Below are positions 1 through 64,000 of a stretch of DNA of 64,000 nucleotides, one piece after another (the first letter of the stretch is position 1; each line of letters starts with the position of its first letter). The position numbers were made by a program, and so were the translations under genes. The notes under the pieces were generated by a model. It worked only from the letters and a program-made list of their open reading frames with translations. It was not told the origin of the DNA and did not search any database. This DNA comes from Pseudoalteromonas carrageenovora IAM 12662 (GTDB taxonomy: Bacteria; Pseudomonadota; Gammaproteobacteria; Enterobacterales; Alteromonadaceae), in assembly GCF_900239935.1 (NCBI RefSeq), contig NZ_LT965929.1, positions 287,001 to 351,000 on the forward strand, read 5' to 3'.

Positions 1-5
1 AGGTT

Positions 6-788
6 ATGGCTAATTTGCCCCAAAACATTAACCTAGCGTTTATTAACGCTTTAATGAATGAGCCCACCTTACAAAGCCTAACTAAATTAATTATTTATAA
101 AGTGTTATTACAACAACATAGCTTTAATTTAATCGCTTATATTGATTTAAAAACGCTGGGCTTTGCATTAACCACTAATCAAGAGTCGCTTGAGAATTTA
201 CAGCCAACGTTGGATAAAAATTTTTTAGTAAGCAGCCAAACAAAAAATACCGATGTAATAAATACGTTTAAACACCTGTGCAATGCTGGGCTTATTAACT
301 CTCCGTTAATGTCGCTTTTTTTATTATCACTAAGTTGGGAACAGGTAAATGTAGTTGGCAACTATGCAAGTAACACTTTAACGGTTGATCAAACTATGCA
401 GGTTTTACTGCAAAGTAACTTTGCAAAACTTATTCCTTTAGCTAGTACCTCTTTAAATAAAGTTGAAGACCCTAGTGCCATTATTGCTTTAATAAGGCGC
501 TTGCTTGGCGATAAGCTTGACTTATTGGTGAGCTTTGAAACGCAGTTACAAGCGTGGCAGGGCGATGAGCTATCGTGCAGTGAATTTAAGCGTCAGTTAC
601 AAGCTAACTGGCCCAAGTTTGAAGGCGAGCTTTCATCTTCGCGCTTAATAGCTGGGAAGGCATTAAATACTAAGTTAAATGCGATAGAAATATCTGCTAT
701 GGATAGCTATAGCCAAGCTGTATTTAATTTATATAGCTACTACCAGCACGTTACTACTAAGCAGTTAACTGCGGAGGCCGTGCTGTGA
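6..788 (+). CDS. Hypothetical protein upstream of RHS toxin
   Basis: A 260-residue protein with no signal peptide or membrane segment and mostly helical-looking sequence. I do not recognise the family. An AGG just before the ATG at position 6 could be its ribosome site, but the gene lies at the window edge, so an upstream start cannot be excluded. Its stop overlaps the GTG start of the next gene by 4 bases, and that gene overlaps the RHS gene by 1 base, so the three are almost certainly one transcript and translationally coupled. From context I infer an accessory, chaperone or loading role for the RHS effector; no motif proves this. Confidence 0.75.
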   Translation: MANLPQNINLAFINALMNEPTLQSLTKLIIYKVLLQQHSFNLIAYIDLKTLGFALTTNQESLENLQPTLDKNFLVSSQTKNTDVINTFKHLCNAGLINSPLMSLFLLSLSWEQVNVVGNYASNTLTVDQTMQVLLQSNFAKLIPLASTSLNKVEDPSAIIALIRRLLGDKLDLLVSFETQLQAWQGDELSCSEFKRQLQANWPKFEGELSSSRLIAGKALNTKLNAIEISAMDSYSQAVFNLYSYYQHVTTKQLTAEAVL

Positions 789-1636
789 GTGCTTTTAATA
801 TTAATATGGAGTGCTTTTCAGCGCCATTTTCACAAGACATAGATGAGCTTTTATACGGCGAAAACCCAGCATCAAAAGAGTTTAAAGAATGGCAATCTTG
901 GAATGCTTGCATATACGATTGCATATTAAAAGCAAAAGAGTTATTTGCAAAAGTTGAAGACCTACAAGCGCCTTTAGTTTGGCTGCTTCCTGCGCTTGAG
1001 TATCAAGGTGAGCTTAAGCAACTTTTGGCAAATAGTTTAAAGCAGCTATTTCCACAGCATGTAAATCATATTTTGTTTTATGGTGCTACGGGCGCTAATG
1101 CAATGGTTGAACTTGTACAAAAAAATCAGTGGAAAAAGGTTAACGTACTTGCAGTAGACGCAACATACAAAGCAAATAGTAACAGTGAATATATTTATCA
1201 AGGTGTTGGTGGTGCATTTACAACGGTTACAGCAGGTACAACGGGTTGGATGCAACAAAGCCACGAACTAGCTCCATCTGTAGATTTTATAAAGCATAAC
1301 CAGTTAAGTGGGATGTTTTCTAACATTGCGCTTAATAGTAAAAAACAAATAGATTTTATATGTGCGCCAGGTAATGGCGTAAACCACGAAAGCGATGTGT
1401 GGTTAACTAATTTAGAATTGCTCAGTAGCTTAATTAATGAGCATACACATTATGAATTACCTAATTACAAATTAGGTAAAATTGGTGCGCTTGAAGGACT
1501 TGTCAATTTATATCAATTGACCTCAAGCCCGGCTATTGTAAATCACTTTAAACACGCTTTAGTGATTTCTCAAGAACAATCAAAATATCAGGCCGCAGCA
1601 TCATACTTATGGATAAGTGAGGAAGTACACAACTAA
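785..1636 (+). CDS. Thiolase/ketosynthase-like protein of RHS operon
   Basis: A 283-residue cytosolic protein with a GTG start inside the stop of the upstream gene. The second half recalls the C-terminal lobe of beta-ketoacyl synthases. CAPGNGV followed by an acidic stretch sits where synthases have HGTGT, and KLGKIGALEGLVNLYQL resembles the GHTxGAAG segment. A final strand comes near ALVISQEQ. The active-site cysteine and the two histidines of true synthases are not evident, so it is probably a non-catalytic thiolase-fold protein. Thiolase-like proteins are known in T6SS effector/PAAR loci beside loading adaptors, and I infer such a role here. The alternative is a simple hypothetical protein. 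Confidence 0.6.
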   Translation: MSAFNINMECFSAPFSQDIDELLYGENPASKEFKEWQSWNACIYDCILKAKELFAKVEDLQAPLVWLLPALEYQGELKQLLANSLKQLFPQHVNHILFYGATGANAMVELVQKNQWKKVNVLAVDATYKANSNSEYIYQGVGGAFTTVTAGTTGWMQQSHELAPSVDFIKHNQLSGMFSNIALNSKKQIDFICAPGNGVNHESDVWLTNLELLSSLINEHTHYELPNYKLGKIGALEGLVNLYQLTSSPAIVNHFKHALVISQEQSKYQAAASYLWISEEVHN

Positions 1637-4600
1637 TGCAAAGTAATACGGTTGTTTTACAAGGAACGAGTTACCCCATTTGCCTAGTTGCTGGCAAAGG
1701 CCAAACGCCGTCAGGTTATGCGCCAACTGTGGCAAACACCCCAGAAACGGCTAAACAACAAATAGCTCAAATTGGTGGTGCGTTAACCAGTGATGCGGCC
1801 AAACGCCTCGACGTAATTAACTTATTAAACAGTGCGGGTGTTGGTTGCCCACGCAGCGCATCAGCTCGCGAAACCGCAAGCGTACTTACCCAAGCCTTAG
1901 TAAGTGGCGCAGTAACGTGTTTCCACCAAAAAGCAAAGTCGGCCATTCAAGTAAGCGATAATACTAATAGTGGCTCAGCGAGCAAAAAGTCGAGCAATAA
2001 ATCAAGCTCAACCGCATCAGGTAAAAGCGCATCGCAAGCACCCGCTAAAAATACGGGTGGTGCAAGTAATAACACCGCAAGTGAAGAGCCCATTACAAAT
2101 CAAGAGTGCCGCTCAGATCCGGTTTCAATGCTATCGGGTGAAGAAATACTGCCGCTAATTGATTTTACTTTAGCAGGCAGTCGCCAATTAGTGTGGCGAC
2201 GTTTGTATCGCTCATCTCATGCTGATGTATGCACAACAATGGGTAATGGTTGGCGCCATGACTTTATGGCAAGCCTTACAGAGCATTATTTGCCGCCGCC
2301 AAAAGTGGGCCCTAAGCAAAAAGGCACTTACTGGTTAGAGTACCAAGACGAGCACGGCGCTAAACATAAATTTGAAAAGGTGAAACCTGGCCAATCAAGC
2401 TATCAGTTAAGTAGTAACCTTGCGCTACATTACCAAACAAATGGTAAGCAAGTACTTGTAACACCAGATGACCAACACCTTACGTTTAAACCAGGCGAAA
2501 GCGCGTGGCTGCTTGAAAAAATAATTAACGAAAAAGGTCAAAGCATCGCGTTTTATTACGATGCTAAAGAGCGCCTACACCGTATAGAAGTAAACAAAGT
2601 GCGCGGCTGTATTATTAGCTACAACGCGCAAGGTTTGTTAAGCAAAATAGCAGCGTACTGTACCGATAAAAACAACAAGCAGCAATTGCTATCGCCATTA
2701 CTTGCAAGCTATGAGTACGACGAAAACAAAAACCTTGTTCAGTCTACTAATCAGCAAAATGAAACTGAGCGCTACGCCTATAATGCCGCTAACTTATTAA
2801 CAAAGCGTACACGAGCCAGTGGCTTTAGCCATCATTTTGAGTGGGATAGCTACTCACCCAGCGCTAAATGTATAAAGCAGTGGGGCGATAACAATACCTA
2901 TACCTACCAGTTTGAATATAACTTAGAGGCTGGTGAAACAACCTGTATAGACTCTCGAGGCCACAAAGAGCACTTTGTACATAACGCACAAGGTAAATTG
3001 GTAAAACATACCGACCCTAACGGCAACGTTTGGCAATATACATACAATGCGCAAGGCCAAAAGCTCAGTGAAATTAAGCCCGATAGCAGCACAATGCGCT
3101 ATAGCTACACACCTTATGGCCAATTAGAAACAATAACGCAGCCAGATGGTAGCCAAACCCATTTTGCTTACAACCAACTTGGGCAACGTGTACTAACTAC
3201 CTTACCTGATGGCCAAACCATTACGCGTAAATACAGCGTGGCTGGCTTATTACAAAGCGAAACCTTTGGTGATGGCCGCACCACATTATACAGCTACGAT
3301 AAGCTCGGCCAGTTAACCCAGCATATTAATAAAAACGGCCAAATCACCAAGTTTATTTGGAACGAGCAAGGCGAGCTGTTAGCCAAACACCATAACGATG
3401 AGTTAATACGTTACAGCTACGACAATTTAGGCCGCGTAAATGCCACACTGAATAACGCAGGCTTACTCACCCAATATAAATACAATGAGCACGGCCAGCT
3501 TACACAAACAATTGCCTTTGATGAAAACGAGCCTGAAAATAAGCAGCATCAATACTTTAGCTACGACGAAGCAGGGCGATTAATTAGCTCGCAAAACAGC
3601 AAAGGCGACACCACCGAGCAACACTTTGAAGGGCTAAGCCAACCGCATTGTGTTATTCAGCCCGATGGCAGCGCACTGCATTTAACGTACGACAAAGAGC
3701 GCAACTTAACAGCCATCGAGCGAAGCGACGGCCACGTATACCGCATAAGTTACGACGCGAACGAAAACCCAACACAAATAACCGGGTTTGATGGCACGCT
3801 ACAGCAATATAAATACGATGCCTGTAACCGCTTAGCCTCAGTAACGCAAAGCAACAAACGCCACGTAAAAATAGAGCGCGACAGCTTAGGCCGTGTAACT
3901 GCGCAGCATGCAAGCCTTGCAAGCGACTCACATATCATTAATAACGCCAATTACTACAGCTATAACCTGCAAGGTAAAATTACTCGTGCACATAATGCGC
4001 AATCAACACTTAAGCAACGCTTTGATAAAGGCGGCAGGCTATTGTGCGCCGAGCAAGTTAATAACCAGCAACAAGCGCATACCCTAGAGTACAGCTACGA
4101 TGAATACGGCAGAAGGCAAACCCTTACCCTGCCAGATTCAACCACGCTTAAATACAGCTACAATAAGTTTGGCCAGCTAAGCGGCATTAACTTACTGCAA
4201 ACCAACAGCAAAGAGGCTGAACTTGCACAGCCGCTCGTAACATTAAGATACGACCGCCAAGGTAATATTAAAACCCAGCAGTTTGGTAACAGCATAACCC
4301 TTACTCAACAGTTTGATGTATTCAACCGTTTAACGCAGCAACAGCTTACACACCCAGCGCAAACATTATTTGATACCTGTACGTACAATTACGACAGCGT
4401 AAACCAGCTTATTGCCCGTAAAAACGAAGGCGTAAGCAGCCAAAATATCAATTTTGAATACAACAGCCTCGGGCAGTTAATACAACAAACATTGGCAAGC
4501 TCACGTGCTGATACAACCACACACTACCAGTGGGATAGCTTTGGTAACCCGCAAAGTCAGACTGTTCAATCAAACACAAGCGATGCAGACCTTATAGATA

Positions 4601-6525
4601 TAGGCGAGCAGGGTATAGAACATGATACTGCCAGTAACGAGCATACAGCCAGTTCTTCTATTGATTTAACACGCGCCACGCATAGCGAATACAATGAGTT
4701 AGCGCTAAATAGTAGTGAAAGTAGTAGTGAAAGTAGTAGTGAAAGTAGTAGTGAAAGTAGTAGTGAAAGTAGTAGCAACGTTGACTCAGTAGCAAACAAT
4801 GAAAGTACGAACAACACCACAATAAACAGTGCCACCGACGCCGACCGCCTAACACAATTTGGCGACAGCGACTTTTACTACGACGATTTTGGTAACCAAA
4901 TACGCGAAACCGGCAAAGGCATTAAAACCCGTCGTGAATACAACGCGTTTAATCAGTTAAGCTGTTTTAACAATAACGGCACGCTCACGCAATACGACTA
5001 CGACCCACTCGGTCGTCGTATTGCCAAGCACACCGAGCACGGTAAAATTGATTACATTTGGGATAACGACCAGTTAATCGGCGAATGCCAGCACGGTGAA
5101 TATACTTGGTATATCAACCTACCAAATCAATTTCACCCAGTAGCGCTTATTAAAAAAGGCGAGGTGTACTACTACCACCTAGACCAACTTAACACCCCGC
5201 GCTTTGTAACCAACAACAAAGCAGAAGTCGTATGGGAAAACCAAGCCGATGTGTATGGTTATGAAGAGCCAGAAGCCGAGCCTGACACTAATAAAGAAAA
5301 CGCCTTCACTCAGCCAATTCGCTTTCAAGGGCAATATTTAGATGAAGAGAGCGGCCTACATTACAACCGCTACCGCTATTACAGCCCCAAACAGCAACGC
5401 TTTATAAATCAAGACCCGATTGGTCTAGTGGGTGGGATAAACCACTATCAATATGCGCCGAATCCGGTGAATTGGGTAGATCCGTTTGGGTTGAGTTGTA
5501 AGGAAGGGACTCCTACGGACAATCTAGTTCCTGTAATAGGTGCGTCTGGTGAAATAGTTGAACATATATCGCGTGATACTAAATTAGTCAGATTCGAAAG
5601 TCCTCTAGAAAGTACGCCGATGACACCGCATGAATCACCGTTTTTTGACGTTTCAAAGGCTATGGAATATGGTTTAAAGCCTGATTACTATCAAGCTTTA
5701 TTTGCGGCTTCGGAACCAAACCTTGACGAGCTAACAAAGTTGAGGAAGAAGCAAGGGTATTTTGATGATGATGTAGAGCTAAAACAAGCAACTGTAGGTG
5801 AGTTGTTAGATAAAAATCCTGATGCAAAAGTGTTATCTGATTTTAGATTTAACGGCTCTGTTTTAGGTAAAAAATCTGGGGGTTATATTGTAGTCACAAA
5901 TAATCAACCAGAAAAACCAAAAGAGCCAGAAAAATCTAAAAAACTCAACTTTAAAAAGCCAAAAGCTGAGAGTGAAAAGGTAGATAAGCCAGTTGTAAAA
6001 ATTTTGGCTGGAAGTGCATCAGATAAACCAAGAGGAAGAGGTAGTTGGGCGAAAGAACTTGAAAATCCGGAACCTAATACTATATACGAAGTTACTTCTA
6101 TTCATGATGGTCAACCTGCAACTTATACTTATGAAACAGATGAGCAAGGACGTACAATAAGAGTCAAAGGAAAGCTTGTAAAGTCAGCGATTAAAGATCA
6201 AAAAACAAGGGATAAAAAACATCGCAGTGCGAAACAGAGCAGCTATGGCGGTGATGACCCTAACTATGATGGCGGGCATTTAATTGGTACTCTATTTCAA
6301 GGCCCTGCAGAAAAAATAAACTTAGTACCTCAACTAAAAGACCAAAATCGTTACGGCGAATGGCGAGAGATGGAAAAGAACTGGGCTAAAGAATTGGATA
6401 AAGACAATAAAGTTGAAATTGAGGTATTGATTGAGTATGACAGCGATAAAAGTACCCCTAAGGTTATAAGTGCATTTACAAAAGTAGAAAATAGTAGCCC
6501 TGAGCTAAAAGTTTTTCCAAATTAA
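1636..6525 (+). CDS. RHS polymorphic toxin, C-terminal DNA/RNA non-specific nuclease
   Basis: A 1629-residue RHS effector. Residues 1-105 form an N-terminal leader domain of unknown type. A Ser/Ala/Lys/Asn-rich linker follows (about 110-155), then the RHS entry motif DPVSMLSGEE near 160. Many YD repeats run from about 300 to 1000. A SSES tandem tract occupies about 1026-1046, and the core ends in RYYSP...DPIGL and DPFGL at 1282-1286. The variable tip (1287-1629) ends in an Endonuclea_NS_2-like domain with DGGH at 1545-1548 and the metal-site NLVPQ beginning at Asn1562, so it should degrade nucleic acid. RHS shells of this sort encapsulate and auto-cleave their tips, and delivery is probably by T6SS. 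No PAAR domain is obvious. The immunity gene follows 11 bases downstream. Confidence 0.9.
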   Translation: MQSNTVVLQGTSYPICLVAGKGQTPSGYAPTVANTPETAKQQIAQIGGALTSDAAKRLDVINLLNSAGVGCPRSASARETASVLTQALVSGAVTCFHQKAKSAIQVSDNTNSGSASKKSSNKSSSTASGKSASQAPAKNTGGASNNTASEEPITNQECRSDPVSMLSGEEILPLIDFTLAGSRQLVWRRLYRSSHADVCTTMGNGWRHDFMASLTEHYLPPPKVGPKQKGTYWLEYQDEHGAKHKFEKVKPGQSSYQLSSNLALHYQTNGKQVLVTPDDQHLTFKPGESAWLLEKIINEKGQSIAFYYDAKERLHRIEVNKVRGCIISYNAQGLLSKIAAYCTDKNNKQQLLSPLLASYEYDENKNLVQSTNQQNETERYAYNAANLLTKRTRASGFSHHFEWDSYSPSAKCIKQWGDNNTYTYQFEYNLEAGETTCIDSRGHKEHFVHNAQGKLVKHTDPNGNVWQYTYNAQGQKLSEIKPDSSTMRYSYTPYGQLETITQPDGSQTHFAYNQLGQRVLTTLPDGQTITRKYSVAGLLQSETFGDGRTTLYSYDKLGQLTQHINKNGQITKFIWNEQGELLAKHHNDELIRYSYDNLGRVNATLNNAGLLTQYKYNEHGQLTQTIAFDENEPENKQHQYFSYDEAGRLISSQNSKGDTTEQHFEGLSQPHCVIQPDGSALHLTYDKERNLTAIERSDGHVYRISYDANENPTQITGFDGTLQQYKYDACNRLASVTQSNKRHVKIERDSLGRVTAQHASLASDSHIINNANYYSYNLQGKITRAHNAQSTLKQRFDKGGRLLCAEQVNNQQQAHTLEYSYDEYGRRQTLTLPDSTTLKYSYNKFGQLSGINLLQTNSKEAELAQPLVTLRYDRQGNIKTQQFGNSITLTQQFDVFNRLTQQQLTHPAQTLFDTCTYNYDSVNQLIARKNEGVSSQNINFEYNSLGQLIQQTLASSRADTTTHYQWDSFGNPQSQTVQSNTSDADLIDIGEQGIEHDTASNEHTASSSIDLTRATHSEYNELALNSSESSSESSSESSSESSSESSSNVDSVANNESTNNTTINSATDADRLTQFGDSDFYYDDFGNQIRETGKGIKTRREYNAFNQLSCFNNNGTLTQYDYDPLGRRIAKHTEHGKIDYIWDNDQLIGECQHGEYTWYINLPNQFHPVALIKKGEVYYYHLDQLNTPRFVTNNKAEVVWENQADVYGYEEPEAEPDTNKENAFTQPIRFQGQYLDEESGLHYNRYRYYSPKQQRFINQDPIGLVGGINHYQYAPNPVNWVDPFGLSCKEGTPTDNLVPVIGASGEIVEHISRDTKLVRFESPLESTPMTPHESPFFDVSKAMEYGLKPDYYQALFAASEPNLDELTKLRKKQGYFDDDVELKQATVGELLDKNPDAKVLSDFRFNGSVLGKKSGGYIVVTNNQPEKPKEPEKSKKLNFKKPKAESEKVDKPVVKILAGSASDKPRGRGSWAKELENPEPNTIYEVTSIHDGQPATYTYETDEQGRTIRVKGKLVKSAIKDQKTRDKKHRSAKQSSYGGDDPNYDGGHLIGTLFQGPAEKINLVPQLKDQNRYGEWREMEKNWAKELDKDNKVEIEVLIEYDSDKSTPKVISAFTKVENSSPELKVFPN
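4711..4770 (+). repeat. Five tandem 12-bp repeats in RHS gene
   Basis: Five perfect copies of AGTAGTGAAAGT, each encoding SSES, followed by a partial copy. They lie in the RHS gene between YD-repeat blocks. The unit is a multiple of three, so slippage would change linker length without shifting the frame. Confidence 0.95.
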
Positions 6526-6536
6526 TAGGTAGATAC

Positions 6537-7292
6537 ATGTTTAAAGATATAGATGAGATTTATAATTATATTGGACAATCAATGTTCAATGTACTTCCCG
6601 ATGAATGGAGCAAGGCACAAAACTATGTGTTATTAGACAATCATGCATTGGGAATAATGAGCTTTATTAATCAATATCAAGTTAGTAATATTTCTTCGGT
6701 TTATGATTTCAGATTTGATAACAAGGATATTCTCAATATCATCACAGCATATAAAGAGTTATTTGAGATTATGCAAAAGAATGAAAATGATGTGCCTTGG
6801 AATAAAGCGCGTTTTGAAATGACATCCGAAGGCGACTTCTCAATTGACTTTAAATATGATGAAGATTTCGCGTGGTACAAATCACTCGACATCGATAGTC
6901 AAGAATATGACGATCTTGATATAGACGTTATAAATCAAATAAAGTCATGGGAAGGCTTGCCTGAAAGTTACCCTAGGTATTGGGCAAAAACGCTATTAGT
7001 GCTTCCAAATATTGATTCGTTAACGAGAGCAGATGTTTCTGCATTTACTTTAAAACATAATAACTCAGCATTGTTGAAAGAGCACTGGCAAGATAAGTAC
7101 TCCGATAATGCAATGCGCTTATGGGAAGGGGTCAAGCAAGCATATAAAAATAAAGCGGAAAGCATATACAGTATAGAAGAATTAATATTTGTCCTTAATT
7201 ATGACTTTGCTGTTATGCCTTATCAAAACTCTGAGGAAGATGATTTAGGGTTTTATAAATGGATATTTATAGAAATTTCAAAACTAAGTTAA
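6537..7292 (+). CDS. YezG-type (DUF600) immunity protein
   Basis: A 251-residue acidic cytosolic protein directly after the nuclease-tipped RHS gene. Residues 1-135 match the YezG/DUF600 pattern: an early YIGQSMFNVLPDEW segment and the hallmark FSIDFKYDED near residue 105. In Bacillus, YezG neutralises YeeF, whose tip is also a non-specific nuclease, so toxin and antitoxin families agree. The last ~115 residues are an extension that I do not recognise. It should act in the cytoplasm by binding the nuclease tip of sibling toxins. The start has an AGG seven bases upstream of the ATG. Confidence 0.8.
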   Translation: MFKDIDEIYNYIGQSMFNVLPDEWSKAQNYVLLDNHALGIMSFINQYQVSNISSVYDFRFDNKDILNIITAYKELFEIMQKNENDVPWNKARFEMTSEGDFSIDFKYDEDFAWYKSLDIDSQEYDDLDIDVINQIKSWEGLPESYPRYWAKTLLVLPNIDSLTRADVSAFTLKHNNSALLKEHWQDKYSDNAMRLWEGVKQAYKNKAESIYSIEELIFVLNYDFAVMPYQNSEEDDLGFYKWIFIEISKLS

Positions 7293-7341
7293 AAATATTT
7301 TAGTTTTTCATATTTTATGTATAAAAATTTAAATAATAAAG

Positions 7342-7365
7342 ACACCCACCTTTAATGATGGGTGT
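7342..7365 (+). terminator. Hairpin after RHS/immunity pair
   Basis: ACACCCA pairs with TGGGTGT across a 10-base loop. Only a short, broken T run follows, so termination is possible but not certain. Confidence 0.4.
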
Positions 7366-7422
7366 TCACTTACCGCTGACAAAATGCATCCAAAAGAGGT
7401 AACGTTAAAAGTGGACTTTTCG

Positions 7423-8055
7423 ATGTCATTAATAAGAATAGTACAATCGGTTGGATTGAGTGGCTTTAATAGTTTAACTGATGTAGAAGCGGTACAAACT
7501 GTGCTAAATAAATCACAAAGGCTTATCTCGCTTACACAAGCTTTAATTTGTGTTTTATTACTTTCGGTAAGTCATACCGCTTTCGCGTCAGAATGCTTAA
7601 ATATAAAAGTAACTAAGCCTATAAAAGTTGATGACAAAACAGGGCTATTGCAGTCATTGAAGTATGAGCAAGTTAAATTACTCCACAAAGATAAGTCAGG
7701 TATTTGCTTGCCTACGAGGGATACTTACATCTTGTCTTTTAGTGAAGGGATCCCTTTTATTGTCACTCGATTAAAAGGTCATACGCCAGAAATAACATTG
7801 CTCGAAAAAGACAAAAATTATTATGCATTAATAAAGTTTTATGCAGGTAACAAATTGCAAATACTAAAGGGATATCAAGTCATCAACTCAGAGCTATACG
7901 CACTCCCTAATTTTACTTTAAGTAGTAATGTAAGCAATATTAGTATTGATGAAGGTGTTATTAGCGTAAAGAATACTAAGCTAGTTGAAGAGCACTCAAT
8001 TGATTCAGTTACACTTTACAACTTTGATTTATCAGGTGTATCAGTTAGGCATTAA
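7423..8055 (+). CDS. Secreted hypothetical protein with effector-like N-terminal relic
   Basis: The reading frame is open from an ATG at 7384. The ATG at 7423 has a GGAC a few bases upstream. The first ~30 residues from 7423 (SVGLSGFNSLTDVEAVQTVLN) resemble the opening SVGxxGxNxxxDVxxVQxLLN of T6SS peptidoglycan-binding effectors. They run straight into a textbook signal peptide, ISLTQALICVLLLSV...AFA. A GTG at 7501 would start a clean secreted protein with MLNKSQRLIS before the hydrophobic core, so the mature gene may begin there. The exported part (about 160 residues, cysteines near the start and middle) is of unknown family. Its position suggests a periplasmic immunity protein whose cognate effector has been lost down to its 5' end. 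Confidence 0.6.
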   Translation: MSLIRIVQSVGLSGFNSLTDVEAVQTVLNKSQRLISLTQALICVLLLSVSHTAFASECLNIKVTKPIKVDDKTGLLQSLKYEQVKLLHKDKSGICLPTRDTYILSFSEGIPFIVTRLKGHTPEITLLEKDKNYYALIKFYAGNKLQILKGYQVINSELYALPNFTLSSNVSNISIDEGVISVKNTKLVEEHSIDSVTLYNFDLSGVSVRH

Positions 8056-8109
8056 GTAATGTATTTACTAAATAACTATAATATTGAATTGCCAAGGGTA
8101 TTTAGAAGC

Positions 8110-8544
8110 ATGATAAAAAGTAACCTTGGTAAGTTTTTGCTGATTATTCCTGTATTTTTTATTGCACCGTGTAATGGAGCTCAAGGTACTTCGCAAGTTA
8201 TATTTAAATGTAATGCGGATGTACCTACACCTATTGAGCTGGTTATTAACAAAGTAGGGAATAAATTTCACTTAGATAAATTCATTATAAATGCAGCCAC
8301 AGTTATTGATTCAGCAGACTTTAAAGCGGTAGAAAAATCGAGCTATCATCGCTCTTTAGTTACTGAGTACAGTTTGGCTTTTAGTGAAGGAAAAAGAGAA
8401 GTTATAGTGAGTGATTACTATAGCGAAGAGTTTGATACAGTAACAAAGGAAAAAACAGTCACACTACAAAAGAATGATATAAAGAAATACTGGACTTGTG
8501 ACAGTACTGCTATTAGTAAATTAGCTTCTATTGATGATTTTTAG
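8110..8544 (+). CDS. Secreted hypothetical protein
   Basis: About 144 residues from the ATG at 8110, chosen because it starts a good signal peptide (MIKSNLGKFLLIIPVFFIAP, then a small-residue cleavage site) and has AAGGG eleven bases upstream. An earlier ATG at 8059 would add 17 polar residues before it. The mature part is beta-rich with two cysteines that could pair. The family is not recognised. It sits 55 bases after one secreted protein and overlaps the next by 11 bases, so it belongs to a small operon of exported proteins in a toxin/immunity island. A periplasmic immunity role is inference only. Confidence 0.65.
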   Translation: MIKSNLGKFLLIIPVFFIAPCNGAQGTSQVIFKCNADVPTPIELVINKVGNKFHLDKFIINAATVIDSADFKAVEKSSYHRSLVTEYSLAFSEGKREVIVSDYYSEEFDTVTKEKTVTLQKNDIKKYWTCDSTAISKLASIDDF

Positions 8545-8908
8545 CCAATTAAAAGCGCTGATCGCGCACACTATTTTATTAAGCTTTAGTTTTTGTACTA
8601 ATGCTCAACATACTGATTTATTAGAGCTTGATGGTTTCCAAAGGCATGTTTTTATTGCTGATATAATTACAACCTATAAAGGGTTAATTCATAAACAAAT
8701 CTCTTATGAGATGTTTGTTGAGAGTGGCGAAGATGTAATGTTTAACTCGGCACCTATTTACTTAGCACTTTGTAAGAATTTAAGCGGGTCCTATTATTGG
8801 CCTGGTACGGGCTCAGAGTTTAAACCTACACCTGTTATTGATGCTTGGATAAATGAAAATAGAGATTCCCTTAAACTAGCACGCACACATGCAGGTTGCT
8901 GTGACTAG
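8534..8908 (+). CDS. Small secreted hypothetical protein
   Basis: 124 residues from the ATG at 8534, inside the end of the upstream gene. A TTG three bases earlier is possible. MIFSQLKALIAHTILLSFSF...NAQ is a signal peptide. The mature domain has four cysteines, including a C-terminal GCCD ending, so disulfides are likely. The family is not recognised. The overlap of 11 bases suggests coupling with the upstream secreted protein. Confidence 0.65.
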   Translation: MIFSQLKALIAHTILLSFSFCTNAQHTDLLELDGFQRHVFIADIITTYKGLIHKQISYEMFVESGEDVMFNSAPIYLALCKNLSGSYYWPGTGSEFKPTPVIDAWINENRDSLKLARTHAGCCD

Positions 8909-8955
8909 CTTGGGTTTTTGAATAATATTAAGAATATTAAACATAAGGAAATACA

Positions 8956-9711
8956 GTGAGTAAAATAAACACGGATGTAAATTACAGAACAATGGTAGGT
9001 AACGCGCGCTTAGTGATTATTGCCGAGTCTAGCCATAATCCAGTATCTTATAAATATGAGGCTATAAAGGCTCTAAAACAACTTAAAGCTGCGGGTTTCA
9101 CTCATTTTGCGATGGAAATGTTACCTATAAAGATAAAAGAAAAAATAGATTTTTATCAACGTACTGGTAAAGGTTTTGATGTGATTTACAAACATTTTCG
9201 AGAAAATTGGTATTGGAATGGTGCTGCTAGCACAGGTTATAGTGAGCTAGTTAAAGCTGCTAACTCTCTAGGTATGAAAATTATTCCGTTAGATATGCCT
9301 GTTGAGGTGATGGATAAAATTGATGGTAGGTGCAGTTGGGAGGACGCTGATGGTGGTTTATGTACTGATTCACATATTCAAAGAAATCAAATGTGGGCGA
9401 GCATACTAAGCAGTTCCCTTAAAATTGAAAAAGGCTCCCGTATTGTTGCATTTATGCATCGGTATCATGCATTTAATGCTGGTAATAGGCATGTAGGTGT
9501 TGATTCTATTTTACTTAATTTAAAAATCAGTGGAATAAGTATAATTGACTATATTGGTGGGATGACCTGCAAAGATAGTGGAGTTTGTGAAGGTGAAGGC
9601 GACTTAAAAAAGCCGCTTAGAGAGACTTATTTCTATAGGAAAGGTGCATTTTTACCTTCACCAGTACCTTCTTATACTGTCCATCTTCCAGAACAATCTT
9701 TAGGGAAGTGA
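8956..9711 (+). CDS. ChaN/EreA-like (Tiki superfamily) protein, candidate effector
   Basis: A 251-residue protein starting with GTG behind an AAGGAA. It lacks a signal peptide. IIAESSHNP near the N-terminus, MEMLP about 30 residues later, a mid-domain YSELVKAANSLGMKIIPLDMP, and a late FMHRYHA reproduce the order of motifs in the ChaN / erythromycin-esterase-like superfamily, where the Glu and His residues form a metal- or haem-binding active site. ChaN proteins are normally lipoproteins, so the absence of export signals is odd. It is followed 4 bases later by a periplasmic Sel1-like protein. Sel1-like proteins are known immunities of some T6SS effectors, so an effector/immunity pair is a reasonable inference; a cellular hydrolase is the alternative. 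Confidence 0.55.
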   Translation: MSKINTDVNYRTMVGNARLVIIAESSHNPVSYKYEAIKALKQLKAAGFTHFAMEMLPIKIKEKIDFYQRTGKGFDVIYKHFRENWYWNGAASTGYSELVKAANSLGMKIIPLDMPVEVMDKIDGRCSWEDADGGLCTDSHIQRNQMWASILSSSLKIEKGSRIVAFMHRYHAFNAGNRHVGVDSILLNLKISGISIIDYIGGMTCKDSGVCEGEGDLKKPLRETYFYRKGAFLPSPVPSYTVHLPEQSLGK

Positions 9712-9715
9712 TTTT

Positions 9716-10300
9716 ATGGATAAAATATTATTATTGTTGATTATGATGGCGCCTTCCATCTATGCCGCAGGTCCTCGATGGGATAATACTATAGGTATAA
9801 ATGACCCAGATTTAACTGTAATAACCGCCGCACAGCAATGTCATAAAAGCTTAATTAACGCGCCAGAGTATCTTGAGGAGTGGTGTGAAAAAGCTTATTC
9901 CATGGGATACTGGAAAGCATTGATTACTTTAAGCCTTCACACTGGGGATGGGACTCGATTATTAGAGGAAGCCAAAAAGCGGGTTGCGGCAAAAGAGATA
10001 GAAGCTTATTCAACATTAGCTTGGTTATATGGAAGTGGCATGTTTGTAGGGCAAGATATTGATAATGCAATTTCCCTTCACAAAGAATTTTTAGCGTTAG
10101 ATACAGAATTGCCAAATTCATTAGTTACAACGGCGCATTTTGAGTTAGCAAGTTTATATAAATCGCAGCATAATTGGCTTGCAGTAAAAGAGCATGCACA
10201 ATATGTTATTGAACACAGCGCTTTAGCTTATGACAAAGAGCAAGCTGTTAGCCTATTACAGTTAGCAAATGAGAAAGCTCAATTAAAAATAAATTATTGA
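9716..10300 (+). CDS. Periplasmic Sel1/TPR-like protein
   Basis: 194 residues with a short signal peptide (MDKILLLLIMMAPSIYA, cleavage before AGPRW). The mature part is all-helical. AYSTLAWLYGSGMFVGQDIDNAISLHKEF is a recognisable Sel1-type repeat, flanked by two weaker ones. Two cysteines near residues 42 and 57 could form a disulfide. It begins 4 bases after the ChaN-like gene, so the two are co-translated. Sel1-like proteins guard against several T6SS phospholipase effectors. By analogy it may bind and block its neighbour in the periplasm. Confidence 0.65.
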   Translation: MDKILLLLIMMAPSIYAAGPRWDNTIGINDPDLTVITAAQQCHKSLINAPEYLEEWCEKAYSMGYWKALITLSLHTGDGTRLLEEAKKRVAAKEIEAYSTLAWLYGSGMFVGQDIDNAISLHKEFLALDTELPNSLVTTAHFELASLYKSQHNWLAVKEHAQYVIEHSALAYDKEQAVSLLQLANEKAQLKINY

Positions 10301-10316
10301 ATTAAAACTGGTACAC

Positions 10317-10352
10317 AAAGGAGCTATAAACGCCTAAGCTAAGGCGCTATAG
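10317..10352 (+). promoter_or_regulatory. Shine-Dalgarno followed by hairpin before ORF, copy 1
   Basis: AAAGGAG at 10317-10323 is followed at once by a 29-base hairpin (10324-10352; CTATAA-A-CGCCT pairing with AGGCG-CTATAG with one bulge and one mismatch), then 7 bases to the ATG at 10360. Linear SD-to-start spacing is 36 bases, too long, but the folded hairpin brings it to about 7. The same layout occurs at 11321-11363. Confidence 0.6.
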
Positions 10353-10359
10353 AAATGAT

Positions 10360-10764
10360 ATGGAACAGCAAAATCAACAAACACTAACTAACCTTGTTTA
10401 CGATATATACGAGAACCCAACTTTAATAGAAGAGCATCAAGTGCTTATCATGCCCTTGTTGAGCGATTTAGTTGCTAGTGCGCCAGCTGGGTTTGAGGGT
10501 ATGGCGACGATGATTAATACCCATATTTCTAATGGGTTTAAATTCAAGAACCCTAAAATACAAAAATTTGAACTTGAATCGGGACTTTTAAAACTTAAAA
10601 CATATTTTCAAAAAAATAAACCTGTAATACCGTTCATAATTACTCACTCATTTTTTAACGCTGTTTTCACAAGCTTTATTTTTATGTTTAGCTCTTTTTA
10701 TAGAGACAGAGTAGAGAGCCTCAAGTCGTCTGTTTTGGTGGGAGCGCTCTATCTGGAACGGTGA
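10360..10764 (+). pseudogene. Degenerate copy of small-ORF/membrane-protein module
   Basis: The first ~85 residues are nearly identical to the 88-residue protein at 11363. A run of seven A residues near 10609, against six in the other copy, shifts the frame past the normal stop. The ORF then reads into DNA that resembles the 5' end of the membrane-protein gene at 11713 (shared AATGCTGTTTTxACA and TTTAGCTCTTTTTA), but in a different frame, ending at 10764. The ~83-base spacer and terminator seen in copy 2 are missing. I read this as a partial duplicate damaged by a +1 insertion plus deletion. It could still make the N-terminal domain with a novel hydrophobic tail. Confidence 0.7.
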
Positions 10765-10804
10765 ATTCACTCGCAATTGGAATATTTGAGGAGTTGAGTA
10801 AGTA

Positions 10805-11284
10805 GTGTCTAAAAACGATGAGGTATTTCTATTATTTCCACCATGGAAGCTTTTACGTAGGTTTCTATTAGTAACAGTGCTCTTACTTTTGGGTACTGCA
10901 TACTCAGGAATGACGGTGTTAACGCAATACTTTGATACAGATCCTGAGTGGCTGTTAGGTATTTTATTTTCTACAGGGCTAGTATTTTGCCTTATAAATT
11001 TTAAAGTAAGCCAAGGCTCTTTTTTTTGCGCAAATATATTAAAATTCTATGCTTTATTTTTAGCTGTGATTTGCTTACCGGCTTTTATAATTTTAGAAGG
11101 TAATGGGTATTATATTGCAACAGTTATCAATATAGCCTTTATGTTGCTCTCTTTTTATTTAATTAAAGGAGAAAAATACCAAGGTCTTATTAAATATCAG
11201 TATGATTTTTTTAAAGATATAAAAGACGCTCGTGCTGCTGTCGAAAAAGAAATGTCAAAAGGTAACCGAAGGAACAAAAAGTAA
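10805..11284 (+). CDS. Four-TM membrane protein, hypothetical
   Basis: 159 residues with a GTG start. Four hydrophobic helices lie at about 18-38, 48-66, 74-96 and 102-121, followed by a charged C-terminal tail rich in Lys/Arg. The family is not recognised. It lies between the two copies of the 88-residue-protein module, taking the place that the 259-residue membrane protein has after copy 2. This suggests that each small soluble protein was partnered by a different polytopic membrane protein, perhaps as immunity or toxin variants. That pairing is inference from position. Confidence 0.6.
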   Translation: MSKNDEVFLLFPPWKLLRRFLLVTVLLLLGTAYSGMTVLTQYFDTDPEWLLGILFSTGLVFCLINFKVSQGSFFCANILKFYALFLAVICLPAFIILEGNGYYIATVINIAFMLLSFYLIKGEKYQGLIKYQYDFFKDIKDARAAVEKEMSKGNRRNKK

Positions 11285-11320
11285 TAAAATTTTACTTACC
11301 TTTATTCAATTTAGAACTTT

Positions 11321-11355
11321 AGGGAGCTATAAACGCCTAAGCTACGGCGTTATAG
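11321..11355 (+). promoter_or_regulatory. Shine-Dalgarno followed by hairpin before ORF, copy 2
   Basis: AGGGAG at 11321-11326 abuts a 29-base hairpin (11327-11355) whose arms CTATAA-A-CGCC and GGCG-TTATAG pair with one bulged A. Seven bases then lead to the ATG at 11363. Compared with copy 1, one base change restores an outer pair and another opens an inner one, so the stem is kept overall. Confidence 0.6.
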
Positions 11356-11362
11356 AAATGAT

Positions 11363-11629
11363 ATGGAACAACAAAACCAACAAACACTAACTAACCTTGT
11401 TTACGATATATACGAAGACCCAACTTTAATAGAAGAGCATCAAGTGCTTATCATGCCCTTATTGAGCGATTTAGTTGCCACTGCACCAGCTGGGTTTGAG
11501 GGTATGGCGACGATGATTAATACCCATATTTCTAATGGATTTAAATTCAAAAATCCAAAAATACAAAAATTTGAACTTGAGTCAGGGCTTTTAAAACTTA
11601 AAACATACTTTCAAAAAATAAACCTATAA
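11363..11629 (+). CDS. Small helical protein of duplicated module
   Basis: 88 residues, acidic, no signal peptide, predicted helical. It is the intact copy of the sequence repeated at 10360. I do not recognise the family. About 300 bases of leader and coding DNA are shared between copies, with mostly silent or conservative differences (for example Asn to Asp at residue 18, Ser to Thr at 40), which implies a recent duplication. A strong terminator follows at 11666, and a six-TM membrane protein starts at 11713. Function unknown. Confidence 0.65.
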   Translation: MEQQNQQTLTNLVYDIYEDPTLIEEHQVLIMPLLSDLVATAPAGFEGMATMINTHISNGFKFKNPKIQKFELESGLLKLKTYFQKINL

Positions 11630-11665
11630 CACCTACCTCTCTTTATTATTGAACACCCACATTTT

Positions 11666-11695
11666 AATGCAGCACAAGTGCTGCATTCGTTTTTT
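11666..11695 (+). terminator. Rho-independent terminator
   Basis: AATGCAGCAC and GTGCTGCATT form a perfect 10-bp stem with a tiny loop, followed by CGTTTTTT. It separates the 88-residue protein from the downstream membrane protein. Confidence 0.85.
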
Positions 11696-11712
11696 CTCAT
11701 TAAGGATGATGT

Positions 11713-12492
11713 ATGAGCCTTATCACCACGAGTATTTTAATGCTGTTTTTACAGCCTTTATTTGTATATTTAGCTCTTTTTAAAGAGTCTGAGCACAGTG
11801 CCCAAAACCGTTCACTTGATAACGAAGATGCTATGTATCTATTTATCGCTCCAGGGTTAGCTGTATTTTATCCTGATGACTTTTGGCAGGCAGTACTTTA
11901 TTTAGGAAGTGTATGCCTACTAGGTTTAATGCTCGCCATTATTGTAAAAAGCAAAGCTAAAAAACGATTAACAAGGGATGACGCTATCGGGTTTACTATT
12001 GCCAGTTTTTTATTTTTTTGGCTTATAAAATTAATTATTGGTGGGATAGGGTATCTTTTTACCGAAAATGCCGCGAATGCTTCAGCACCCGACATAGGTC
12101 AGCAAGCTTATTCATCAACTTCAGGTGAGCTTTTAAACTGGGGGTATTTATATTATCAGTTTTGGCCAACGTTATACTTTTTACTCTTAATGCTAGCCAC
12201 ATTAGCTATAAAAATAATAGAGAGCCGGTTTAATAAACATTCATTTTCAGGCTCGCTGCTAATATTGGGTGCAGTTTTAGCTGGCGTATCACCGTTATTT
12301 GGCAATGCTTTTATTTTAGGGGTTATCGCTAACTTTTTTATATATTTTGTTGTTTGCACGGCATGCATAGAAATTGATAAAAAGAGCGACCCCTCAGCGG
12401 GTGCTATTAGCTTTATGTATGGCTTTTTGCTTATGGGCGGCATCATGTTTAGTGGCATGGGTAAATTAATATATACACTATTTTATAATTAG
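11713..12492 (+). CDS. Polytopic membrane protein, hypothetical
   Basis: 259 residues behind AAGGATG. About six hydrophobic helices are visible (approx. 5-22, 37-52, 58-77, 93-116, 148-168, 182-215, 232-256). A polar loop around residues 117-140 probably faces the periplasm. The family is not recognised. A damaged, out-of-frame echo of its 5' end is fused to the duplicate small ORF at 10360-10764, so the small protein and this membrane protein travelled as one module. Confidence 0.65.
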   Translation: MSLITTSILMLFLQPLFVYLALFKESEHSAQNRSLDNEDAMYLFIAPGLAVFYPDDFWQAVLYLGSVCLLGLMLAIIVKSKAKKRLTRDDAIGFTIASFLFFWLIKLIIGGIGYLFTENAANASAPDIGQQAYSSTSGELLNWGYLYYQFWPTLYFLLLMLATLAIKIIESRFNKHSFSGSLLILGAVLAGVSPLFGNAFILGVIANFFIYFVVCTACIEIDKKSDPSAGAISFMYGFLLMGGIMFSGMGKLIYTLFYN

Positions 12493-12625
12493 ATTAGTGA
12501 TTGTTTTTTGATTAAAAAACATGCAGTATAATTGTACCTAATTAGACCCCTGCTTTTTTTAATATAAATATGGCTTGTGTAATTAATTAGCCATATACAT
12601 TAAGTAGCTTATAGCTAGTGGGAGA

Positions 12626-13153
12626 GTGTTTACTTTGTTTTTATCGCGTTTAAAAATTTTTGTGTTGGTAATAGTCTCTATTACCGTTGTTTTTTTTACT
12701 ACATCACAGGCTTGTGCAGATATGTTTGGTTTTTTTAAAAAACATGATTTTGTTTTATCAGTTCCAATTAATGGTCAGCTACTAGAAGACGGTAAGCCAC
12801 TTGCGAATGTGACTGTTTTTAAGTCGTTTACATTTGGCGATGAGTACTTAGATGAAACAACATCAGACGAGAATGGTCATTTTTCATTCCCTGAAAAGGT
12901 TATTAAAACCTCTAAGCCATCGAATATGTTTGATAACGGATCTTTAATTCAGCACATTTATATAAAAAGTGATAACGCTCAAGATAAGGTTATTTGGTTT
13001 GCTAGACTCGGTTTACATAAACAAAGTGCTACCTTGAATGGTTATTTAAATAACTTAATGTGCGACATAGCAAAAGAGCCTCAAACTTACGACATACCTA
13101 TTATTGAAGATAAACAACACGTTTTTACGGTTTATACAACATGTAAAATTTAG
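12626..13153 (+). CDS. DUF6795-like secreted protein upstream of lipase
   Basis: 175 residues with a GTG start, just after GGGAGA. The N-terminal signal sequence is ILVLVIVSITVVFF-like, ending TSQACA. The mature part opens with a beta-sandwich pattern, INGQLLEDGKPLANVTVFKS...DETTSDENGHFSFP, typical of the carboxypeptidase-regulatory-like / DUF6795 fold. C-terminal cysteines (MCDI, TCKI) may pair. It ends 25 bases before the lipase gene. Proteins of this kind accompany lipase effectors, and a periplasmic immunity role against the lipase is inferred. The family name is from memory. Confidence 0.65.
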   Translation: MFTLFLSRLKIFVLVIVSITVVFFTTSQACADMFGFFKKHDFVLSVPINGQLLEDGKPLANVTVFKSFTFGDEYLDETTSDENGHFSFPEKVIKTSKPSNMFDNGSLIQHIYIKSDNAQDKVIWFARLGLHKQSATLNGYLNNLMCDIAKEPQTYDIPIIEDKQHVFTVYTTCKI

Positions 13154-13178
13154 CTTAAACAATTTAAAGGGATTTAGC

Positions 13179-14345
13179 ATGAATACATTAACACCTGAAC
13201 AAGCGGTACAACTTGCGTTACTTGCTTATGACGCTAAAGATATTAAGAATACAGATCTTATAAATAATTCATTGTCTCCTTCTTTACGCGGTCAAGTTGA
13301 TTTTTCTATAAGCCGTCATTCAGTTCAAGGTGTATCTGGTGGCTTTATCTCACATTTATTTGGATTAAGCTCAGGCTTTGGTCTTGTAGGTCATGGTATG
13401 GGTAGCTTAAAAGGAGAATCAGTAATAGCAATCAGAGGTACAGATACAATACGCGATGGCATTACCGATCTTCACTTTGGCTTAAGCGGTGGTGCAAATG
13501 GCAGTATGGTTCATGCAGGATTTAATAAAACGTTTTATAGTATGCAGCATGCTTTACAAGATTTTATTAAAGATAATTATAAAAATAAAATCACCGGCGG
13601 AGTCCATGTTGTTGGGCACAGTTTAGGTGGTGCTTTAGCAACACTTTCTGCTGATTGGATTAAGGCGGAGTTTGGGCTCCCTGTTAAATTATATACGTTT
13701 GGATCACCACGTGTTGGGCTTGAAAACTTCTCTCGTGCTGCAACCTCAAGAATTGATAAAATTTACCGCTGTACTCATGGGGCAGACCCAGTTGCCAAAG
13801 TGCCTTTGTGGCCTTTTTCACATGCTCCTTACAATGGTCAAGAAATACGTTTAGATAATGGCCAAGGTTTAAAAGGCCCTGCTCATAAATTAGATGGTAC
13901 ACCAGGTTACATTAACACGGCTAACAGTAACGATTGGAATAACTTAACTGTAAAAGCTAACCACTTTTTAAGTACGCCTGTGCGTTTAAAGTTTGAAGAC
14001 AGAAATCAAGCTTCATTTAATTCACATTGGTCTGATAAATTAACGGCCGCGTTAATAACGCTACTTAAAGATGCTGGTTATTACAGTGCAGTTGCTACCC
14101 AAGCATCTATTGGTACAGGGCTCACTTTTTACGATATGTTGGCACGTACTTTAGATAAAATAGCGAAGGCTTCAGCCTCGTTTGCAACGCAAACACTTGG
14201 TTTACTTGGGCATATGTTAGTGTTTGCAGGCAAAGTAATTCGTAAAGCGGTAGAGCTAACATATAGCTTTATAAAATACGTATTTGACTCAACCCTTGGT
14301 GCATTATTTAGAGCAGCGAGGGAGGGGTTAAACGGCCTAGATTAA
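13179..14345 (+). CDS. Class 3 lipase, candidate T6SS lipase effector
   Basis: 388 residues from the ATG at 13179, chosen for the AAAGGGAT seven bases upstream. An ATG at 13104 would lie inside the upstream gene. The protein has an alpha/beta-hydrolase fold of the lipase_3 type: IAIRGTD oxyanion strand, the nucleophile elbow VVGHSLGGA with Ser148, and the acid in GADPVAK (Asp203). A His near 265 in KANHFLS is the likely third residue. There is no signal peptide. The last ~90 residues are hydrophobic and amphipathic helices that could insert into or cross membranes. With a secreted partner directly upstream, it fits a T6SS phospholipase effector with an immunity protein. A housekeeping lipase is the alternative. 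Confidence 0.8.
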   Translation: MNTLTPEQAVQLALLAYDAKDIKNTDLINNSLSPSLRGQVDFSISRHSVQGVSGGFISHLFGLSSGFGLVGHGMGSLKGESVIAIRGTDTIRDGITDLHFGLSGGANGSMVHAGFNKTFYSMQHALQDFIKDNYKNKITGGVHVVGHSLGGALATLSADWIKAEFGLPVKLYTFGSPRVGLENFSRAATSRIDKIYRCTHGADPVAKVPLWPFSHAPYNGQEIRLDNGQGLKGPAHKLDGTPGYINTANSNDWNNLTVKANHFLSTPVRLKFEDRNQASFNSHWSDKLTAALITLLKDAGYYSAVATQASIGTGLTFYDMLARTLDKIAKASASFATQTLGLLGHMLVFAGKVIRKAVELTYSFIKYVFDSTLGALFRAAREGLNGLD

Positions 14346-14357
14346 CATTAATCAGCC

Positions 14358-14819
14358 TTAATCTTGCTCTAATAAAATAGCACCACTTTGGTTTTCGCCT
14401 AAGTGGTCGTTTTTGTTATAAATAGGGCACTTACTCATAGATAAGCATCCACAACCAATACACCCATCAACGCGATCGCGCAGGCGCTGCATATACGCTA
14501 TGCGTTCATCAAGCTGTGTTTGCCACTGCTTTGAAAGGGCTGACCAGTCTTTTTGCGTGGGTGTACGCTTATCTGGCAAAGTAGCCAGTGTTTGTTTAAT
14601 TTCATCAAGGGTTATTCCCATTGCTTGTGCGGCTTTTATTACCGCTATACGGCGTAATACATCTTTTTTGTAGCGGCGTTGGTTGCCGCCATTTCGCCAG
14701 CTACGTATTAGTCCTTTTGTTTCGTAAAAATGTAGGGTTGATACTTTTACGCTGCTACGCTTTGCTACATAACCTACTGTTAAGTTGGCCTCAGTTAGTT
14801 TTTTTTGATCTATAGGCAT
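14358..14819 (-). CDS. soxR: Redox-sensitive MerR-family regulator SoxR
   Basis: 153 residues. The N-terminal MerR winged helix (VGYVAKRSSVKVSTLHFYE, then NGGNQRRY) is followed by the dimerisation helix. The [2Fe-2S] site has Cys120, Cys123, Cys125 and Cys131 in CIGCGCLSMSKC, the SoxR signature. Oxidation or nitrosation of the cluster activates transcription from a spaced promoter. It is divergent from a flavodoxin-fold oxidoreductase gene, with a SoxR palindrome between them. No SoxS is nearby, which fits the non-enteric pattern of direct SoxR targets. Confidence 0.93.
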   Translation of the reverse strand: MPIDQKKLTEANLTVGYVAKRSSVKVSTLHFYETKGLIRSWRNGGNQRRYKKDVLRRIAVIKAAQAMGITLDEIKQTLATLPDKRTPTQKDWSALSKQWQTQLDERIAYMQRLRDRVDGCIGCGCLSMSKCPIYNKNDHLGENQSGAILLEQD

Positions 14820-14839
14820 TATTTTTAATTTCCGTTTGA

Positions 14840-14857
14840 CCTCAATATAACTTGAGG
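14840..14857. promoter_or_regulatory. SoxR box
   Basis: CCTCAATATAACTTGAGG is an 18-base near-perfect palindrome matching the known SoxR operator type CCTCAA-N6-TTGAGG. It lies 20 bases upstream of soxR and 39 bases before the divergent flavodoxin-fold gene, so it can control both. Confidence 0.85.
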
Positions 14858-14896
14858 TTTTAAGCTTCTTTCAACATTAAAAAAGGAGCTAACTAA

Positions 14897-15370
14897 ATGC
14901 AACAAAAACTTGAGCGTAGTACGGTTATTATTTATTCAAGCGCACGTAAAAATGGTAATACACAGGCGCACGTTAACGGATTTGCAGAGCAAAATGCTGT
15001 GCGTGTAATTTGCCTGGATGATTATAAAATTGCGCCATACTGCTATAACAAAAACTATAAAAATGATGATTTTTACGCTGTATTTGAATCGCTTTTAAAG
15101 TATGACCATTGGGTGTTTGCCTCGCCCGTTTATTGGTATAGCACCACAGTACAAATGAAATTATTTATTGATAGAATAACCGATTACATGGACGATGAAG
15201 TATTAAAGCCAAAGTTACGAACGCTGCGTAGTAAGCATTTTTCTGTGCTTTCGAATGCGTCATCAAGCGAAGCCCCTGCGTGTTTTATAGAGCAGTTTAA
15301 AAATACGTTTAGCTATTTAGGCATGCAGTTTATTAACCATAGCCATAAAAGTACCCAAAAGGTTGCTTAA
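14897..15370 (+). CDS. NAD(P)H-dependent FMN reductase / flavodoxin-fold protein
   Basis: 157 residues behind AAAAAGGAG. SSARKNGNTQ near the N-terminus is the phosphate-binding loop for FMN, ASPVYWYSTTVQMKLFIDR is the second conserved block of the NADPH-dependent FMN reductase family, and SNASSSEAP forms the last FMN loop. It should be a soluble flavoprotein oxidoreductase. Placement under the SoxR box makes it the probable direct target of SoxR, perhaps acting on redox-cycling quinones. It is slightly shorter than most family members (about 170-190 residues). Confidence 0.8.
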   Translation: MQQKLERSTVIIYSSARKNGNTQAHVNGFAEQNAVRVICLDDYKIAPYCYNKNYKNDDFYAVFESLLKYDHWVFASPVYWYSTTVQMKLFIDRITDYMDDEVLKPKLRTLRSKHFSVLSNASSSEAPACFIEQFKNTFSYLGMQFINHSHKSTQKVA

Positions 15371-15434
15371 ATTGCAGCCTTTTTTGGTTGTCTCTGGTAG
15401 TTTAGTAATAATATTAAAAACACAGGATTGTTTT

Positions 15435-15947
15435 ATGAAATATTTACTATGGTTAGTACTGCTTTTTAGCCCTTTAATAAATGCAGCTGAGCAACCAATT
15501 AAAGGGTTTGGTAATTATTATGATGTTCCTCAACATGATGAAATTAATGACTCTACGGTATTCAAAATAGCCTTTGATGTTGGCGATGGCGCTAAAAAAG
15601 GTGAGCAGAACAATTCAATGAACTCACTTGCACGTTTTATTAATATGCATGTAGCGCATGGTGTAAAGCCTGAAAACATTCAACTTGCATTAGTTGTGCA
15701 CGGCAGCGCAAGCGTTGATGTGTTAGCTAACAGCGAATATAAAAAGCGCTTTAGTGCTAACAATAAAAACCAAGCCTTAATTAAGCAGTTACTTGCTAAG
15801 AACACTAAAGTGTATGTGTGCGGGCAATCGGCTACTCACTTTAAAGTAACACCAGCGCTTTTAATTGATGGTGTAAAAATGTCGCTTTCAGCGATGACCG
15901 CTCATGCACAACTTCAACAGCAAGGCTATACGCTCAATCCATTTTAA
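15435..15947 (+). CDS. Periplasmic DsrE-family protein
   Basis: 170 residues from the ATG at 15435, which begins a clear signal peptide (MKYLLWLVLLFSPLINA). The first in-frame ATG lies 72 bases upstream, inside the previous gene. The mature domain has the DsrE/DsrF alpha/beta pattern. LALVVHGSA precedes KVYVCGQSA with the single conserved cysteine, and the tail MSLSAMTAHAQLQQQGYTLNPF is typical of exported DsrE proteins. A role in sulfur or redox handling in the periplasm is likely but the substrate is unknown. It overlaps the next gene by one base. Confidence 0.75.
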   Translation: MKYLLWLVLLFSPLINAAEQPIKGFGNYYDVPQHDEINDSTVFKIAFDVGDGAKKGEQNNSMNSLARFINMHVAHGVKPENIQLALVVHGSASVDVLANSEYKKRFSANNKNQALIKQLLAKNTKVYVCGQSATHFKVTPALLIDGVKMSLSAMTAHAQLQQQGYTLNPF

Positions 15948-16588
15948 TGACTCAAATTATAAAAAACATACTTTGCTTTGGCGACTCAAATACATGGGGC
16001 TTAAACTCTGTAACGGGTAAACGTTTTGATGAAAATAGTCGTTGGCCAGCGCTACTAAATAAAAATTTAGGGCCTGGCTTTAACGTAATTGAGGCGGGGC
16101 AACCAAATCGTACTTTGGTGAATAACCCACCGTTTGACGGAGTGCTTAGCGGTGTTAGTTATTTAAAACCTTATTTAGATACGCATAAACTAAATATTAT
16201 AGTCGTTGCACTGGGTACTAACGATCTTAAAAAACGTTTTGATTTAACTTCAAGCGCAATTGCAAATGGGTTAAATGACTTAATTAATGCTATTAAAGCG
16301 TTTTACCAATCTAATAGTACGTTAAAACCTCCTCAAATTATTGTTATTAGCCCTGCTAAAATAAGGCTAACTGAGCAATATGCGCGCATCTACAGCGGTG
16401 CTGATGTAAAGCTAAAAACACTGTCTGACGAATTTAAGCAAATAGCCGATAATCAAAAATGTGAGTTTATAAATTTGAACTCGGTGAACGCATTAGCAGA
16501 AGATGGTATTCACTTTAATGCCCAAGAGCACGAGCAAATCAGCTACTTAATTGCTAATGCGATAAAGCAATTAATGAACAATTTTTGA
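15947..16588 (+). CDS. SGNH/GDSL-family hydrolase
   Basis: 213 residues. All four blocks are visible: GDSN at about residues 12-15 (nucleophile Ser), GQPNRT with the Gly, ALGTNDLKK with the Asn, and DGIH with the Asp/His pair near residue 190. No signal peptide is present, so it acts in the cytosol or is exported by another route. The start codon overlaps the stop of the DsrE gene, indicating co-translation. It resembles lysophospholipase/arylesterase-type SGNH enzymes; the substrate cannot be told. Confidence 0.82.
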   Translation: MTQIIKNILCFGDSNTWGLNSVTGKRFDENSRWPALLNKNLGPGFNVIEAGQPNRTLVNNPPFDGVLSGVSYLKPYLDTHKLNIIVVALGTNDLKKRFDLTSSAIANGLNDLINAIKAFYQSNSTLKPPQIIVISPAKIRLTEQYARIYSGADVKLKTLSDEFKQIADNQKCEFINLNSVNALAEDGIHFNAQEHEQISYLIANAIKQLMNNF

Positions 16589-16667
16589 ATCTATCTGTTT
16601 GAATTTAATGCAAGTTATGTAATTATCCTGTTTAAGTCGCTTTATAAATAACCATCCTCGGGATACT

Positions 16668-18206
16668 ATGAAAAAGTACCAACAAAAATCAATAATAGCC
16701 GTTATAACCGGAGGTGTGGTATTTGTGGCTGGCTGTTTTGTTTTATTGTATTTTGCAGCGCAGCAATTAACGACACAAATAAATACAGACGCTAAATACA
16801 TTATTGACCATCTTGACTCTGCCGCGCAAGAACGTCGCGATATATTAACCCCACTTAATAAATTTGCTTTTAAACAATGCGATGAAGCTACTTTGCTTGA
16901 GATGCGCCGTGCTTTGTTTGATTCAAAATATGCCATTGATATAGGCTTTTTTATAAATAATCAGCTCGTGTGCACTACCGGTGCGGGTTTATTAAGCAAC
17001 GTTATAAACGACAGAGAGCCCGACTACATTCGCAAAGACGAAAATGTACGTGTGCGGTATGAGCCACAATTATACTTATTACTGTTTACCGGCCGCCCAA
17101 TGAAAGTAATCATAGTTCGCCAAGGTAACTTTAATTTAATTATGGACTTAAGAGCATTCGATTCTGCTGGCATTGAGTCGCCTAGCTGGGAAGTAATTTA
17201 TAAAGAAGATGAAAAGTTGCACCACTTAGCAGGCATAGAAGGGCTTTTTAGTCAGGTAGGAACTCACTCTTTTTTACCTTACGAAACAGGTTTTACCTGT
17301 AGTAATAATAATGCTAATTATTGCGCTGCGGTACATTTACCTTGGAGTAAGTTTTTCTCTAATAACCACTTATTGTTAATTATTTCTTTAATTTTGACTT
17401 GTTTAGCGGGTGTATCGAGTGCATTGCTGGTTGATGCTCGCATCGCAGCGCGTCGCTCTACTAATCAACGTATTAAAAAAGGGCTTAAAAAAGGCTCATT
17501 TTATTGGACTTACCAACCTATTATTTGTTTGCAAACAGGCAAGCTAATTGGCTGTGAGGTGTTAGCACGCTTTGAAGATAAGTATGGCGCACTCTTCCCC
17601 GATGAGTTTATTCCAGTAATTAGAAAAAAACATTTAACGTGGGCTTTTACCGAGGCAATGATAGCCACTACGCTTAAAGAGCTTACGTCAATAGAGGCAT
17701 TACCAAAGGGATTTAAAGTATCACTTAATATATTTCCGTGTGATGTAGAGCAAGGTAATGTGTCGCTGTTACCACAAATTACAGAGCTTACCGATTCACG
17801 GTTTATTATTTGTTTAGAAATAACAGAAGATGAATACCTTGATACAAGTATGGCTCATGCTCATTTTAGAACCTTGGTTGAATCGGGTTTTAATTTGTCG
17901 TTAGATGACTTTGGTACTGGTTATTCAAATTTAAGAAATTTACAAAATCTGAGTTTTCATCAACTTAAAATCGACCGTACCTTTGTTCAAGATATAGCCA
18001 CTGAAGGCTTAAAAGCCTCTATGATCCCTAACATTATGGAGCTTGTACATAAATTTAATTACACCTGTGTAGCTGAAGGAATAGAAACCTCTGAACAAGA
18101 GGCTATATTAAAAACAGCTGGAGTACATTACGGACAAGGTTGGAAGTATGGGAAACCGATGACAGCCGCTACATTTAAAACGTTTTTAACTAAGCAAAAC
18201 TTTTAA
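16668..18206 (+). CDS. CSS-motif EAL-domain c-di-GMP phosphodiesterase
   Basis: 512 residues. TM1 is at about 9-30, a periplasmic CSS-type sensor with several cysteines at about 31-225, TM2 at about 230-252, and a cytoplasmic EAL domain at 265-512. Catalytic blocks are seen: EVLAR (in place of EALxR), LNIFPCD with the metal Asn, EITE, DDFGTGYSN, KIDRTF, AEGIET and GQGWKYGKP. All metal ligands appear kept, so it should hydrolyse c-di-GMP, with activity gated by periplasmic disulfide state as known for this class. It lies close to csgD and the curli genes, whose expression in other bacteria depends on c-di-GMP. Confidence 0.88.
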   Translation: MKKYQQKSIIAVITGGVVFVAGCFVLLYFAAQQLTTQINTDAKYIIDHLDSAAQERRDILTPLNKFAFKQCDEATLLEMRRALFDSKYAIDIGFFINNQLVCTTGAGLLSNVINDREPDYIRKDENVRVRYEPQLYLLLFTGRPMKVIIVRQGNFNLIMDLRAFDSAGIESPSWEVIYKEDEKLHHLAGIEGLFSQVGTHSFLPYETGFTCSNNNANYCAAVHLPWSKFFSNNHLLLIISLILTCLAGVSSALLVDARIAARRSTNQRIKKGLKKGSFYWTYQPIICLQTGKLIGCEVLARFEDKYGALFPDEFIPVIRKKHLTWAFTEAMIATTLKELTSIEALPKGFKVSLNIFPCDVEQGNVSLLPQITELTDSRFIICLEITEDEYLDTSMAHAHFRTLVESGFNLSLDDFGTGYSNLRNLQNLSFHQLKIDRTFVQDIATEGLKASMIPNIMELVHKFNYTCVAEGIETSEQEAILKTAGVHYGQGWKYGKPMTAATFKTFLTKQNF

Positions 18207-18262
18207 ATCTTAAGTGCTAGCTAAAGCGTAATATTATGATACTTAAAAAGTAAGGTTTAACC

Positions 18263-18784
18263 ATGTTCAAATTAATAACAAGTGTGTTTGCGGTTGTGCT
18301 ACTTAGTGCATGCTCTGCTCAATACCCAAATCAGCAGCTAGAGGGGGAGCAATTTCCAAGCATTAGTGGTGAAAGCTTAGATCAAAGTATGGTAACTATA
18401 CCTAGTGATTTCAAAGCCGATAAAACACTCTTATTAATTGGCTATAAGCAAGACAGCCAGTTTGATATTGACCGTTGGTTAATCGGTTTAGATATGGCAG
18501 GTGTTACGCTTCCTACCTACGAATTACCTACTATTGCTGGTATGGCACCGCGTATGTTTAGTACATTTATAGACAACGGTATGCGCAAAGGTATACCAAA
18601 AGAGCTGTGGGGTGGGGTTATCACTATTTATAAAGATGGCGAGACAGTTCAAAAGTTTACAGGTAATCAAAACCCTAATAATACCCGTGTGATACTTATA
18701 GATAATACAGGGGAAATTTTATATTTTTACGACCGTGGCTTTTCGGTTGATGCATTAAATAAATTAAAAGCAAATGTAAAGTAA
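18263..18784 (+). CDS. Lipoprotein, thioredoxin-fold-like
   Basis: 173 residues behind TAAGG. The signal peptide ends in the lipobox LLSAC, with Cys17 the lipidated residue. The mature part alternates strands and helices: TLLLIGYKQDSQFDIDRWLIGLDMAG, later GGVITIYKDGETVQKF and RVILIDNTGEILYFYDRGF. This resembles thioredoxin-like or YtfJ-like lipoproteins, but no CxxC is present, so redox activity is unlikely. Function unknown. A weak hairpin (around 18811-18840) follows. Confidence 0.65.
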   Translation: MFKLITSVFAVVLLSACSAQYPNQQLEGEQFPSISGESLDQSMVTIPSDFKADKTLLLIGYKQDSQFDIDRWLIGLDMAGVTLPTYELPTIAGMAPRMFSTFIDNGMRKGIPKELWGGVITIYKDGETVQKFTGNQNPNNTRVILIDNTGEILYFYDRGFSVDALNKLKANVK

Positions 18785-18985
18785 CAGGCGTAACCCAGTG
18801 ATTTTTTGATGTAGCCATTTAATATATGAGAATGGCGCTATTCGTAGAATTAAGATACTTGCATGTTTCTTGAACTCACTGATCAGAGCTGTAACTCATA
18901 CAACTTTTTGTGATTCTAATTTTGTAACACCATGTTATATAATAAATTTAGCTAAATAGTATGAGTGAAAAAACTGCATCTTCTC

Positions 18986-19017
18986 ATACCAAAATCGCAT
19001 TGTAACTTTGGTATAAT
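18986..19017 (+). promoter_or_regulatory. csgD promoter with flanking inverted repeat
   Basis: TGGTATAAT at 19009-19017 is an extended -10 box, 39 bases before the csgD start. ATACCAAA (18986-18993) and TTTGGTAT (19007-19014) form a perfect 8-bp inverted repeat that overlaps it, a plausible operator. No good -35 is visible, as expected for an extended -10 promoter. Confidence 0.5.
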
Positions 19018-19055
19018 TTCGGTAATGTGGTTTAAACATTTCAAGGATGAGATTT

Positions 19056-19745
19056 ATGTCACAGCAGCAGGCTATTTTTGTAAAGACCACATTCCAGTCA
19101 TCTTTTCACACAGAAAGTTACACAACTATTTTAAAAACGATCCAGGCGCTTTTTGGCGATATCAAAATGGACGATACTTTGCCTAAAGCAGAGCAACGCG
19201 GTCATTATGATTTGTTTTTAATTGATGGTGCTAAAAATAATTGGCACGACCTAATTCCAGCAGATCTAATATGCTTAGCTAAGCAATACAGCATTGTTGT
19301 TTTTAATGTAGATAAAGAAAATGTTTGTGAAAAAAACTTATTACTAAACCATATAAATGGTGTGTTTTATAAATCAGACGAGCCTGAAGATATTTTTAAA
19401 GGATTGGTAAGGGTAAGTGCAGGGGAGCTTTGGTTTACTCGTAAGGTCATTTCTCAAGCATTTAACGATATACTGGCTGTTGCAGCTTCATTTAATAACT
19501 TAAGCGATAATATAGAGCTTAAGCAAGATGATTACGCACATTTAACGAAGCGAGAAAAGTCGGTTATTCATTTAATAGCGCAAGGCGCGAGTAATAACGC
19601 CATTGCTGATAAGCTTAATATTAGCGATCACACTGTAAAAACTCACTTGTACAGCGCGTTTAAAAAAACCAACTCTCGTAATCGAATTGAATTAGCTAAT
19701 TGGGCCCAGCGTTACATATCGGTTTTACTTCCAATGAGTAAGTAA
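19056..19745 (+). CDS. csgD: CsgD-like LuxR-family curli regulator
   Basis: 229 residues from the ATG at 19056, chosen for the AAGGA upstream. The ATG nine bases earlier lies within that site. The N-terminal half is an atypical receiver (LFLIDGAK, HINGVFYKSDEPEDIFKGL) and the C-terminal half a LuxR/GerE helix-turn-helix: LTKREKSVIHLIAQGASNNAIADKLNISDHTVKTHL. The HINGVFY and FTRK segments match E. coli CsgD. It should activate the curli operon that converges on it from the other strand and probably matrix genes elsewhere. Confidence 0.88.
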   Translation: MSQQQAIFVKTTFQSSFHTESYTTILKTIQALFGDIKMDDTLPKAEQRGHYDLFLIDGAKNNWHDLIPADLICLAKQYSIVVFNVDKENVCEKNLLLNHINGVFYKSDEPEDIFKGLVRVSAGELWFTRKVISQAFNDILAVAASFNNLSDNIELKQDDYAHLTKREKSVIHLIAQGASNNAIADKLNISDHTVKTHLYSAFKKTNSRNRIELANWAQRYISVLLPMSK

Positions 19746-19816
19746 AAGGCGAGCTAGGTACTATATTATATTTAGGTAAAGATGAGCTAAAGCTTATATA
19801 TACAACAAGTATCAAA

Positions 19817-19852
19817 CACTAAAAAGGCTACAGTTATGTAGCCTTTTTAGTG
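19817..19852. terminator. Bidirectional terminator between csgD and csgG
   Basis: CACTAAAAAGGCTAC and its exact complement form a 15-bp stem with a 6-base loop, with T runs on both strands. It serves both convergent units. Confidence 0.93.
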
Positions 19853-19880
19853 TATTTAAATGTTTTGTCCTGAAATGAGT

Positions 19881-20654
19881 TTACGCTGTTTTTTGAGCCC
19901 ACAAACCTTTGTTAATACCTTTTGTTATTAAATCAGTGAGTGCTTTTTCAATGGCTTGTGTTACACAAATGCTCATAGGTTCGTTATCACTAAAACCAGC
20001 CTCAGCTTCGGCTAAACGCTTGTAGCTTACGTATCTAAAAAATCCCGCTCGCATTTCTTGGCTAAGCACTTTTTTACTAGTCGCTACACTTAATAATACT
20101 TGCCCAGTACGTACATCAACTGCACGTAAGTAAATAGATATTGCATCTTCACGGTATAGCTCCGATGCGCCAATACCAAAATATTCCATACCTAAGCCGC
20201 CAGTTTTTACGTTGGTGTCGTAACTAATAATGCCACCTTCTAAAATTATTTTTGCAGTAGTTAAAGGGGGTAATTCTGCTTGGTTTGGGTTATCGGATTG
20301 ACCTGCTCTAATAATTTTTCGCTCAGTTAATATATTTTGAAGGCCTTCTCGTTCTACAGGTGTAAACCAATCAGACTCATGCAGGGCTTGTATTAGTATT
20401 GAGTTAGCGCCTTGTGTAACCGCTGTTGAAAAAGAGCTGACGTTAGTTTGCGGCTTATATTGACCCGTTTGATCTCTAAATGAATAGACAGAAACAGGAA
20501 TACTACCAACAGGTTTAGGTAAATTTTTTAAATCGCTAAATATTTCTGTTGGTTCTAAAGACATCGCTTTTTGCTGAGAAGGGGGAATTAAATTTGCCAT
20601 ACTTGTGCAGCCACTAAGGCCTAATAAAGTTATTGTTATTAGTATCTTGTGCAT
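19881..20654 (-). CDS. csgG: Curli secretion channel CsgG
   Basis: 257-residue outer-membrane lipoprotein. The lipobox LSGCTS gives Cys16. Conserved CsgG features follow: IPVSVYSFRDQTGQYK, TAVTQGANSILIQALHESDWFTPVEREGLQNILTER, and IILEGGIISYDTNV...GIGASELYREDAISIYLRAVD, which includes the transmembrane beta segments. It forms the nonameric curlin export pore with CsgE as periplasmic cap and CsgF outside. Its ATG overlaps the csgF stop by one base. It is the last gene of the operon and ends at the shared terminator. Confidence 0.95.
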   Translation of the reverse strand: MHKILITITLLGLSGCTSMANLIPPSQQKAMSLEPTEIFSDLKNLPKPVGSIPVSVYSFRDQTGQYKPQTNVSSFSTAVTQGANSILIQALHESDWFTPVEREGLQNILTERKIIRAGQSDNPNQAELPPLTTAKIILEGGIISYDTNVKTGGLGMEYFGIGASELYREDAISIYLRAVDVRTGQVLLSVATSKKVLSQEMRAGFFRYVSYKRLAEAEAGFSDNEPMSICVTQAIEKALTDLITKGINKGLWAQKTA

Positions 20655-21067
20655 TATCCAAACCTCGGTACTTCGATGATCACAACAGAGTCATCTAACA
20701 TATTTGTTATTTTTACGGTAATACTGTCTGTTGTACTGGTTATTACTTCTATTTGATAATCGCCACTCATAAAAATTGAGTCTTGGTCAAAAAGACTGTC
20801 TTCAATGTCTTCACCAAACGCCATATCAGTAATTTCTCTGACCATACGGTTTAAATATGTGCGCTCTAATGTGTCTTGAAATTGCTCGGCGTAACCTTTT
20901 TCAACGCTAGGTGCTTTATGTTTATTTTGTGCTTGAGCTTTGCTCAGCAGCATATTTGCGTTTAATGGGTTGCCACCAAAGCTTGGGTTTATTGGAGTGT
21001 AAATTATTTCAGTCGCAGAGGCTGAAAAACTTAATGTTGTTATTATTATAAGTGCTATTTTTTTCAT
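20654..21067 (-). CDS. csgF: Curli assembly protein CsgF
   Basis: About 137 residues from the ATG at 21067. An ATG four codons earlier (21079) would lie inside csgE. The signal peptide MKKIALIIITTLSFSASA is followed by YTPINPSFGGNPLNANMLLSKAQAQNKHK, the near-invariant CsgF N-terminus that plugs into the CsgG pore. In E. coli, CsgF couples secretion to nucleation on the cell surface. It sits between csgE and csgG in the usual order. Confidence 0.93.
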   Translation of the reverse strand: MKKIALIIITTLSFSASATEIIYTPINPSFGGNPLNANMLLSKAQAQNKHKAPSVEKGYAEQFQDTLERTYLNRMVREITDMAFGEDIEDSLFDQDSIFMSGDYQIEVITSTTDSITVKITNMLDDSVVIIEVPRFG

Positions 21068-21068
21068 T

Positions 21069-21467
21069 TTACCATCCATTTACAGCCATATCGGGTGATG
21101 ATGTTGCCATGTTTGAACGCGCCATTGCGTCTATTACAGTATAAACAGCTTGTTCAACTCGCTCATCAAGGGGCGCTAATCTACGGCCTAAGTAAGTTGC
21201 ATACACTAGTTGGTTGTTCATAATTAAAGAAAGTTTTGTGCCAGCTTTAGGGATTACGGTTTCTCTTATTTCAATATTAAAACCAGCTGTTGAGGGAAGA
21301 TCTCGCCAGTAGTTTGAAAACTCGTAATAAAACTGATGACCAAAGCGGCTAATACTTCTATCGAGTAATAAGCCATCTATTTCTAGTTCGTCGGCGCCAA
21401 AGCTTGCCGAAGAAAAACACAGAAAAATGGGGAGTAGGTAGTTACGAATCTGAATATGTTTTTTCAT
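21069..21467 (-). CDS. csgE: Curli secretion specificity factor CsgE
   Basis: 132 residues with a signal peptide (LLPIFLCFSSASFG). The mature part shows the CsgE hallmarks: ELEIDGLLLDRSISRFGHQFYYEFSNYW, FNIEIRETVIPKAGTKLSLIMNNQLVYATYL and a final AVYTVIDAMARS helix. It caps the CsgG channel from the periplasm and selects curlin substrates. It lies between the curlin gene and csgF with short gaps, so these genes form one operon. Confidence 0.93.
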   Translation of the reverse strand: MKKHIQIRNYLLPIFLCFSSASFGADELEIDGLLLDRSISRFGHQFYYEFSNYWRDLPSTAGFNIEIRETVIPKAGTKLSLIMNNQLVYATYLGRRLAPLDERVEQAVYTVIDAMARSNMATSSPDMAVNGW

Positions 21468-21506
21468 AAGTAAAAATGGGGAGGGTTAACCTCCCCACCT
21501 CAGCAA

Positions 21507-23009
21507 TTACATTTGCGTAATTGTTGCAGTGTTTCCGTCACCAATTTGAGTAACTGACACAGTGCTGTCGTAGCCAATTACAGAGCCTTCAACAAGGTTG
21601 TCATTACCTACTTGAGTAACACTGAACGACACATTTTCACCGCCTACTAAAAAGGCAGACTGTTCAATGCCGCTTACCCAGTTGCCTTCACCTTCTTGTG
21701 AAATATCAATGCTGTGGTTATTACCTTCAACCATCATGTCAACTAGGTTTAATGTACCATCTTGCGAAATGTCAATTTGGTTATTGTTGCTATCAAGAAT
21801 CCCAGCAAGCGTTACAACAGTTTCGTTTTGAGAGCCACTTTGCGAAATATCAATATCGTTGTCGTTAGACGTTAAAGACACATCTGGGTAAGATGATTGC
21901 ACAAGCATTGTATTTTCATCGCCAGATTGCACTAAATCAACATCGTTACCTGTGCCGTTAAAGTTAGCTAAGTGAATAGAGTTTAAATCACCCATTTGGC
22001 TTGATGAAAATTCATTGTCTGAACCAATTACACCCATGTAAACTTCGTTCAAATCACCGTTTTGCATTGATGTTAGTTCGTTGTTGTCACCAATTAAATC
22101 GGCTGTCATTAAGTTTTCAGCGCCAACTTGAGTTGCTGAAACTTCATTATTCGAACCTTCAAATAAGTTTGATTCAATTGTATTTAATGAACCTTCTTGA
22201 TCTAAATCTATTTGGTTGTCGTCGCCAATTACAGCTGCAAACGTTACCGCATTAGTTAAGCCATCTTGCTCAATTTCAATTTCATTTGCATCACCAGAAA
22301 TTGCACTAAATGCTACAGCGTTACGATCACCGTCTTGTTCAACTTCAAGTTCGTTGTCGTTACCTTGTAAGCTACTTACTTTGAAGGTATTCCAGTAGCC
22401 GTCTTGAACTAGATCAAGTGTATTTTCATCGCCTGAAAGCATAGTAATTTCTGCTTCATGCCATTCACCAGTTTGCAAAGATGTGATTTCATTTGCATTA
22501 CCTTGCATATCCATGTTGTAGAACCAGTGACCGCCATTACCTTGCTCTACATCAATCAGGTTATCATCACCTGTTACAATATTAATTGCTTCGTTATTTA
22601 CAAAAAAGCCTTGGCCAAATTGTGAAACAAACAACATGTTATTATTACCAGTTACTTCAGAGATAAAGCCGTTTGCAACGCCATCTTGAGAGTATACTTG
22701 TGTGTTGTTGTCACCTGTTGTAATTACTTGGGCATAATTACCAAACTGGTTTTGTACAACTTCAGTATCATTATTGTTACCAATTGTAGTGACAAGCATG
22801 GTGTTGCTGTCGCCATCTTGATAAAGGTATGCATTGTTTTCAGATAATGTTTGGCTCAACGTTAATGTATTTTCAACACTTTCAGTTGTAATTTTGGTGC
22901 TAAGTTGTGAGCTAGAAGCTGATTTATTATCCGTATCAGCGTATGAGGCAAAGCTGGTACCCATTGCAATAGCAACAGCGCAGCTTAAAAGTGATTTATT
23001 TAACTTCAT
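21507..23009 (-). CDS. Giant curlin-repeat amyloid subunit
   Basis: 500 residues. Signal peptide 1-24 (cleaved after SYA), a short polar leader, then about 19 curlin repeats of 20-27 residues with Q-x-G-x-x-N and a following G-x-x-N, for example VEQDGDRNAVAFSAISGDAN. E. coli CsgA and CsgB have five repeats in ~150 residues, so this is about four times as long. The repeats are unusually acidic (many Asp/Glu), as is common in marine extracellular proteins. It is the first gene of the csgE-F-G operon. No second curlin gene (a separate nucleator) lies nearby, so one polypeptide may serve as both major subunit and nucleator, or a partner is encoded elsewhere. Confidence 0.9.
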   Translation of the reverse strand: MKLNKSLLSCAVAIAMGTSFASYADTDNKSASSSQLSTKITTESVENTLTLSQTLSENNAYLYQDGDSNTMLVTTIGNNNDTEVVQNQFGNYAQVITTGDNNTQVYSQDGVANGFISEVTGNNNMLFVSQFGQGFFVNNEAINIVTGDDNLIDVEQGNGGHWFYNMDMQGNANEITSLQTGEWHEAEITMLSGDENTLDLVQDGYWNTFKVSSLQGNDNELEVEQDGDRNAVAFSAISGDANEIEIEQDGLTNAVTFAAVIGDDNQIDLDQEGSLNTIESNLFEGSNNEVSATQVGAENLMTADLIGDNNELTSMQNGDLNEVYMGVIGSDNEFSSSQMGDLNSIHLANFNGTGNDVDLVQSGDENTMLVQSSYPDVSLTSNDNDIDISQSGSQNETVVTLAGILDSNNNQIDISQDGTLNLVDMMVEGNNHSIDISQEGEGNWVSGIEQSAFLVGGENVSFSVTQVGNDNLVEGSVIGYDSTVSVTQIGDGNTATITQM

Positions 23010-23577
23010 TATTATTCTCCTTGAATATTAAAATCAAATACCTAGGTGTTATAAGTTTTAAAAGGTATTTGCTGTTTCAGCATGCCGTGCCGATATAATG
23101 TTTGTGATCCGCCTGTTTAATTCTTAATAGTAAAACGTACCGTACAATTAATAATAGCTAGTGAGCGTATTGTCATTATTTTTAACTTACGTTTAGTAGC
23201 TGTTAATTAATAAGTACCCAATTACTGTATTCCTCAAACGCGATTACTTAAATCATCTTTTTTTACCAATTTATTACATCTTAAATATCATGGACTTACG
23301 GGTTGTTTCTTGTTTGTTTCTATTTTTGGAATAAAAACCAGTAAAAATATCTGACCCTATATTAGGTATTGCTCAGATGTTAAATTTCATGAAAATGACT
23401 GTGTTTGGTGTTTTTTTTGAAACTGAACTGGTCAAAAAAGATGGTTTTTAAACCAATTTATTTTTTTAGCTTGTTTAATTAGTAATTAGGTTGTTTTCTA
23501 AGTACATGCCACGTGATCCGCTGTACTCGAAATAGTGAAAAACTTGCTTAGAGAAACTAAGCCAACTTAATTAAACT
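23010..23577. other. Divergent intergenic region, curlin operon / subtilase
   Basis: 568 bases without a supportable gene. It must hold the promoter of the curlin operon (minus) and of the subtilase (plus). It is very AT-rich. I see no strong terminator, RNA or clear CsgD site. A GAGAATAATA Shine-Dalgarno-like stretch precedes the curlin ATG. Confidence 0.6.
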
Positions 23578-26091
23578 ATGGATAGAACAATGAAAACAAA
23601 ATTATCTATTATTACTCTTGCTTTACTACCGTGTTTAGCTGCAGCAAAACTTCCTGATGCTGGTGTTAAACAACCTGTTGTAGCAAGTAATGATGCAGTA
23701 ATTGTTAAATACAAAAAAAATGCGTCAGCAGAAATGCGTAAACAAGCGCGTTCATTAGTAAAAGCAAAAATTTCAGATGTAAACGCAGATGAGATTGATG
23801 ATAACTACAAGTCTTTACTTTCTGGACGTTTAGCTAAGTTTAAAATTTCGGGTATGAGCACTAAAGAAGCAATCGCTCGCCTAAAATCACACCAAGCAAT
23901 TGAATACGTAGAGCCTGATTACCAAGTAAGCATTGCACGTACGCCAGATGATCCTCGTTTTGATGAGCTTTGGGGCTTAAATAATGATGGCCAAACGGGT
24001 GGTACAGCAGACGCTGATATTGATGCAGTAGAAGCATGGGATATTTCGACTGGTAGCCGCGATGTAGTGGTAGGTGTAATCGATACGGGTATTGATTACA
24101 GCCACAGTGATTTAGCTAGCAACATGTGGGTAAATAGCAGTGAAATTCCTGGAGATGGCATTGATAATGACGGCAACGGCTTTGTTGATGACGTGCATGG
24201 TATAAATGCCATTACAGACAGTGGCGACCCTATGGATGACGAAGGCCATGGTACCCACGTTTCAGGTACTATTGGCGCAAGTGGCGGCAATGGTATTGGT
24301 GTCGTAGGTGTTAACCATGAAGTGTCACTTGTTGGTTGTAAGTTTTTAGATGCTGCGGGTAATGGTTCAACATCAGACGCTATTAAGTGTATTGACTATA
24401 TGGTTGGTCTTAAAAACTCAGGTGTTAACTTACGCGTTTTAAATAATAGCTGGGGCGGTGGCGGTTACAGCCAAGCATTAGCTGATGCAATTGCATCAAG
24501 CGAAGCGGCCGATTTACTATTTGTAGCTGCAGCGGGTAACGATACTATTGATAACGATGTTAACCCTCACTACCCATCTAACTACGAAAATGCAAGTGTA
24601 TTATCAGTTGCAAGTACAGACCAAACTGATGGTATTTCATGGTTCTCACATTATGGTTTAACAAGCGTTGATATGGGCGCGCCGGGTAGTGCTATTTTAT
24701 CTACTACACCAGGTGAGAGCTATGCGTCTTACTCAGGTACATCAATGGCAACGCCACATGTAGCAGGTGCTGCAGCGTTAGTATTGTCAATTAACCCAGA
24801 GCTTAGCACTCAAGAGCTTAAAGATTTACTAATGAGCTCTGGTGATGCAAATGCTGCACTTCAAGGTGTAACTGTTGCAGGCACGCGTCTTAATGTAAAT
24901 CAAGCGCTTATTGATGCAGATCCTACGCCAGGATTTAAAATATCAGCCGATCCACTTACGCAGCAAGTTGAAGCTGGGCAAGCTACAAACTACACGTTTA
25001 CAATTGGCTCAATTGCTGAGTGGGATGAAGAAGTAACGCTTGAATTATCAACAACATTAGGCGGTGCTTATTTGTCGGCTAATACAGCACGCCCTGGTGA
25101 TGAAGTAAGACTTAACGTTGAAACCGACACTGACACTCAGTGGGGCGAATACGATCTTACTGTAACAGCTACCGCGGGTGATATTGTTAAGCAGCAATCA
25201 GTTAAATTAATGATTCAACCTGTTGGCTTAAATGACTTTACGTACAGCAGTAGCACAAGCGTTGACATTCCTGATAACTCGCCAGTAGGCGCAATGTCAG
25301 TAATTAATGTACCTGATGACTTAACTGTATTTGGTACTACTGCAGATGTAGATATTTCGCATACTTACTCTGGCGACTTAGTGGTTAAGTTAGTATCTGC
25401 TCAGGGCACGCAAGTAACGCTACAAAGCAATGTGGGTGGTTCTAACGACGACATAGTTAAAAGCTTTACGTCTGAATCGTTTAATGGCGAAGTTGCTACA
25501 GGCGATTGGACACTACAAGTAGAAGACACTGCCGCAGCCGATACGGGCACAATTAATGGTTGGTCATTAACGCTAAGCGCTATTGGCGAAGTTAGTCCAC
25601 AACCACCACGTGCTAGCTTTGAGGCTGAAACACAAGGTTTAACTGTTAACTTTATTGATTCAAGCACAGATTCAAATAACGATATTACGCAGTGGAGCTG
25701 GAACTTTGGCGATGGAGCAACATCATCTGATCAAAATCCTATGCATGTGTATGCGGCATCAGGTAATTACGATGTAGAACTAACGGTAACAGACAGTGAA
25801 GGCAACACAAGTACATCAACTCAAACGGTTGTTGTAAGTGATGTAGAGCTAGAACTGACTTTAAAACGTGCTAATAAGTCTCGATTAGATACTATGCGAG
25901 TAGATCTAAGCTGGGATCGTGTAGGCGCTGAGTCATTAAGCGTATACCGTAACGGTGAGCTAGTAGATACAACGTCAGATAACGGCAGATACCGTGATTA
26001 TGTACGTGGTGCTACATTACCTTCGTACGATTACCAATTATGTGTAACAGAAAATGTGTGTTCGAATATCATCACAGTTTCTTTTGAATAA
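23578..26091 (+). CDS. Secreted S8 subtilase with P-proprotein and PKD domains (deseasin type)
   Basis: 837 residues. Signal peptide about 5-23, inhibitor-like prosequence to ~120 (ends VEPDYQVSIAR), catalytic domain about 125-445 with Asp169 (VIDTGIDYSH), His224 (EGHGTHVSG), oxyanion Asn321 (AAGND) and Ser389 (GTSMATPHVAG). A linker beta-domain follows at about 455-550, a P-proprotein domain at about 555-670 (IPDNSPVGAMSVINV, ending GWSLTLSA), a PKD domain at about 680-755 (WSWNFGDGATS), and a C-terminal Fn3-like tail. This order matches deseasin MCP-01 of Pseudoalteromonas, a collagen-degrading exoprotease. An alternative ATG lies four codons in. It is transcribed away from the curlin operon. 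Confidence 0.93.
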   Translation: MDRTMKTKLSIITLALLPCLAAAKLPDAGVKQPVVASNDAVIVKYKKNASAEMRKQARSLVKAKISDVNADEIDDNYKSLLSGRLAKFKISGMSTKEAIARLKSHQAIEYVEPDYQVSIARTPDDPRFDELWGLNNDGQTGGTADADIDAVEAWDISTGSRDVVVGVIDTGIDYSHSDLASNMWVNSSEIPGDGIDNDGNGFVDDVHGINAITDSGDPMDDEGHGTHVSGTIGASGGNGIGVVGVNHEVSLVGCKFLDAAGNGSTSDAIKCIDYMVGLKNSGVNLRVLNNSWGGGGYSQALADAIASSEAADLLFVAAAGNDTIDNDVNPHYPSNYENASVLSVASTDQTDGISWFSHYGLTSVDMGAPGSAILSTTPGESYASYSGTSMATPHVAGAAALVLSINPELSTQELKDLLMSSGDANAALQGVTVAGTRLNVNQALIDADPTPGFKISADPLTQQVEAGQATNYTFTIGSIAEWDEEVTLELSTTLGGAYLSANTARPGDEVRLNVETDTDTQWGEYDLTVTATAGDIVKQQSVKLMIQPVGLNDFTYSSSTSVDIPDNSPVGAMSVINVPDDLTVFGTTADVDISHTYSGDLVVKLVSAQGTQVTLQSNVGGSNDDIVKSFTSESFNGEVATGDWTLQVEDTAAADTGTINGWSLTLSAIGEVSPQPPRASFEAETQGLTVNFIDSSTDSNNDITQWSWNFGDGATSSDQNPMHVYAASGNYDVELTVTDSEGNTSTSTQTVVVSDVELELTLKRANKSRLDTMRVDLSWDRVGAESLSVYRNGELVDTTSDNGRYRDYVRGATLPSYDYQLCVTENVCSNIITVSFE

Positions 26092-26116
26092 ATTTCACTA
26101 CTCCTAAAGTGAGCTT

Positions 26117-26143
26117 AAGCCCAGCACTGCTGGGCTTTTTTTA
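26117..26143 (+). terminator. Rho-independent terminator of subtilase
   Basis: AAGCCCAGC and GCTGGGCTT form a 9-bp stem with a 3-base loop followed by TTTTTTT. Confidence 0.93.
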
Positions 26144-26203
26144 TTTTACGATAAATCTAATAAGCTCTTAGAGTTTAGTTTGAACGACTCACATCTAGGC
26201 TTT

Positions 26204-26372
26204 TTTATACCAAACCGCATAATTAAGAGATCTATTTTGAGGATGGATAAACGTGTTGATAGCAAGGCAAAAAATTCGCTATTTAGTTGTTCTAAATGAG
26301 AATTTTTTAACGCAGATAGCGACACGTTTAGCCCCTGAAAATGATTAAGTATTATTGCGGATTGGTATTATA
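26204..26372. repeat. MITE-like imperfect inverted repeat overlapping puuE 3' end
   Basis: The ends ATACCAAACCGCATAAT (left) and ATTGCGGATTGGTATTAT (right) are inverted relative to each other. Inside, TAAACGTGTTGATAGC opposes ATAGCGACACGTTTA, and AAAAATTC...GAATTTTT encloses ATTTAG-TTGTT-CTAAAT, so the whole ~170 bases fold into one long hairpin. It resembles dispersed intergenic palindromes that I associate with Pseudoalteromonas and relatives. Its right end supplies the last codons and the stop of puuE. Confidence 0.7.
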
Positions 26373-27290
26373 CGGATGGGTTTTAAGCCAGTGCTCGGCG
26401 ATTTGCTCGCGCGTGGCAAACCATACCTGCTCATGCGAGCTGGCATATTCTAAAAACCGCGCTAGGGCTTTAATGCGCCCAGGACGGCCAATTAAGCGGC
26501 AATGCAAACCTATCGACATCATTTTTGGGGCATTTTCACCTTGTGGGTCGCCTTCGTCATAAAGCGTATCAAAGGCATCTTTTAAATAATTATAAAACTG
26601 ATCGCCGGCATTAAAGCCTTGCACAGCAGCAAAGCGCATGTCGTTTACATCAAGGGTGTAAGGTACTATTAACTGTGGTTTACCTTCTTTAATACTGTAA
26701 AAGGGTAAGTCGTCGCTGTAATCGTCAGCGTCATATAAAAACGAGCCATTTTCTACCACAAGGGCTGCAGTATTGGGGCTTGTACGCCCGGTATACCAGC
26801 CTTTGGGCTTTTTACCACTAAGCGCTTGAATTATTTCAATGGCTTTTTGCATGTGCTCGCGCTCGGTTTGCTTATCTATATGTTGATAATTAATCCAGCG
26901 TAGGCCATGGCTTGCAATTTCGTGCCCAGCATCAACAAAGGCTTTAGCAATATCAGGGTGGCGCTCAAGGGCCATCGCCACGGCAAAAATGGTGACCGGT
27001 ATATCGTATTTTTTAAAGAGTTTAAGTAAACGCCATACACCTGCTCGCGAGCCATATTCGTAAATGGACTCCATGCTTATATGGCGGTCTTCTACATGTG
27101 GGGCACTGACTATTTCAGACAAAAACGTTTCAGCCGCTGCATCACCATGCAGTACACAGTTTTCGCCGCCTTCTTCGTAATTTAATACCACTTGCACAGC
27201 AATACGGGCTTTATTGGGCCAATTTGCATGGGGCACCTGTGAGCCATAACCAACTAAATCGCGCGGGTAGTGTTTAAATTGCTCGCTCAT
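26352..27290 (-). CDS. puuE: Allantoinase PuuE (polysaccharide-deacetylase fold)
   Basis: 312 residues. PRDLVGYGSQVPHANWPNKARIAVQVVLNYEEGGE is the family's N-terminus, and SIYEYGSRAGVWR, HEIASHGLRW, GWYTGRTSPNT and GLHCRLIGRPGR are its conserved blocks. This is the metal-independent (puuE) type that hydrolyses allantoin to allantoate, not the amidohydrolase AllB. It is the last gene of the xdh-ura-gua-puu operon, 1 base after puuD. The final residues (about HPYNTNPQ) and the stop are encoded by an intergenic repeat, so the original C-terminus was probably different. Confidence 0.92.
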   Translation of the reverse strand: MSEQFKHYPRDLVGYGSQVPHANWPNKARIAVQVVLNYEEGGENCVLHGDAAAETFLSEIVSAPHVEDRHISMESIYEYGSRAGVWRLLKLFKKYDIPVTIFAVAMALERHPDIAKAFVDAGHEIASHGLRWINYQHIDKQTEREHMQKAIEIIQALSGKKPKGWYTGRTSPNTAALVVENGSFLYDADDYSDDLPFYSIKEGKPQLIVPYTLDVNDMRFAAVQGFNAGDQFYNYLKDAFDTLYDEGDPQGENAPKMMSIGLHCRLIGRPGRIKALARFLEYASSHEQVWFATREQIAEHWLKTHPYNTNPQ

Positions 27291-27291
27291 G

Positions 27292-28503
27292 TTATTGCTC
27301 CTTTTTAAGCGCTGTGAGCCAAGAGCCTAGCGTTTCGCGCTCTGCATCAGTCATTTTGGTCATATTTGCCAATGGCATGTCTTTGGTTATAACCGCGCGG
27401 GTATGAATAAGCGTGCTGGCTTTTTTTACATCATTAATAGAGTCGAGCTTAAAGCCAAGCGGCGCTGTTTGAAAAAGCTCAGAGGTGGGTGTTTCACTGT
27501 GGCACTGTGTACAGTGCTTGCTGATTATTTCCCACGCTTGAGTGTCGGTAATGCTTGCTTGTAAAGGCGCGCTTTCGCCTGTAATTGTTGGGCTGCTAGG
27601 CCATGGAGCTATAGCTAGCATTAGGGCAAAAAAGGCGGCAATACCACTTATAAGTACCGAAGGTTTATTAACGCCTTGGTGCTTTAAGTTAAAGTAATGG
27701 CGTATCCACATGCCAATACCAAATAACGCAATTAATATAAGCCAGCCAAAGCTGTGGCTGTAGGTGTAAGGAAAGTGGTTGCTCAGCATAATAAATACCA
27801 CAGGTAACGTGGCGTAGTTATTATGAATAGAGCACAGCTTTGCTTTTAAACCCGGTGCGGAATCGGGAATACGGCCAGCTTCTACTTCGCTTACCATGTA
27901 GCGCTGCCCTGGCATAATTATGTGGTACACATTGCCAACCATACACGTACCAATAAGCGCACCTACATGAATATACACAGCGCGGTCACTAAATAGCTGG
28001 TCAACCCCGTAAGTCCAAAGGGCCAATATGCCAATAACCACAGCAATAAACGCTTTACCGTTTTCAACGAGCGGGGTTTTGCACAATAATCGATAAACAC
28101 CATAACCTAAGCCAATAAAGCCAAGCGACGCGCCAATAGCGGCAAATTTACTTAGCTCACTTTTGCTGTTATCAATTAGGTAAACATCGGCGCCAACATA
28201 ATAAAGTAAGCTAAATAATAAAATACCGGTGATCCAGGTTGTGTAGGCTTCCCATTTAAACCAGTGCAGGGTGTGGGGCATTTGTTCAGGGCCATTTTGA
28301 TACTTAGCCACTTCGTAAAAGCCACCGCCGTGTACGGCCCATAAATCGCCTTTTATGCCTTTGTCTTGTTTCCACTGTGGTGGGGTTTGTAAGTTATTAT
28401 CAAGCCACGCAAAATAAAACGACGCCCCAATCCACGCTATGCCCGCAATAACATGAAAATAACGCAGCACTAAATGAGCAAGCTCAAAAAAATAGTTTTC
28501 CAT
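27292..28503 (-). CDS. puuD: Membrane urate hydroxylase PuuD with cytochrome c domain
   Basis: 403 residues. The first ~305 form an eight- or nine-helix membrane domain (Urate_ox_N family): AHLVLRYFHVIAGIAWIGASFYFAWLD, HGGGFYEVAKY, LHWFKWEAYTTW. The C-terminal ~75 residues are a c-type cytochrome with the haem site CTQCH (Cys331, Cys334, His335) and a Met ligand probably in KDMPLANMT. PuuD oxidises urate to 5-hydroxyisourate and passes electrons to the respiratory chain instead of making peroxide. It lies beside uraH, uraD and puuE, which act on the following intermediates. Confidence 0.93.
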   Translation of the reverse strand: MENYFFELAHLVLRYFHVIAGIAWIGASFYFAWLDNNLQTPPQWKQDKGIKGDLWAVHGGGFYEVAKYQNGPEQMPHTLHWFKWEAYTTWITGILLFSLLYYVGADVYLIDNSKSELSKFAAIGASLGFIGLGYGVYRLLCKTPLVENGKAFIAVVIGILALWTYGVDQLFSDRAVYIHVGALIGTCMVGNVYHIIMPGQRYMVSEVEAGRIPDSAPGLKAKLCSIHNNYATLPVVFIMLSNHFPYTYSHSFGWLILIALFGIGMWIRHYFNLKHQGVNKPSVLISGIAAFFALMLAIAPWPSSPTITGESAPLQASITDTQAWEIISKHCTQCHSETPTSELFQTAPLGFKLDSINDVKKASTLIHTRAVITKDMPLANMTKMTDAERETLGSWLTALKKEQ

Positions 28504-28507
28504 TAGG

Positions 28508-29872
28508 TTAAGCCTCTTCTAATTGCGGTGAGCGGGTGTCTGAAAATTGATTATTATCATCGCGCTTATACACGCTTTTACCCATGATGTAGGTTTGCTC
28601 TATGCAGCGGTCATCGCCTAGCATCATCATGGCAAAAAGCTGCTCGTGCAGGGTTTTTGCATGGCCAATTCTGAATTTTAAAAATGAGGTGGCCGCGTAA
28701 TCCATGACAATAAAGTCGGCTTCGCAGCCTATTGCAAAGTTACCTATTGTGCCTTCTAAATCAAGTGCACGTGCACCGCCAAGGGTGGCTAAATACAGTC
28801 CTTTAAATGCCGAGAACTTTTGCCCTTGTAACTGTTGAATTTTGTACGCTTCGTTACCTGTTTGTAGCATAGAAAAACTTGTGCCTGCGCCTACATCGGT
28901 ACCCATACCCACGTTTATTCCGTGCTCTTCACAAGCTTTTAAATTTAATAAGCCCGAGCCTAAAAATAAGTTAGAGGTAGGGCAGTGCGATATAGCTGCG
29001 CCCTGATCTGCAAGACAGCAAAGCTCACGTTCAGATAAATGAATACTATGGGCAAATACCGAGCGTTTACGCACCATTTTAGCTTGCTCATAAACGCCAA
29101 GGTAATCTTCGGCTTCAGGAAATAACCCTTTTACCCATTCGCACTCGTCTTTGTTTTCAGATAAGTGTGTATGCAGGTAGGTGTCGGGGTATTCTTCTAA
29201 TAATTGAGTACATTTTTGTAGTTGTTCAGGGGTTGATGTAGGCGCAAAACGTGGCGTGACCGCATAGCTTAATCTATCAACATTGTGCCATTTTTCTATA
29301 AGTGCTTTTGATTGATCGTAACTAGTTTGCGCGCAATCTGATAAATCGTCAGGGCAGTTTCGGTCCATCATCACCTTACCGGCAATCATGCGTAAATTAC
29401 GTTTTTGTGATTCGTTAAAAAATGCATCCACCGATTGCGGGTGCACAGTGCCAAATACTAACGCGGTGGTGGTGCCGTTACGCAGTAGCTCGTCTAAAAA
29501 GCGGTTAGATATGTCTTTTGAATAATGCTCACAGGTAAACTTTTTTTCGGTTGGGAAGGCATATTCGGTGAGCCAGCTTAAAAGCTGCTCGCCATACGCG
29601 CCGACCATTTCGGTTTGCGGCAAATGTATGTGCGTGTCTATCATGCCGGGCATAACCAATTTGCCATCGTGGCGAATAATAGTGGCTGACTTATCAATGC
29701 TTGGAAGTATCTCTTGCTCGTAACCAAGGTTAACCACTTTGCCATTTTGAATAACTAACGCGCCTTTTTCAAAATAGCGATGGGCGTTGTCGCCGGCTAT
29801 GGCTGGGTCGTCAACAAAATCGAGTATGTTGGCACAAATTACGGTTATTTTATTATTATTTTGCGTGCTCAT
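28508..29872 (-). CDS. guaD: Guanine deaminase
   Basis: 454 residues of the amidohydrolase superfamily. PGMIDTHIHLPQTEMVGAYG carries the HxH zinc ligands, HTHLSENKDE the next His with the proton-shuttle Glu, FAHSIHLSERE a further His, and MGTDVGAGTS the conserved Asp. It converts guanine to xanthine and ammonia, feeding xanthine dehydrogenase in the same operon. Spacing to its neighbours is 2 and 4 bases, so it is co-translated with uraH and puuD. Confidence 0.93.
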   Translation of the reverse strand: MSTQNNNKITVICANILDFVDDPAIAGDNAHRYFEKGALVIQNGKVVNLGYEQEILPSIDKSATIIRHDGKLVMPGMIDTHIHLPQTEMVGAYGEQLLSWLTEYAFPTEKKFTCEHYSKDISNRFLDELLRNGTTTALVFGTVHPQSVDAFFNESQKRNLRMIAGKVMMDRNCPDDLSDCAQTSYDQSKALIEKWHNVDRLSYAVTPRFAPTSTPEQLQKCTQLLEEYPDTYLHTHLSENKDECEWVKGLFPEAEDYLGVYEQAKMVRKRSVFAHSIHLSERELCCLADQGAAISHCPTSNLFLGSGLLNLKACEEHGINVGMGTDVGAGTSFSMLQTGNEAYKIQQLQGQKFSAFKGLYLATLGGARALDLEGTIGNFAIGCEADFIVMDYAATSFLKFRIGHAKTLHEQLFAMMMLGDDRCIEQTYIMGKSVYKRDDNNQFSDTRSPQLEEA

Positions 29873-29874
29873 AA

Positions 29875-30213
29875 TTAGCTGCCTCTGTACGTTGAGTAGC
29901 CAAATGGGCTAAGCAATAACGGAATATGATGGTGTTTTTTATCTTGTAATCTAAAGGTAATTTGCGCCTCTGGGTAAAACGCAGGTTTTTCTTGGTTTTC
30001 ATAATAGCTGTCTAAGTCAAAAACCAGTTTATAGGTTGCAAACTCTACGTCTATGTTGAGCCAGTCGGTAATTCGCCCGTCGCTATTTGTTTTACCTTGA
30101 GCAATTAATTGCCACTCGTTATTAGTGAGTAAAAACAATTGTACAGCTACATTTGCTGCAGGTTTACCTGTGCTGGTATCGAGAATATGGGTAGTGATAG
30201 GGCTCTTATTCAT
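29875..30213 (-). CDS. uraH: 5-hydroxyisourate hydrolase (transthyretin-like)
   Basis: 112 residues. The N-terminal THILDTSTGKPAANVAV (His near residue 9), a central GRITDWL, and the C-terminal signature YSTYRGS are the diagnostic motifs of HIU hydrolase. It hydrolyses the PuuD product to OHCU. There is no signal peptide, so it is cytosolic. It overlaps uraD by 4 bases (ATGA) and lies 2 bases before guaD. Confidence 0.95.
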   Translation of the reverse strand: MNKSPITTHILDTSTGKPAANVAVQLFLLTNNEWQLIAQGKTNSDGRITDWLNIDVEFATYKLVFDLDSYYENQEKPAFYPEAQITFRLQDKKHHHIPLLLSPFGYSTYRGS

Positions 30214-30710
30214 AGCAATGACTCCAATCTTATTTTTGTTATTTTGGCTTGTTCGCCCGCGGCTATATTAAGCTCTGTGCTGCGGGTGTTGTGTATACGC
30301 TGCTCAATAAGTTCAAGCATTTGCTCAGCACTTTTACCACTGGCACACACAATAAATATAAAGCCAAATTTACTGAGGTATTCTTTATTTAGCGCAATCA
30401 TTTTTTTTAGGGTTTGCTCGTTTGCTTTACTCATGCCTGATTGTTCGTGCCCCGCTTTTTGCGCTGTAGCGGCGTACTTTTTACTTAAAGTTGATAAATC
30501 GCCTATTTGCGGGTGGCCTTCAAAAGCGGCTAAATAATCGCTCTCACCTAGGCTATCCCATGCGCTTTGAGCGCTCTGAAATAGGTGCTCTTTATTTTCA
30601 AATGGCATGGTATTTAGCATACCGCTTACCCAATTAGGGGCGGCGCAGCAATGCTCTAAGGCTTGATACGCTTGCGCTTCATTTAGGTTGTTAATTTTTA
30701 AGCTACTCAT
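30210..30710 (-). CDS. uraD: OHCU decarboxylase
   Basis: 166 residues, all-helical. The conserved ALEHCCAAPNWV segment, the active-site FEGHPQIGDLS and the later SKFGFIFIVCASGKSAEQML define the OHCU decarboxylase family. It makes S-allantoin from OHCU, the step after UraH. It overlaps both xdhC and uraH by 4 bases. Confidence 0.94.
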   Translation of the reverse strand: MSSLKINNLNEAQAYQALEHCCAAPNWVSGMLNTMPFENKEHLFQSAQSAWDSLGESDYLAAFEGHPQIGDLSTLSKKYAATAQKAGHEQSGMSKANEQTLKKMIALNKEYLSKFGFIFIVCASGKSAEQMLELIEQRIHNTRSTELNIAAGEQAKITKIRLESLL

Positions 30711-31597
30711 GCGTTTTCTTCCTCTTGCGTGGTGCTAATTAGGGCATTTTTAAGTGCACGCCATTGCACACCTTGGCGTTTAGGCGCATGGGTTTGCATA
30801 GCCTGATAAAGGCCAATTAACTGCCCGCTAATTGATATTGCCACTTCCATAGGGAGCTTGCCCGTTACATTTTCTAGCCCAACAGGGCAGACCATTTGCT
30901 TTATTTGCTCGGTGGTAAAATCGCGATGAGCTAAGCGCTGCTTAAAGCGTTTTGCTTTGGTATCTGAGCCAATTACGCCAAGCCAATTGGCATCAGCGCG
31001 TTTAATAATGGCTTGTGTGAGTGCAAAATCGAGCTGGTGGTTATGGGTTAATATTAAGTAATTGTTAGCTTTAGGGGCGCGTTTTACTTGCTCTATTGGT
31101 TCTTCATCAACCACTTTTACTACGTTATTAGGAATGTTCTGTGGGAATACATCGGCGCGGCTATCTATCCAACGTATACGCATAGGCAGCTGTGCCAATA
31201 TACCAATAAGCGCCTGTGCTACATGGCCTGCGCCGTATATGTCGAGGGTAAAGCGCTCGCATTGCATGCACTCAAGCATCACTGTGGCAGCTCCGCCGCA
31301 GCACTGGCCTAAATTTGCGCCTAGGTTAAATTGCTCTATCACTTGGGCTGCCTCGCCTTTAGCAAGTAGCTCGCGGGCTTTTTCTATTACTACGTATTCA
31401 AGGTGACCACCGCCAAGGGTGTCGTAAATGTGCTCGCCGCTTATTACCATTTTAGAGCCTGTACCACGTGGGGTTGAGCCATTGGTGCCAAGCACAGTGG
31501 CAATAACATAGTTAGTGCCGCTTTGTTCGTGCTCGTTTATAGCTTGCGCCCAATTTTGCGTATGAAAACCCTGAAACGATTCATTTAAATTAGCCAT
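30707..31597 (-). CDS. xdhC: Xanthine dehydrogenase maturation factor XdhC
   Basis: About 296 residues from the ATG at 31597, chosen because AAGGAG lies 8 bases upstream. An earlier ATG at 31639 lies well inside xdhB. TVLGTNGSTPRGTGSKM and DTLGGGHLE near the N-terminus are the XdhC signature, CGGAATVMLE is a cysteine motif, and the second half is a Rossmann domain (DIYGAGHVAQAL). It sulfurates and inserts the molybdenum cofactor into XdhB. It overlaps xdhB by 8 bases and uraD by 4. Confidence 0.92.
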   Translation of the reverse strand: MANLNESFQGFHTQNWAQAINEHEQSGTNYVIATVLGTNGSTPRGTGSKMVISGEHIYDTLGGGHLEYVVIEKARELLAKGEAAQVIEQFNLGANLGQCCGGAATVMLECMQCERFTLDIYGAGHVAQALIGILAQLPMRIRWIDSRADVFPQNIPNNVVKVVDEEPIEQVKRAPKANNYLILTHNHQLDFALTQAIIKRADANWLGVIGSDTKAKRFKQRLAHRDFTTEQIKQMVCPVGLENVTGKLPMEVAISISGQLIGLYQAMQTHAPKRQGVQWRALKNALISTTQEEENA

Positions 31598-33929
31598 GTT
31601 GCTGCTCCTTAAACCTGCTAGCGGTTTGCTCAATTGCATTTAATACACGCTCAGGTGTGGCAGGTGTATCAAGTGGGGCGGTGTATTTGTAATCGGCCAC
31701 ACTGCTTATAGCATTACGAATAGCACTCCACACACTAAAGGCCAACATAAACGGCGGCTCGCCAACCGCTTTTGATCTAAATACCGTGGTTTCTGGATTG
31801 GCCGAGTTATATAAATTTACATTAAATTCGGCAGGGGTATCGCCAATTGCAGGAATTTTATAGTTAGCAGGGCCAAAGCTTGCAAGCTGGCCTTTATCAT
31901 TCCATTGTAAGTCTTCGGTGGTAAGCCAGCCCATACCTTGCACAAAAGCGCCTTCAATTTGGCCTATATCAAGTGCAGGATTAATTGAGCTGCCCACATC
32001 GTGCAGTATATCAACGCGGGTTACGGTGTTTTCGCCTGTCAGCGTATCTACTTCTACTTCACTGAGTGCTACGCCGTGTGCGTAGTAAAAAAATGGCCGG
32101 CCTTCGCCTTTCGCTCTATCGTAATGAATTTTAGGTGTGGCGTAATAACCGGTTGATGAAAGCGATATTCGATTCATGTAAGCAAGGTTTGCAAGTTCGC
32201 TAAAGCTAATTTCGCCTTTACTAAAGGTAATGAGGTTATCTTTAAATACAATACTTTGGCTGTCTACTTCAAAGTGCTCACTTATAAAGTTTATTAAACG
32301 CTCTTTTATAGTATTTACCGCGTTTAGCGCCGCCATGCCGTTTAAGTCAGTCCCGCTTGAAGCTGCTGTTGGCGAGGTGTTTGGTACTTTGTCGGTACGA
32401 GTAGCGCTTATGCTTACTGCGTCAAAATCAACGCCAAAGCCATGGGCTACTATTTGCGCTATTTTTGTATTAAGCCCTTGGCCCATTTCGGTGCCGCCAT
32501 GGTTTAAATGTATCGAGCCATCGCTATATACATGCACAAGTGCACCCGCCTGGTTTAAGTGCTGTACAGTAAACGATATACCGTATTTTACCGGCGTCAT
32601 CGCAAGGCCTTTTTTGATAATGGGCGATGATGCATTAAAGGCTTTAATTGCCTTTTTTCGCGCCCAGTAATCACCCGACTCCTCAAGCTGGCTTATCATA
32701 TCTTTTAAAATATGCTGCTCTACTGTTTGATGATACGGCGTAGTGTCGCGGCCTTTTTTGTATAAATTAAGCTTTCGGATCTCAAGTGGATCTTTACCTA
32801 ATTTAGCGGCTATGTCGTCCATTATTAGCTCGCCCATAATCATGCCTTGCGGTCCACCAAATCCTCTAAACGCAGTGTGACTTACGGTGTTTACTTTACA
32901 GCGATTCCCCTTAATGGTGGCAGCTGGGTAGTAATAAGCATTATCTGCATGAAACATTGCGCGGTCTACAATGGCATCAGATAAATCAGGCGAATAACCA
33001 CAAAACCCATTTACGGTTACATCAGCGCCTTCAATAAGGCCATTTTCGTCAAACCCTACATGGTATTGGTTATAAAATGGGTGGCGCTTACCGGTAAGTT
33101 TAAAGTCGTCGCTGCGGGCTAGGCGCATTTTAACGGCGCAGCCAAGGTGGTAAACTGCAAGCGCTGCAAGGCAAGCCCACGGCGCGCCTTGGGTTTCTTT
33201 ACCGCCAAAGGCTCCGCCCATACGGCGGGTTTCTACGTTTACAAAGCTAAATGGCTTTTTTAAAATTTTAGCAACTAAGTGCTGCACCTCTGTTGGGTGC
33301 TGCGTAGAACATTGCACATGAATCCCACCGTCATTGTCGGGCTGAGCAAGTGCTATTTGCCCCTCAAGGTAAAAGTGTTCTTGCCCGCCTATGTGTATTT
33401 CGCCTTTAAGTTGGTGGGCTGCATTATTTATTGCTTGCTCGCTATTACCGCGGTTAAGTGAGTGTGGCGGCCTTACCCAATGCTCTTTTTTTATGGCTTC
33501 TTTAATATCAAGTATGGGGGTGGTTTGCTCGCACTCTATAACCACCAAGCGTGCTGCGCGGCGCGCAATGGCGTAGCTGTCGGCAACCACTACCAGCACT
33601 GGTTGTCCGTGGTATTGAATTTCATGACTGGTCAGCAGTACATCCCCAGGGAATACTGGGCCAATATCAAGCTTACCGGGTACATCATCGGCCGATAAAA
33701 TACGTTTAACGCCTGCCACTTCAAGCGCTTTACTTTTATCAATTGATTTAATAAAGCCGCTGGCAATAGGCGCAAGCACAGGATAGGCGTGCAAGCAGCC
33801 ATGGGGCTCTGGGTTATCGTCGGCGTAGTTTGCATTGCCACATACTTGTTTTATTGCGCTTTCGTGATACTTAGATTGGCCAACGCTTCCGCCTTGGGCT
33901 TTTAGTTTATCCATTTCAAAGTGACGCAT
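31590..33929 (-). CDS. xdhB: Xanthine dehydrogenase, molybdenum-binding subunit
   Basis: About 779 residues from the ATG at 33929, which has GAGG upstream. A longer frame to 34001 would reach deep into xdhA. The family's a/b hammerhead opens the protein (HESAIKQVCGNANYADD). Moco-site motifs RRMGGAFGGKE, AFRGFGGPQG, HGGTEMGQGLNTK and the active-site Glu region KAVGEPPFML are all intact. It oxidises hypoxanthine and xanthine to urate at the Mo centre, passing electrons to XdhA. It belongs to the XdhAB heteromer with XdhC as its chaperone. Confidence 0.95.
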   Translation of the reverse strand: MRHFEMDKLKAQGGSVGQSKYHESAIKQVCGNANYADDNPEPHGCLHAYPVLAPIASGFIKSIDKSKALEVAGVKRILSADDVPGKLDIGPVFPGDVLLTSHEIQYHGQPVLVVVADSYAIARRAARLVVIECEQTTPILDIKEAIKKEHWVRPPHSLNRGNSEQAINNAAHQLKGEIHIGGQEHFYLEGQIALAQPDNDGGIHVQCSTQHPTEVQHLVAKILKKPFSFVNVETRRMGGAFGGKETQGAPWACLAALAVYHLGCAVKMRLARSDDFKLTGKRHPFYNQYHVGFDENGLIEGADVTVNGFCGYSPDLSDAIVDRAMFHADNAYYYPAATIKGNRCKVNTVSHTAFRGFGGPQGMIMGELIMDDIAAKLGKDPLEIRKLNLYKKGRDTTPYHQTVEQHILKDMISQLEESGDYWARKKAIKAFNASSPIIKKGLAMTPVKYGISFTVQHLNQAGALVHVYSDGSIHLNHGGTEMGQGLNTKIAQIVAHGFGVDFDAVSISATRTDKVPNTSPTAASSGTDLNGMAALNAVNTIKERLINFISEHFEVDSQSIVFKDNLITFSKGEISFSELANLAYMNRISLSSTGYYATPKIHYDRAKGEGRPFFYYAHGVALSEVEVDTLTGENTVTRVDILHDVGSSINPALDIGQIEGAFVQGMGWLTTEDLQWNDKGQLASFGPANYKIPAIGDTPAEFNVNLYNSANPETTVFRSKAVGEPPFMLAFSVWSAIRNAISSVADYKYTAPLDTPATPERVLNAIEQTASRFKEQQHG

Positions 33930-35421
33930 GTGAGATCCTCGTAATGGCAATGTTGTTATTATTTTTACTGCTTGGCTGTGCACCACAAAACTCAATACCA
34001 ATACGCTGTAGCAAGTTTTTGCTTACCGTAGTGCGGTAATGTGCGCTGCTGCGTACATCGCTCATGGGAGCAAAGTCATCATTTATAGCACTAGCGGCAT
34101 CTATAAACGTGCTTACTTGTAAGGTCTGAGCATTAAGCTTTTGCTCTATGTGCGCTGCGCGTTTTGGTATGGCAGCCATACCGCCCATGGCGCAGCGGGC
34201 AGTGCTAATTAAACCTTGTGCTTGCTCTATAGCCAGCACTAAACACACAGTAGATATATCATCTTCAAAGCGTTTTGAAATTTTATGACACGCAAGCTTT
34301 AACGAGTCTGGACGTTTTGGCACTGTAATTTTGCTAATTACTTCATCGCTTTTAATGACTGTTTTTTTGTAATCAACAAAGTAGTCGGCCACGTTTATAG
34401 TGCGTGTGCCTGCTGCGCTTAATAAATCCATAGTGGCATTAAGTGCAATTAATAATGGGGCTGGATCGCCAATAGGAGAGGCATTTCCTATGCTGCCACC
34501 TAAGGTGCCACTGTTACGTACTTGGTTAGATCCAAGGCGTTCAAACAGCTCTTTAGACTCAGGGTAGTAAGTGTAAAACGCTTCAACAAATTGGCTGTAA
34601 GGTAGTGCTGCACCAATATGTAGCTCGCCGTTGTTATCGCTTAAAGTGCACAGCTCACTGGTTTGGCTAAGCGATATAATAATATCGGGCAACAGCATGT
34701 TTTGGCTAAGCTCAATGGCAAAGTCGGTGCCACCAGCAACCAAGTGTGCATGCGGGTAAAGCGCTTTTAGTTCAACAAGCTGCTTAGCATTTTGTGGCAA
34801 GTAGAATTTGCGAGGGCCATTTTTTAAAAATGGAACATCGTCATCATGTTGCGTATTAAGTGAGGCTTTAAACTGAGCTGCCATGGCTGAGTAAGGCTCA
34901 TTTTTGCGCTCATAGCTGTAGGCTTTTTCTACCGCTAGTAAAATAGGGCTGTAGCCAGTACAACGGCACAAGTTGCCACCTAAAGCATGAATAGCGGCTT
35001 TTTTACCCGGGTAACTCGGGTTATTAATATAAAGCGCCAACATGCTCATTATTATGCCAGGGGTACAAAAACCACATTGCGAACCATGGCACTCAACCAA
35101 TGCGCGTTGTACTGGGTGTAAGTCATCAAGGGTTGGGTAAAGCCCCGTTGTTACAGCCTCTACGGTTACTATATGTTTTGCGTGTGCATTGCCTAATAAA
35201 AGCAGGCAGCTGTTCATGGTTTGGTAGTGCCAAACTGGGTTACCGTTTGAGTTTAGTTTTTCTTCGCCAACTAAAATTGTGCACGCGCCGCAATCGCCTG
35301 TAGCACACCCTTCTTTGGTGCCCATTTTCCCTTTTTTGGTGCGAAGCCAGTCCAAAATGGTGAGATTCGGCGCGCATTCTTCTACTTCTATTGGCGTGTC
35401 ATTTAATAAAAACGTAATCAC
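33916..35421 (-). CDS. xdhA: Xanthine dehydrogenase, FAD and 2Fe-2S subunit
   Basis: 501 residues. N-terminal plant-type ferredoxin domain with [12 protein letters not shown]; helical [2Fe-2S] domain with CGFCTPGI and CRCTGY; FAD domain from ~190 with [11 protein letters not shown] and [18 protein letters not shown]; and a C-terminal CO-dehydrogenase-flavoprotein-like domain. It transfers electrons from the Mo site of XdhB to NAD+. It is the first gene of the eight-gene purine degradation operon, transcribed away from the transporter operon across a 200-base region with a RutR-like palindrome. Confidence 0.94.
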
Positions 35422-35551
35422 ACAGACCCCCTTAACTTTTATAAAGCCCTGATATGTAAAGGCTTGGCGTATATTTTTTCTTGTTGTTTTGGTACTGCTA
35501 AGAAAAAAACTTTTTCATCTTGGTAAGTTAATTGCAGATACCATGCCATTG

Positions 35552-35567
35552 TTGACCGCTTGGTCAG
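35552..35567. promoter_or_regulatory. RutR-like operator between xdhA and transporter operon
   Basis: TTGACCGCTTGGTCAG differs from the E. coli RutR consensus TTGACCA-NN-TGGTCAA at two positions only. It lies 131 bases from xdhA and 55 bases before the ABC transporter gene. RutR is a TetR-family regulator of pyrimidine and purine catabolism, which fits the flanking genes. Confidence 0.65.
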
Positions 35568-35621
35568 CTAAGTTTCTAGGCTAGCTTATTTAACCAACAA
35601 GCACAAAGAAAGGTTTAAATA

Positions 35622-37181
35622 ATGGACAATAAATACCGCCTTACTATGCAGGGAATGACAAAGCACTACCCCGGATGTATAGCCAACGACGGCGTAACAA
35701 TAAAAATAAAACATGGTGAGGTACATGCCCTGCTTGGTGAAAACGGCGCGGGTAAAAGTACGTTAATGAAAATGCTTTACGGTGTAGTTAAACCTGACCA
35801 AGGGGACATGTTTTTTAATGGCAGAGTAATGAACATAAAAGAACCCGCAGATGCCCGCGAATTAGGCATAGGTATGGTGTTTCAACATTTCTCATTATTT
35901 GAAACTCTAACCGTGGCGCAAAATATAGCGTTAGCACTGGGTGATTTAGCAGGGCACAGTAGTTCGCTTGCTAGCAGAATTAGTAAAACATCGGCTAGGT
36001 ACGGTATGCCGCTTGACCCACACAGGTTGGTGTCTACGCTTTCAACAGGCGAGCGCCAACGGGTAGAAATAGTCAGGTGTTTATTATTAGATATTCAGCT
36101 ACTTATTCTGGATGAGCCTACCTCTGTACTCACTCCTCAAGAAGTAGATGCACTGTTTAAAACGCTCCATTCTTTAAAAAAAGAAGGCTGTTCGGTACTG
36201 TTTATTAGTCATAAATTGCATGAAGTTATTGAGCTGTGCGACAGCGCGACTATTTTACGCGGTGGCAAAGTAAGTGGGCATTGCATTCCTAAAAACGAAA
36301 CCAGCGAATCAATAGCCCGCTTAATGGTTGGCGATAGCACACCAATAAGTAACCAAACGCGCAGAGCGAGAGGCACAGGTGATTTTTTAACGGTCAATAA
36401 TTTATCAACCAATGCGCAGGCACTATTCGACACGCCACTAAAAAATATTAACTTTGCCGTACAGCAAGGCGAAATAGTGGGTATTGCAGGCGTAGCTGGT
36501 AATGGGCAAGAAGAGCTATTAAAAGCGCTCTCGGGTGAGGAAATACAAGAAAACAGTAGCGCTATCAAATTTAAAAATACCGTAGTTGATGCGTTATGCC
36601 CATTAAAAAGGCGCAGGCTCGGGCTTGCCTGTGTACCAGAGGACAGGCTAGGGCGCGGCGCAGTACCCGATATGGACTTAGCTCAAAACGCACTACTTAC
36701 TAGTTTTGATAGTGGTTTAGTTAAAAACGGCTTTTTAGTAAAACAAAAAATTAGCCAACTCGCCGACAAAATTATAAAAAAATACAAAGTAAAAACCCCA
36801 AGTAACCGCACGCATGCACTAAGCCTTTCTGGTGGTAACTTACAAAAATTTATTATTGGCCGAGAGGTCGAGCAAAACCCACAATTGTTAGTAATGTCGC
36901 ACCCAACATGGGGTGTAGATATTGGCGCGCAAGTGGCAATTCACGAAGCTATTTTAACGCTTCGCGACGAAGGCTGTGCGGTGCTGGTTATTTCAGAAGA
37001 CTTAGACGAGCTCTATAAAATTTGCGACCGAATTGGCGCAATTTGCGATGGCAAACTCTCTCCTATTTTAGATACCGACTGTGTACCGCTTGTGCAATTA
37101 GGGCAATGGATGGCGGGCGATTTTAATCACGACCTTAAAAACAACACAACACAAATAACACCGCAAGGGGCGCTAGCATGA
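35622..37181 (+). CDS. BMP-family nucleoside/purine ABC transporter, ATPase
   Basis: 519 residues with two fused ABC domains. The first has GENGAGKST (Walker A, ~40), STGERQRVEI signature and LLILDEPTSVLTP (Walker B). The second starts at ~245 and has the degenerate Walker A GVAGNGQEE, LSGGNLQKFIIGREV signature and a modified Walker B, LVMSHPTWGVD. This is the RbsA/YufO-type architecture. It energises import of nucleosides or purines together with the two permeases and the BMP protein downstream. Start after AAAGAAAGG. It overlaps the first permease by 4 bases. Confidence 0.92.
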   Translation: MDNKYRLTMQGMTKHYPGCIANDGVTIKIKHGEVHALLGENGAGKSTLMKMLYGVVKPDQGDMFFNGRVMNIKEPADARELGIGMVFQHFSLFETLTVAQNIALALGDLAGHSSSLASRISKTSARYGMPLDPHRLVSTLSTGERQRVEIVRCLLLDIQLLILDEPTSVLTPQEVDALFKTLHSLKKEGCSVLFISHKLHEVIELCDSATILRGGKVSGHCIPKNETSESIARLMVGDSTPISNQTRRARGTGDFLTVNNLSTNAQALFDTPLKNINFAVQQGEIVGIAGVAGNGQEELLKALSGEEIQENSSAIKFKNTVVDALCPLKRRRLGLACVPEDRLGRGAVPDMDLAQNALLTSFDSGLVKNGFLVKQKISQLADKIIKKYKVKTPSNRTHALSLSGGNLQKFIIGREVEQNPQLLVMSHPTWGVDIGAQVAIHEAILTLRDEGCAVLVISEDLDELYKICDRIGAICDGKLSPILDTDCVPLVQLGQWMAGDFNHDLKNNTTQITPQGALA

Positions 37182-38281
37182 TAAAGCTTGAGCCACGGGT
37201 AGAGCGCTCAAAAAGTTGGAGCTATCTCTCTCCTGTTTTAGCCATTTTACTTACATTAATAACAGGTTATGTGGTGTTTGCCTTACTAGGGCACGATCCG
37301 CTTAATGCCTTATATACGTTACTTGTAGCACCTATTGCTGATTGGTACGGCGTTACAGAGTTATTAGTAATGACCACACCTATTTTACTGTGTGCTTATG
37401 GATTAGCACTGTGCTACAGAGCCTCGGTGTGGAATATCGGCGCTGAAGGGCAGCTACTTATTGGCGGCGTATGCGCTAGTGCCGTAGCTGTTAACTTTGT
37501 TGATTCTACAAGTGCATTTGCATTACCGCTTACATTACTTGCGGGTATTGCCGGTGGCATGTTGTGGGCAGGCCTTGCTGCATTTATGAAATTACGTTTA
37601 AACACCAACGAAATTTTAGTCACCATTATGCTCAATTACATAGCAGTAAATGTATTGCTGTGGGCTGTTCATGGGCCATTGAAAGACCCTCACGGTTATA
37701 ACTTTCCTGAAAGCGCGCTCTTTGGCGATAGCACTTTACTGCCGGTGATTTTTGACGGCACTCGACTTCACTTAGGGCTGGCTTTTGCGCTATTAGCGCT
37801 GTGTGCAACATGGGTGTTTATTAGTAAAACCTTTGTGGGTTTTCAAATTCAAGTACTCGGGCTTGATGCATCTGCTGCCAAAATGGCGGGCTATAAACGC
37901 GCGTTTTTAATTGCCGGTGTATTAGTGATTAGTGGCGGATTAGCAGGGCTTGCGGGAGCTGGCGAAGTGGCTGGGCCTATTGGGCAATTAGTGCCGAAAA
38001 TATCACCCGGATATGGTTACGCAGCGATTATTGTAGCCTTTTTGGGGCGCTTACATCCTCTGGGTATTACCTTGGCAGGGCTATTAATGGGGCTTATTTA
38101 TATGGGCGGGGAAATGGCGCAAATAAACATAGGTTTGCCCAATGCGATTACCGGTATTTTTCAGGGGTTAATGCTGTTTTATTTACTCTCGTGCGATGTG
38201 CTTATTGGTTATCGCATTAAATTATCGCTGCCATTTAAACAACAAAAAACGCAGCTAACCCCTATTGCACAGGAGTCATAA
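37178..38281 (+). CDS. Nucleoside ABC transporter permease (YufP/NupP type)
   Basis: 367 residues with about 9-10 hydrophobic helices. YRASVWNIGAEGQLLIGG is the conserved loop of BPD_transp_2 permeases, and LRLNTNEILVTIMLNYIA and PISPGYGYAAIIVAFLGRLHPLGI-like segments are typical of the BMP/Yuf family. It forms half of the inner-membrane channel with the next gene product. It overlaps the ATPase gene by 4 bases and lies 2 bases before the second permease. Confidence 0.9.
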   Translation: MIKLEPRVERSKSWSYLSPVLAILLTLITGYVVFALLGHDPLNALYTLLVAPIADWYGVTELLVMTTPILLCAYGLALCYRASVWNIGAEGQLLIGGVCASAVAVNFVDSTSAFALPLTLLAGIAGGMLWAGLAAFMKLRLNTNEILVTIMLNYIAVNVLLWAVHGPLKDPHGYNFPESALFGDSTLLPVIFDGTRLHLGLAFALLALCATWVFISKTFVGFQIQVLGLDASAAKMAGYKRAFLIAGVLVISGGLAGLAGAGEVAGPIGQLVPKISPGYGYAAIIVAFLGRLHPLGITLAGLLMGLIYMGGEMAQINIGLPNAITGIFQGLMLFYLLSCDVLIGYRIKLSLPFKQQKTQLTPIAQES

Positions 38282-38283
38282 AA

Positions 38284-39210
38284 ATGGATTTAGAGGTTAT
38301 TACTAATATTTTATACGCCACTATTCGTACCGGTACGCCTTTATTGCTGGTGGCACTAGGTGAAATGGTATGTGAGAAAAGCGGCACACTTAACCTTGGG
38401 CAAGAGGGCATGATGCTGCTCGGTGCGGTGGCAGGATTTATAACCATGTACCAGTGCGACAACCTACTTATAGGCTTTAGTGTGGCTGCGCTTGTGGGGA
38501 TTATGGCGTCGTTAGTATTTGCGTTTGTAGCACTTAATTTAAATGCCAGCCAAGTGGCAGCAGGATTGGCGCTCACTATTTTTGGCACGGGTTTGTCGGC
38601 CTTTTTAGGCGCCGACTATGAGGGAAAAACCATTAATGCTTTACCTACTTTAGCAATTGCTGGGTTTGAGCATATTCCGGTACTGGGCAAAGCGCTATTT
38701 TCGCAAGATGCCATTGTGTATTTAAGCTGGGCGTTAGTGCTAGGTGCTTATTTATTTTTTAAACATCATCGAGCAGGGCTTGCAGTACGTGCTATTGGCG
38801 AAAGCCCAGGTGTAGGCAATAACCTAGGTTTACCAGTAATGCGTACTCGTTATTTAGCGGTGATGTTTGGCGGCGCATTAGCGGGTATTGCAGGGGCGTA
38901 TTTGTCACTTGCTTACACACCGCTTTGGACACAAAACATGACATCAGGGCGTGGCTGGATAGCGCTGGCTTTAGTGGTTTTTGCAAGCTGGCGAATTGAG
39001 CGGGTAATGCTCGGCGCTTATTTATTTGGTTTTGCCAGCATTATGCACTTAGTGGCACAGGCATTTGGCTTAGCGATTGATTCTAATTTACTGGCCATGC
39101 TGCCTTATGGTGCAACGCTTATCGTATTGATTATGCTAAGTAAAAATAAACAAAAACTAAAAATGTACGAACCCATGTGGCTAGGGAAACCGTGGCACAA
39201 AGGGCATTAA
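38284..39210 (+). CDS. Nucleoside ABC transporter permease (YufQ/NupQ type)
   Basis: 308 residues, about 8-9 helices. TPLLLVALGEMVCEKSGTLNLGQEGMML is the family's N-terminal signature. NASQVAAGLALTIFGTGLSAFLG and MTSGRGWIALALVVFASW are other conserved blocks. It partners the preceding permease to form the nucleoside import channel. Start directly after the upstream stop, with AGGAG inside the previous gene's end. Confidence 0.9.
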   Translation: MDLEVITNILYATIRTGTPLLLVALGEMVCEKSGTLNLGQEGMMLLGAVAGFITMYQCDNLLIGFSVAALVGIMASLVFAFVALNLNASQVAAGLALTIFGTGLSAFLGADYEGKTINALPTLAIAGFEHIPVLGKALFSQDAIVYLSWALVLGAYLFFKHHRAGLAVRAIGESPGVGNNLGLPVMRTRYLAVMFGGALAGIAGAYLSLAYTPLWTQNMTSGRGWIALALVVFASWRIERVMLGAYLFGFASIMHLVAQAFGLAIDSNLLAMLPYGATLIVLIMLSKNKQKLKMYEPMWLGKPWHKGH

Positions 39211-39276
39211 AACTTTAAATAAAGAGTAAAAATAAGCCTTCAACAGGATATTAAAAATACAACACGGAGAATAACA

Positions 39277-40344
39277 ATGAAAAAACTAATAACAGCGCTT
39301 GGCGTAGCACTTAGCTTAGGGTTAAGCGCGAGTGCACTTGCAAAAGACAGCGTAAAAGTAGGGTTTGTATATGTAAGCCCCATTGGCGAAGCCGGTTGGA
39401 CCTACACACACGATGTAAGCCGCCACTACCTAGAAGAAAAATTTGGCGAAAAAATAGAAACCACCTTTGTAGAAAGCGTACCTGAGGGCGCCGATGCAGA
39501 GCGAGTTATTACACAATTAGCTAAAAGCGGGCACGATTTAATATTTACCACCTCGTTTGGCTACATGAACCCGACCATTAAAGTGGCTAAACGTTTTCCT
39601 AATGTAAAGTTTGAGCATGCAACAGGTTATAAACGCGCTAAAAATGTAGGCACTTACTTTGACCGTATTTACGAAGGACGTTACTTAACCGGTGTTATTG
39701 CTGGGCACATGAGTAAGTCTGACAGTATTGGCTATATTGCCGCGTTTCCTATTCCTGAGGTAATACGCGGTATTAACGCGTTTACTTTAGGCCTGCGCTC
39801 AGTAAAACCTAACGCAAAAGTAAAAGTAGTCTGGGTTAATAGCTGGTTCGACCCAGGTAAAGAGCGCGAAGCTGCCGACAGCTTAATCGACCAAGGTGTT
39901 GATATTATTACTCAACATACCGACTCGCCTGCGCCACTTCAAGCCGCAGAAGCAGCCGGAATATACGCGATTGGTTACCACTCAGATATGAGCGGCTATG
40001 GTAAAAAAGCGCACCTTACGGCACCTGTGCACCATTGGGATGAGTTTTATGCCCAGCGTGTACAGCAAGTGCTTGACGACGAGTGGCAATCGCAAGATGT
40101 ATGGAAAGGTATAGACGCTGGTATGACGCGTTTAGCGCCACTGAGTAAAGATATTCCTGCCAATGTAGTCGCTGAAATTGACGCTCTTAGTGCAAAAATT
40201 GCTAATGGCGAGTTTCATCCATTTAGTGGTCCAATTAAAAACCAGCAAGGTGAGTTGGTTACTAAAGCGGGCCAAACAATCGATGATAAAACCTTACTAG
40301 GTATGGACTTTTACGTAGAAGGCGTTGAAGGGCAGCTTAAATAA
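39277..40344 (+). CDS. BMP-family purine/nucleoside-binding protein
   Basis: 355 residues with a signal peptide MKKLITALGVALSLGLSASALA. It ends in AxA with no lipobox, so it is a soluble periplasmic protein. FVYVSPIGEAGWTYTHD and the block ending in TTSFGYMNPT are the BMP (PnrA-like) ligand-site motifs. ITQHTDSPAPLQAAEAAGIYAIGYHSDM follows in lobe 2. It delivers nucleosides or purine bases to the ABC importer encoded upstream. Start after CGGAG. It is followed by a hairpin that may reduce read-through into the NCS2 gene. Confidence 0.9.
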   Translation: MKKLITALGVALSLGLSASALAKDSVKVGFVYVSPIGEAGWTYTHDVSRHYLEEKFGEKIETTFVESVPEGADAERVITQLAKSGHDLIFTTSFGYMNPTIKVAKRFPNVKFEHATGYKRAKNVGTYFDRIYEGRYLTGVIAGHMSKSDSIGYIAAFPIPEVIRGINAFTLGLRSVKPNAKVKVVWVNSWFDPGKEREAADSLIDQGVDIITQHTDSPAPLQAAEAAGIYAIGYHSDMSGYGKKAHLTAPVHHWDEFYAQRVQQVLDDEWQSQDVWKGIDAGMTRLAPLSKDIPANVVAEIDALSAKIANGEFHPFSGPIKNQQGELVTKAGQTIDDKTLLGMDFYVEGVEGQLK

Positions 40345-40370
40345 GCGCTTAGGTAGTTAAATTAAAATAA

Positions 40371-40394
40371 GGGCAAGGTTGTTTTACCTTGCCC
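40371..40394 (+). terminator. Intercistronic hairpin, possible attenuator
   Basis: GGGCAAGGT and ACCTTGCCC form a perfect 9-bp stem with a 6-base loop, followed by AAATTT only. It probably stabilises the upstream message or terminates part of transcription before the NCS2 permease. AGCGCTTA and TAAGCGCT flank it as an outer inverted pair. Confidence 0.65.
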
Positions 40395-40422
40395 AAATTT
40401 AAGCGCTAAAAGGATATTGACC

Positions 40423-41799
40423 ATGTCAAACCAAGAAGCTATTTCAGAAGACATAATATACGCGGTAGATGATAAACCAGGGCTAACTGAATCATTTTTT
40501 GCCGCACTACAACATGTGCTAGCAAGCTTTGTTGGCATTATTACGCCCACGCTTATTATTGGTGGGGTATTGGGGCTCGGCAGCGAAATACCGTATTTAA
40601 TTAGTATGGCGCTGTTTGTATCGGGAGTTGGTACTTTTATACAAGCGCGACGAGTAGGGCCTGTAGGCTCAGGGCTTATATGCGTTCAAGGCACCAGTTT
40701 TGCTTTTTTAGGCACCATTTTGGCAACCGGATTTACCGTAAAAGCCACTGGGGGCAATAACGATGAGGTACTTGCTACTATATTTGCAGTGTGTTTTTTA
40801 GCGGCCTTTGTAGAGATTTTTATTAGTTTTTTTATAGAAAAACTCGGGAAGGTAATTAAACCTGTAGTCACCGGTGTGGTGATCACCACCATTGGGGTTT
40901 ACCTCATTAAAGTAGGCATGACCGACATAGGCGGTGGCCAATGGTTATTAACTAATATGCCCGAAAAGTTTGCTTCAGCAAGTAACTTAATTGTTGGTTT
41001 TTCGGTGGTGGCACTAGTGGTGTTACTTAACGCCAGTAAAAACCAATGGGTAAGGCTTACTGCTGTGGTTGTAGCCATGATAGTAGGTTGGCTGCTAGCG
41101 GTTTTATTAGGTATTGCCAAATTTGAGGTGGGCGAGTTTGATTTAATTGCCATGCCAATACCATTCAAATATGGCTTTAATGTTGATTTTGGCGCCATGA
41201 TTGCTTTTGGCTTTTTATACCTTATTACAGCCATAGAATCGACCGGCGATATAACCGCTAATTGTGCAGTATCTAAATTACCCGTTAAAGGTGCAAGCTA
41301 TTTAGCACGCATACGTGGAGGCATTTTAGGTGATGGCGTTAACTCAATGATTGCAGCCGCGTTTAATACCTTTCCTAATACTACTTTTAGTCAAAACAAC
41401 GGCGTTATTCAGTTAACAGGTGTAGCAAGTAGGTACATTGGCCTATGGATTGGCGCAATACTGATTGTTTTAGGATTATTTCCGGTAATTGGTGCTGTAC
41501 TGCAAAACATACCAAAACCTGTACTAGGCGGCGCAACGCTCGTGATGTTTGGTACCGTGGCAGCCGCAGGGGTCAAAATACTGGCCAGTGAAAAAATCAA
41601 TCGCCGTAGCTTACTTATTATTGCGGTGAGCTTAGGCATGGGGCTAGGGGTTAGTTTTGTACCAGAGCTATTTATTAATGCGCCTAAGCTAGTAACCGCC
41701 ATATTTGGAAGTGCTGTTACGGTATCAGGTTTAACAGCAATAGTTATGACGCTGGTATTGCCTGAAAATTATTCAGCAAGTACAGATCATCTTAACTAA
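40423..41799 (+). CDS. NCS2-family purine (xanthine/urate) permease
   Basis: About 458 residues from the ATG at 40423 after AAAGGA. A TTG two codons earlier is less likely. Twelve or more hydrophobic helices are present. CVQGTSFAFLG in TM3, the TM8 segment AIESTGDITANC, and NTTFSQNNGVIQLTGVASR in TM10 are the NCS2 substrate-site signatures, closest to the UacT/XanQ/UapA branch. It should import xanthine or urate with H+ or Na+. It lies downstream of the nucleoside ABC genes and opposite the xanthine dehydrogenase operon, so xanthine or urate is the likely cargo. Confidence 0.92.
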   Translation: MSNQEAISEDIIYAVDDKPGLTESFFAALQHVLASFVGIITPTLIIGGVLGLGSEIPYLISMALFVSGVGTFIQARRVGPVGSGLICVQGTSFAFLGTILATGFTVKATGGNNDEVLATIFAVCFLAAFVEIFISFFIEKLGKVIKPVVTGVVITTIGVYLIKVGMTDIGGGQWLLTNMPEKFASASNLIVGFSVVALVVLLNASKNQWVRLTAVVVAMIVGWLLAVLLGIAKFEVGEFDLIAMPIPFKYGFNVDFGAMIAFGFLYLITAIESTGDITANCAVSKLPVKGASYLARIRGGILGDGVNSMIAAAFNTFPNTTFSQNNGVIQLTGVASRYIGLWIGAILIVLGLFPVIGAVLQNIPKPVLGGATLVMFGTVAAAGVKILASEKINRRSLLIIAVSLGMGLGVSFVPELFINAPKLVTAIFGSAVTVSGLTAIVMTLVLPENYSASTDHLN

Positions 41800-41829
41800 A
41801 CTAATAAAATTACAAAAAAGGGATCAATA

Positions 41830-42564
41830 ATGAAAATCAAAACAATAAAAAGTTTAGCGTTAGTAACTGCAATATCACTGTGTTCAACGGGCGTGTCGGC
41901 AAAAGAGCTTTGGTCAGATTTTAGTATTACCGCTATGACTGGTGCAGATTACCTAGAACCGTTTTCTGGCGAGGAAGACGACAGAAGCGTAGTAACCATT
42001 GAGCACGCATCGGGCCATACCTGGGGAAGCACGTTCTTCTTTATGGATAGGTTAAGTAACCCTGATGAAGTATACGGAGAGCTAAATATAAACCCAACGC
42101 TGTATAAACCACAAGACGGCTTTGTTAAAGAGGTGTTTTTAGGGCTACAAACAGAATATGGCTCAGGCGATACCGATCAAAATAACTATTTATTAGGTGG
42201 TGGCGTGTCGTTAGATGTACCTGGTTTTCAATACTTTAATGTGGCTTATTACCGTCGTTTTCAAGACGATATAGGTATAGAGCGTGAAGATAACAACCAA
42301 ATAACCGTAACGTGGGGCTATAACAAAGGTAATTTTAGATACGATGGCTTTTTAGATATTGTTGATAGCACCGACACTATGTTTGGTAAAAGTGAAGGCG
42401 GTTTTAACTTTACCTCGCAACTTAAGTACAACATTGCCCCAATGCTTGGCCTCGATACAGGCCGCCTAGATGTAGGTATTGAATACGTATTTTGGAAAAA
42501 TAAGTTTGGAGTAGATGGCGAAACAGAGCACAACCCAAATTTAATGGTTAAATGGCACTTTTAA
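41830..42564 (+). CDS. Tsx-like nucleoside-specific outer-membrane channel
   Basis: 244 residues with a signal peptide ending GVSA. The mature protein is a 12-strand beta-barrel pattern of alternating aromatic and polar residues: WSDFSITAMTGADYLEPF, HASGHTWGSTFFFMDR, and the terminal NPNLMVKWHF ending in Phe as outer-membrane porins do. It belongs to the Channel_Tsx family (OmpK-like). It would let nucleosides or purines through the outer membrane, upstream of the NCS2 and BMP-ABC systems encoded just before it. A terminator follows. Confidence 0.88.
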   Translation: MKIKTIKSLALVTAISLCSTGVSAKELWSDFSITAMTGADYLEPFSGEEDDRSVVTIEHASGHTWGSTFFFMDRLSNPDEVYGELNINPTLYKPQDGFVKEVFLGLQTEYGSGDTDQNNYLLGGGVSLDVPGFQYFNVAYYRRFQDDIGIEREDNNQITVTWGYNKGNFRYDGFLDIVDSTDTMFGKSEGGFNFTSQLKYNIAPMLGLDTGRLDVGIEYVFWKNKFGVDGETEHNPNLMVKWHF

Positions 42565-42590
42565 AATTTTAAACGCTTCTGAATATGACC

Positions 42591-42624
42591 ACAAAAGGCT
42601 GCTATTTAATGCAGCCTTTTTTGT
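42591..42624 (+). terminator. Rho-independent terminator of purine uptake operon
   Basis: AAAAGGCTGC and GCAGCCTTTT form a 10-bp stem with an 8-base loop, followed by TTG. It closes the transporter operon. Confidence 0.88.
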
Positions 42625-42746
42625 ATCATTAAATGTACCTATAAAAGCGCCTTTTATGATAGCTTTAGATGTGGTTTAAATATTTTTGGTATTGTTAGTT
42701 TTACCTTAAAAGATAACCATACCCTAATTAACATAAAGGATTTTTA

Positions 42747-42959
42747 ATGAATATCAGTGCTAATTTTGTCTACATTATTTTAATTTTTTCATCTTTAATA
42801 CCTGCCTTATTGTCATTACGTTTAGCAGCTAAACAAAACCGTTCAAAGCTTGTTAGCGCACTTGTTACGTTTGTATTAGGGTTTACTTTTATTGGTGGTT
42901 GGATTTACCTTGCGGTAATGAATTTAGTAAACCCTAAAAATAAAGATGCGGTACAGTAG
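42747..42959 (+). CDS. Small two-TM membrane protein
   Basis: 70 residues behind AAAGGAT. Two hydrophobic helices (about 6-25 and 37-61) are separated by a basic loop, AAKQNRSK. The second helix, FVLGFTFIGGWIYLAVMNLV, resembles superinfection-immunity-like small membrane proteins, but the match is weak. Function unknown. It has its own promoter region after the Tsx terminator. Confidence 0.65.
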   Translation: MNISANFVYIILIFSSLIPALLSLRLAAKQNRSKLVSALVTFVLGFTFIGGWIYLAVMNLVNPKNKDAVQ

Positions 42960-43289
42960 AGCAATGTTTTTAATTTTAAAACGCCCTCATATAAGCTTAA
43001 ATTGACAAAAAATAGTTATTTGAAGGCGCACAAAGCAATATTAATTTACATTTTTATCAACTTCTTACTTTTTTAATTGTGTTGTTGGCCTTGTTATTTT
43101 TTAACCTATTAAATATTGGCTTATTGCGGCGCTTAAAACTTAATTACAAACTATAAAAATTATAAGGGCCTTTAGGCCCTGTTAACTAGTTTGAAGATAC
43201 AAACTACCAATCTACATAATTCCCCTACAATTGCTCATTACACTATCTATAAATATTTATATCTGCTGTGACATATTGGAGCGCAAAAA
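42960..43289. other. Intergenic region with hairpin
   Basis: 330 bases without a supportable gene. AGGGCC-TTTA-GGCCCT at 43165-43180 is a perfect 6-bp stem-loop, perhaps a weak terminator of the small membrane gene. TTGGAGCG before 43290 is the likely ribosome site of the next gene. Confidence 0.6.
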
Positions 43290-45473
43290 ATGAAAAACTT
43301 ATGGATATTATGCTTTGCCATAGTGTACGGGGTTTCGTTAGCTGGGTGTAATAACAACACAAGTGATACACAAAGCTCGGAATCCAATACGTTTAAATTA
43401 GTTAGTAACGTAATGAAAAATAACGGTACGTTACCTGTAGCCTATACCTGTGATGGCAATAGTGTTAACCCCCCTCTTAGCTGGAGTGGAGCACCAAAAG
43501 GCACAAAGTATTATGCTCTCATAATGCATCACAATGCGCCCGATGGAGTACATTGGTATTGGAATGTTTATAATATTAATGCAAGCACTTCACACATAAA
43601 TAGCGGCCAAAATTTAGCTGATATTAAAGCAGAACTTGGTAGCAACAGTGTTAATAATTTGAACCAGTATGCGCCGCCTTGCTCAAAGGGGCCTGGTGAA
43701 AAACGCTATACATATACTGTTTATGCACTATCGGATGCGATAAATTTTGCTAAAAACACTCAAGTAGATAGAGCTACCTTACTTAAAGCTATAAAAAATA
43801 TTACCCTAGACTCAGCACAAATGACGGTAACTTACGAGCGAGCAGGCAGTCCACATAAGCCTGCACGTAAAAAGCCTAAAGTGCATGAAGGTATAAAAAC
43901 ACCTTTAAGTTTAGTTAACTCAGCACCTCCTGTTGATTTAACAGCTTTGCAATCTAGTCGCTGTAATACAATAAAAAGCTCTGTAAATAACGCAGGGTTT
44001 AGTAAAAACGCACGCGTTACCTGCGATAACCAATATGCTTACATAGTATCGAATACTTACCCTGAACACCCTGTGATGACGGGTATAACAGGTACTAATG
44101 AACAGGTGCCAGTACCAGCAAAAAATTACGCCGCACCTATTAAGTTAGCTCCCGAAAAGGCCAAAAAGCTTACAACAATAGATGCAGCACTTGGTGTAGC
44201 GGTAAATGGTGTACCAATTTACGATTATTCATCGCAAGGTGAGTTAAACGTTAATCAGTATGATGCCAAACACGATACTTTAAAGTTAGGCCAACTAGAT
44301 AACTGTGGCGGCCATGCAGGGCGCGGGGATGATTACCACTACCATGTAGCACCCACATGTATGATCGACACAATGAAAAACCAAAGCAGTGATGCCATTA
44401 TTGGCTGGGCGTACGACGGATACCCGCTGTATGGCAATAAAAACCCTGATGGCAGTACCATTGCCAAAAACGAACTCGATGTGTGTAACGGGCAAAGTGA
44501 TAGCAAGTTTGGCTACCGATACCACACATCAAAAAATGCACCGTATATTTTTCAATGTTTAGTAGGTGAGGTCGATACGCGTGTATTACCACGAGTTGCG
44601 CCGCTTAGTGGTGATACCCAAGGTATTAGATCTCAATTAAAACCACCTGTTGGTGGGGTAACAAATTTAACTCACACAGTAGGCGAAGATGGTAGCCGTA
44701 CTATGCGCTACACATATAAAAATGAGCAATACTTTACAACTTATAGTCCTTCAAAGCAGGGGGATGACTGTTTTGACTTTAAACAAAAAACCATTAGTAA
44801 CAAAAACGGTATTCAAACAGGGACTTTTTGCCGAGGTCAGCAACCACAAGCTAAAAAACTAAGTCAAAATAATCCCGAAGCTCGTTTTAAATTAGAGGCA
44901 TGGGCCGACAATTGGTTTGCAGCCTATATTGGAGATAAATTACTAATTGAAGACTCTGTACCTATTACTACAGAGCGATCTTTTAATGCAGAAAGCATTA
45001 ACTTTTCAGCGTCTTACCCTATACAGCTTAATTTTATTATTAAAGACTTTAAGCAAAATAATACAGGGCTTGAGTACATAGGTACGCGCAGGCAGCAAAT
45101 GGGCGATGGTGGTTTTATAATGCAAATTACTGATACCAAAAATAATAAAATAGTGGCGGTAAGTAATAAAACCTTAAAATGTGAAATGTTACACAAAGCC
45201 CCACTAGATAAAACATGTGAAAATAGCCAAAACCCAACCGCAGGTATCGCTCCGTGCAAATATATGGCAAAAGAAGCGCCACGCGATTGGTTAAAAAGTA
45301 ACTTTGATGACAGCACCTGGCCTAATGCTACCGAGCATACCACCTCCTCGGTAAGCCCTAAAGACGGGTTCGATGATATAAACTGGGATAAAACCGCACA
45401 GTTTATTTGGGGTAGCGATTTAGAGACCGATAATACGCTTATTTGTAGAGTGACTATAAATGAGCCGCATTAA
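43290..45473 (+). CDS. PEBP-YHYH fusion lipoprotein
   Basis: 727 residues. The signal peptide ends in LAGC, with Cys20 lipidated. Residues ~35-185 are a YbhB/YbcL-type phosphatidylethanolamine-binding-like domain: LPVAYTCDGNSVNPPLSWSGAPKGT, HHNAPDGVHWYWNVYNI and CSKGPGEKRYTYTVYALS. Residues ~265-430 are a YHYH domain with GDDYHYHVAPTC and WAYDGYPLYG. The last ~200 residues look like a galactose-binding-type beta-sandwich with cysteines. The fusion of these domains in one surface or periplasmic lipoprotein is uncommon. YHYH proteins are often near metal or redox genes; function unknown. It is followed 18 bases later by a small secreted protein. Confidence 0.85.
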   Translation: MKNLWILCFAIVYGVSLAGCNNNTSDTQSSESNTFKLVSNVMKNNGTLPVAYTCDGNSVNPPLSWSGAPKGTKYYALIMHHNAPDGVHWYWNVYNINASTSHINSGQNLADIKAELGSNSVNNLNQYAPPCSKGPGEKRYTYTVYALSDAINFAKNTQVDRATLLKAIKNITLDSAQMTVTYERAGSPHKPARKKPKVHEGIKTPLSLVNSAPPVDLTALQSSRCNTIKSSVNNAGFSKNARVTCDNQYAYIVSNTYPEHPVMTGITGTNEQVPVPAKNYAAPIKLAPEKAKKLTTIDAALGVAVNGVPIYDYSSQGELNVNQYDAKHDTLKLGQLDNCGGHAGRGDDYHYHVAPTCMIDTMKNQSSDAIIGWAYDGYPLYGNKNPDGSTIAKNELDVCNGQSDSKFGYRYHTSKNAPYIFQCLVGEVDTRVLPRVAPLSGDTQGIRSQLKPPVGGVTNLTHTVGEDGSRTMRYTYKNEQYFTTYSPSKQGDDCFDFKQKTISNKNGIQTGTFCRGQQPQAKKLSQNNPEARFKLEAWADNWFAAYIGDKLLIEDSVPITTERSFNAESINFSASYPIQLNFIIKDFKQNNTGLEYIGTRRQQMGDGGFIMQITDTKNNKIVAVSNKTLKCEMLHKAPLDKTCENSQNPTAGIAPCKYMAKEAPRDWLKSNFDDSTWPNATEHTTSSVSPKDGFDDINWDKTAQFIWGSDLETDNTLICRVTINEPH

Positions 45474-45491
45474 TAAACTTAAAGGCAAGAT

Positions 45492-45989
45492 ATGTTTGTA
45501 TTAAAAAAGTGCTATTTAATTTTTATGTGTGTATTACTAAATTTAAGTGCAGCCGTGAGCGCGCATGAGCTTAATGGCACAAGTGCTCATATTATTTTAA
45601 GAGATGGCCAAGTAGAAGTTAAAATAATAACCGACACAGCCCATTTAGCAGCTACATTACAAAGTGATCAAGCGTGGTTAATGGGCGACATAGAACAAGT
45701 TATGCCAGAAAATTTGGGCATAAATGATCAGCAAAACTATATTAAAATTATGCTTTTACAATCGACTCAATTGCAAATAAATAATCAAGCAATAAAGTTT
45801 GAGCGAGCATTATTCAACACATACCCAAATCAACATGATGAAATAGTTTTGCTAGCACGGCATAAGGTTTCAAAAGTAAGTGATGTGTCGTTGTCGTTTT
45901 CTAAAAGCTTAGGCGCGGTGCACGCTAACATTGTTAAACCGCAGTATAAGTTGATCAATGCTGGTGAAGCTTTAAACGCCAGCTTTTAA
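45492..45989 (+). CDS. Secreted hypothetical protein
   Basis: 165 residues. Signal peptide MFVLKKCYLIFMCVLLNLSAAVSA, cleavage before HELNGTSAH. The mature N-terminus (AHELNGTSAHIILRDGQVEVKI) recalls the periplasmic leader domain of HupE/UreJ-type proteins, but no membrane domain follows. It is 18 bases after the PEBP-YHYH gene, so probably co-transcribed. Function unknown. Confidence 0.65.
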   Translation: MFVLKKCYLIFMCVLLNLSAAVSAHELNGTSAHIILRDGQVEVKIITDTAHLAATLQSDQAWLMGDIEQVMPENLGINDQQNYIKIMLLQSTQLQINNQAIKFERALFNTYPNQHDEIVLLARHKVSKVSDVSLSFSKSLGAVHANIVKPQYKLINAGEALNASF

Positions 45990-45998
45990 TGTGCTAAA

Positions 45999-46043
45999 TA
46001 ACGAGGGGTTATTTATTTAAAGCTTAATTGTAAACCCTCGTTA
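45999..46043 (+). terminator. Hairpin before two-component genes
   Basis: TAACGAGGG and CCCTCGTTA pair over 9 bp with a long AT-rich loop. No T run follows on the plus strand, so Rho-independent termination is uncertain. Confidence 0.5.
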
Positions 46044-46113
46044 TGCAATACTGCTAATTAGAGTGTAAGCACTATTACCGCACACGCCTACAGCCTAAAA
46101 AAATAGAGTACCT

Positions 46114-47547
46114 GTGAAACTAATACATAAATTCTTTTTAGCATTTTTTATAACGAATATAACGCTCGTAGGCTTAATGTTTGTGTTTATTTATATGAAC
46201 TTTGCTAGCGAGTTTAATAACTTTGTTGAAAAAGAAGAACAACAGCATTTAGCTAATGTAAAACAGCAACTTGCCAAAGTGTATAGCCAATATAATAGCT
46301 GGCAGGGTATTTCTCAAAGTGTACATTTATGGCGCTCTATTGTTGCCCCAAAATCTAAACCAGTTAAAAGCAAGCCAAAAAGTAGCGTAGCAAGCAAACC
46401 ACTACAACCAACCCCCTCATTGTTATGGATAAATTTACCCGCCGATTTGCTTAAAACAGGGCAGCGTATTAGCTTATATAACGCAGAGAAACAGGTTGTG
46501 GTAGGCAAGCCTCAAATAGCCGACAATCCTCATATTGAGCCTATAGTAATTAACAAAAATACCGTTGGCTGGCTTGGTTTAATGCCGTCACGCTTAGTTG
46601 AAAACAGCCCCGCAAAAGCCTTTTTAACGGCTCAGTTTCATAACTACTTTATGATTACGCTGCTTGTAATTTTATTGGCTTTTGTAATGGCTATTTTACT
46701 CTCTCGTCATTTAACTAAGCCAATTAAACAAATAGTGCATGGCACAAATCAGCTTAATAAAGGGAACTTTTCAAACCGAATAACCCCTTTAACGCGCGAT
46801 GAGCTAGGTATACTCACAAGTAACGTAAACGAGTTGGCTAATACACTTGAGCACAACCAGCAAATGCGCTTTCAATGGATGTCGGATACGTCTCATGAAC
46901 TTAAAACCCCCATTACTGTATTGCGCTCTCATTTATTAGCTGTGCAAGATGGCGTTTTTATAGCCGACGAAAAACGTATAAACTTATTAATAGAGCAAGT
47001 AGATAACTTAAATCATATTGTTGACGACCTAGCTCAACTGGTAAATAACGACACAGCTAATTTAACCTATCATTTTAATAAGCTTGATTTAACCAAGGTA
47101 TTTAAACTCGCTTTACAAAATTTTAGTGCACGTTTTAAAGAGCGCTCGCTAACCTTAAACAATGAAAGTTTAATTGCCGCGCCACAATATTTTATAAATG
47201 CCGATAAAGACCGCTTAATGCAGTTATTTACCAACCTACTAGAAAACACTTGCAGATACACCCATGCTGGTGGGCAAGTAAATATAACTATTTGCAAAAA
47301 CCTTAAACGTAAAGAAGTTACATTATGTATTCAAGACTCAGCACCCGGGGTCAAAAGCGAAGAATTAAACAAACTTTTTGAGCGATTTTACCGAGTAGAA
47401 AAGTCTCGTAATAGAGAATTTGGCGGCTCGGGGCTCGGCTTAGCGCTTTGCCAGCAAATAGTGTTGGCGCACAATGGCGATATTACGCTTGGCCATAGTG
47501 CACTAGGTGGGCTCGAAGCTAAAATAACTTTACCGCTTTTTGAGTAA
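46114..47547 (+). CDS. BaeS-like sensor histidine kinase
   Basis: 477 residues with a GTG start. TM1 at about 5-27, periplasmic domain about 28-170, TM2 about 172-195 and HAMP about 196-250. The H-box is DTSHELKTPITVLRSHL near 268, the N-box NLLENTCRYTH, with G-boxes DSAPGV and GGSGLGLAL. It is a typical class I inner-membrane kinase. It overlaps no gene but ends 4 bases before its response regulator. The BaeSR/CpxAR-type assignment rests on the paired regulator and overall length. The periplasmic domain has a Ser/Lys/Pro-rich stretch (about 85-110). Confidence 0.88.
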   Translation: MKLIHKFFLAFFITNITLVGLMFVFIYMNFASEFNNFVEKEEQQHLANVKQQLAKVYSQYNSWQGISQSVHLWRSIVAPKSKPVKSKPKSSVASKPLQPTPSLLWINLPADLLKTGQRISLYNAEKQVVVGKPQIADNPHIEPIVINKNTVGWLGLMPSRLVENSPAKAFLTAQFHNYFMITLLVILLAFVMAILLSRHLTKPIKQIVHGTNQLNKGNFSNRITPLTRDELGILTSNVNELANTLEHNQQMRFQWMSDTSHELKTPITVLRSHLLAVQDGVFIADEKRINLLIEQVDNLNHIVDDLAQLVNNDTANLTYHFNKLDLTKVFKLALQNFSARFKERSLTLNNESLIAAPQYFINADKDRLMQLFTNLLENTCRYTHAGGQVNITICKNLKRKEVTLCIQDSAPGVKSEELNKLFERFYRVEKSRNREFGGSGLGLALCQQIVLAHNGDITLGHSALGGLEAKITLPLFE

Positions 47548-47551
47548 CACG

Positions 47552-48229
47552 ATGACTAAACAAAAAATACTAATAGTAGAAGACGAAAAAAACATAGCCG
47601 AAGTACTCATAGCTTACAGCCAACAACAAGGTTACAGCACAGAGTATTTTAACACTGGCAATGGAGTAGTGAGCTTTGTAAAAAATAATCAGCCCGATTT
47701 AATTTTACTCGATTTAATGATCCCTCATATTGACGGGCTAACTATTTGCAAACAGGTTAGGTCGTTTTCAAGCATACCTATTATTATGGTAACCGCCAAA
47801 CGTGAAGAGCTAGACCGATTACAAGGGCTTGAACTTGGCGCTGATGACTACATATGCAAACCTTTTAGCCCTAAAGAGGTGATGGCCAGAATAAAAGCCG
47901 TATTAAGGCGCTTAAGCCAGCCTAAAAATAATGTAGTTAGCTATGGTGAATTTGAGTTATTTAAAGATGATTACGTAGCTTTAGTCCATGGTAAAAGCCT
48001 AGCGCTGACAGCAGTAGAGTTTAAAATATTTTTATTGTTTATTAGCCATGTGGGCCGTGTATTTAGCCGTGAAGATATCATTAATAGCGTTTATAACCAC
48101 ACAGTTGAAATATCAGACCGTAATATTGATAACCACATTAAAAATATTCGTAAAAAAATTAATGATATTAAAAGCGATTTAAACCCTATTACTGCAGTTT
48201 ATGGGGTTGGCTATAAGCTTAATGGCTAA
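47552..48229 (+). CDS. OmpR-family response regulator (BaeR-like)
   Basis: 225 residues from the ATG at 47552. A TTG four codons earlier lies in the kinase gene. The receiver domain has ILIVEDEKN, phospho-Asp in LILLDLMIP, VTAK and CKPFSPKEV. The C-terminal winged helix has LTAVEFKIFLLF, FSREDIINSVY, ISDRNIDNHIKNIRKK and AVYGVGYKL. It is phosphorylated by the preceding kinase and binds DNA. Regulon unknown; envelope stress is likely by analogy. Confidence 0.9.
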   Translation: MTKQKILIVEDEKNIAEVLIAYSQQQGYSTEYFNTGNGVVSFVKNNQPDLILLDLMIPHIDGLTICKQVRSFSSIPIIMVTAKREELDRLQGLELGADDYICKPFSPKEVMARIKAVLRRLSQPKNNVVSYGEFELFKDDYVALVHGKSLALTAVEFKIFLLFISHVGRVFSREDIINSVYNHTVEISDRNIDNHIKNIRKKINDIKSDLNPITAVYGVGYKLNG

Positions 48230-48309
48230 ATAGTCTGCTTTATAACTTATTGAATATTATTAACTATATATGCTATTTTGAGGAGGATTATTCAAAGGAA
48301 TGTACAAAA

Positions 48310-48909
48310 TTGAACACTCAAATAGACTTTACCTCCTACACCTTAGATGAGCTTTACTCCAGCGCAAAAGTAATTGATCGAGAACGCTTTCCTGAGCGCG
48401 CAAAAGAAATAGACGAGCTTATTAAAACCCGAGAAGCGCAAGATCCCACACAAAATACCGACTCAAAAATAGTGGGCGAACAAGCATCACGCGGGGATAG
48501 GCTCGTTGCTGCCATAATTGATGGCCTAATAGGAATCGCTTTTACTATACCTTTAATGATGTATATCGGCTTTGATAGCTTAATGCAGCCAACCCTTGGG
48601 TTATCTTTGTTTTTATTGGGTTATGGTGTACTTAGCGTTTTAGTACTTCATGGTTACCTTATGTATCACAGCGGACAAACTATTGGTAAGTACTGTATGT
48701 CTATTCGTATAGAAAACATAGATGGCACAAAAGCGAGTTTTACAACTATTTACTTTAAACGCATGTTACCCATGCAGCTGTTATCGCTTGTACCTTCTGT
48801 AGGGCAGGTGATAGCTGGCGTAGTTAATCCAGCCTTTATTTTTGCAAAAGATAAACGCTGTTTACACGACCATATAGCAGGAACCAAAGTGAGTTATATT
48901 GAGAAGTAG
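48310..48909 (+). CDS. RDD-family membrane protein
   Basis: About 199 residues from the TTG at 48310, which has AAAGGA ten bases upstream. The frame is open back to 48250, but those residues look non-coding. After a polar N-terminus (SYTLDELYSSAKVIDRERFPERAKEIDELI), the RDD domain begins at about residue 60 with ASRGDRLVAAIIDGLIG, the R-D-D residues of the family. Three further helices and YHSGQTIGKYCMSIRI and KDKRCLHDHIAGT follow. RDD proteins are inner-membrane proteins linked to transport or exchange; the substrate is unknown. Confidence 0.82.
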   Translation: MNTQIDFTSYTLDELYSSAKVIDRERFPERAKEIDELIKTREAQDPTQNTDSKIVGEQASRGDRLVAAIIDGLIGIAFTIPLMMYIGFDSLMQPTLGLSLFLLGYGVLSVLVLHGYLMYHSGQTIGKYCMSIRIENIDGTKASFTTIYFKRMLPMQLLSLVPSVGQVIAGVVNPAFIFAKDKRCLHDHIAGTKVSYIEK

Positions 48910-48945
48910 TAATACCCAGCTAAGGATAATGTTTAAAAGGTATTT

Positions 48946-49410
48946 ATGAATAAACTAACGAGGTATAAAAAAGCACCCAGTGCAAAATTACTTTGGACAC
49001 TTGGTTTCAATACATTTATCGCAGTTATAATTTTATTTTGGGTAGAGGTATTTATTGAACAGCCTTTGCTGCATCAATTTTTATACTTATTTGCGTTTGT
49101 ATTATTGAGGGTGTTTTCACAGTGGTATTGTATAAACAAAGAACAATCTCAGGCAGTTGAAATTGTAAATGGCGAGTTTGAACTACTCGGCATAAATATA
49201 AAGGTGTCTGAGCTAGAAGAAGTACTTTATTGCCAAACTAAGCGTTTTGAGCATATTTTAAGATTTAAATTTAAAAACGCCACATACCAAGATATTGAAA
49301 TAACGGCACCAGATTTAATTGACGACCTACGCTTTTATTATTTTATGGTTGATAACGCCCTACCAGTAAAAATGACAGATGATAAGGGCCGTTTTTTTGA
49401 GGAAGATTAA
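48946..49410 (+). CDS. Hypothetical two-TM protein
   Basis: 154 residues. Two adjacent hydrophobic helices (about 14-35 and 42-62) are followed by an ~85-residue cytoplasmic domain with alternating strands: QAVEIVNGEFELLGINIKVSELEEVLYC. This arrangement resembles small PH-like or YcxB-like proteins, but no motif is decisive. It lies between the RDD gene and a secreted protein gene in the same direction. Confidence 0.6.
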   Translation: MNKLTRYKKAPSAKLLWTLGFNTFIAVIILFWVEVFIEQPLLHQFLYLFAFVLLRVFSQWYCINKEQSQAVEIVNGEFELLGINIKVSELEEVLYCQTKRFEHILRFKFKNATYQDIEITAPDLIDDLRFYYFMVDNALPVKMTDDKGRFFEED

Positions 49411-49430
49411 CAGCGCAGCAAGGAGTTGTG

Positions 49431-49925
49431 GTGATCAAACCGATTTTAATATTTTTGATGCTAGCAAGTGCCATCTTTAGTGAATATTCATATGCAAGCT
49501 CATTTGAGGGATGCTATTCAAGGACGGATAAAATAACGAGTGCGATCCCTATGCTCAACGAAGATGGGAGCGAAAGTAATGAGCGTTTTAAGTTAAAAAC
49601 GAGCTATATAAATGTATTTAAAGAAGATGATAAATATTTTACAGAAGGCTTGATATGGGGTTACAACTTTCACATTTGTACTATCACCGCCCCTGTAGAA
49701 GGAGTTTCAGAACCATTGCCTTTAATACTAAAGGGTAAAAAACTAGTGTTTGAAGAACAAGAGCCCGAATACGATATTAACTGTAAGTTTGAACTAGAAT
49801 TTGACGAGAATGGCTTGCATATTAAGGATAAAAACTATCATTGCTCTAACTACATGTTTTACTGTGGGGCGCACGCAAGTGTTCATGACGTTCACCTAGT
49901 TAAAACCAACAAAGGCTGCAATTAA
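49431..49925 (+). CDS. Secreted hypothetical protein
   Basis: About 164 residues with a GTG start after AAGGAG. Two consecutive GTG codons (49428 and 49431) are possible. The signal peptide ends YSYA before SSFEGCYS. The mature domain is beta-rich with seven or so cysteines, probably in disulfides. The family is not recognised. It shares orientation with its neighbours but has its own clear ribosome site. Confidence 0.62.
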   Translation: MIKPILIFLMLASAIFSEYSYASSFEGCYSRTDKITSAIPMLNEDGSESNERFKLKTSYINVFKEDDKYFTEGLIWGYNFHICTITAPVEGVSEPLPLILKGKKLVFEEQEPEYDINCKFELEFDENGLHIKDKNYHCSNYMFYCGAHASVHDVHLVKTNKGCN

Positions 49926-49974
49926 CTAAGCTAGTCTATTTTTTAACTTAACGATGCAGCAACAAGGACTTATT

Positions 49975-50298
49975 ATGCGCAGCTTTTTATTATTTATTGG
50001 CTACTCATCATACATTGGCAGTGTGGGCGATGGCTTACTTGGCTTGTATGCACTATGGGTTTTAATAGGTAATAATTTAGCACTTTTAAACTTATCGCTT
50101 AATGACTTTTTAGCACAGTATGTTGAGTTTATATATTGGGTGAAGCAGGTTGCGCTTTATGTAATGCCCGAAGGCTTTGCCAATTGGTTATTTGGCATTC
50201 CTGCTGTTATTTACTTTCCCGTACGTATACTAATGAGCCTAATAATTGGCTGGTGGGCACTAAAAAAGGCAGAACAGTTAAAAACAAAAAATGTGTAA
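49975..50298 (+). CDS. Small membrane protein, hypothetical
   Basis: About 107 residues from the ATG at 49975, which has AAGGA 9 bases upstream. An ATG seven codons earlier has none. Helices at about 10-30, 50-70 and 75-95, short charged tail. Family not recognised. Confidence 0.6.
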   Translation: MRSFLLFIGYSSYIGSVGDGLLGLYALWVLIGNNLALLNLSLNDFLAQYVEFIYWVKQVALYVMPEGFANWLFGIPAVIYFPVRILMSLIIGWWALKKAEQLKTKNV

Positions 50299-50487
50299 AA
50301 ACTACTCACTTTTAAAATAATTACCTTTTTAAATATTACATTTTATTAAGCCTGACCTACAACCGCGTTAAACGTTTACTACTGTATTGTTTTTAAATAA
50401 TATTTTTTAATCCACTTTCGCTTTCGCTAATTATTTTTGGCACATAAGTTGATGCACTCATTTATAAATTTTTTAAAAGGACTGCAC

Positions 50488-51123
50488 ATGACCGCTGAAT
50501 ATTTTATGGTGTTGGGGCTGCTTGGGGTGGCATTTTTTTCGGTAGCAGGTGCATTGCTCGGCTATGAAAAAAGCATAAGTGGTTTTGGTGTAGTGGTGGT
50601 AGCAACTGTAACTGCTTTAGGTGGCGGCACGCTAAGAGACATACTTTTAGATAAACCTATATTTTGGATAGCCACGCCTGAGTATTTATACTCAACATAC
50701 GCCGCTATTATTGCCACCATATTTTTTGTGCGTTACTTACCTCATGTAAATAACTATTATTTTTTATTAGTCGATGCCATAGGTATGGCGTTATTTAATA
50801 TTATGGGGATAGAAAAAGCCTTAATAAGCGGCACAGGTATGGTAATAGCGATAACAATGGGGATCACCACAGGGATTTTTGGCGGCCTAATACGAGACGT
50901 AATTTGCCGCGAAGTACCTTCAGTTATGCGAAACGAGCCCTATGCTTCAGCCTGTTTAGTAGGCGGCCTAGTTTATGCTGCGCTGTTTACCATAGAAGTC
51001 GATTACATTTGGTGTATTTTAGGCTCACTTTTTACCACTGTATTTTTAAGATTAGGCTCGCTTAAATGGGGCTGGCACCTAACCATTTTCAGAAAAAAAG
51101 ATTTTAAAGATCAAAGAGAGTAG
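50488..51123 (+). CDS. TRIC/YicG-family membrane channel (UPF0126)
   Basis: 211 residues from the ATG at 50488 behind AAAAGG. About seven helices lie in two inverted halves, each with a glycine-rich kinked helix: VATVTALGGGTLRDILLD in the first and AITMGITTGIFGGLIRDVICREVPSVMRNEPYASA in the second. These are the TRIC-like / Gly_transporter (UPF0126) signatures; GGGTLRD and GGLIRDV line the pore. E. coli relatives move glycine, others cations. It converges on the GNAT gene with a 3-base gap. Confidence 0.88.
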   Translation: MTAEYFMVLGLLGVAFFSVAGALLGYEKSISGFGVVVVATVTALGGGTLRDILLDKPIFWIATPEYLYSTYAAIIATIFFVRYLPHVNNYYFLLVDAIGMALFNIMGIEKALISGTGMVIAITMGITTGIFGGLIRDVICREVPSVMRNEPYASACLVGGLVYAALFTIEVDYIWCILGSLFTTVFLRLGSLKWGWHLTIFRKKDFKDQRE

Positions 51124-51126
51124 CTC

Positions 51127-51561
51127 TTAGTTATTTATAGGCTGGGTTTGCATATGGTACTCATAGTTATCTTCCTCAGTGATCTTAAAGCCTAGTCGAG
51201 TATAAAGTGCTTTAGCAGGGTTGTTTTTAAGTACTGTTAGTTTGATAGGCTTTAACTTTGCAGTTTTAATTACTTGCTCAATAACGCCTCTGCCGTAGCC
51301 TTTATTTTGATGGTTGGGGTGTATTTGCAATTGCATTATTTCAATGTGGCTACCCCATATTTTGTACTTTAACGTACCTAAAATATCACCATTAAACTGT
51401 ATGAGATGAGAGCAATCGTATTGCTCATCAACCCTTTCATTATGCTGTTGCTCAGTTAAAAATAACCCGGCATTTTCTAAGTGTTCAACCATAGTCAGTT
51501 TTCTGAGGCTTAATAAGTAGCCTCGGTCTGAATATGCTGCCTTTATGAATTTAAAAACCAT
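51127..51561 (-). CDS. GNAT-family N-acetyltransferase
   Basis: About 144 residues from the ATG at 51561, with AAGG upstream. A TTG five codons earlier is possible. The acetyl-CoA site is seen in QLQIHPNHQNKGYGRGVIEQVI (Q/RxxGxG/A motif) and the C-terminal NNPAKALYTRLGFKITEED. The acceptor is unknown. It stands alone between convergent and upstream genes. Confidence 0.85.
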   Translation of the reverse strand: MVFKFIKAAYSDRGYLLSLRKLTMVEHLENAGLFLTEQQHNERVDEQYDCSHLIQFNGDILGTLKYKIWGSHIEIMQLQIHPNHQNKGYGRGVIEQVIKTAKLKPIKLTVLKNNPAKALYTRLGFKITEEDNYEYHMQTQPINN

Positions 51562-51658
51562 AGTGCTACCTTGCAACAGCCTTAATGTTTATATTAGTAG
51601 AACTAATCAAAATAAGTCTGCAGTATTAAATGTGCAAGCCAAGCTAACAAAGGCAATA

Positions 51659-53125
51659 CTACCAATACCCAAGTGCCTTCCACCAAAGCCCGCCAATAAT
51701 TCCCCATACACTTAAATTAATAACGCTCATTATAAGGCCCATTACCCACCAGTCTTTTAACGATACATAGCCTGAGCCAAACACGATGGGAGATGTGCCT
51801 GTTGCGTAATGCGTTAACGACATCATGAGTGATGAAGCGCCAGCTAACAGTAAACCTAAAAATAAAGGCGGAGCGCCAAGCGCTAAACCTGCGGCGTAAA
51901 ATGCGGCAAACATAGCAGTAATATGTGCTGTGGTACTGGCAAAAAAGTAATGAGCGTAAAAATACACAGCTACCAATATAATGGCCGATACAATCCAGTC
52001 AAAGCCCAGTTGCGCAATATTGCTCTCAACAAGTGTTGAAAACCACGTTACCAAACCTAGTTTATTTAAAAAAGTGGCCATCATTACTAATGCTGAAAAC
52101 CAAACAACGGTATCCCACGCAGACTTTTCTTTAAGTACATCGTCCCAGCTTAATACACCAGTCACTAATAAAACCGACAGACCCAAAAAAGCCACTGCGG
52201 TTGTATTAACTGCGTAGTCAGCCCCTAAAATCATTGCAGGCACGCCGGCCCATAAAATAAGCAGCATGGCAAAAACACCCACCATTATTTTTTCGCCGTA
52301 ACTCATTGGGCCCATTTCAGTTAATTTAGATTCTGCGTAGGTTTTAGCGTCGGGCGTACTTTTAACTTCAGGTGGGTAAATGGCATAAACAACCAAAGGC
52401 ACAAGGGCAATACATAGCAAACCAGGAACAAGCGCTGCGAGCGCCCACGTACTCCAAGTAATACTAATATTTGCACCAGTAGCATCTGCAATAAGCTTTA
52501 CAATTAGCGGGTTTGGCGCAGTCGCTGTAATAAACATAGCTGATGTAATAGGGTTTATATGGTAGCTCACTAAAGCAAGGTAGTGGCCAATTTTACGAGA
52601 GGTACCTTCCTCAGGGGACGAGCCAAAGCTTGTTGCTATCGACTTCATAATTGGGTGAATAATAGCGCCGCCTCGCGCGGTATTACTTGGCGTCACAGGC
52701 GCTATAACAAGTTCAGACAGCGCGAGTGCATAGCCAATACCAATAGTTTTTTTACCAAAAAAAGAAATAAAATTATAGCCAATACGGTTTCCCAAACCAG
52801 TTTTAGCTAAACCCCGAGAAATAATAATAGCAATACCAATCAGCCAAATTAATGAATTAGAAAAGCCACTTAATGCATCTTTAATAGCGCCAGATGGGCT
52901 GTCATTAGTTACGCCGGTTAGTGCAACAGAAGTAATAGCTAAAATAGCAATGGCACCGATAGGCATTGCTTTACCAATAATGGCAACTACAGTACCAATA
53001 AATAAAGCGAGCAAATGCCATGCATTTTCGGTAACACCTTGCGGAGGTGGTACAGCAAACCAAAGTAGTAAAACAATGGCTATAGAAATCAGACCAGAGG
53101 TAACTCGAATATCAGTACCTTTCAT
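51659..53125 (-). CDS. DASS/SLC13-family anion symporter (CitT/TtdT type)
   Basis: 488 residues, about 12-14 helices. The two SNT-type anion-binding motifs of the DASS family are visible, TPSNTARGGAI in the first half and THYATGTSPIVFGSGYV in the second. SSPEEGTSRKIGHYLALVSY and TATAPNPL are also conserved. Close relatives exchange C4-dicarboxylates, tartrate or citrate. No enzyme or regulator next to it helps fix the substrate. Start is the ATG at 53125. Confidence 0.87.
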   Translation of the reverse strand: MKGTDIRVTSGLISIAIVLLLWFAVPPPQGVTENAWHLLALFIGTVVAIIGKAMPIGAIAILAITSVALTGVTNDSPSGAIKDALSGFSNSLIWLIGIAIIISRGLAKTGLGNRIGYNFISFFGKKTIGIGYALALSELVIAPVTPSNTARGGAIIHPIMKSIATSFGSSPEEGTSRKIGHYLALVSYHINPITSAMFITATAPNPLIVKLIADATGANISITWSTWALAALVPGLLCIALVPLVVYAIYPPEVKSTPDAKTYAESKLTEMGPMSYGEKIMVGVFAMLLILWAGVPAMILGADYAVNTTAVAFLGLSVLLVTGVLSWDDVLKEKSAWDTVVWFSALVMMATFLNKLGLVTWFSTLVESNIAQLGFDWIVSAIILVAVYFYAHYFFASTTAHITAMFAAFYAAGLALGAPPLFLGLLLAGASSLMMSLTHYATGTSPIVFGSGYVSLKDWWVMGLIMSVINLSVWGIIGGLWWKALGYW

Positions 53126-53409
53126 TAAAAATGTCCCTAAGTTTTAGAAATGCATACATTCTGTTTATTCAAAAGGCAACGTTATTCTACTTCATTTAAT
53201 AATAAAAAAGATGACGCACATCATATGAAAATTAAACTTATTTAATTTTATTAATAAAGAGGAAATTAACTATAAACTAAAGTGATTGATTACATTACCC
53301 GATAAGAGCTTACAGTGTGCTTAATCAACTATGATTTTTAAGAGTTAGCTTGAATTGTTTTATAGGTTCGTAAGGTCTTTATAAGCCTCAACGAATACTT
53401 GGAAATACA

Positions 53410-54249
53410 ATGAACTTAAAACTAACCAATAACGTGATTACTTTTTTATTAGCGAGTAGCTTTTTGCTACTTGGCTTGTCGTTTGCGTTAGGATCAAACC
53501 CTAATACTTTAACGGCTACGTTTAGTTTTTATGGCGTTGACTCGCTAATGTCTGTATCTGCGTTAGGTTTAATTAGTGGCTCCTTTATGATTGCTTTAGC
53601 ATTCGCCACCGTGCTCGCTCGTTTTAAACTAATGAAACCTACAGTCGCACTTTTACTTGCAGCAATTATAAGTTTAGTTGCATTACTTACTTTGTTTGCC
53701 AGTAACCGTTGGATGGCGCAACTTGGCGGCTTTCCAATCATTGGTAGCGGGCAGGGCATAATTAAATACTTTGCTGTAGTGCCTTTGTATTTATTTTTGT
53801 TTTATAAAGACAAGCTTACCGACAAACAACATGTACTTTTAAACTTTATACCGGTTGCCATGGTTTTATTGTGGATTGGCGGCATGAAGTTTTATGAATT
53901 TGAAGCAAAAGGTATTGTAAGTCTTGTTGAAACGTCTCCGTTTATGTCGTGGTTATACACGGTATTTAGCGTACAAGGCGCGTCTAACGTGATTGGCGGG
54001 TTTGATGTATTATTTGCTGTGTTATTGGGCTTAGGGCTATTTTTAAATAATAAAAAGCTAATTATTGTAAGTGGTTTAGCGTGTTTAAGCGTATTTATGA
54101 TGACCCAAACATTCTTAATTACCGCAACCGGTGCATTTAGTTCTTCCACTTTATTGGATCGTTTAGGGCAATTTGTAATTAAAGATTTGTGGTATATAGC
54201 AAACCTTGTTGTTATTGCTTTTTTAATGATTTTTAAGCCGACTAAATAA
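53410..54249 (+). CDS. YkgB/DUF417-family membrane protein
   Basis: 279 residues, about seven or eight helices. LWIGGMKFYEFEAKGIVSLVETSPFMSWLY is the DUF417 (YkgB) signature. The N-terminal ~125 residues add a further block of helices before the usual ~150-residue domain, so it looks like a longer version. Function unknown; relatives respond to oxidants. It ends 10 bases before rof. Confidence 0.75.
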   Translation: MNLKLTNNVITFLLASSFLLLGLSFALGSNPNTLTATFSFYGVDSLMSVSALGLISGSFMIALAFATVLARFKLMKPTVALLLAAIISLVALLTLFASNRWMAQLGGFPIIGSGQGIIKYFAVVPLYLFLFYKDKLTDKQHVLLNFIPVAMVLLWIGGMKFYEFEAKGIVSLVETSPFMSWLYTVFSVQGASNVIGGFDVLFAVLLGLGLFLNNKKLIIVSGLACLSVFMMTQTFLITATGAFSSSTLLDRLGQFVIKDLWYIANLVVIAFLMIFKPTK

Positions 54250-54259
54250 AGAGGACGTT

Positions 54260-54511
54260 ATGATCAGTTGCAACCAATACGACTACATCGAAATTGCTTG
54301 TATGCACCATTTAAGCGTTGAGCTTATTTTAAAAAATGGCGACGAAGTATGTGGCGTAGCAACTGATACAAAACGCAATGCTAATAGAGACGAATGCATA
54401 GTTGTTAACGTAAATAGCGAGTTGCAACTCATTATGCTCACTACAATCAGCGTGCTTAAAGCGCGTGAGAAAAATCCATACTTTGACCACGTGAACTTTG
54501 ATGTAAGGTAA
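54260..54511 (+). CDS. rof: Rho inhibitor Rof (YaeO)
   Basis: 83 residues, starting after AGAGGACG. NQYDYIEIACMHHLSVELILKNGDEVCGVATD matches the Rof N-terminal helix and Sm-like barrel of E. coli YaeO (YDNLELACQHHL...LKDGE). Rof binds the primary RNA site of Rho and lowers Rho-dependent termination. It is the last ordinary chromosomal gene before the cassette array. Confidence 0.85.
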   Translation: MISCNQYDYIEIACMHHLSVELILKNGDEVCGVATDTKRNANRDECIVVNVNSELQLIMLTTISVLKAREKNPYFDHVNFDVR

Positions 54512-54518
54512 ACACCTT

Positions 54519-54553
54519 AGCGAGCCTGTATTATCAATATGTTAAGGCTCGCT
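54519..54553 (+). terminator. Terminator-like hairpin after rof
   Basis: AGCGAGCCT and AGGCTCGCT form a perfect 9-bp stem around a 17-base loop, with only TATC after it. It probably marks the end of the rof transcript. Confidence 0.6.
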
Positions 54554-54926
54554 TATCTCACCAATGCTTTAGCTAATTACGCGCTAAATACATAAAGCCA
54601 AAATATTCGTATTACTTTCCTCTGTTTTTAATCGAGTTTTTTTACCGAATAAGGCTAAACGTTAACTATTAAAGCGTATAAAAATGCTAATCCAGTATAA
54701 GTAAGCCTCAATAAGCTTGTGTAGCGCTTAGTATCCGTACGTTCGTTAATTATGGTCGTAAAAGGTAGCTACATAAATAAAGCTAACTTACAGAAGTAAC
54801 TGTTTATATAAACAGCTAATTTAATTTTGTCCAATAACATTATTAAACGCCGTTTTGGTGCAAAATAACAAAGGGCTTTTTATAAAATGCCTAAATACTT
54901 GTTTACATTAAAGTTATTTAGTGGAA
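54554..54926. other. Non-coding region between rof and cassette array
   Basis: About 370 bases without a gene. ACGCCGTTTTGGTGC at 54847-54861 recurs as ACGCCGTTTTGGGGTGC at 54946-54962, about 100 bases later, inside the first attC-like site, so this may be the relic of another recombination site. No integrase gene is present. Confidence 0.55.
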
Positions 54927-55000
54927 TTATTGAACAATGTAATATACGCCGTTTTGGGGTGCTATAAACCCCCAAAGTGGTGTTCAATAAGCTGTTAGAT
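54927..55000 (+). repeat. attC-like recombination site opening the cassette array
   Basis: TTATTGAACA (54927-54936) and TGTTCAATAA (54981-54990) pair exactly around an inner hairpin (CCGTTTTGGGG against CCCCCAAAGTGG). The site ends in the core GTTAGAT. GTTAGATATAC is complementary, with one mismatch, to GTATACCTAAC at the end of the first cassette, as expected if both derive from one circular cassette. Confidence 0.65.
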
Positions 55001-55016
55001 ATACAAGGAAGGTTCA

Positions 55017-55283
55017 GTGCCAATTTATGTCAAAGTAGATGGTTCAGGTGAAAAATTAGCTCACCTTGCAGAAGGTGATTGGGAATTACCATCTCAGATA
55101 GAAGCACTAGAATTCTGGCTTCTCACAAATCCTCTCAATCTCACACCAGCAAAGTACATAGCAGATCTTGGTTTTACTGTAAGAGAGAACGCATGTGGTG
55201 GCGGGGCAATATTGTCACCAGAAGCAATGTCTATAATGGGGCGTCTAGGTATCAAGCTGTACTTATCAGAGTACGGTGAGTAA
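55017..55283 (+). CDS. Cassette-encoded hypothetical protein 1
   Basis: 88 residues with a GTG start behind GGAAGG, 17 bases after the recombination core. No signal peptide or membrane helix. Sequence LTPAKYIADLGFTVRENACGGGAILSPEAMSIMGRLGIKLYLSEYGE looks like a small soluble domain. Family unknown. It fills almost the whole cassette, typical of chromosomal integron cassettes. Confidence 0.65.
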   Translation: MPIYVKVDGSGEKLAHLAEGDWELPSQIEALEFWLLTNPLNLTPAKYIADLGFTVRENACGGGAILSPEAMSIMGRLGIKLYLSEYGE

Positions 55284-55288
55284 TGTAT

Positions 55289-55404
55289 ACCTAACAAACG
55301 CATTAACACTCGCTGCGCTCGCTAGGGACAAAACACGTAGGCTCCCTGCGCTTCGCTTGGTATTGTAGCCTACGTATTTTTGCCCGTTATGCGGGCCGTT
55401 ATAT
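55289..55404 (+). repeat. attC site 1
   Basis: It starts with ACCTAAC, a match to the R'' core RYYYAAC, and ends with GTTATAT. CGCATTAAC near the start pairs with GTTATGCG near the end with one unpaired base, the extrahelical asymmetry of attC. ACGTAGGCT and AGCCTACGT form the inner stem. Length 116 bases. Confidence 0.85.
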
Positions 55405-55430
55405 GCTTTTGAAAGTTTGGAGTCTAAATC

Positions 55431-55778
55431 TTGAGCATTGAGTTAAATCAGCAAGAGTGTTGTGAACATTATGGTGCTCAGTACCAACCAGTAGAGCAAG
55501 CTCAACTTGTAACTATATCAAAAGGCATTTACGAAGGAGTTACCCCAGTTGAAGGAGTTCGTTACCCTTCACCTGAACATATGAGTGGTTGGTGGTTAAC
55601 TACTGATGAATATAATGGAAATATTGATTCATTGGTTACAGTTCATTTCCAGCATATCATTGAAAAACGTCCTGAATTGGCACTATATATGGCATTACCT
55701 TTCGGCTATCGTTTTAACTTGGGCGGCGAAACTGAACATGTATGGTTTGATCAGGAAGTGGCGAATGAAAGCATATAA
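55431..55778 (+). CDS. Cassette-encoded hypothetical protein 2
   Basis: 115 residues with a TTG start about nine bases after TTTGGAGT. MSGWWLTTDEYNGNIDSLVTVHFQHIIEKRPELALYMALPFGYRF is a compact alpha/beta stretch resembling immunity-type proteins of the DUF2185/Imm33 kind, a weak match from memory. The stop codon TAA lies within the next attC core ATATAAC. Cassette ends GTTATATGC and GCATATAAC are exactly complementary. Confidence 0.6.
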   Translation: MSIELNQQECCEHYGAQYQPVEQAQLVTISKGIYEGVTPVEGVRYPSPEHMSGWWLTTDEYNGNIDSLVTVHFQHIIEKRPELALYMALPFGYRFNLGGETEHVWFDQEVANESI

Positions 55779-55885
55779 CAAGTTGCTCAAGTTCGTTCGT
55801 AAACTCACTGGGACAATTAACAGTTGGCTTGGCGCTTCGCGCAAGTTTAGCCAACAGTCAATTGCCCCTTAGCAAAGTGTTGGTA
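55773..55885 (+). repeat. attC site 2, interrupted at its core by the IS
   Basis: R'' core ATATAAC. GGGACAATTAACAGTTGGCT pairs with AGCCAAC-AGTCAATTGCCCC as a long inner stem, and the 3' core begins GTT at 55879-55881. The bases after GTT (GGTA) belong to the inserted IS. The original continuation (ATATTTACA) is found at 57455. Confidence 0.82.
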
Positions 55886-55895
55886 TGACTCCCAC

Positions 55896-56191
55896 TGTCA
55901 AGTTAAACGCACTGATCCCTGCCTAACTTTTTTAAGCCATAATTACTTTAGCTCGAATTAGAGCGAGTTAATACATAAGATGAAGCAAGTAATTTCGTCG
56001 GTTATCTTGCTGATATTCGTTGGTTATTACTATTTCTAGCAACAGAGCAGACCTTACTTATTCCGTCGTGGCACCTGTCTTCAGTCTATGTTCGTGGTTC
56101 AATGCAGCGTTAGCTGCATTGCCATCCTAACGCCGTCGGTGGTTGTGCCACACCCGATGCTTGATCCCATGCATTAACTCTAATTCGTTTA
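55896..56191 (-). ncRNA. Candidate guide (seeker/bridge) RNA region of the IS
   Basis: The non-coding 3' part of an IS1111-type element is where the guide RNA of this family is encoded. Visible structure: CAATGCAGC-GTTA-GCTGCATTG (56100-56121), a 9-bp stem, and a longer-range pair GTGGCAC (56068-56074) with GTGCCAC (56145-56151) enclosing it. On the plus strand CCTAACGCC (56126-56134) is the exact complement of the attC core GGCGTTAGG found at attC 3. Boundaries of any RNA are unknown. Confidence 0.5.
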
Positions 56192-57346
56192 TCATGCGGG
56201 TACTCTTGCCAATCTAAGTTTTGCGTTCACTGGCGTAAGTACCACTTCTTTTGCAATGGCCCATATGTACGCAATCATTTCTCGGGCAATTGCGGTGACA
56301 ACAAGGTTGTAGTGTTTCCCTTTGGCTATCATTTTTTTATAGCGCTTGCAGAGCCTAAGTTGTGCTTTCCACGCAATATCAATAATGTCCTTTGGTAAAC
56401 CTTCTTGTCGTTTTTGCATATCTGTCGATATATTTGCCGCATACCGATAAGTGTGTGCACCTTCAACGAGAAGGCGTCTTGCTCGGCCGTTTCCGCATTT
56501 TGTGATAGCGCCAATATGGCGTTTGCCACCACTCGAGTGTTCACTGGGTACAAGACCGAGATAACTCATTAATTTACGGGGATGGTCGAAGCGCGATAAA
56601 TCACCAAGCTCAGCTACAACGCCGGTGGCGACCAACAAGCGAACACCTCGCATTGCTTGTATTGCTTTAACAACGGGATAATAACGCCATTGATGGACGT
56701 GATGTGTTAGTTCATTGTCTAGTCTTTCAAGTCGGCTTATTCGCTCGGTAATTGTTTGTAAAAACTCCTGTAAGACAATGTGCTGCGCGGGATGTGGCAG
56801 CACAAGCTCAGTGAGCCAACGTAAATGTTTTTGTGACCAATTTGCGGTGCCTTTGTAATTAATATTATTGCGAAGCATCAACGCTTTTAATTGATATTTA
56901 GCATCTTTTAAATCTTCCATGGCTATTTCGCGTGCGCGAGATAAATCGCGTACGGCTTCATCTTCAGGCTCGGGAACATAGATAGGTGTTAAATCTTCAG
57001 ATTTAAGTAATTTAGCGAGCTTAAGGGCATCACGTTTATCGGTTTTAATCTTCTCGCCTGGTTTTTTAGGAATAAGAGACGGGGCAACCACATAACAGCA
57101 ATGGCCAAGGCTTGTGATTAATCTGTAAATCCAATAACCACAAGGGCCTGCTTCATAAACAAAGTGTAGCGTTGCGCCAGGGTATTTAGATTCAAACTGA
57201 CGAACAAGCTTTTGAACGGCCACTTTGGAAGAAGAAAATCGACCAAGGTGAACAGGTTGAGAGCCTCTATGTTCTTCAATATAGGCGACTTCATTGAATT
57301 CTTTATGTGTATCAAGTCCGATAAAAAGTATGCTATGTTTGTTCAT
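56192..57346 (-). CDS. IS110-family transposase (IS1111 type)
   Basis: 384 residues. The N-terminal RuvC-like DEDD domain has Asp12 (GLDTHKE), Glu65 (YEAGP) and Asp103/Asp106 (KTDKRDA). A coiled-coil middle part follows. The C-terminal Transposase_20 domain has MRGVRLLVATGVVAELGDLSRF, YLGLVPSEHSSGGKRHIG with the catalytic Ser at 271-272, and CGNGRARRLLVEGAH. All key residues are intact, so it should be active. It recombines DNA guided by an RNA from its own element and inserts without target duplication. This copy lies in an attC site. Confidence 0.93.
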   Translation of the reverse strand: MNKHSILFIGLDTHKEFNEVAYIEEHRGSQPVHLGRFSSSKVAVQKLVRQFESKYPGATLHFVYEAGPCGYWIYRLITSLGHCCYVVAPSLIPKKPGEKIKTDKRDALKLAKLLKSEDLTPIYVPEPEDEAVRDLSRAREIAMEDLKDAKYQLKALMLRNNINYKGTANWSQKHLRWLTELVLPHPAQHIVLQEFLQTITERISRLERLDNELTHHVHQWRYYPVVKAIQAMRGVRLLVATGVVAELGDLSRFDHPRKLMSYLGLVPSEHSSGGKRHIGAITKCGNGRARRLLVEGAHTYRYAANISTDMQKRQEGLPKDIIDIAWKAQLRLCKRYKKMIAKGKHYNLVVTAIAREMIAYIWAIAKEVVLTPVNAKLRLARVPA

Positions 57347-57473
57347 GTTAGCCTCTGCTGTTTAGTTAATTGACAAACTAATTATGGCTCTGGCTTTGAA
57401 TTAAGCTAACCCACGAAAAGCGGAGGCTAACACCGTGTGGGAGTCATTATGTCTATATTTACAAGGAGGTTTA

Positions 57474-57770
57474 ATGTTTTATTTTAAACTCTATGATGAC
57501 AAAAGGTTAAAAGACCTCAAGCATAGTAAGAAAATCGAGATCGTGAATAACGCTGTAAAATTATATCGAAAAGATAAGCCATTGAATATTACCAGCCGAT
57601 TACTGGCAATGTTAATTTGGGGCGGTATTCCTGCTGTAGTTTTATTTTTAGTCTTCAGTTTTGGTCTTGCTATTGGTTGGTTTGCACTATCTATCTTCAT
57701 TCTTGAGATTAAATTAGCTAATGATGAAAGCGCTGATGTCGAAACATACCTAAACCAAGTGTTAGAGTAA
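57474..57770 (+). CDS. Cassette-encoded small membrane protein
   Basis: 98 residues from the ATG at 57474 behind AAGGAGG. The frame is open back to 57435, but those codons are IS sequence. The basic N-terminal half (MFYFKLYDDKRLKDL, helical) is followed by two close hydrophobic segments at about 45-75 and an acidic tail. It has a weak likeness to DUF6170-type cassette proteins. The IS sits directly before it and has displaced it from the upstream recombination core. Confidence 0.6.
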   Translation: MFYFKLYDDKRLKDLKHSKKIEIVNNAVKLYRKDKPLNITSRLLAMLIWGGIPAVVLFLVFSFGLAIGWFALSIFILEIKLANDESADVETYLNQVLE

Positions 57771-57775
57771 TGTAA

Positions 57776-57875
57776 ATATAACAAGCCATTCAAGAGGGAA
57801 AATTTACAGTTGGCTATTTTCACTCCGTTCAACATTATAGCCAACAATAAATTTCCCCTTAATGGGGCGTTAGGA
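57776..57875 (+). repeat. attC site 3
   Basis: Starts with core ATATAAC and ends with GGGGCGTTAGGA (core GTTAGGA). GGAAAATTTACAGTTGGCTAT pairs with ATAGCCAAC-AATAAATTTCC as the inner stem. TGTAAATATAAC is the exact complement of GTTATATTTACA, of which GTT (55879) and ATATTTACA (57455) now flank the IS. Confidence 0.88.
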
Positions 57876-57891
57876 ATTTAGTGAGTCAATT

Positions 57892-58440
57892 ATGCTCGTT
57901 GACAATATCGAAATAGAAGATATAAACCCAATACCTCCAATTGAAGATAAAGATCAAAAAGAGGTATTTGCATTTTATGGCTTAGCTTCCTATGCAGGTC
58001 AATGCTTAGAAAAAGGTATGGTCAACTTTGCTATGGCATACCAATTACTTGATGAATCGGCATTAACAGAGCAAGAGTGGTTAGATATATATGATCACTT
58101 AAACAAGCAAACCTTTGGTAGGCTACTAAATCAAATTAAATCTAAAATTGAAATCCCCATTAAAATAGAAGAAAGGCTCAACCTATCACTGAAAAAACGT
58201 AATTGGCTAGCTCATGATTTCTTCTATGATTATGCTACTCACTTTTGTGACCCTACAAGTGATGGCATTGTCGTTATGATTAAAGAGCTTCAAGATATGA
58301 TTTATTTATTTCAAGTTACAGACCGATTAATTGACACTATTTACTTAAAAGTATGGGAAAAATTTGGTGTAACAGAAGAATGGATACAAAAAGAGATGGA
58401 AGAACAATACAAAGAATACCTATCGGTTAAAAGTGCCTAA
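57892..58440 (+). CDS. Cassette-encoded HEPN-like protein
   Basis: 182 residues, all-helical and acidic. KKRNWLAHDFF contains Arg103-Asn104 and His108, the Rx4-6H motif (with a polar residue after Arg) of HEPN ribonucleases, placed late in a four-helix pattern as in that superfamily. It fills its cassette. HEPN proteins act in toxin/antitoxin and phage-defence systems; no nucleotidyltransferase partner is encoded here, so a stand-alone RNase or a MAE/RiboL-type HEPN is inferred. The start codon lacks a strong Shine-Dalgarno; GTG at 57880 is an alternative. Confidence 0.6.
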   Translation: MLVDNIEIEDINPIPPIEDKDQKEVFAFYGLASYAGQCLEKGMVNFAMAYQLLDESALTEQEWLDIYDHLNKQTFGRLLNQIKSKIEIPIKIEERLNLSLKKRNWLAHDFFYDYATHFCDPTSDGIVVMIKELQDMIYLFQVTDRLIDTIYLKVWEKFGVTEEWIQKEMEEQYKEYLSVKSA

Positions 58441-58534
58441 CAAACGCATTAATAATGGACGTCTTTCGCTTGGCTGGCGCTCATTCTTCGCTAATTATAG
58501 CCAAGCTAATCCGCCCATTATGCGGGCGTTAGGT
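58435..58534 (+). repeat. attC site 4
   Basis: Starts with GCCTAAC, an exact RYYYAAC core, and ends with GTTAGGT. CAAACGCATTAATAATGG pairs with CCATTATGCGGG with an extrahelical base. CTTGGCT and AGCCAAG form the inner stem. 100 bases. It overlaps the stop of the preceding ORF. Confidence 0.9.
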
Positions 58535-58556
58535 GTTTCTCAGGTTTGGAGTTCAA

Positions 58557-58793
58557 ATGGGATTTAAGTTTTGGTTCGTTAGAGCATTAAAAGTATTTCT
58601 TGGAGTAGCTGCCTTACTTTTTATAGTTGAGTTGCTTAAACAGCATTCAGTCCAAGAAGCATTAATCTTTGCTTGTACTTGGTCTTTAATCACAACAACA
58701 ATATTTATATGTTCAAGGCTATATCAATCACGTAAAGGTGTAGAGTGTTCTTTGTGCAATGACATTCCAAACAAAAGTGATAAAAACACCTAA
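58557..58793 (+). CDS. Cassette-encoded small membrane protein
   Basis: 78 residues from the ATG at 58557 with TTTGGAG seven bases upstream. A GTG at 58533 lies in the attC core and is rejected. Two hydrophobic helices (about 5-27 and 35-54) precede a cysteine-containing polar tail (ECSLCND). Family unknown. Confidence 0.6.
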   Translation: MGFKFWFVRALKVFLGVAALLFIVELLKQHSVQEALIFACTWSLITTTIFICSRLYQSRKGVECSLCNDIPNKSDKNT

Positions 58794-58897
58794 TAAGTCG
58801 TTAAGCACAGAAGCGTAGACGGTCGCCATCATTTTTTCAGAAAACAAAAGGCGCAAAAACGCTATCAACCTATGCTCCGGTTAACGAGGCGTTAGCG
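58788..58897 (+). repeat. attC site 5, with altered R'' core
   Basis: R'' reads ACCTAAT, where the otherwise invariant last base of AAC is T. GTCGTTAA pairs with TTAACGAGG-type bases near the end, and the core is GTTAGCG. AACACCTAAT is complementary to GTTAGGTGTT at the cassette start except at that base. About 110 bases. Confidence 0.75.
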
Positions 58898-58912
58898 GTA
58901 CTCAGAGGTTTT

Positions 58913-59284
58913 GTGAAATATAAAATTTTAGAGAGTGATAATTCAACAAATACTATTGAGGTTATAAACCTTAATTTTGATGTTGATCTCCTAACAATTA
59001 CAATATCTATTGACGGTGATAAAATTGATATTATTTTCGAAGAGCCTGCAGGTTTTCGAGTCTTAGATGAAGGTGACTTGTTAGAGTTTTGGCCTGAATG
59101 TTCCTTACAAGCAGGGTGGCTCTACGAAATAATTACTGGTGGCTGGTTCGACTTAGAAAGTAAGCGTAATGGTTTTTCATCGTGTGGTAATTCAGAAATA
59201 ACGGAATATTTAGTGGTTGGTGTAAATTATTGCGTAAATATTCTTGGTTGGGAAAAGCCAAGTATTCAGCAAAGTACGCGCTAA
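58913..59284 (+). CDS. Cassette-encoded hypothetical protein
   Basis: 123 residues with a GTG start after AGAGG, 15 bases past the recombination core. FRVLDEGDLLEFWPECSLQAGWLYEIITGGWFDLESKRNGF is a conserved-looking alpha/beta segment; I have seen similar cassette proteins but know no function. The stop lies at a CGCTAAC core, which pairs with GTTAGCG at the cassette start. It is the last recognisable cassette. Confidence 0.65.
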   Translation: MKYKILESDNSTNTIEVINLNFDVDLLTITISIDGDKIDIIFEEPAGFRVLDEGDLLEFWPECSLQAGWLYEIITGGWFDLESKRNGFSSCGNSEITEYLVVGVNYCVNILGWEKPSIQQSTR

Positions 59285-59621
59285 CAATAGGCCCTAAGGT
59301 GGACGACTAGTAAAATTCAGCCATTAATTGCAAGTTTTAAAAGTGGTGAGCCTCTTCGTTTTCCACCACCTAAATACAACCCTTATCCATTTGAATACCA
59401 GCGATCTAATAATCAATTGCGCTATCCCCACTTATTTTCACTTCAGCGATACCATCAAACGCGCCGCACCAAAAACAAATTAACGAAGAGACAAATAACA
59501 ATACTTTAGTAAACGCTAGTTCATATTACGTAACGTAATATCCATACAGAACTTTAAGTTAAACATGCGTTCGTGCAGCGTTCCCATTTTTATTTGACTC
59601 AATTTATTGGACATTCTTTTT
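59285..59621. other. End of cassette array with truncated attC and opgG promoter region
   Basis: CGCTAAC at 59279-59285 is an R'' core, but no matching GTTRRRY end follows, so the last attC is broken. GGTGGTGG-like bases at 59345 oppose CACCACC at 59364. No gene is supportable. The right part must hold the opgG promoter. Confidence 0.6.
59523..59541. promoter_or_regulatory. Palindromic operator candidate upstream of opgG
   Basis: ATATTACG-TAA-CGTAATAT is a perfect 8-bp inverted repeat with a 3-base spacer, 81 bases before the opgG start. The regulator is unknown. Confidence 0.55.
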
Positions 59622-61160
59622 ATGAAATTAAAGTTATTTATCGCAATTATTTTTAGCACTTCGATGTCGTCTTACGCGACAGAAGCAGTAGATAAAACGG
59701 AGTTTTCATTCGAAGACTTAAAAGCGCTGGCAAAAGCCTCTGCCGAAAAGCCCTATACGGCAACTAAGGTGCCAGCGCCGGAGTTAATTGATAAAATTAC
59801 GTATGACGAACACTGGAAAATACGTTTTAAAGAAGATAAAACCTTATATCCAAATGGTAAAAAGGCACCTGTGCAACTATTTTACCCTGGCCGATACTTT
59901 CCTGAGCCAGTAAGTATTTATATTAGGGATGATAAAAACAACGTTAGAGAACTGCCTTTTAGTAATGAGCTTTTTGATATGCCTGACGACAGCCCTGCCC
60001 ACGACCTGCCAGAAGGGTTTGGGTTTGCAGGCTTTAGAATTATGCGCCCAGATATAAAACCAGATTGGATATCGTTTTTGGGAGCATCTTATTTTAGAAC
60101 TGATGGCCCACAAGGGCAATATGGTTTGTCGGCTCGCGGTATTGCAATTAATACGGGTATGAATCAACCAGAAGAATTTCCGCGCTTTTCTGCATTTTGG
60201 ATTGGCCCCGCAGAAAAAAAAGGTGAAAGTGTGTCTGTTTGGGCATTGCTTGAAGGGCCCTCTATCACCGGTGCTTATCGGTTTGGTTTAAGTAAAGATA
60301 ACAAAGAAGCCAAAGGCCATATCACCTCTGTGAGTGCTAATTTGTATATGCGCGCCGATGTAGAGCGTTTAGGTATAGCGCCATTAACGAGTATGTATTG
60401 GTACTCAGAAAAAGATAAAATAGAAGCTAAAGATTGGCGCCCAGAAATTCACGATAGTGATGGCTTAGCGATTCATACTGGATCGGGGCAGTACATTTGG
60501 CGACCGTTAAATAACCCTCAGTCGGTATCGACCAATAGCTTTATTGATGAGAACCCTAAAGGCTTTGGTTTAATTCAAAGGGATCGTGATTTTAATAACT
60601 ACCAAGACGATGGCGTATTTTACAATAAGCGTTCATCAGCGTGGATAAAGCCTCAGGGGGATTGGGGTAAAGGTGCTGTACAGCTAGTTGAAATTCCTAC
60701 AAAAGATGAAACGTTTGACAATATTGTTGCCTATTGGGTACCTGAAAAAGAGGCGCGTAAAGGCGATGAATTTACGTTTTCTTATGATATTGAATGGCGG
60801 CCACTCGACCCAAAATCAAAAGAGTTAGCAAGTGTTGTGAATACTCGCCAGGGGCAGGGTGGAATTCCTGGTCAGCCTATTCCTGAGGGCGTGAACAAAA
60901 TGGTAATTGATTTTGAAGGGCCTGTATTTAAAGGGCTCGATAGAGAAAGTGGTATAAAGCCTATAGTTGAAGCCAGTAACGGCGAAATACTAGAGCCAAT
61001 TGGCGCTTACCCTATAGTGGGAACTAACCAATGGCGATTAGCGTTTGATTACAAGCAATCTAACAATAACCCAACGCATATACGCGCGTATTTAGTGGAT
61101 AAAAATGATGAAGCGATAACCGAAACGTGGGTAAGTGATGCAAAGGTAACGATTGAATAG
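59622..61160 (+). CDS. opgG: Periplasmic glucan biosynthesis protein OpgG
   Basis: About 512 residues from the ATG at 59622. A TTG five codons earlier is possible. Sec signal peptide MKLKLFIAIIFSTSMSSYA. The mature protein has the OpgG blocks FSFEDLKALAKASAEKPY, YDEHWKIRFKEDKTLYP, FQLFYPGRYF-like VQLFYPGRYF, GFAGFRIM and FLGASYFRTDGPQGQYGLSARGIAINTG. It takes part in making or modifying periplasmic beta-glucans. OpgD would carry a Tat signal, so OpgG is favoured. No opgH is found directly downstream, where it usually sits; instead allC-pucG lie on the other strand. Confidence 0.9.
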   Translation: MKLKLFIAIIFSTSMSSYATEAVDKTEFSFEDLKALAKASAEKPYTATKVPAPELIDKITYDEHWKIRFKEDKTLYPNGKKAPVQLFYPGRYFPEPVSIYIRDDKNNVRELPFSNELFDMPDDSPAHDLPEGFGFAGFRIMRPDIKPDWISFLGASYFRTDGPQGQYGLSARGIAINTGMNQPEEFPRFSAFWIGPAEKKGESVSVWALLEGPSITGAYRFGLSKDNKEAKGHITSVSANLYMRADVERLGIAPLTSMYWYSEKDKIEAKDWRPEIHDSDGLAIHTGSGQYIWRPLNNPQSVSTNSFIDENPKGFGLIQRDRDFNNYQDDGVFYNKRSSAWIKPQGDWGKGAVQLVEIPTKDETFDNIVAYWVPEKEARKGDEFTFSYDIEWRPLDPKSKELASVVNTRQGQGGIPGQPIPEGVNKMVIDFEGPVFKGLDRESGIKPIVEASNGEILEPIGAYPIVGTNQWRLAFDYKQSNNNPTHIRAYLVDKNDEAITETWVSDAKVTIE

Positions 61161-61261
61161 CTCTGCTTCAATCAGTATTAAACTAAATTGAAGAGTTATA
61201 TATTGCGGTACTTTATATAGCCCTTCAAATTTTAAAGCTATTTTTTATGTTTGAATTTTAC

Positions 61262-61399
61262 CTAAACGGTTTTAAATACGATTGCGGCTGTAATTAATAG
61301 CAATATTGCAAAGGTATGCTGACCAAAAACTTGAAAGACAAGCCAGGCTGCCACAGTTATAAATACACAAGCTATTAGAAATAAAATGTTTTTTAACAT
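61262..61399 (-). CDS. Putative 45-residue membrane protein
   Basis: A short minus-strand frame encoding a start Met, then MLKNILFLIACVFITVAAW, a short turn (GQHT) and a second hydrophobic stretch ending AIVFKTV. Two helices and a stop TAG. The upstream GAG is a weak ribosome site. Length and hydrophobicity are gene-like, but the size is near the limit. It lies after a terminator that ends allC, so it would need its own promoter. Confidence 0.45.
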   Translation of the reverse strand: MLKNILFLIACVFITVAAWLVFQVFGQHTFAILLLITAAIVFKTV

Positions 61400-61416
61400 C
61401 CAATGTTCTCAAAATT

Positions 61417-61442
61417 AAAAGAGCTACTAATTTAGCTCTTTT
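61417..61442. terminator. Terminator after allC
   Basis: AAAAGAGCTA and TAGCTCTTTT form a perfect 10-bp stem with loop CTAATT. T runs exist on both strands, so it works for the pucG-allC operon. Confidence 0.88.
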
Positions 61443-61450
61443 GTTCAACT

Positions 61451-62734
61451 TTAGCCTAACTCTTTCACATACAGCACAAGTGCACTGTACATTACACTTA
61501 GTGCCTTTGTTACATCACTGTCTATAACGGCTTCTGCTGGGTGATGGCTTATGCCGCCAGGGCTGCGTATAAACAACATACCAACAGGGCAAATAGGGGC
61601 TATGGCCATGGCATCGTGCCCTGCGCCTGAGGCAAGTGAAGGTGAGGCTTGGTTATTAAGTTTGCATGCGCTAGTAAATAAATGCTGAATTTTAGTGTCG
61701 CACGCTACGGCGTCGGCCGCATGTGTCCATTGCCAATCAAGCGTTAAATTACGCGATGTTGCAATTTGATCTGCGCGGGTATGTATTGCATTAAGTAATA
61801 TGGCTAGGTCGTCATCGTTTTGAGCGCGGGCATCTAGGCTAATGGTGGTTTTACCGGCAATAACGTTTGTAGCGCCTGGGCGTGCTTGAATTTGCCCAAC
61901 GGTGGCTACTTCGCCATTACTCGCACTTTTTGCTAGTTGCTCTATGGCAAGAGTCAGTTCGGCGCAGCCTGCTAACGAATCCTGACGTAAATTCATAGGC
62001 GTAGTACCAGCGTGACCGCTTTGACCTGTTAGGGTGATCATAGCGCGCTTTGCCCCTGCAATGGCAGTAACAATGCCTAATGCCTGATTTACCGACTCAA
62101 GCACGGGGCCTTGCTCTATGTGGGTTTCCCAGTAACCGAGTAACTCATTTTTGTTTAGTGTTGCTTTTGCATAGTTTGCGGGGTTTAGGTCAAAGTCGAG
62201 CATGGCTTGGCGCATAGTAATGCCGTTTGTATCTTCTATATTTAACCACTGCGGGTCAAACTCGTTTGCCAGTGCTTTTGAGCCAATTAATGTGGTGGCA
62301 AAGCGGGTGCCTTCTTCATCACAAAAACCTACAACATCTAAATGAAACGGTAAATCAAGCTTAAGTGTATTCGCAAGGGCGGCTATTTCAATACCGAGTA
62401 ACACTCCTAAAATGCCATCAAATGCACCGGCATTTGGTACGGTGTCGAGGTGTGAGCCAATAATTAAACGTTTAGCGTTTGGGTTTGACGATTTTAGCCG
62501 ACCCCATAAATTACCTACTTCGTCTTGCCACGATTGCATGCCCGCCTCAGCCATCCACGCGGCAGTAACGCTATTACACTCTTTGTGCTCTTTAGATAAA
62601 TACACGCGGTGAATACCGCCCTGCATTTGCGATAAGCCACTGAGTGTTTTACAGCGCGCTAAGGCGCGCGCAGCATAGGTGTTAGCTAGCTCATTATTTA
62701 ATAATGGCGCTAGAGAGGGGGTTGCAATCGTCAT
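61451..62734 (-). CDS. allC: Allantoate amidohydrolase (AllC family)
   Basis: 427 residues of the M20/hydantoinase-carbamoylase type. LIIGSHLDTVPNAGAFDGILGVLLGIEI carries His and Asp metal ligands, VVGFCDEEGTRF the catalytic Glu pair, WETHIEQGPVLE another His, and SGAGHDAMAIA the last His. The dimerisation insert GQSGHAGTTPMNLR is present. It hydrolyses allantoate to ureidoglycine, CO2 and ammonia. It follows pucG by 15 bases, and its product is the PucG substrate. An N-carbamoyl amino acid hydrolase is the alternative. Confidence 0.87.
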   Translation of the reverse strand: MTIATPSLAPLLNNELANTYAARALARCKTLSGLSQMQGGIHRVYLSKEHKECNSVTAAWMAEAGMQSWQDEVGNLWGRLKSSNPNAKRLIIGSHLDTVPNAGAFDGILGVLLGIEIAALANTLKLDLPFHLDVVGFCDEEGTRFATTLIGSKALANEFDPQWLNIEDTNGITMRQAMLDFDLNPANYAKATLNKNELLGYWETHIEQGPVLESVNQALGIVTAIAGAKRAMITLTGQSGHAGTTPMNLRQDSLAGCAELTLAIEQLAKSASNGEVATVGQIQARPGATNVIAGKTTISLDARAQNDDDLAILLNAIHTRADQIATSRNLTLDWQWTHAADAVACDTKIQHLFTSACKLNNQASPSLASGAGHDAMAIAPICPVGMLFIRSPGGISHHPAEAVIDSDVTKALSVMYSALVLYVKELG

Positions 62735-62749
62735 GCTAAATCCTTTTTA

Positions 62750-63979
62750 TTATTTATAATGGGTAAGGGCGGCAATAGCGGCTTCGCCTTTAGGGCCTTT
62801 GTAACCGTTGGCATGTAAGCAGGCATCTAAACTTGCCAATGTTTGCAGTACGGCATCTTTACGGGCGTTGTAACCCATGGTGCCAATACGCCAAATTTTG
62901 CCATGCAGTGGCCCAAACGAGGTGCCAATTTCAATACCAAAGTCGTTTAGCATTTGAGCGCGTACGTGATCGGCATTAATACCCTCAGGTATATAAACAC
63001 CCAGCACGTTGTTCATTTTGTGGTTTAAATCACCAAATACGTTTAAGCCCAGCGCTTGAATACCTGTTAGCATGGCATCGCCATGTAATTTATGGCGGGC
63101 AACGCAGTTATCTACACCTTCTTCAATTACAATGCGGGCACATTCGGATGCGCAGTAAAGCATGCTTGTGGCTTCGGTATGATGGTTGAGGCGCTCCTCC
63201 CCCCAGTAATTCATGATCATGCCTAAATCAAAGTAGTTAGAGCGTACAAATGGCTCGGTGCCATCGGTATGCTCTGCGGTACGAATACCCGCTTCTGCTT
63301 TTTTACGTTTTTGGATCCAATCGGCGCATTTGTCGCTAAGTGTTAATGGCGCAGAGCCAGAGGGACCACCTAAGCATTTTTGCAAACCAACCGAAAGCGC
63401 ATCGAGTTTCCACTCATCGGCGGGTAAATCGTTACCTACAATTGAGGCGGTGGCATCGCAGTAAAATAATACATCGTGCTTTTGGCAAATATCACCAATG
63501 TATTCAAGCGGTTGGTTCATGGTTGTAGAGGTATCGCCTTGTACCATTGCAAGTACATGGGGTTTTACATCAACAATGGCTTTTTCTATTTGCTCGGGAG
63601 TAAATACTTCGCCCCATGGTACTTCTATGGTGTGCACTTTAGCGCCTACACGCTCGGCTATTTCAGCAAGCAAGTGGCCAAAGCGCCCCATAATTGGCAC
63701 AAGTACTTTATCGCCTGGGCGTAAAATAGAGCACAAAACGGCTTCTATTCCTGCGCGTGATGTACCGTCAACTAACATGGTCCATTCGTTTTTGGTTTTA
63801 AATATTTCGCGATAGCGGGCCATGGTTTTGTTCATAAAACCGGTCATTACTGGGTCGTATTGGCCAATTAGCTGCGCCGACATAGCACGCAGTACGCGTG
63901 GATCTGCGTTAATTGGCCCAGGCCCCATTAGTAAACGTTGCGGCGGATTTAAAGTTTGAATTTGCGTGTTGCTAAACAT
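62750..63979 (-). CDS. pucG: Ureidoglycine-glyoxylate aminotransferase (PucG type)
   Basis: 409 residues of class V PLP enzymes. RLLMGPGPINADPRVLRAMS is the alanine-glyoxylate aminotransferase opening, MVDGTSRAGIEA-like LVDGTSRAGIEAVL contacts the cofactor phosphate, FYCDATASIVGN holds the PLP Asp, and VGLQKCLGGPSG the Schiff-base Lys. B. subtilis PucG has this form and transfers the amino group of ureidoglycine to glyoxylate. Linkage to allC supports that use over serine-pyruvate transamination. The promoter lies near the window end and is barely visible. Confidence 0.85.
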   Translation of the reverse strand: MFSNTQIQTLNPPQRLLMGPGPINADPRVLRAMSAQLIGQYDPVMTGFMNKTMARYREIFKTKNEWTMLVDGTSRAGIEAVLCSILRPGDKVLVPIMGRFGHLLAEIAERVGAKVHTIEVPWGEVFTPEQIEKAIVDVKPHVLAMVQGDTSTTMNQPLEYIGDICQKHDVLFYCDATASIVGNDLPADEWKLDALSVGLQKCLGGPSGSAPLTLSDKCADWIQKRKKAEAGIRTAEHTDGTEPFVRSNYFDLGMIMNYWGEERLNHHTEATSMLYCASECARIVIEEGVDNCVARHKLHGDAMLTGIQALGLNVFGDLNHKMNNVLGVYIPEGINADHVRAQMLNDFGIEIGTSFGPLHGKIWRIGTMGYNARKDAVLQTLASLDACLHANGYKGPKGEAAIAALTHYK

Positions 63980-64000
63980 GTTTTAGGCTCCCAGAGTCTG

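Follow-up and report, generated by a model that had tools for sequence, protein, structure and literature searches.

The window, a 64-kb stretch of DNA, carries an IS1111-type insertion sequence (IS) on the minus strand at 55882-57454. Five full copies in the same genome have the same ends in different flanks, which fixes these bounds; the ends common to all five read AGACATA-ATGACTCCCAC and GTGGGAGTCAT-ACC. The arrangement is that of the IS1111 family, with a left subterminal inverted repeat ATGACTCCCAC (57437-57447, minus strand) preceded by a 7-base left extension, AGACATA (57448-57454), and a right subterminal inverted repeat GTGGGAGTCAT (55885-55895, minus strand) followed by a right extension, ACC (55882-55884), of the 3 bases usual for the family. 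The transposase gene (56192-57346, minus strand), found as an open reading frame, encodes 384 aa. Its translation matched PF01548 and PF02371, as a DEDD transposase of the IS1111 family does, as well as NF033542 (IS110 RNA-guided transposase), and contains the family motif GL-P----SG as GLVPSEHSSG in its C-terminal part. Between the gene and the IS end, on the transposase strand, lies the 3' non-coding region (NCR, 55896-56191), which is the longer of the element's non-coding regions. The accessible part of PMC11187229 describes the IS1111 family as having the GL-P----SG motif, a 7-base left extension, a longer downstream NCR, insertion without target bases added or lost, and a circular intermediate with an active junction promoter. 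Transposase matches in the genome number six, five of them full and at 100% protein identity, the other partial.

A -35 box, TTGACA, is located near the right end (55896-55901, minus strand) and in a circle would join the -10 box CATAAT (57446-57451) at a spacing of 17 bases, so that circularisation of the IS would build a predicted junction promoter. The same TTGACA/CATAAT arrangement was found in 72 of the 76 elements examined, out of 77 distinct places, and an active junction promoter has been reported for ISEc11 (PMC11187229, accessible part). From this arrangement we infer transcription from the promoter created on circularisation; the RNA would have the minus-strand sequence that follows the transposase gene and would probably be transcribed jointly with that gene.

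Relatives of the element were gathered from two sources: 79 loci in named genomes, and the 71 genomes, out of 108 in the genus, that matched at E 0.001, many of these latter matches being distant or fragments. The 83 distinct NCR stretches obtained were thinned to 63, 15 with extra RNA inserts were excluded, and L002 and L005 (the window copy) were added to give an alignment of 50 sequences. On the transposase strand the NCR is predicted to form a structured RNA whose helices covary in these 50 relatives; its core is predicted at about 55964-56170 (minus strand) from the alignment, the covariation and covariance model matches. An earlier note on this DNA had described a 9-bp hairpin and a long-range stem here, and both were located. 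The outer long-range stem pairs 56159-56167 (5' arm) with 55978-55986 (98.5% of cells paired), and the hairpin, CAATGCAGC-TAAC-GCTGCATTG (56100-56121, arms 56113-56121 and 56100-56108), caps a target loop and has seven of eight modelled pairs changed on both sides. The closing stem of the target loop joins GTGGCAC (56145-56151) to GTGCCAC (56068-56074), with 98.0% of cells paired and five of seven pairs changed on both sides, and a second hairpin, GTTGCTA...TAGTAAT (56026-56043), shows such changes in six of seven pairs; all four helices are on the minus strand.

Across the five helices of the model (34 pairs), 96.6% of cells were paired and 22 pairs had changes on both sides. The covariation score was 0.470 against 0.193 for shuffled alignments (0/500 reached the observed value) and at most 0.128 for slid partners, a comparison tilted towards the structure, whose pairs had been taken from this very alignment; the covariation across homologues that the earlier note had proposed as a check is thus present. 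The fold of the single sequence was weak (z -2.09, equalled by 7/200 shuffles), and Rfam at gathering thresholds gave no matches across the window. Other small hairpin-like inserts were seen in the RNA of L008, L009, L071, L106, L118, L037, L057, L084, L042, L109 and L148, where they favour two or three places, on the 3' side of the closing stem or in the second loop.

The candidate right target guide, GGCGUUA(GG), occupies 56126-56134 of the minus strand. As the RNA strand is the minus strand, the segment that appears as CCTAACGCC on the plus strand is read in the RNA as GGCGUUAGG, in the same sense as the top strand of the cassette, and its pairing partner is the bottom strand. It lies on the 5' side of the internal loop that is bounded by the stem 56145-56151/56068-56074 and by the hairpin 56100-56121; ACAU is across the hairpin from it. 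A guide so placed within a conserved fold is expected of a seekRNA or bridge RNA, and the segment does not fall outside the guide loops, which the earlier note had held would count against its proposal. From this position the guide can pair with T|AACGCC, the attC end occupied by the IS.

Within the 64 kb, CCTAACGCC occurs three times, at 56126-56134 (plus strand) and, on the opposite strand, at 57866-57874 and 58525-58533; the expected count was 0.37, and none of 100 shuffles of the 64 kb gave three. The latter two are empty attC cores on the plus strand reading GGCGTTAGG, each an exact match to the guide by sequence, the match at 57866-57874 being 10 nt long. A third core (58888-58896) reads GGCGTTAGC and matches the guide complement at 8/9 positions. 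The exact complementarity to an attC core reported in the earlier note is therefore real, but it holds for two cores rather than one and is incomplete in the third. The occupied attC is broken after CAAAGTGTT (55873-55881, plus strand), where the IS begins, and resumes at 57455; its status as attC was assigned by eye. The window IS thus sits in an imperfect attC, T|AACACT, while two perfect cores of the same array are empty; against its own site the guide of L005 has a mismatch at +4 and a wobble at +6.

The nine-base match was rejected as stand-alone evidence: a 9-mer in common with an R' core arose in 264/2000 shuffles of the 296-nt region, which makes it weak on its own, and one in common with any part of the six attCs arose in 1439/2000. 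The case for a guide rests on the comparison with relatives. About 7 nt of the guide (GGCGUUA) are well supported, and the final GG pairs only where the attC reads CCT.

For this comparison a set of 111 was assembled, comprising 110 distinct places and a Klebsiella plasmid element added by hand; of these, 15 were excluded (10 with too short a right flank, five with a guide insert or no readable guide) and 96 were scored. At positions +3 to +6, 347 of 384 guide-target pairs were Watson-Crick against 329.6 on permutation (0/20000 reached the observed count, the permutations ignoring shared descent), and with one entry for each of the 19 distinct combinations the figures were 50/76 against 39.3 (6/20000). 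Plain GGCGUUA at AACGCC accounted for 68 of the 96 places, and the right flank was exactly AACGCC in 70, which is the R'-core insertion expected of the attC-targeting IS1111 group. All of +1 to +6 paired in 82 places, wobbles counted. The variant sites AACTTC and AACTTT face the guides GAAGUUA and AAAGUUA. When six different guides were set against their own targets, one target per guide and with L236 outside the set, 22/24 pairs at +3 to +6 were Watson-Crick, and among the 720 possible pairings only the true one reached that value. Guide-target covariation is thus shown by computation.

Several observations count against the guide reading. At least one pair at +1 to +6 failed in 14/96 places, namely seven sites at which the common guide faces A at +4, among them that of L005 in the window, together with L014, L025, L031, L034, L057, L076 and L143; the guide of L034 hardly pairs with its target. 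Five elements with an insert in the guide nevertheless lie at AAC sites. In these five (L015, L055, L129, L132 and L224) the insert of about 45 bases is placed between GGCGTT (GGCATT in L132) and TTAGG and begins GCCTACATGGATGTAGG or nearly so. TACATGGATGTAGGTAANNGGCG is a dispersed repeat in the window's own genome, present 16 times (13 exact). In L085 the guide region reads GGCAGGCGTTGGCTGG, a shifted guide beyond the reading rule. The relative L173 (NZ_CP095763.1, a K. pneumoniae IncC plasmid; 79.7% protein identity) is found next to arr-3, at an attC-like end within a class 1 integron region that has blaNDM-1 close by; the left guide of this element, AUCU, is identical to the flank on that side, ATCT. 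A test for attC-type folding of the flanks was dropped, as 80/100 flanks passed but so did 129/300 controls, and attC status was assigned by core motif and by eye.

The covariance model matched 35/394 genomes of the order and 6/369 of the class, the own genome included each time. Eighteen of 22 distant RNA matches were read, the remaining four being near-identical copies at AACGCC. A readable right end was present in 15 of the 18; 11 of these keep GGCGUUA, all at AACGCC, and in the other four the guide is lost or interrupted. At class level, L235 has the guide ACUGUUA at AACAGT; L237, L240 and L241 have UGGGUUA at AACCCG, AACCCG and AGCCCG; and L233 and L234 keep GGCGUUA, both at AACGCT. L236, with guide GACGUUA against a right flank GGCCAG, showed no match; it is kept as a miss and counts against the guide reading. 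L238 runs into a tandem partial copy.

These comparisons bear on two other accounts of the region. According to the first, the match arose by chance or is an attC fragment picked up by the element, and the transposase itself, unaided by an RNA guide, reads the attC hairpin in its folded state. The shuffle frequency for R' cores lends this some substance, and most flanks are attC-like, so that a hairpin-reading protein would land there too; the segment, on the other hand, has a fixed place in a covarying RNA, AACTTC and AACTTT sites face correspondingly different guides, and non-attC flanks accompany changed guides in the sister copies L002 and L003 and probably in L235. We consider this account very improbable. 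Scarcely any weight falls on the second, in which the conserved structure regulates the transposase mRNA from its 3' end, through decay or termination, and is no guide; the structure does follow the gene immediately and would share its transcript, but loop letters that track the flanking DNA, and the published role of the region in the IS1111 family, would be left unexplained.

We are highly confident, instead, that the segment encodes the seekRNA or bridge RNA of an attC-targeting IS1111 element, whose target-loop guide GGCGUUA fixes insertion at the R' end of attC. The guide-RNA explanation of attC targeting put forward in the earlier note is supported by the covarying fold, by guide-target covariation in relatives and by one-base variants at non-attC targets. 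In the proposed mechanism a 7-bp stem would close the target loop, with the guide GGCGUUA 5' of the hairpin and the short left guide ACAU 3' of it; the transposase would bind this RNA, and pairing of GGCGUUA with T|AACGCC on the target strand, at the R' end of the integron attC, would fix both the place and the orientation of insertion in the reaction.

The possible left target guide ACAU (56088-56091, minus strand) matches the left flank in the same sense, a correspondence whose weakness also counts against the guide reading. Among 87 places, left guide and flank were associated only at -2 (145/20000) and -4 (476/20000); -3 gave no signal and -1 hardly varies. The AGAC that follows the left guide is nearly constant. 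AUAUCAG (56010-56016, minus strand) resembles the circle junction ATACC|AG and is suggestive only as a possible donor guide. No significant association was seen in the main set between the RNA letter and the final base of the right end (p 0.135); when 14 distant elements were added, p was 2.8e-4, a value confounded by descent. In IS621, handshake guides match the recombination products (PMC11208158, accessible part). A candidate of that kind here, ACCAACG in the second loop, was dropped, relatives reading CCACG and CUACG.

Copies within the window's own genome differ in the guide. GGCGUUA goes with a right flank AAC in L001, L004, L005 and the partial L006, and GGCAUUA with a right flank AAT in L002 and L003, so that a change at guide base 61 is matched by one at target base +3. 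This one-base difference, found by computation like the fold, is the only one between the NCRs of L002/L003 and that of L005; outside the NCR they depart from L005 at three or four bases, three of them in common with L001. L001, L004 and L005 are at attC-like sites by eye. L002 lies inside a gene for a FadL-like outer-membrane protein and L003 inside uvrD, the halves of which match profile positions 1-237 and 238-715; the halves abut (237/238) and the frames are open across both joined gene sites, no target bases having been gained or lost at these two sites examined. An integron-integrase match over the cut-off, in pieces, lies at G000:C2:597397-602479, about 3 kb from L006 and far from the window's own cassette array.

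A one-base guide change likely retargeted the sister copies, though this is not proven, because GGCGUUA could reach AAT by wobble and L148 shows such a site. AAT targets were found at 2/2 places with A61 against 1/94 others (Fisher p 6.6e-4). In a scan of the 108 genus genomes with the seven guide letters left free and up to two mismatches allowed, 46 matches were found in 22 genomes; 44 of them read GUUAGG, and the two exceptions are exactly L002 and L003. It is possible, although we find it rather doubtful, that G61A is a neutral change in L002 and L003, AAT being within reach of the ordinary guide through G-T wobble and the coincidence being due to chance or shared descent. GGCGUUA can pair with AATGTC and AATGCT through four Watson-Crick pairs and two wobbles, the ordinary guide stands at AATGCT in L148, a partial copy from elsewhere, and L002 and L003 are not independent, since they share other substitutions, also with L001. 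Neutrality fits less well with the rarity of AAT under other guides and the conservation of G in the genus scan, and the presence of the change at two different sites makes it likely that at least one move came after it.

The AAC core of attC is nearly invariant, so that one guide base would gate integron against the rest of the genome. We lean slightly towards a reading in which the single mutation GGCGUUA to GGCAUUA freed an integron-bound IS from attC and its lineage entered protein genes, splitting uvrD; the guide base would then act as the gate, with target range drifting base by base. The split uvrD, with L003, spans G000:C1:3439372-3443086. A search of the genome gave no other uvrD match above the cut-off, the next best being another helicase (550.8 bits), and the strain may therefore be a mutator.

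The attC-targeting seekRNA or bridge RNA system itself has already been published. Members of the IS1111-attC group reportedly insert at attC, as set out by Tetu and Holmes in 2008 and by Post and Hall in 2009, and the window element does likewise. In the accessible part of PMC11187229, attC is targeted by the seekRNAs of ISKpn4 and ISPst6 and by a predicted one of ISPa25, and IS1111 seekRNAs have the complement of the top strand first, 5' of the match to the bottom strand. The window element resembles these in its RNA region downstream of the transposase, its attC target and its guide order, a likeness drawn from the published description; it is a different element, hosted by Pseudoalteromonas and relatives, and its RNA is predicted from sequence alone, whereas those of ISKpn4 and ISPst6 were measured. 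As with the bridge RNA of IS621/IS110 (PMC11208160, PMC11208158, accessible parts), a guide, on the left only a possible one here, stands on each side of a hairpin-closed target loop and the transposase is of the DEDD type, its similarity to the solved IS621 transposase being marginal (E 1.3e-4); that bridge RNA, however, lies upstream of the gene and the RNA predicted here downstream, and the donor guide here, unlike that of IS621, is a suggestive candidate.

Natural redirection is described for ISEc11/ISXne4 and ISEc21/ISMch6, with transposases 72% identical (PMC11187229, accessible part). There, as here, changed guide letters accompany changed targets, but in the present case the copies belong to one genome, their transposases are 100% identical to the query and their NCRs are one base apart. 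In the literature searched, mostly the text of freely available papers without figures and supplements, no published case was found of sister copies within a genome whose guides had diverged by one base, and the likely within-genome one-base retargeting is the new part of this study.

The placement of this marine IS group at integron attC sites is thereby given a guide-RNA explanation backed by covariation, and the covariance model finds relatives with other guides. Sister copies one guide base apart, at matching different targets, are a natural experiment on retargeting, in which the target change of a programmable transposon can be tested with natural alleles.
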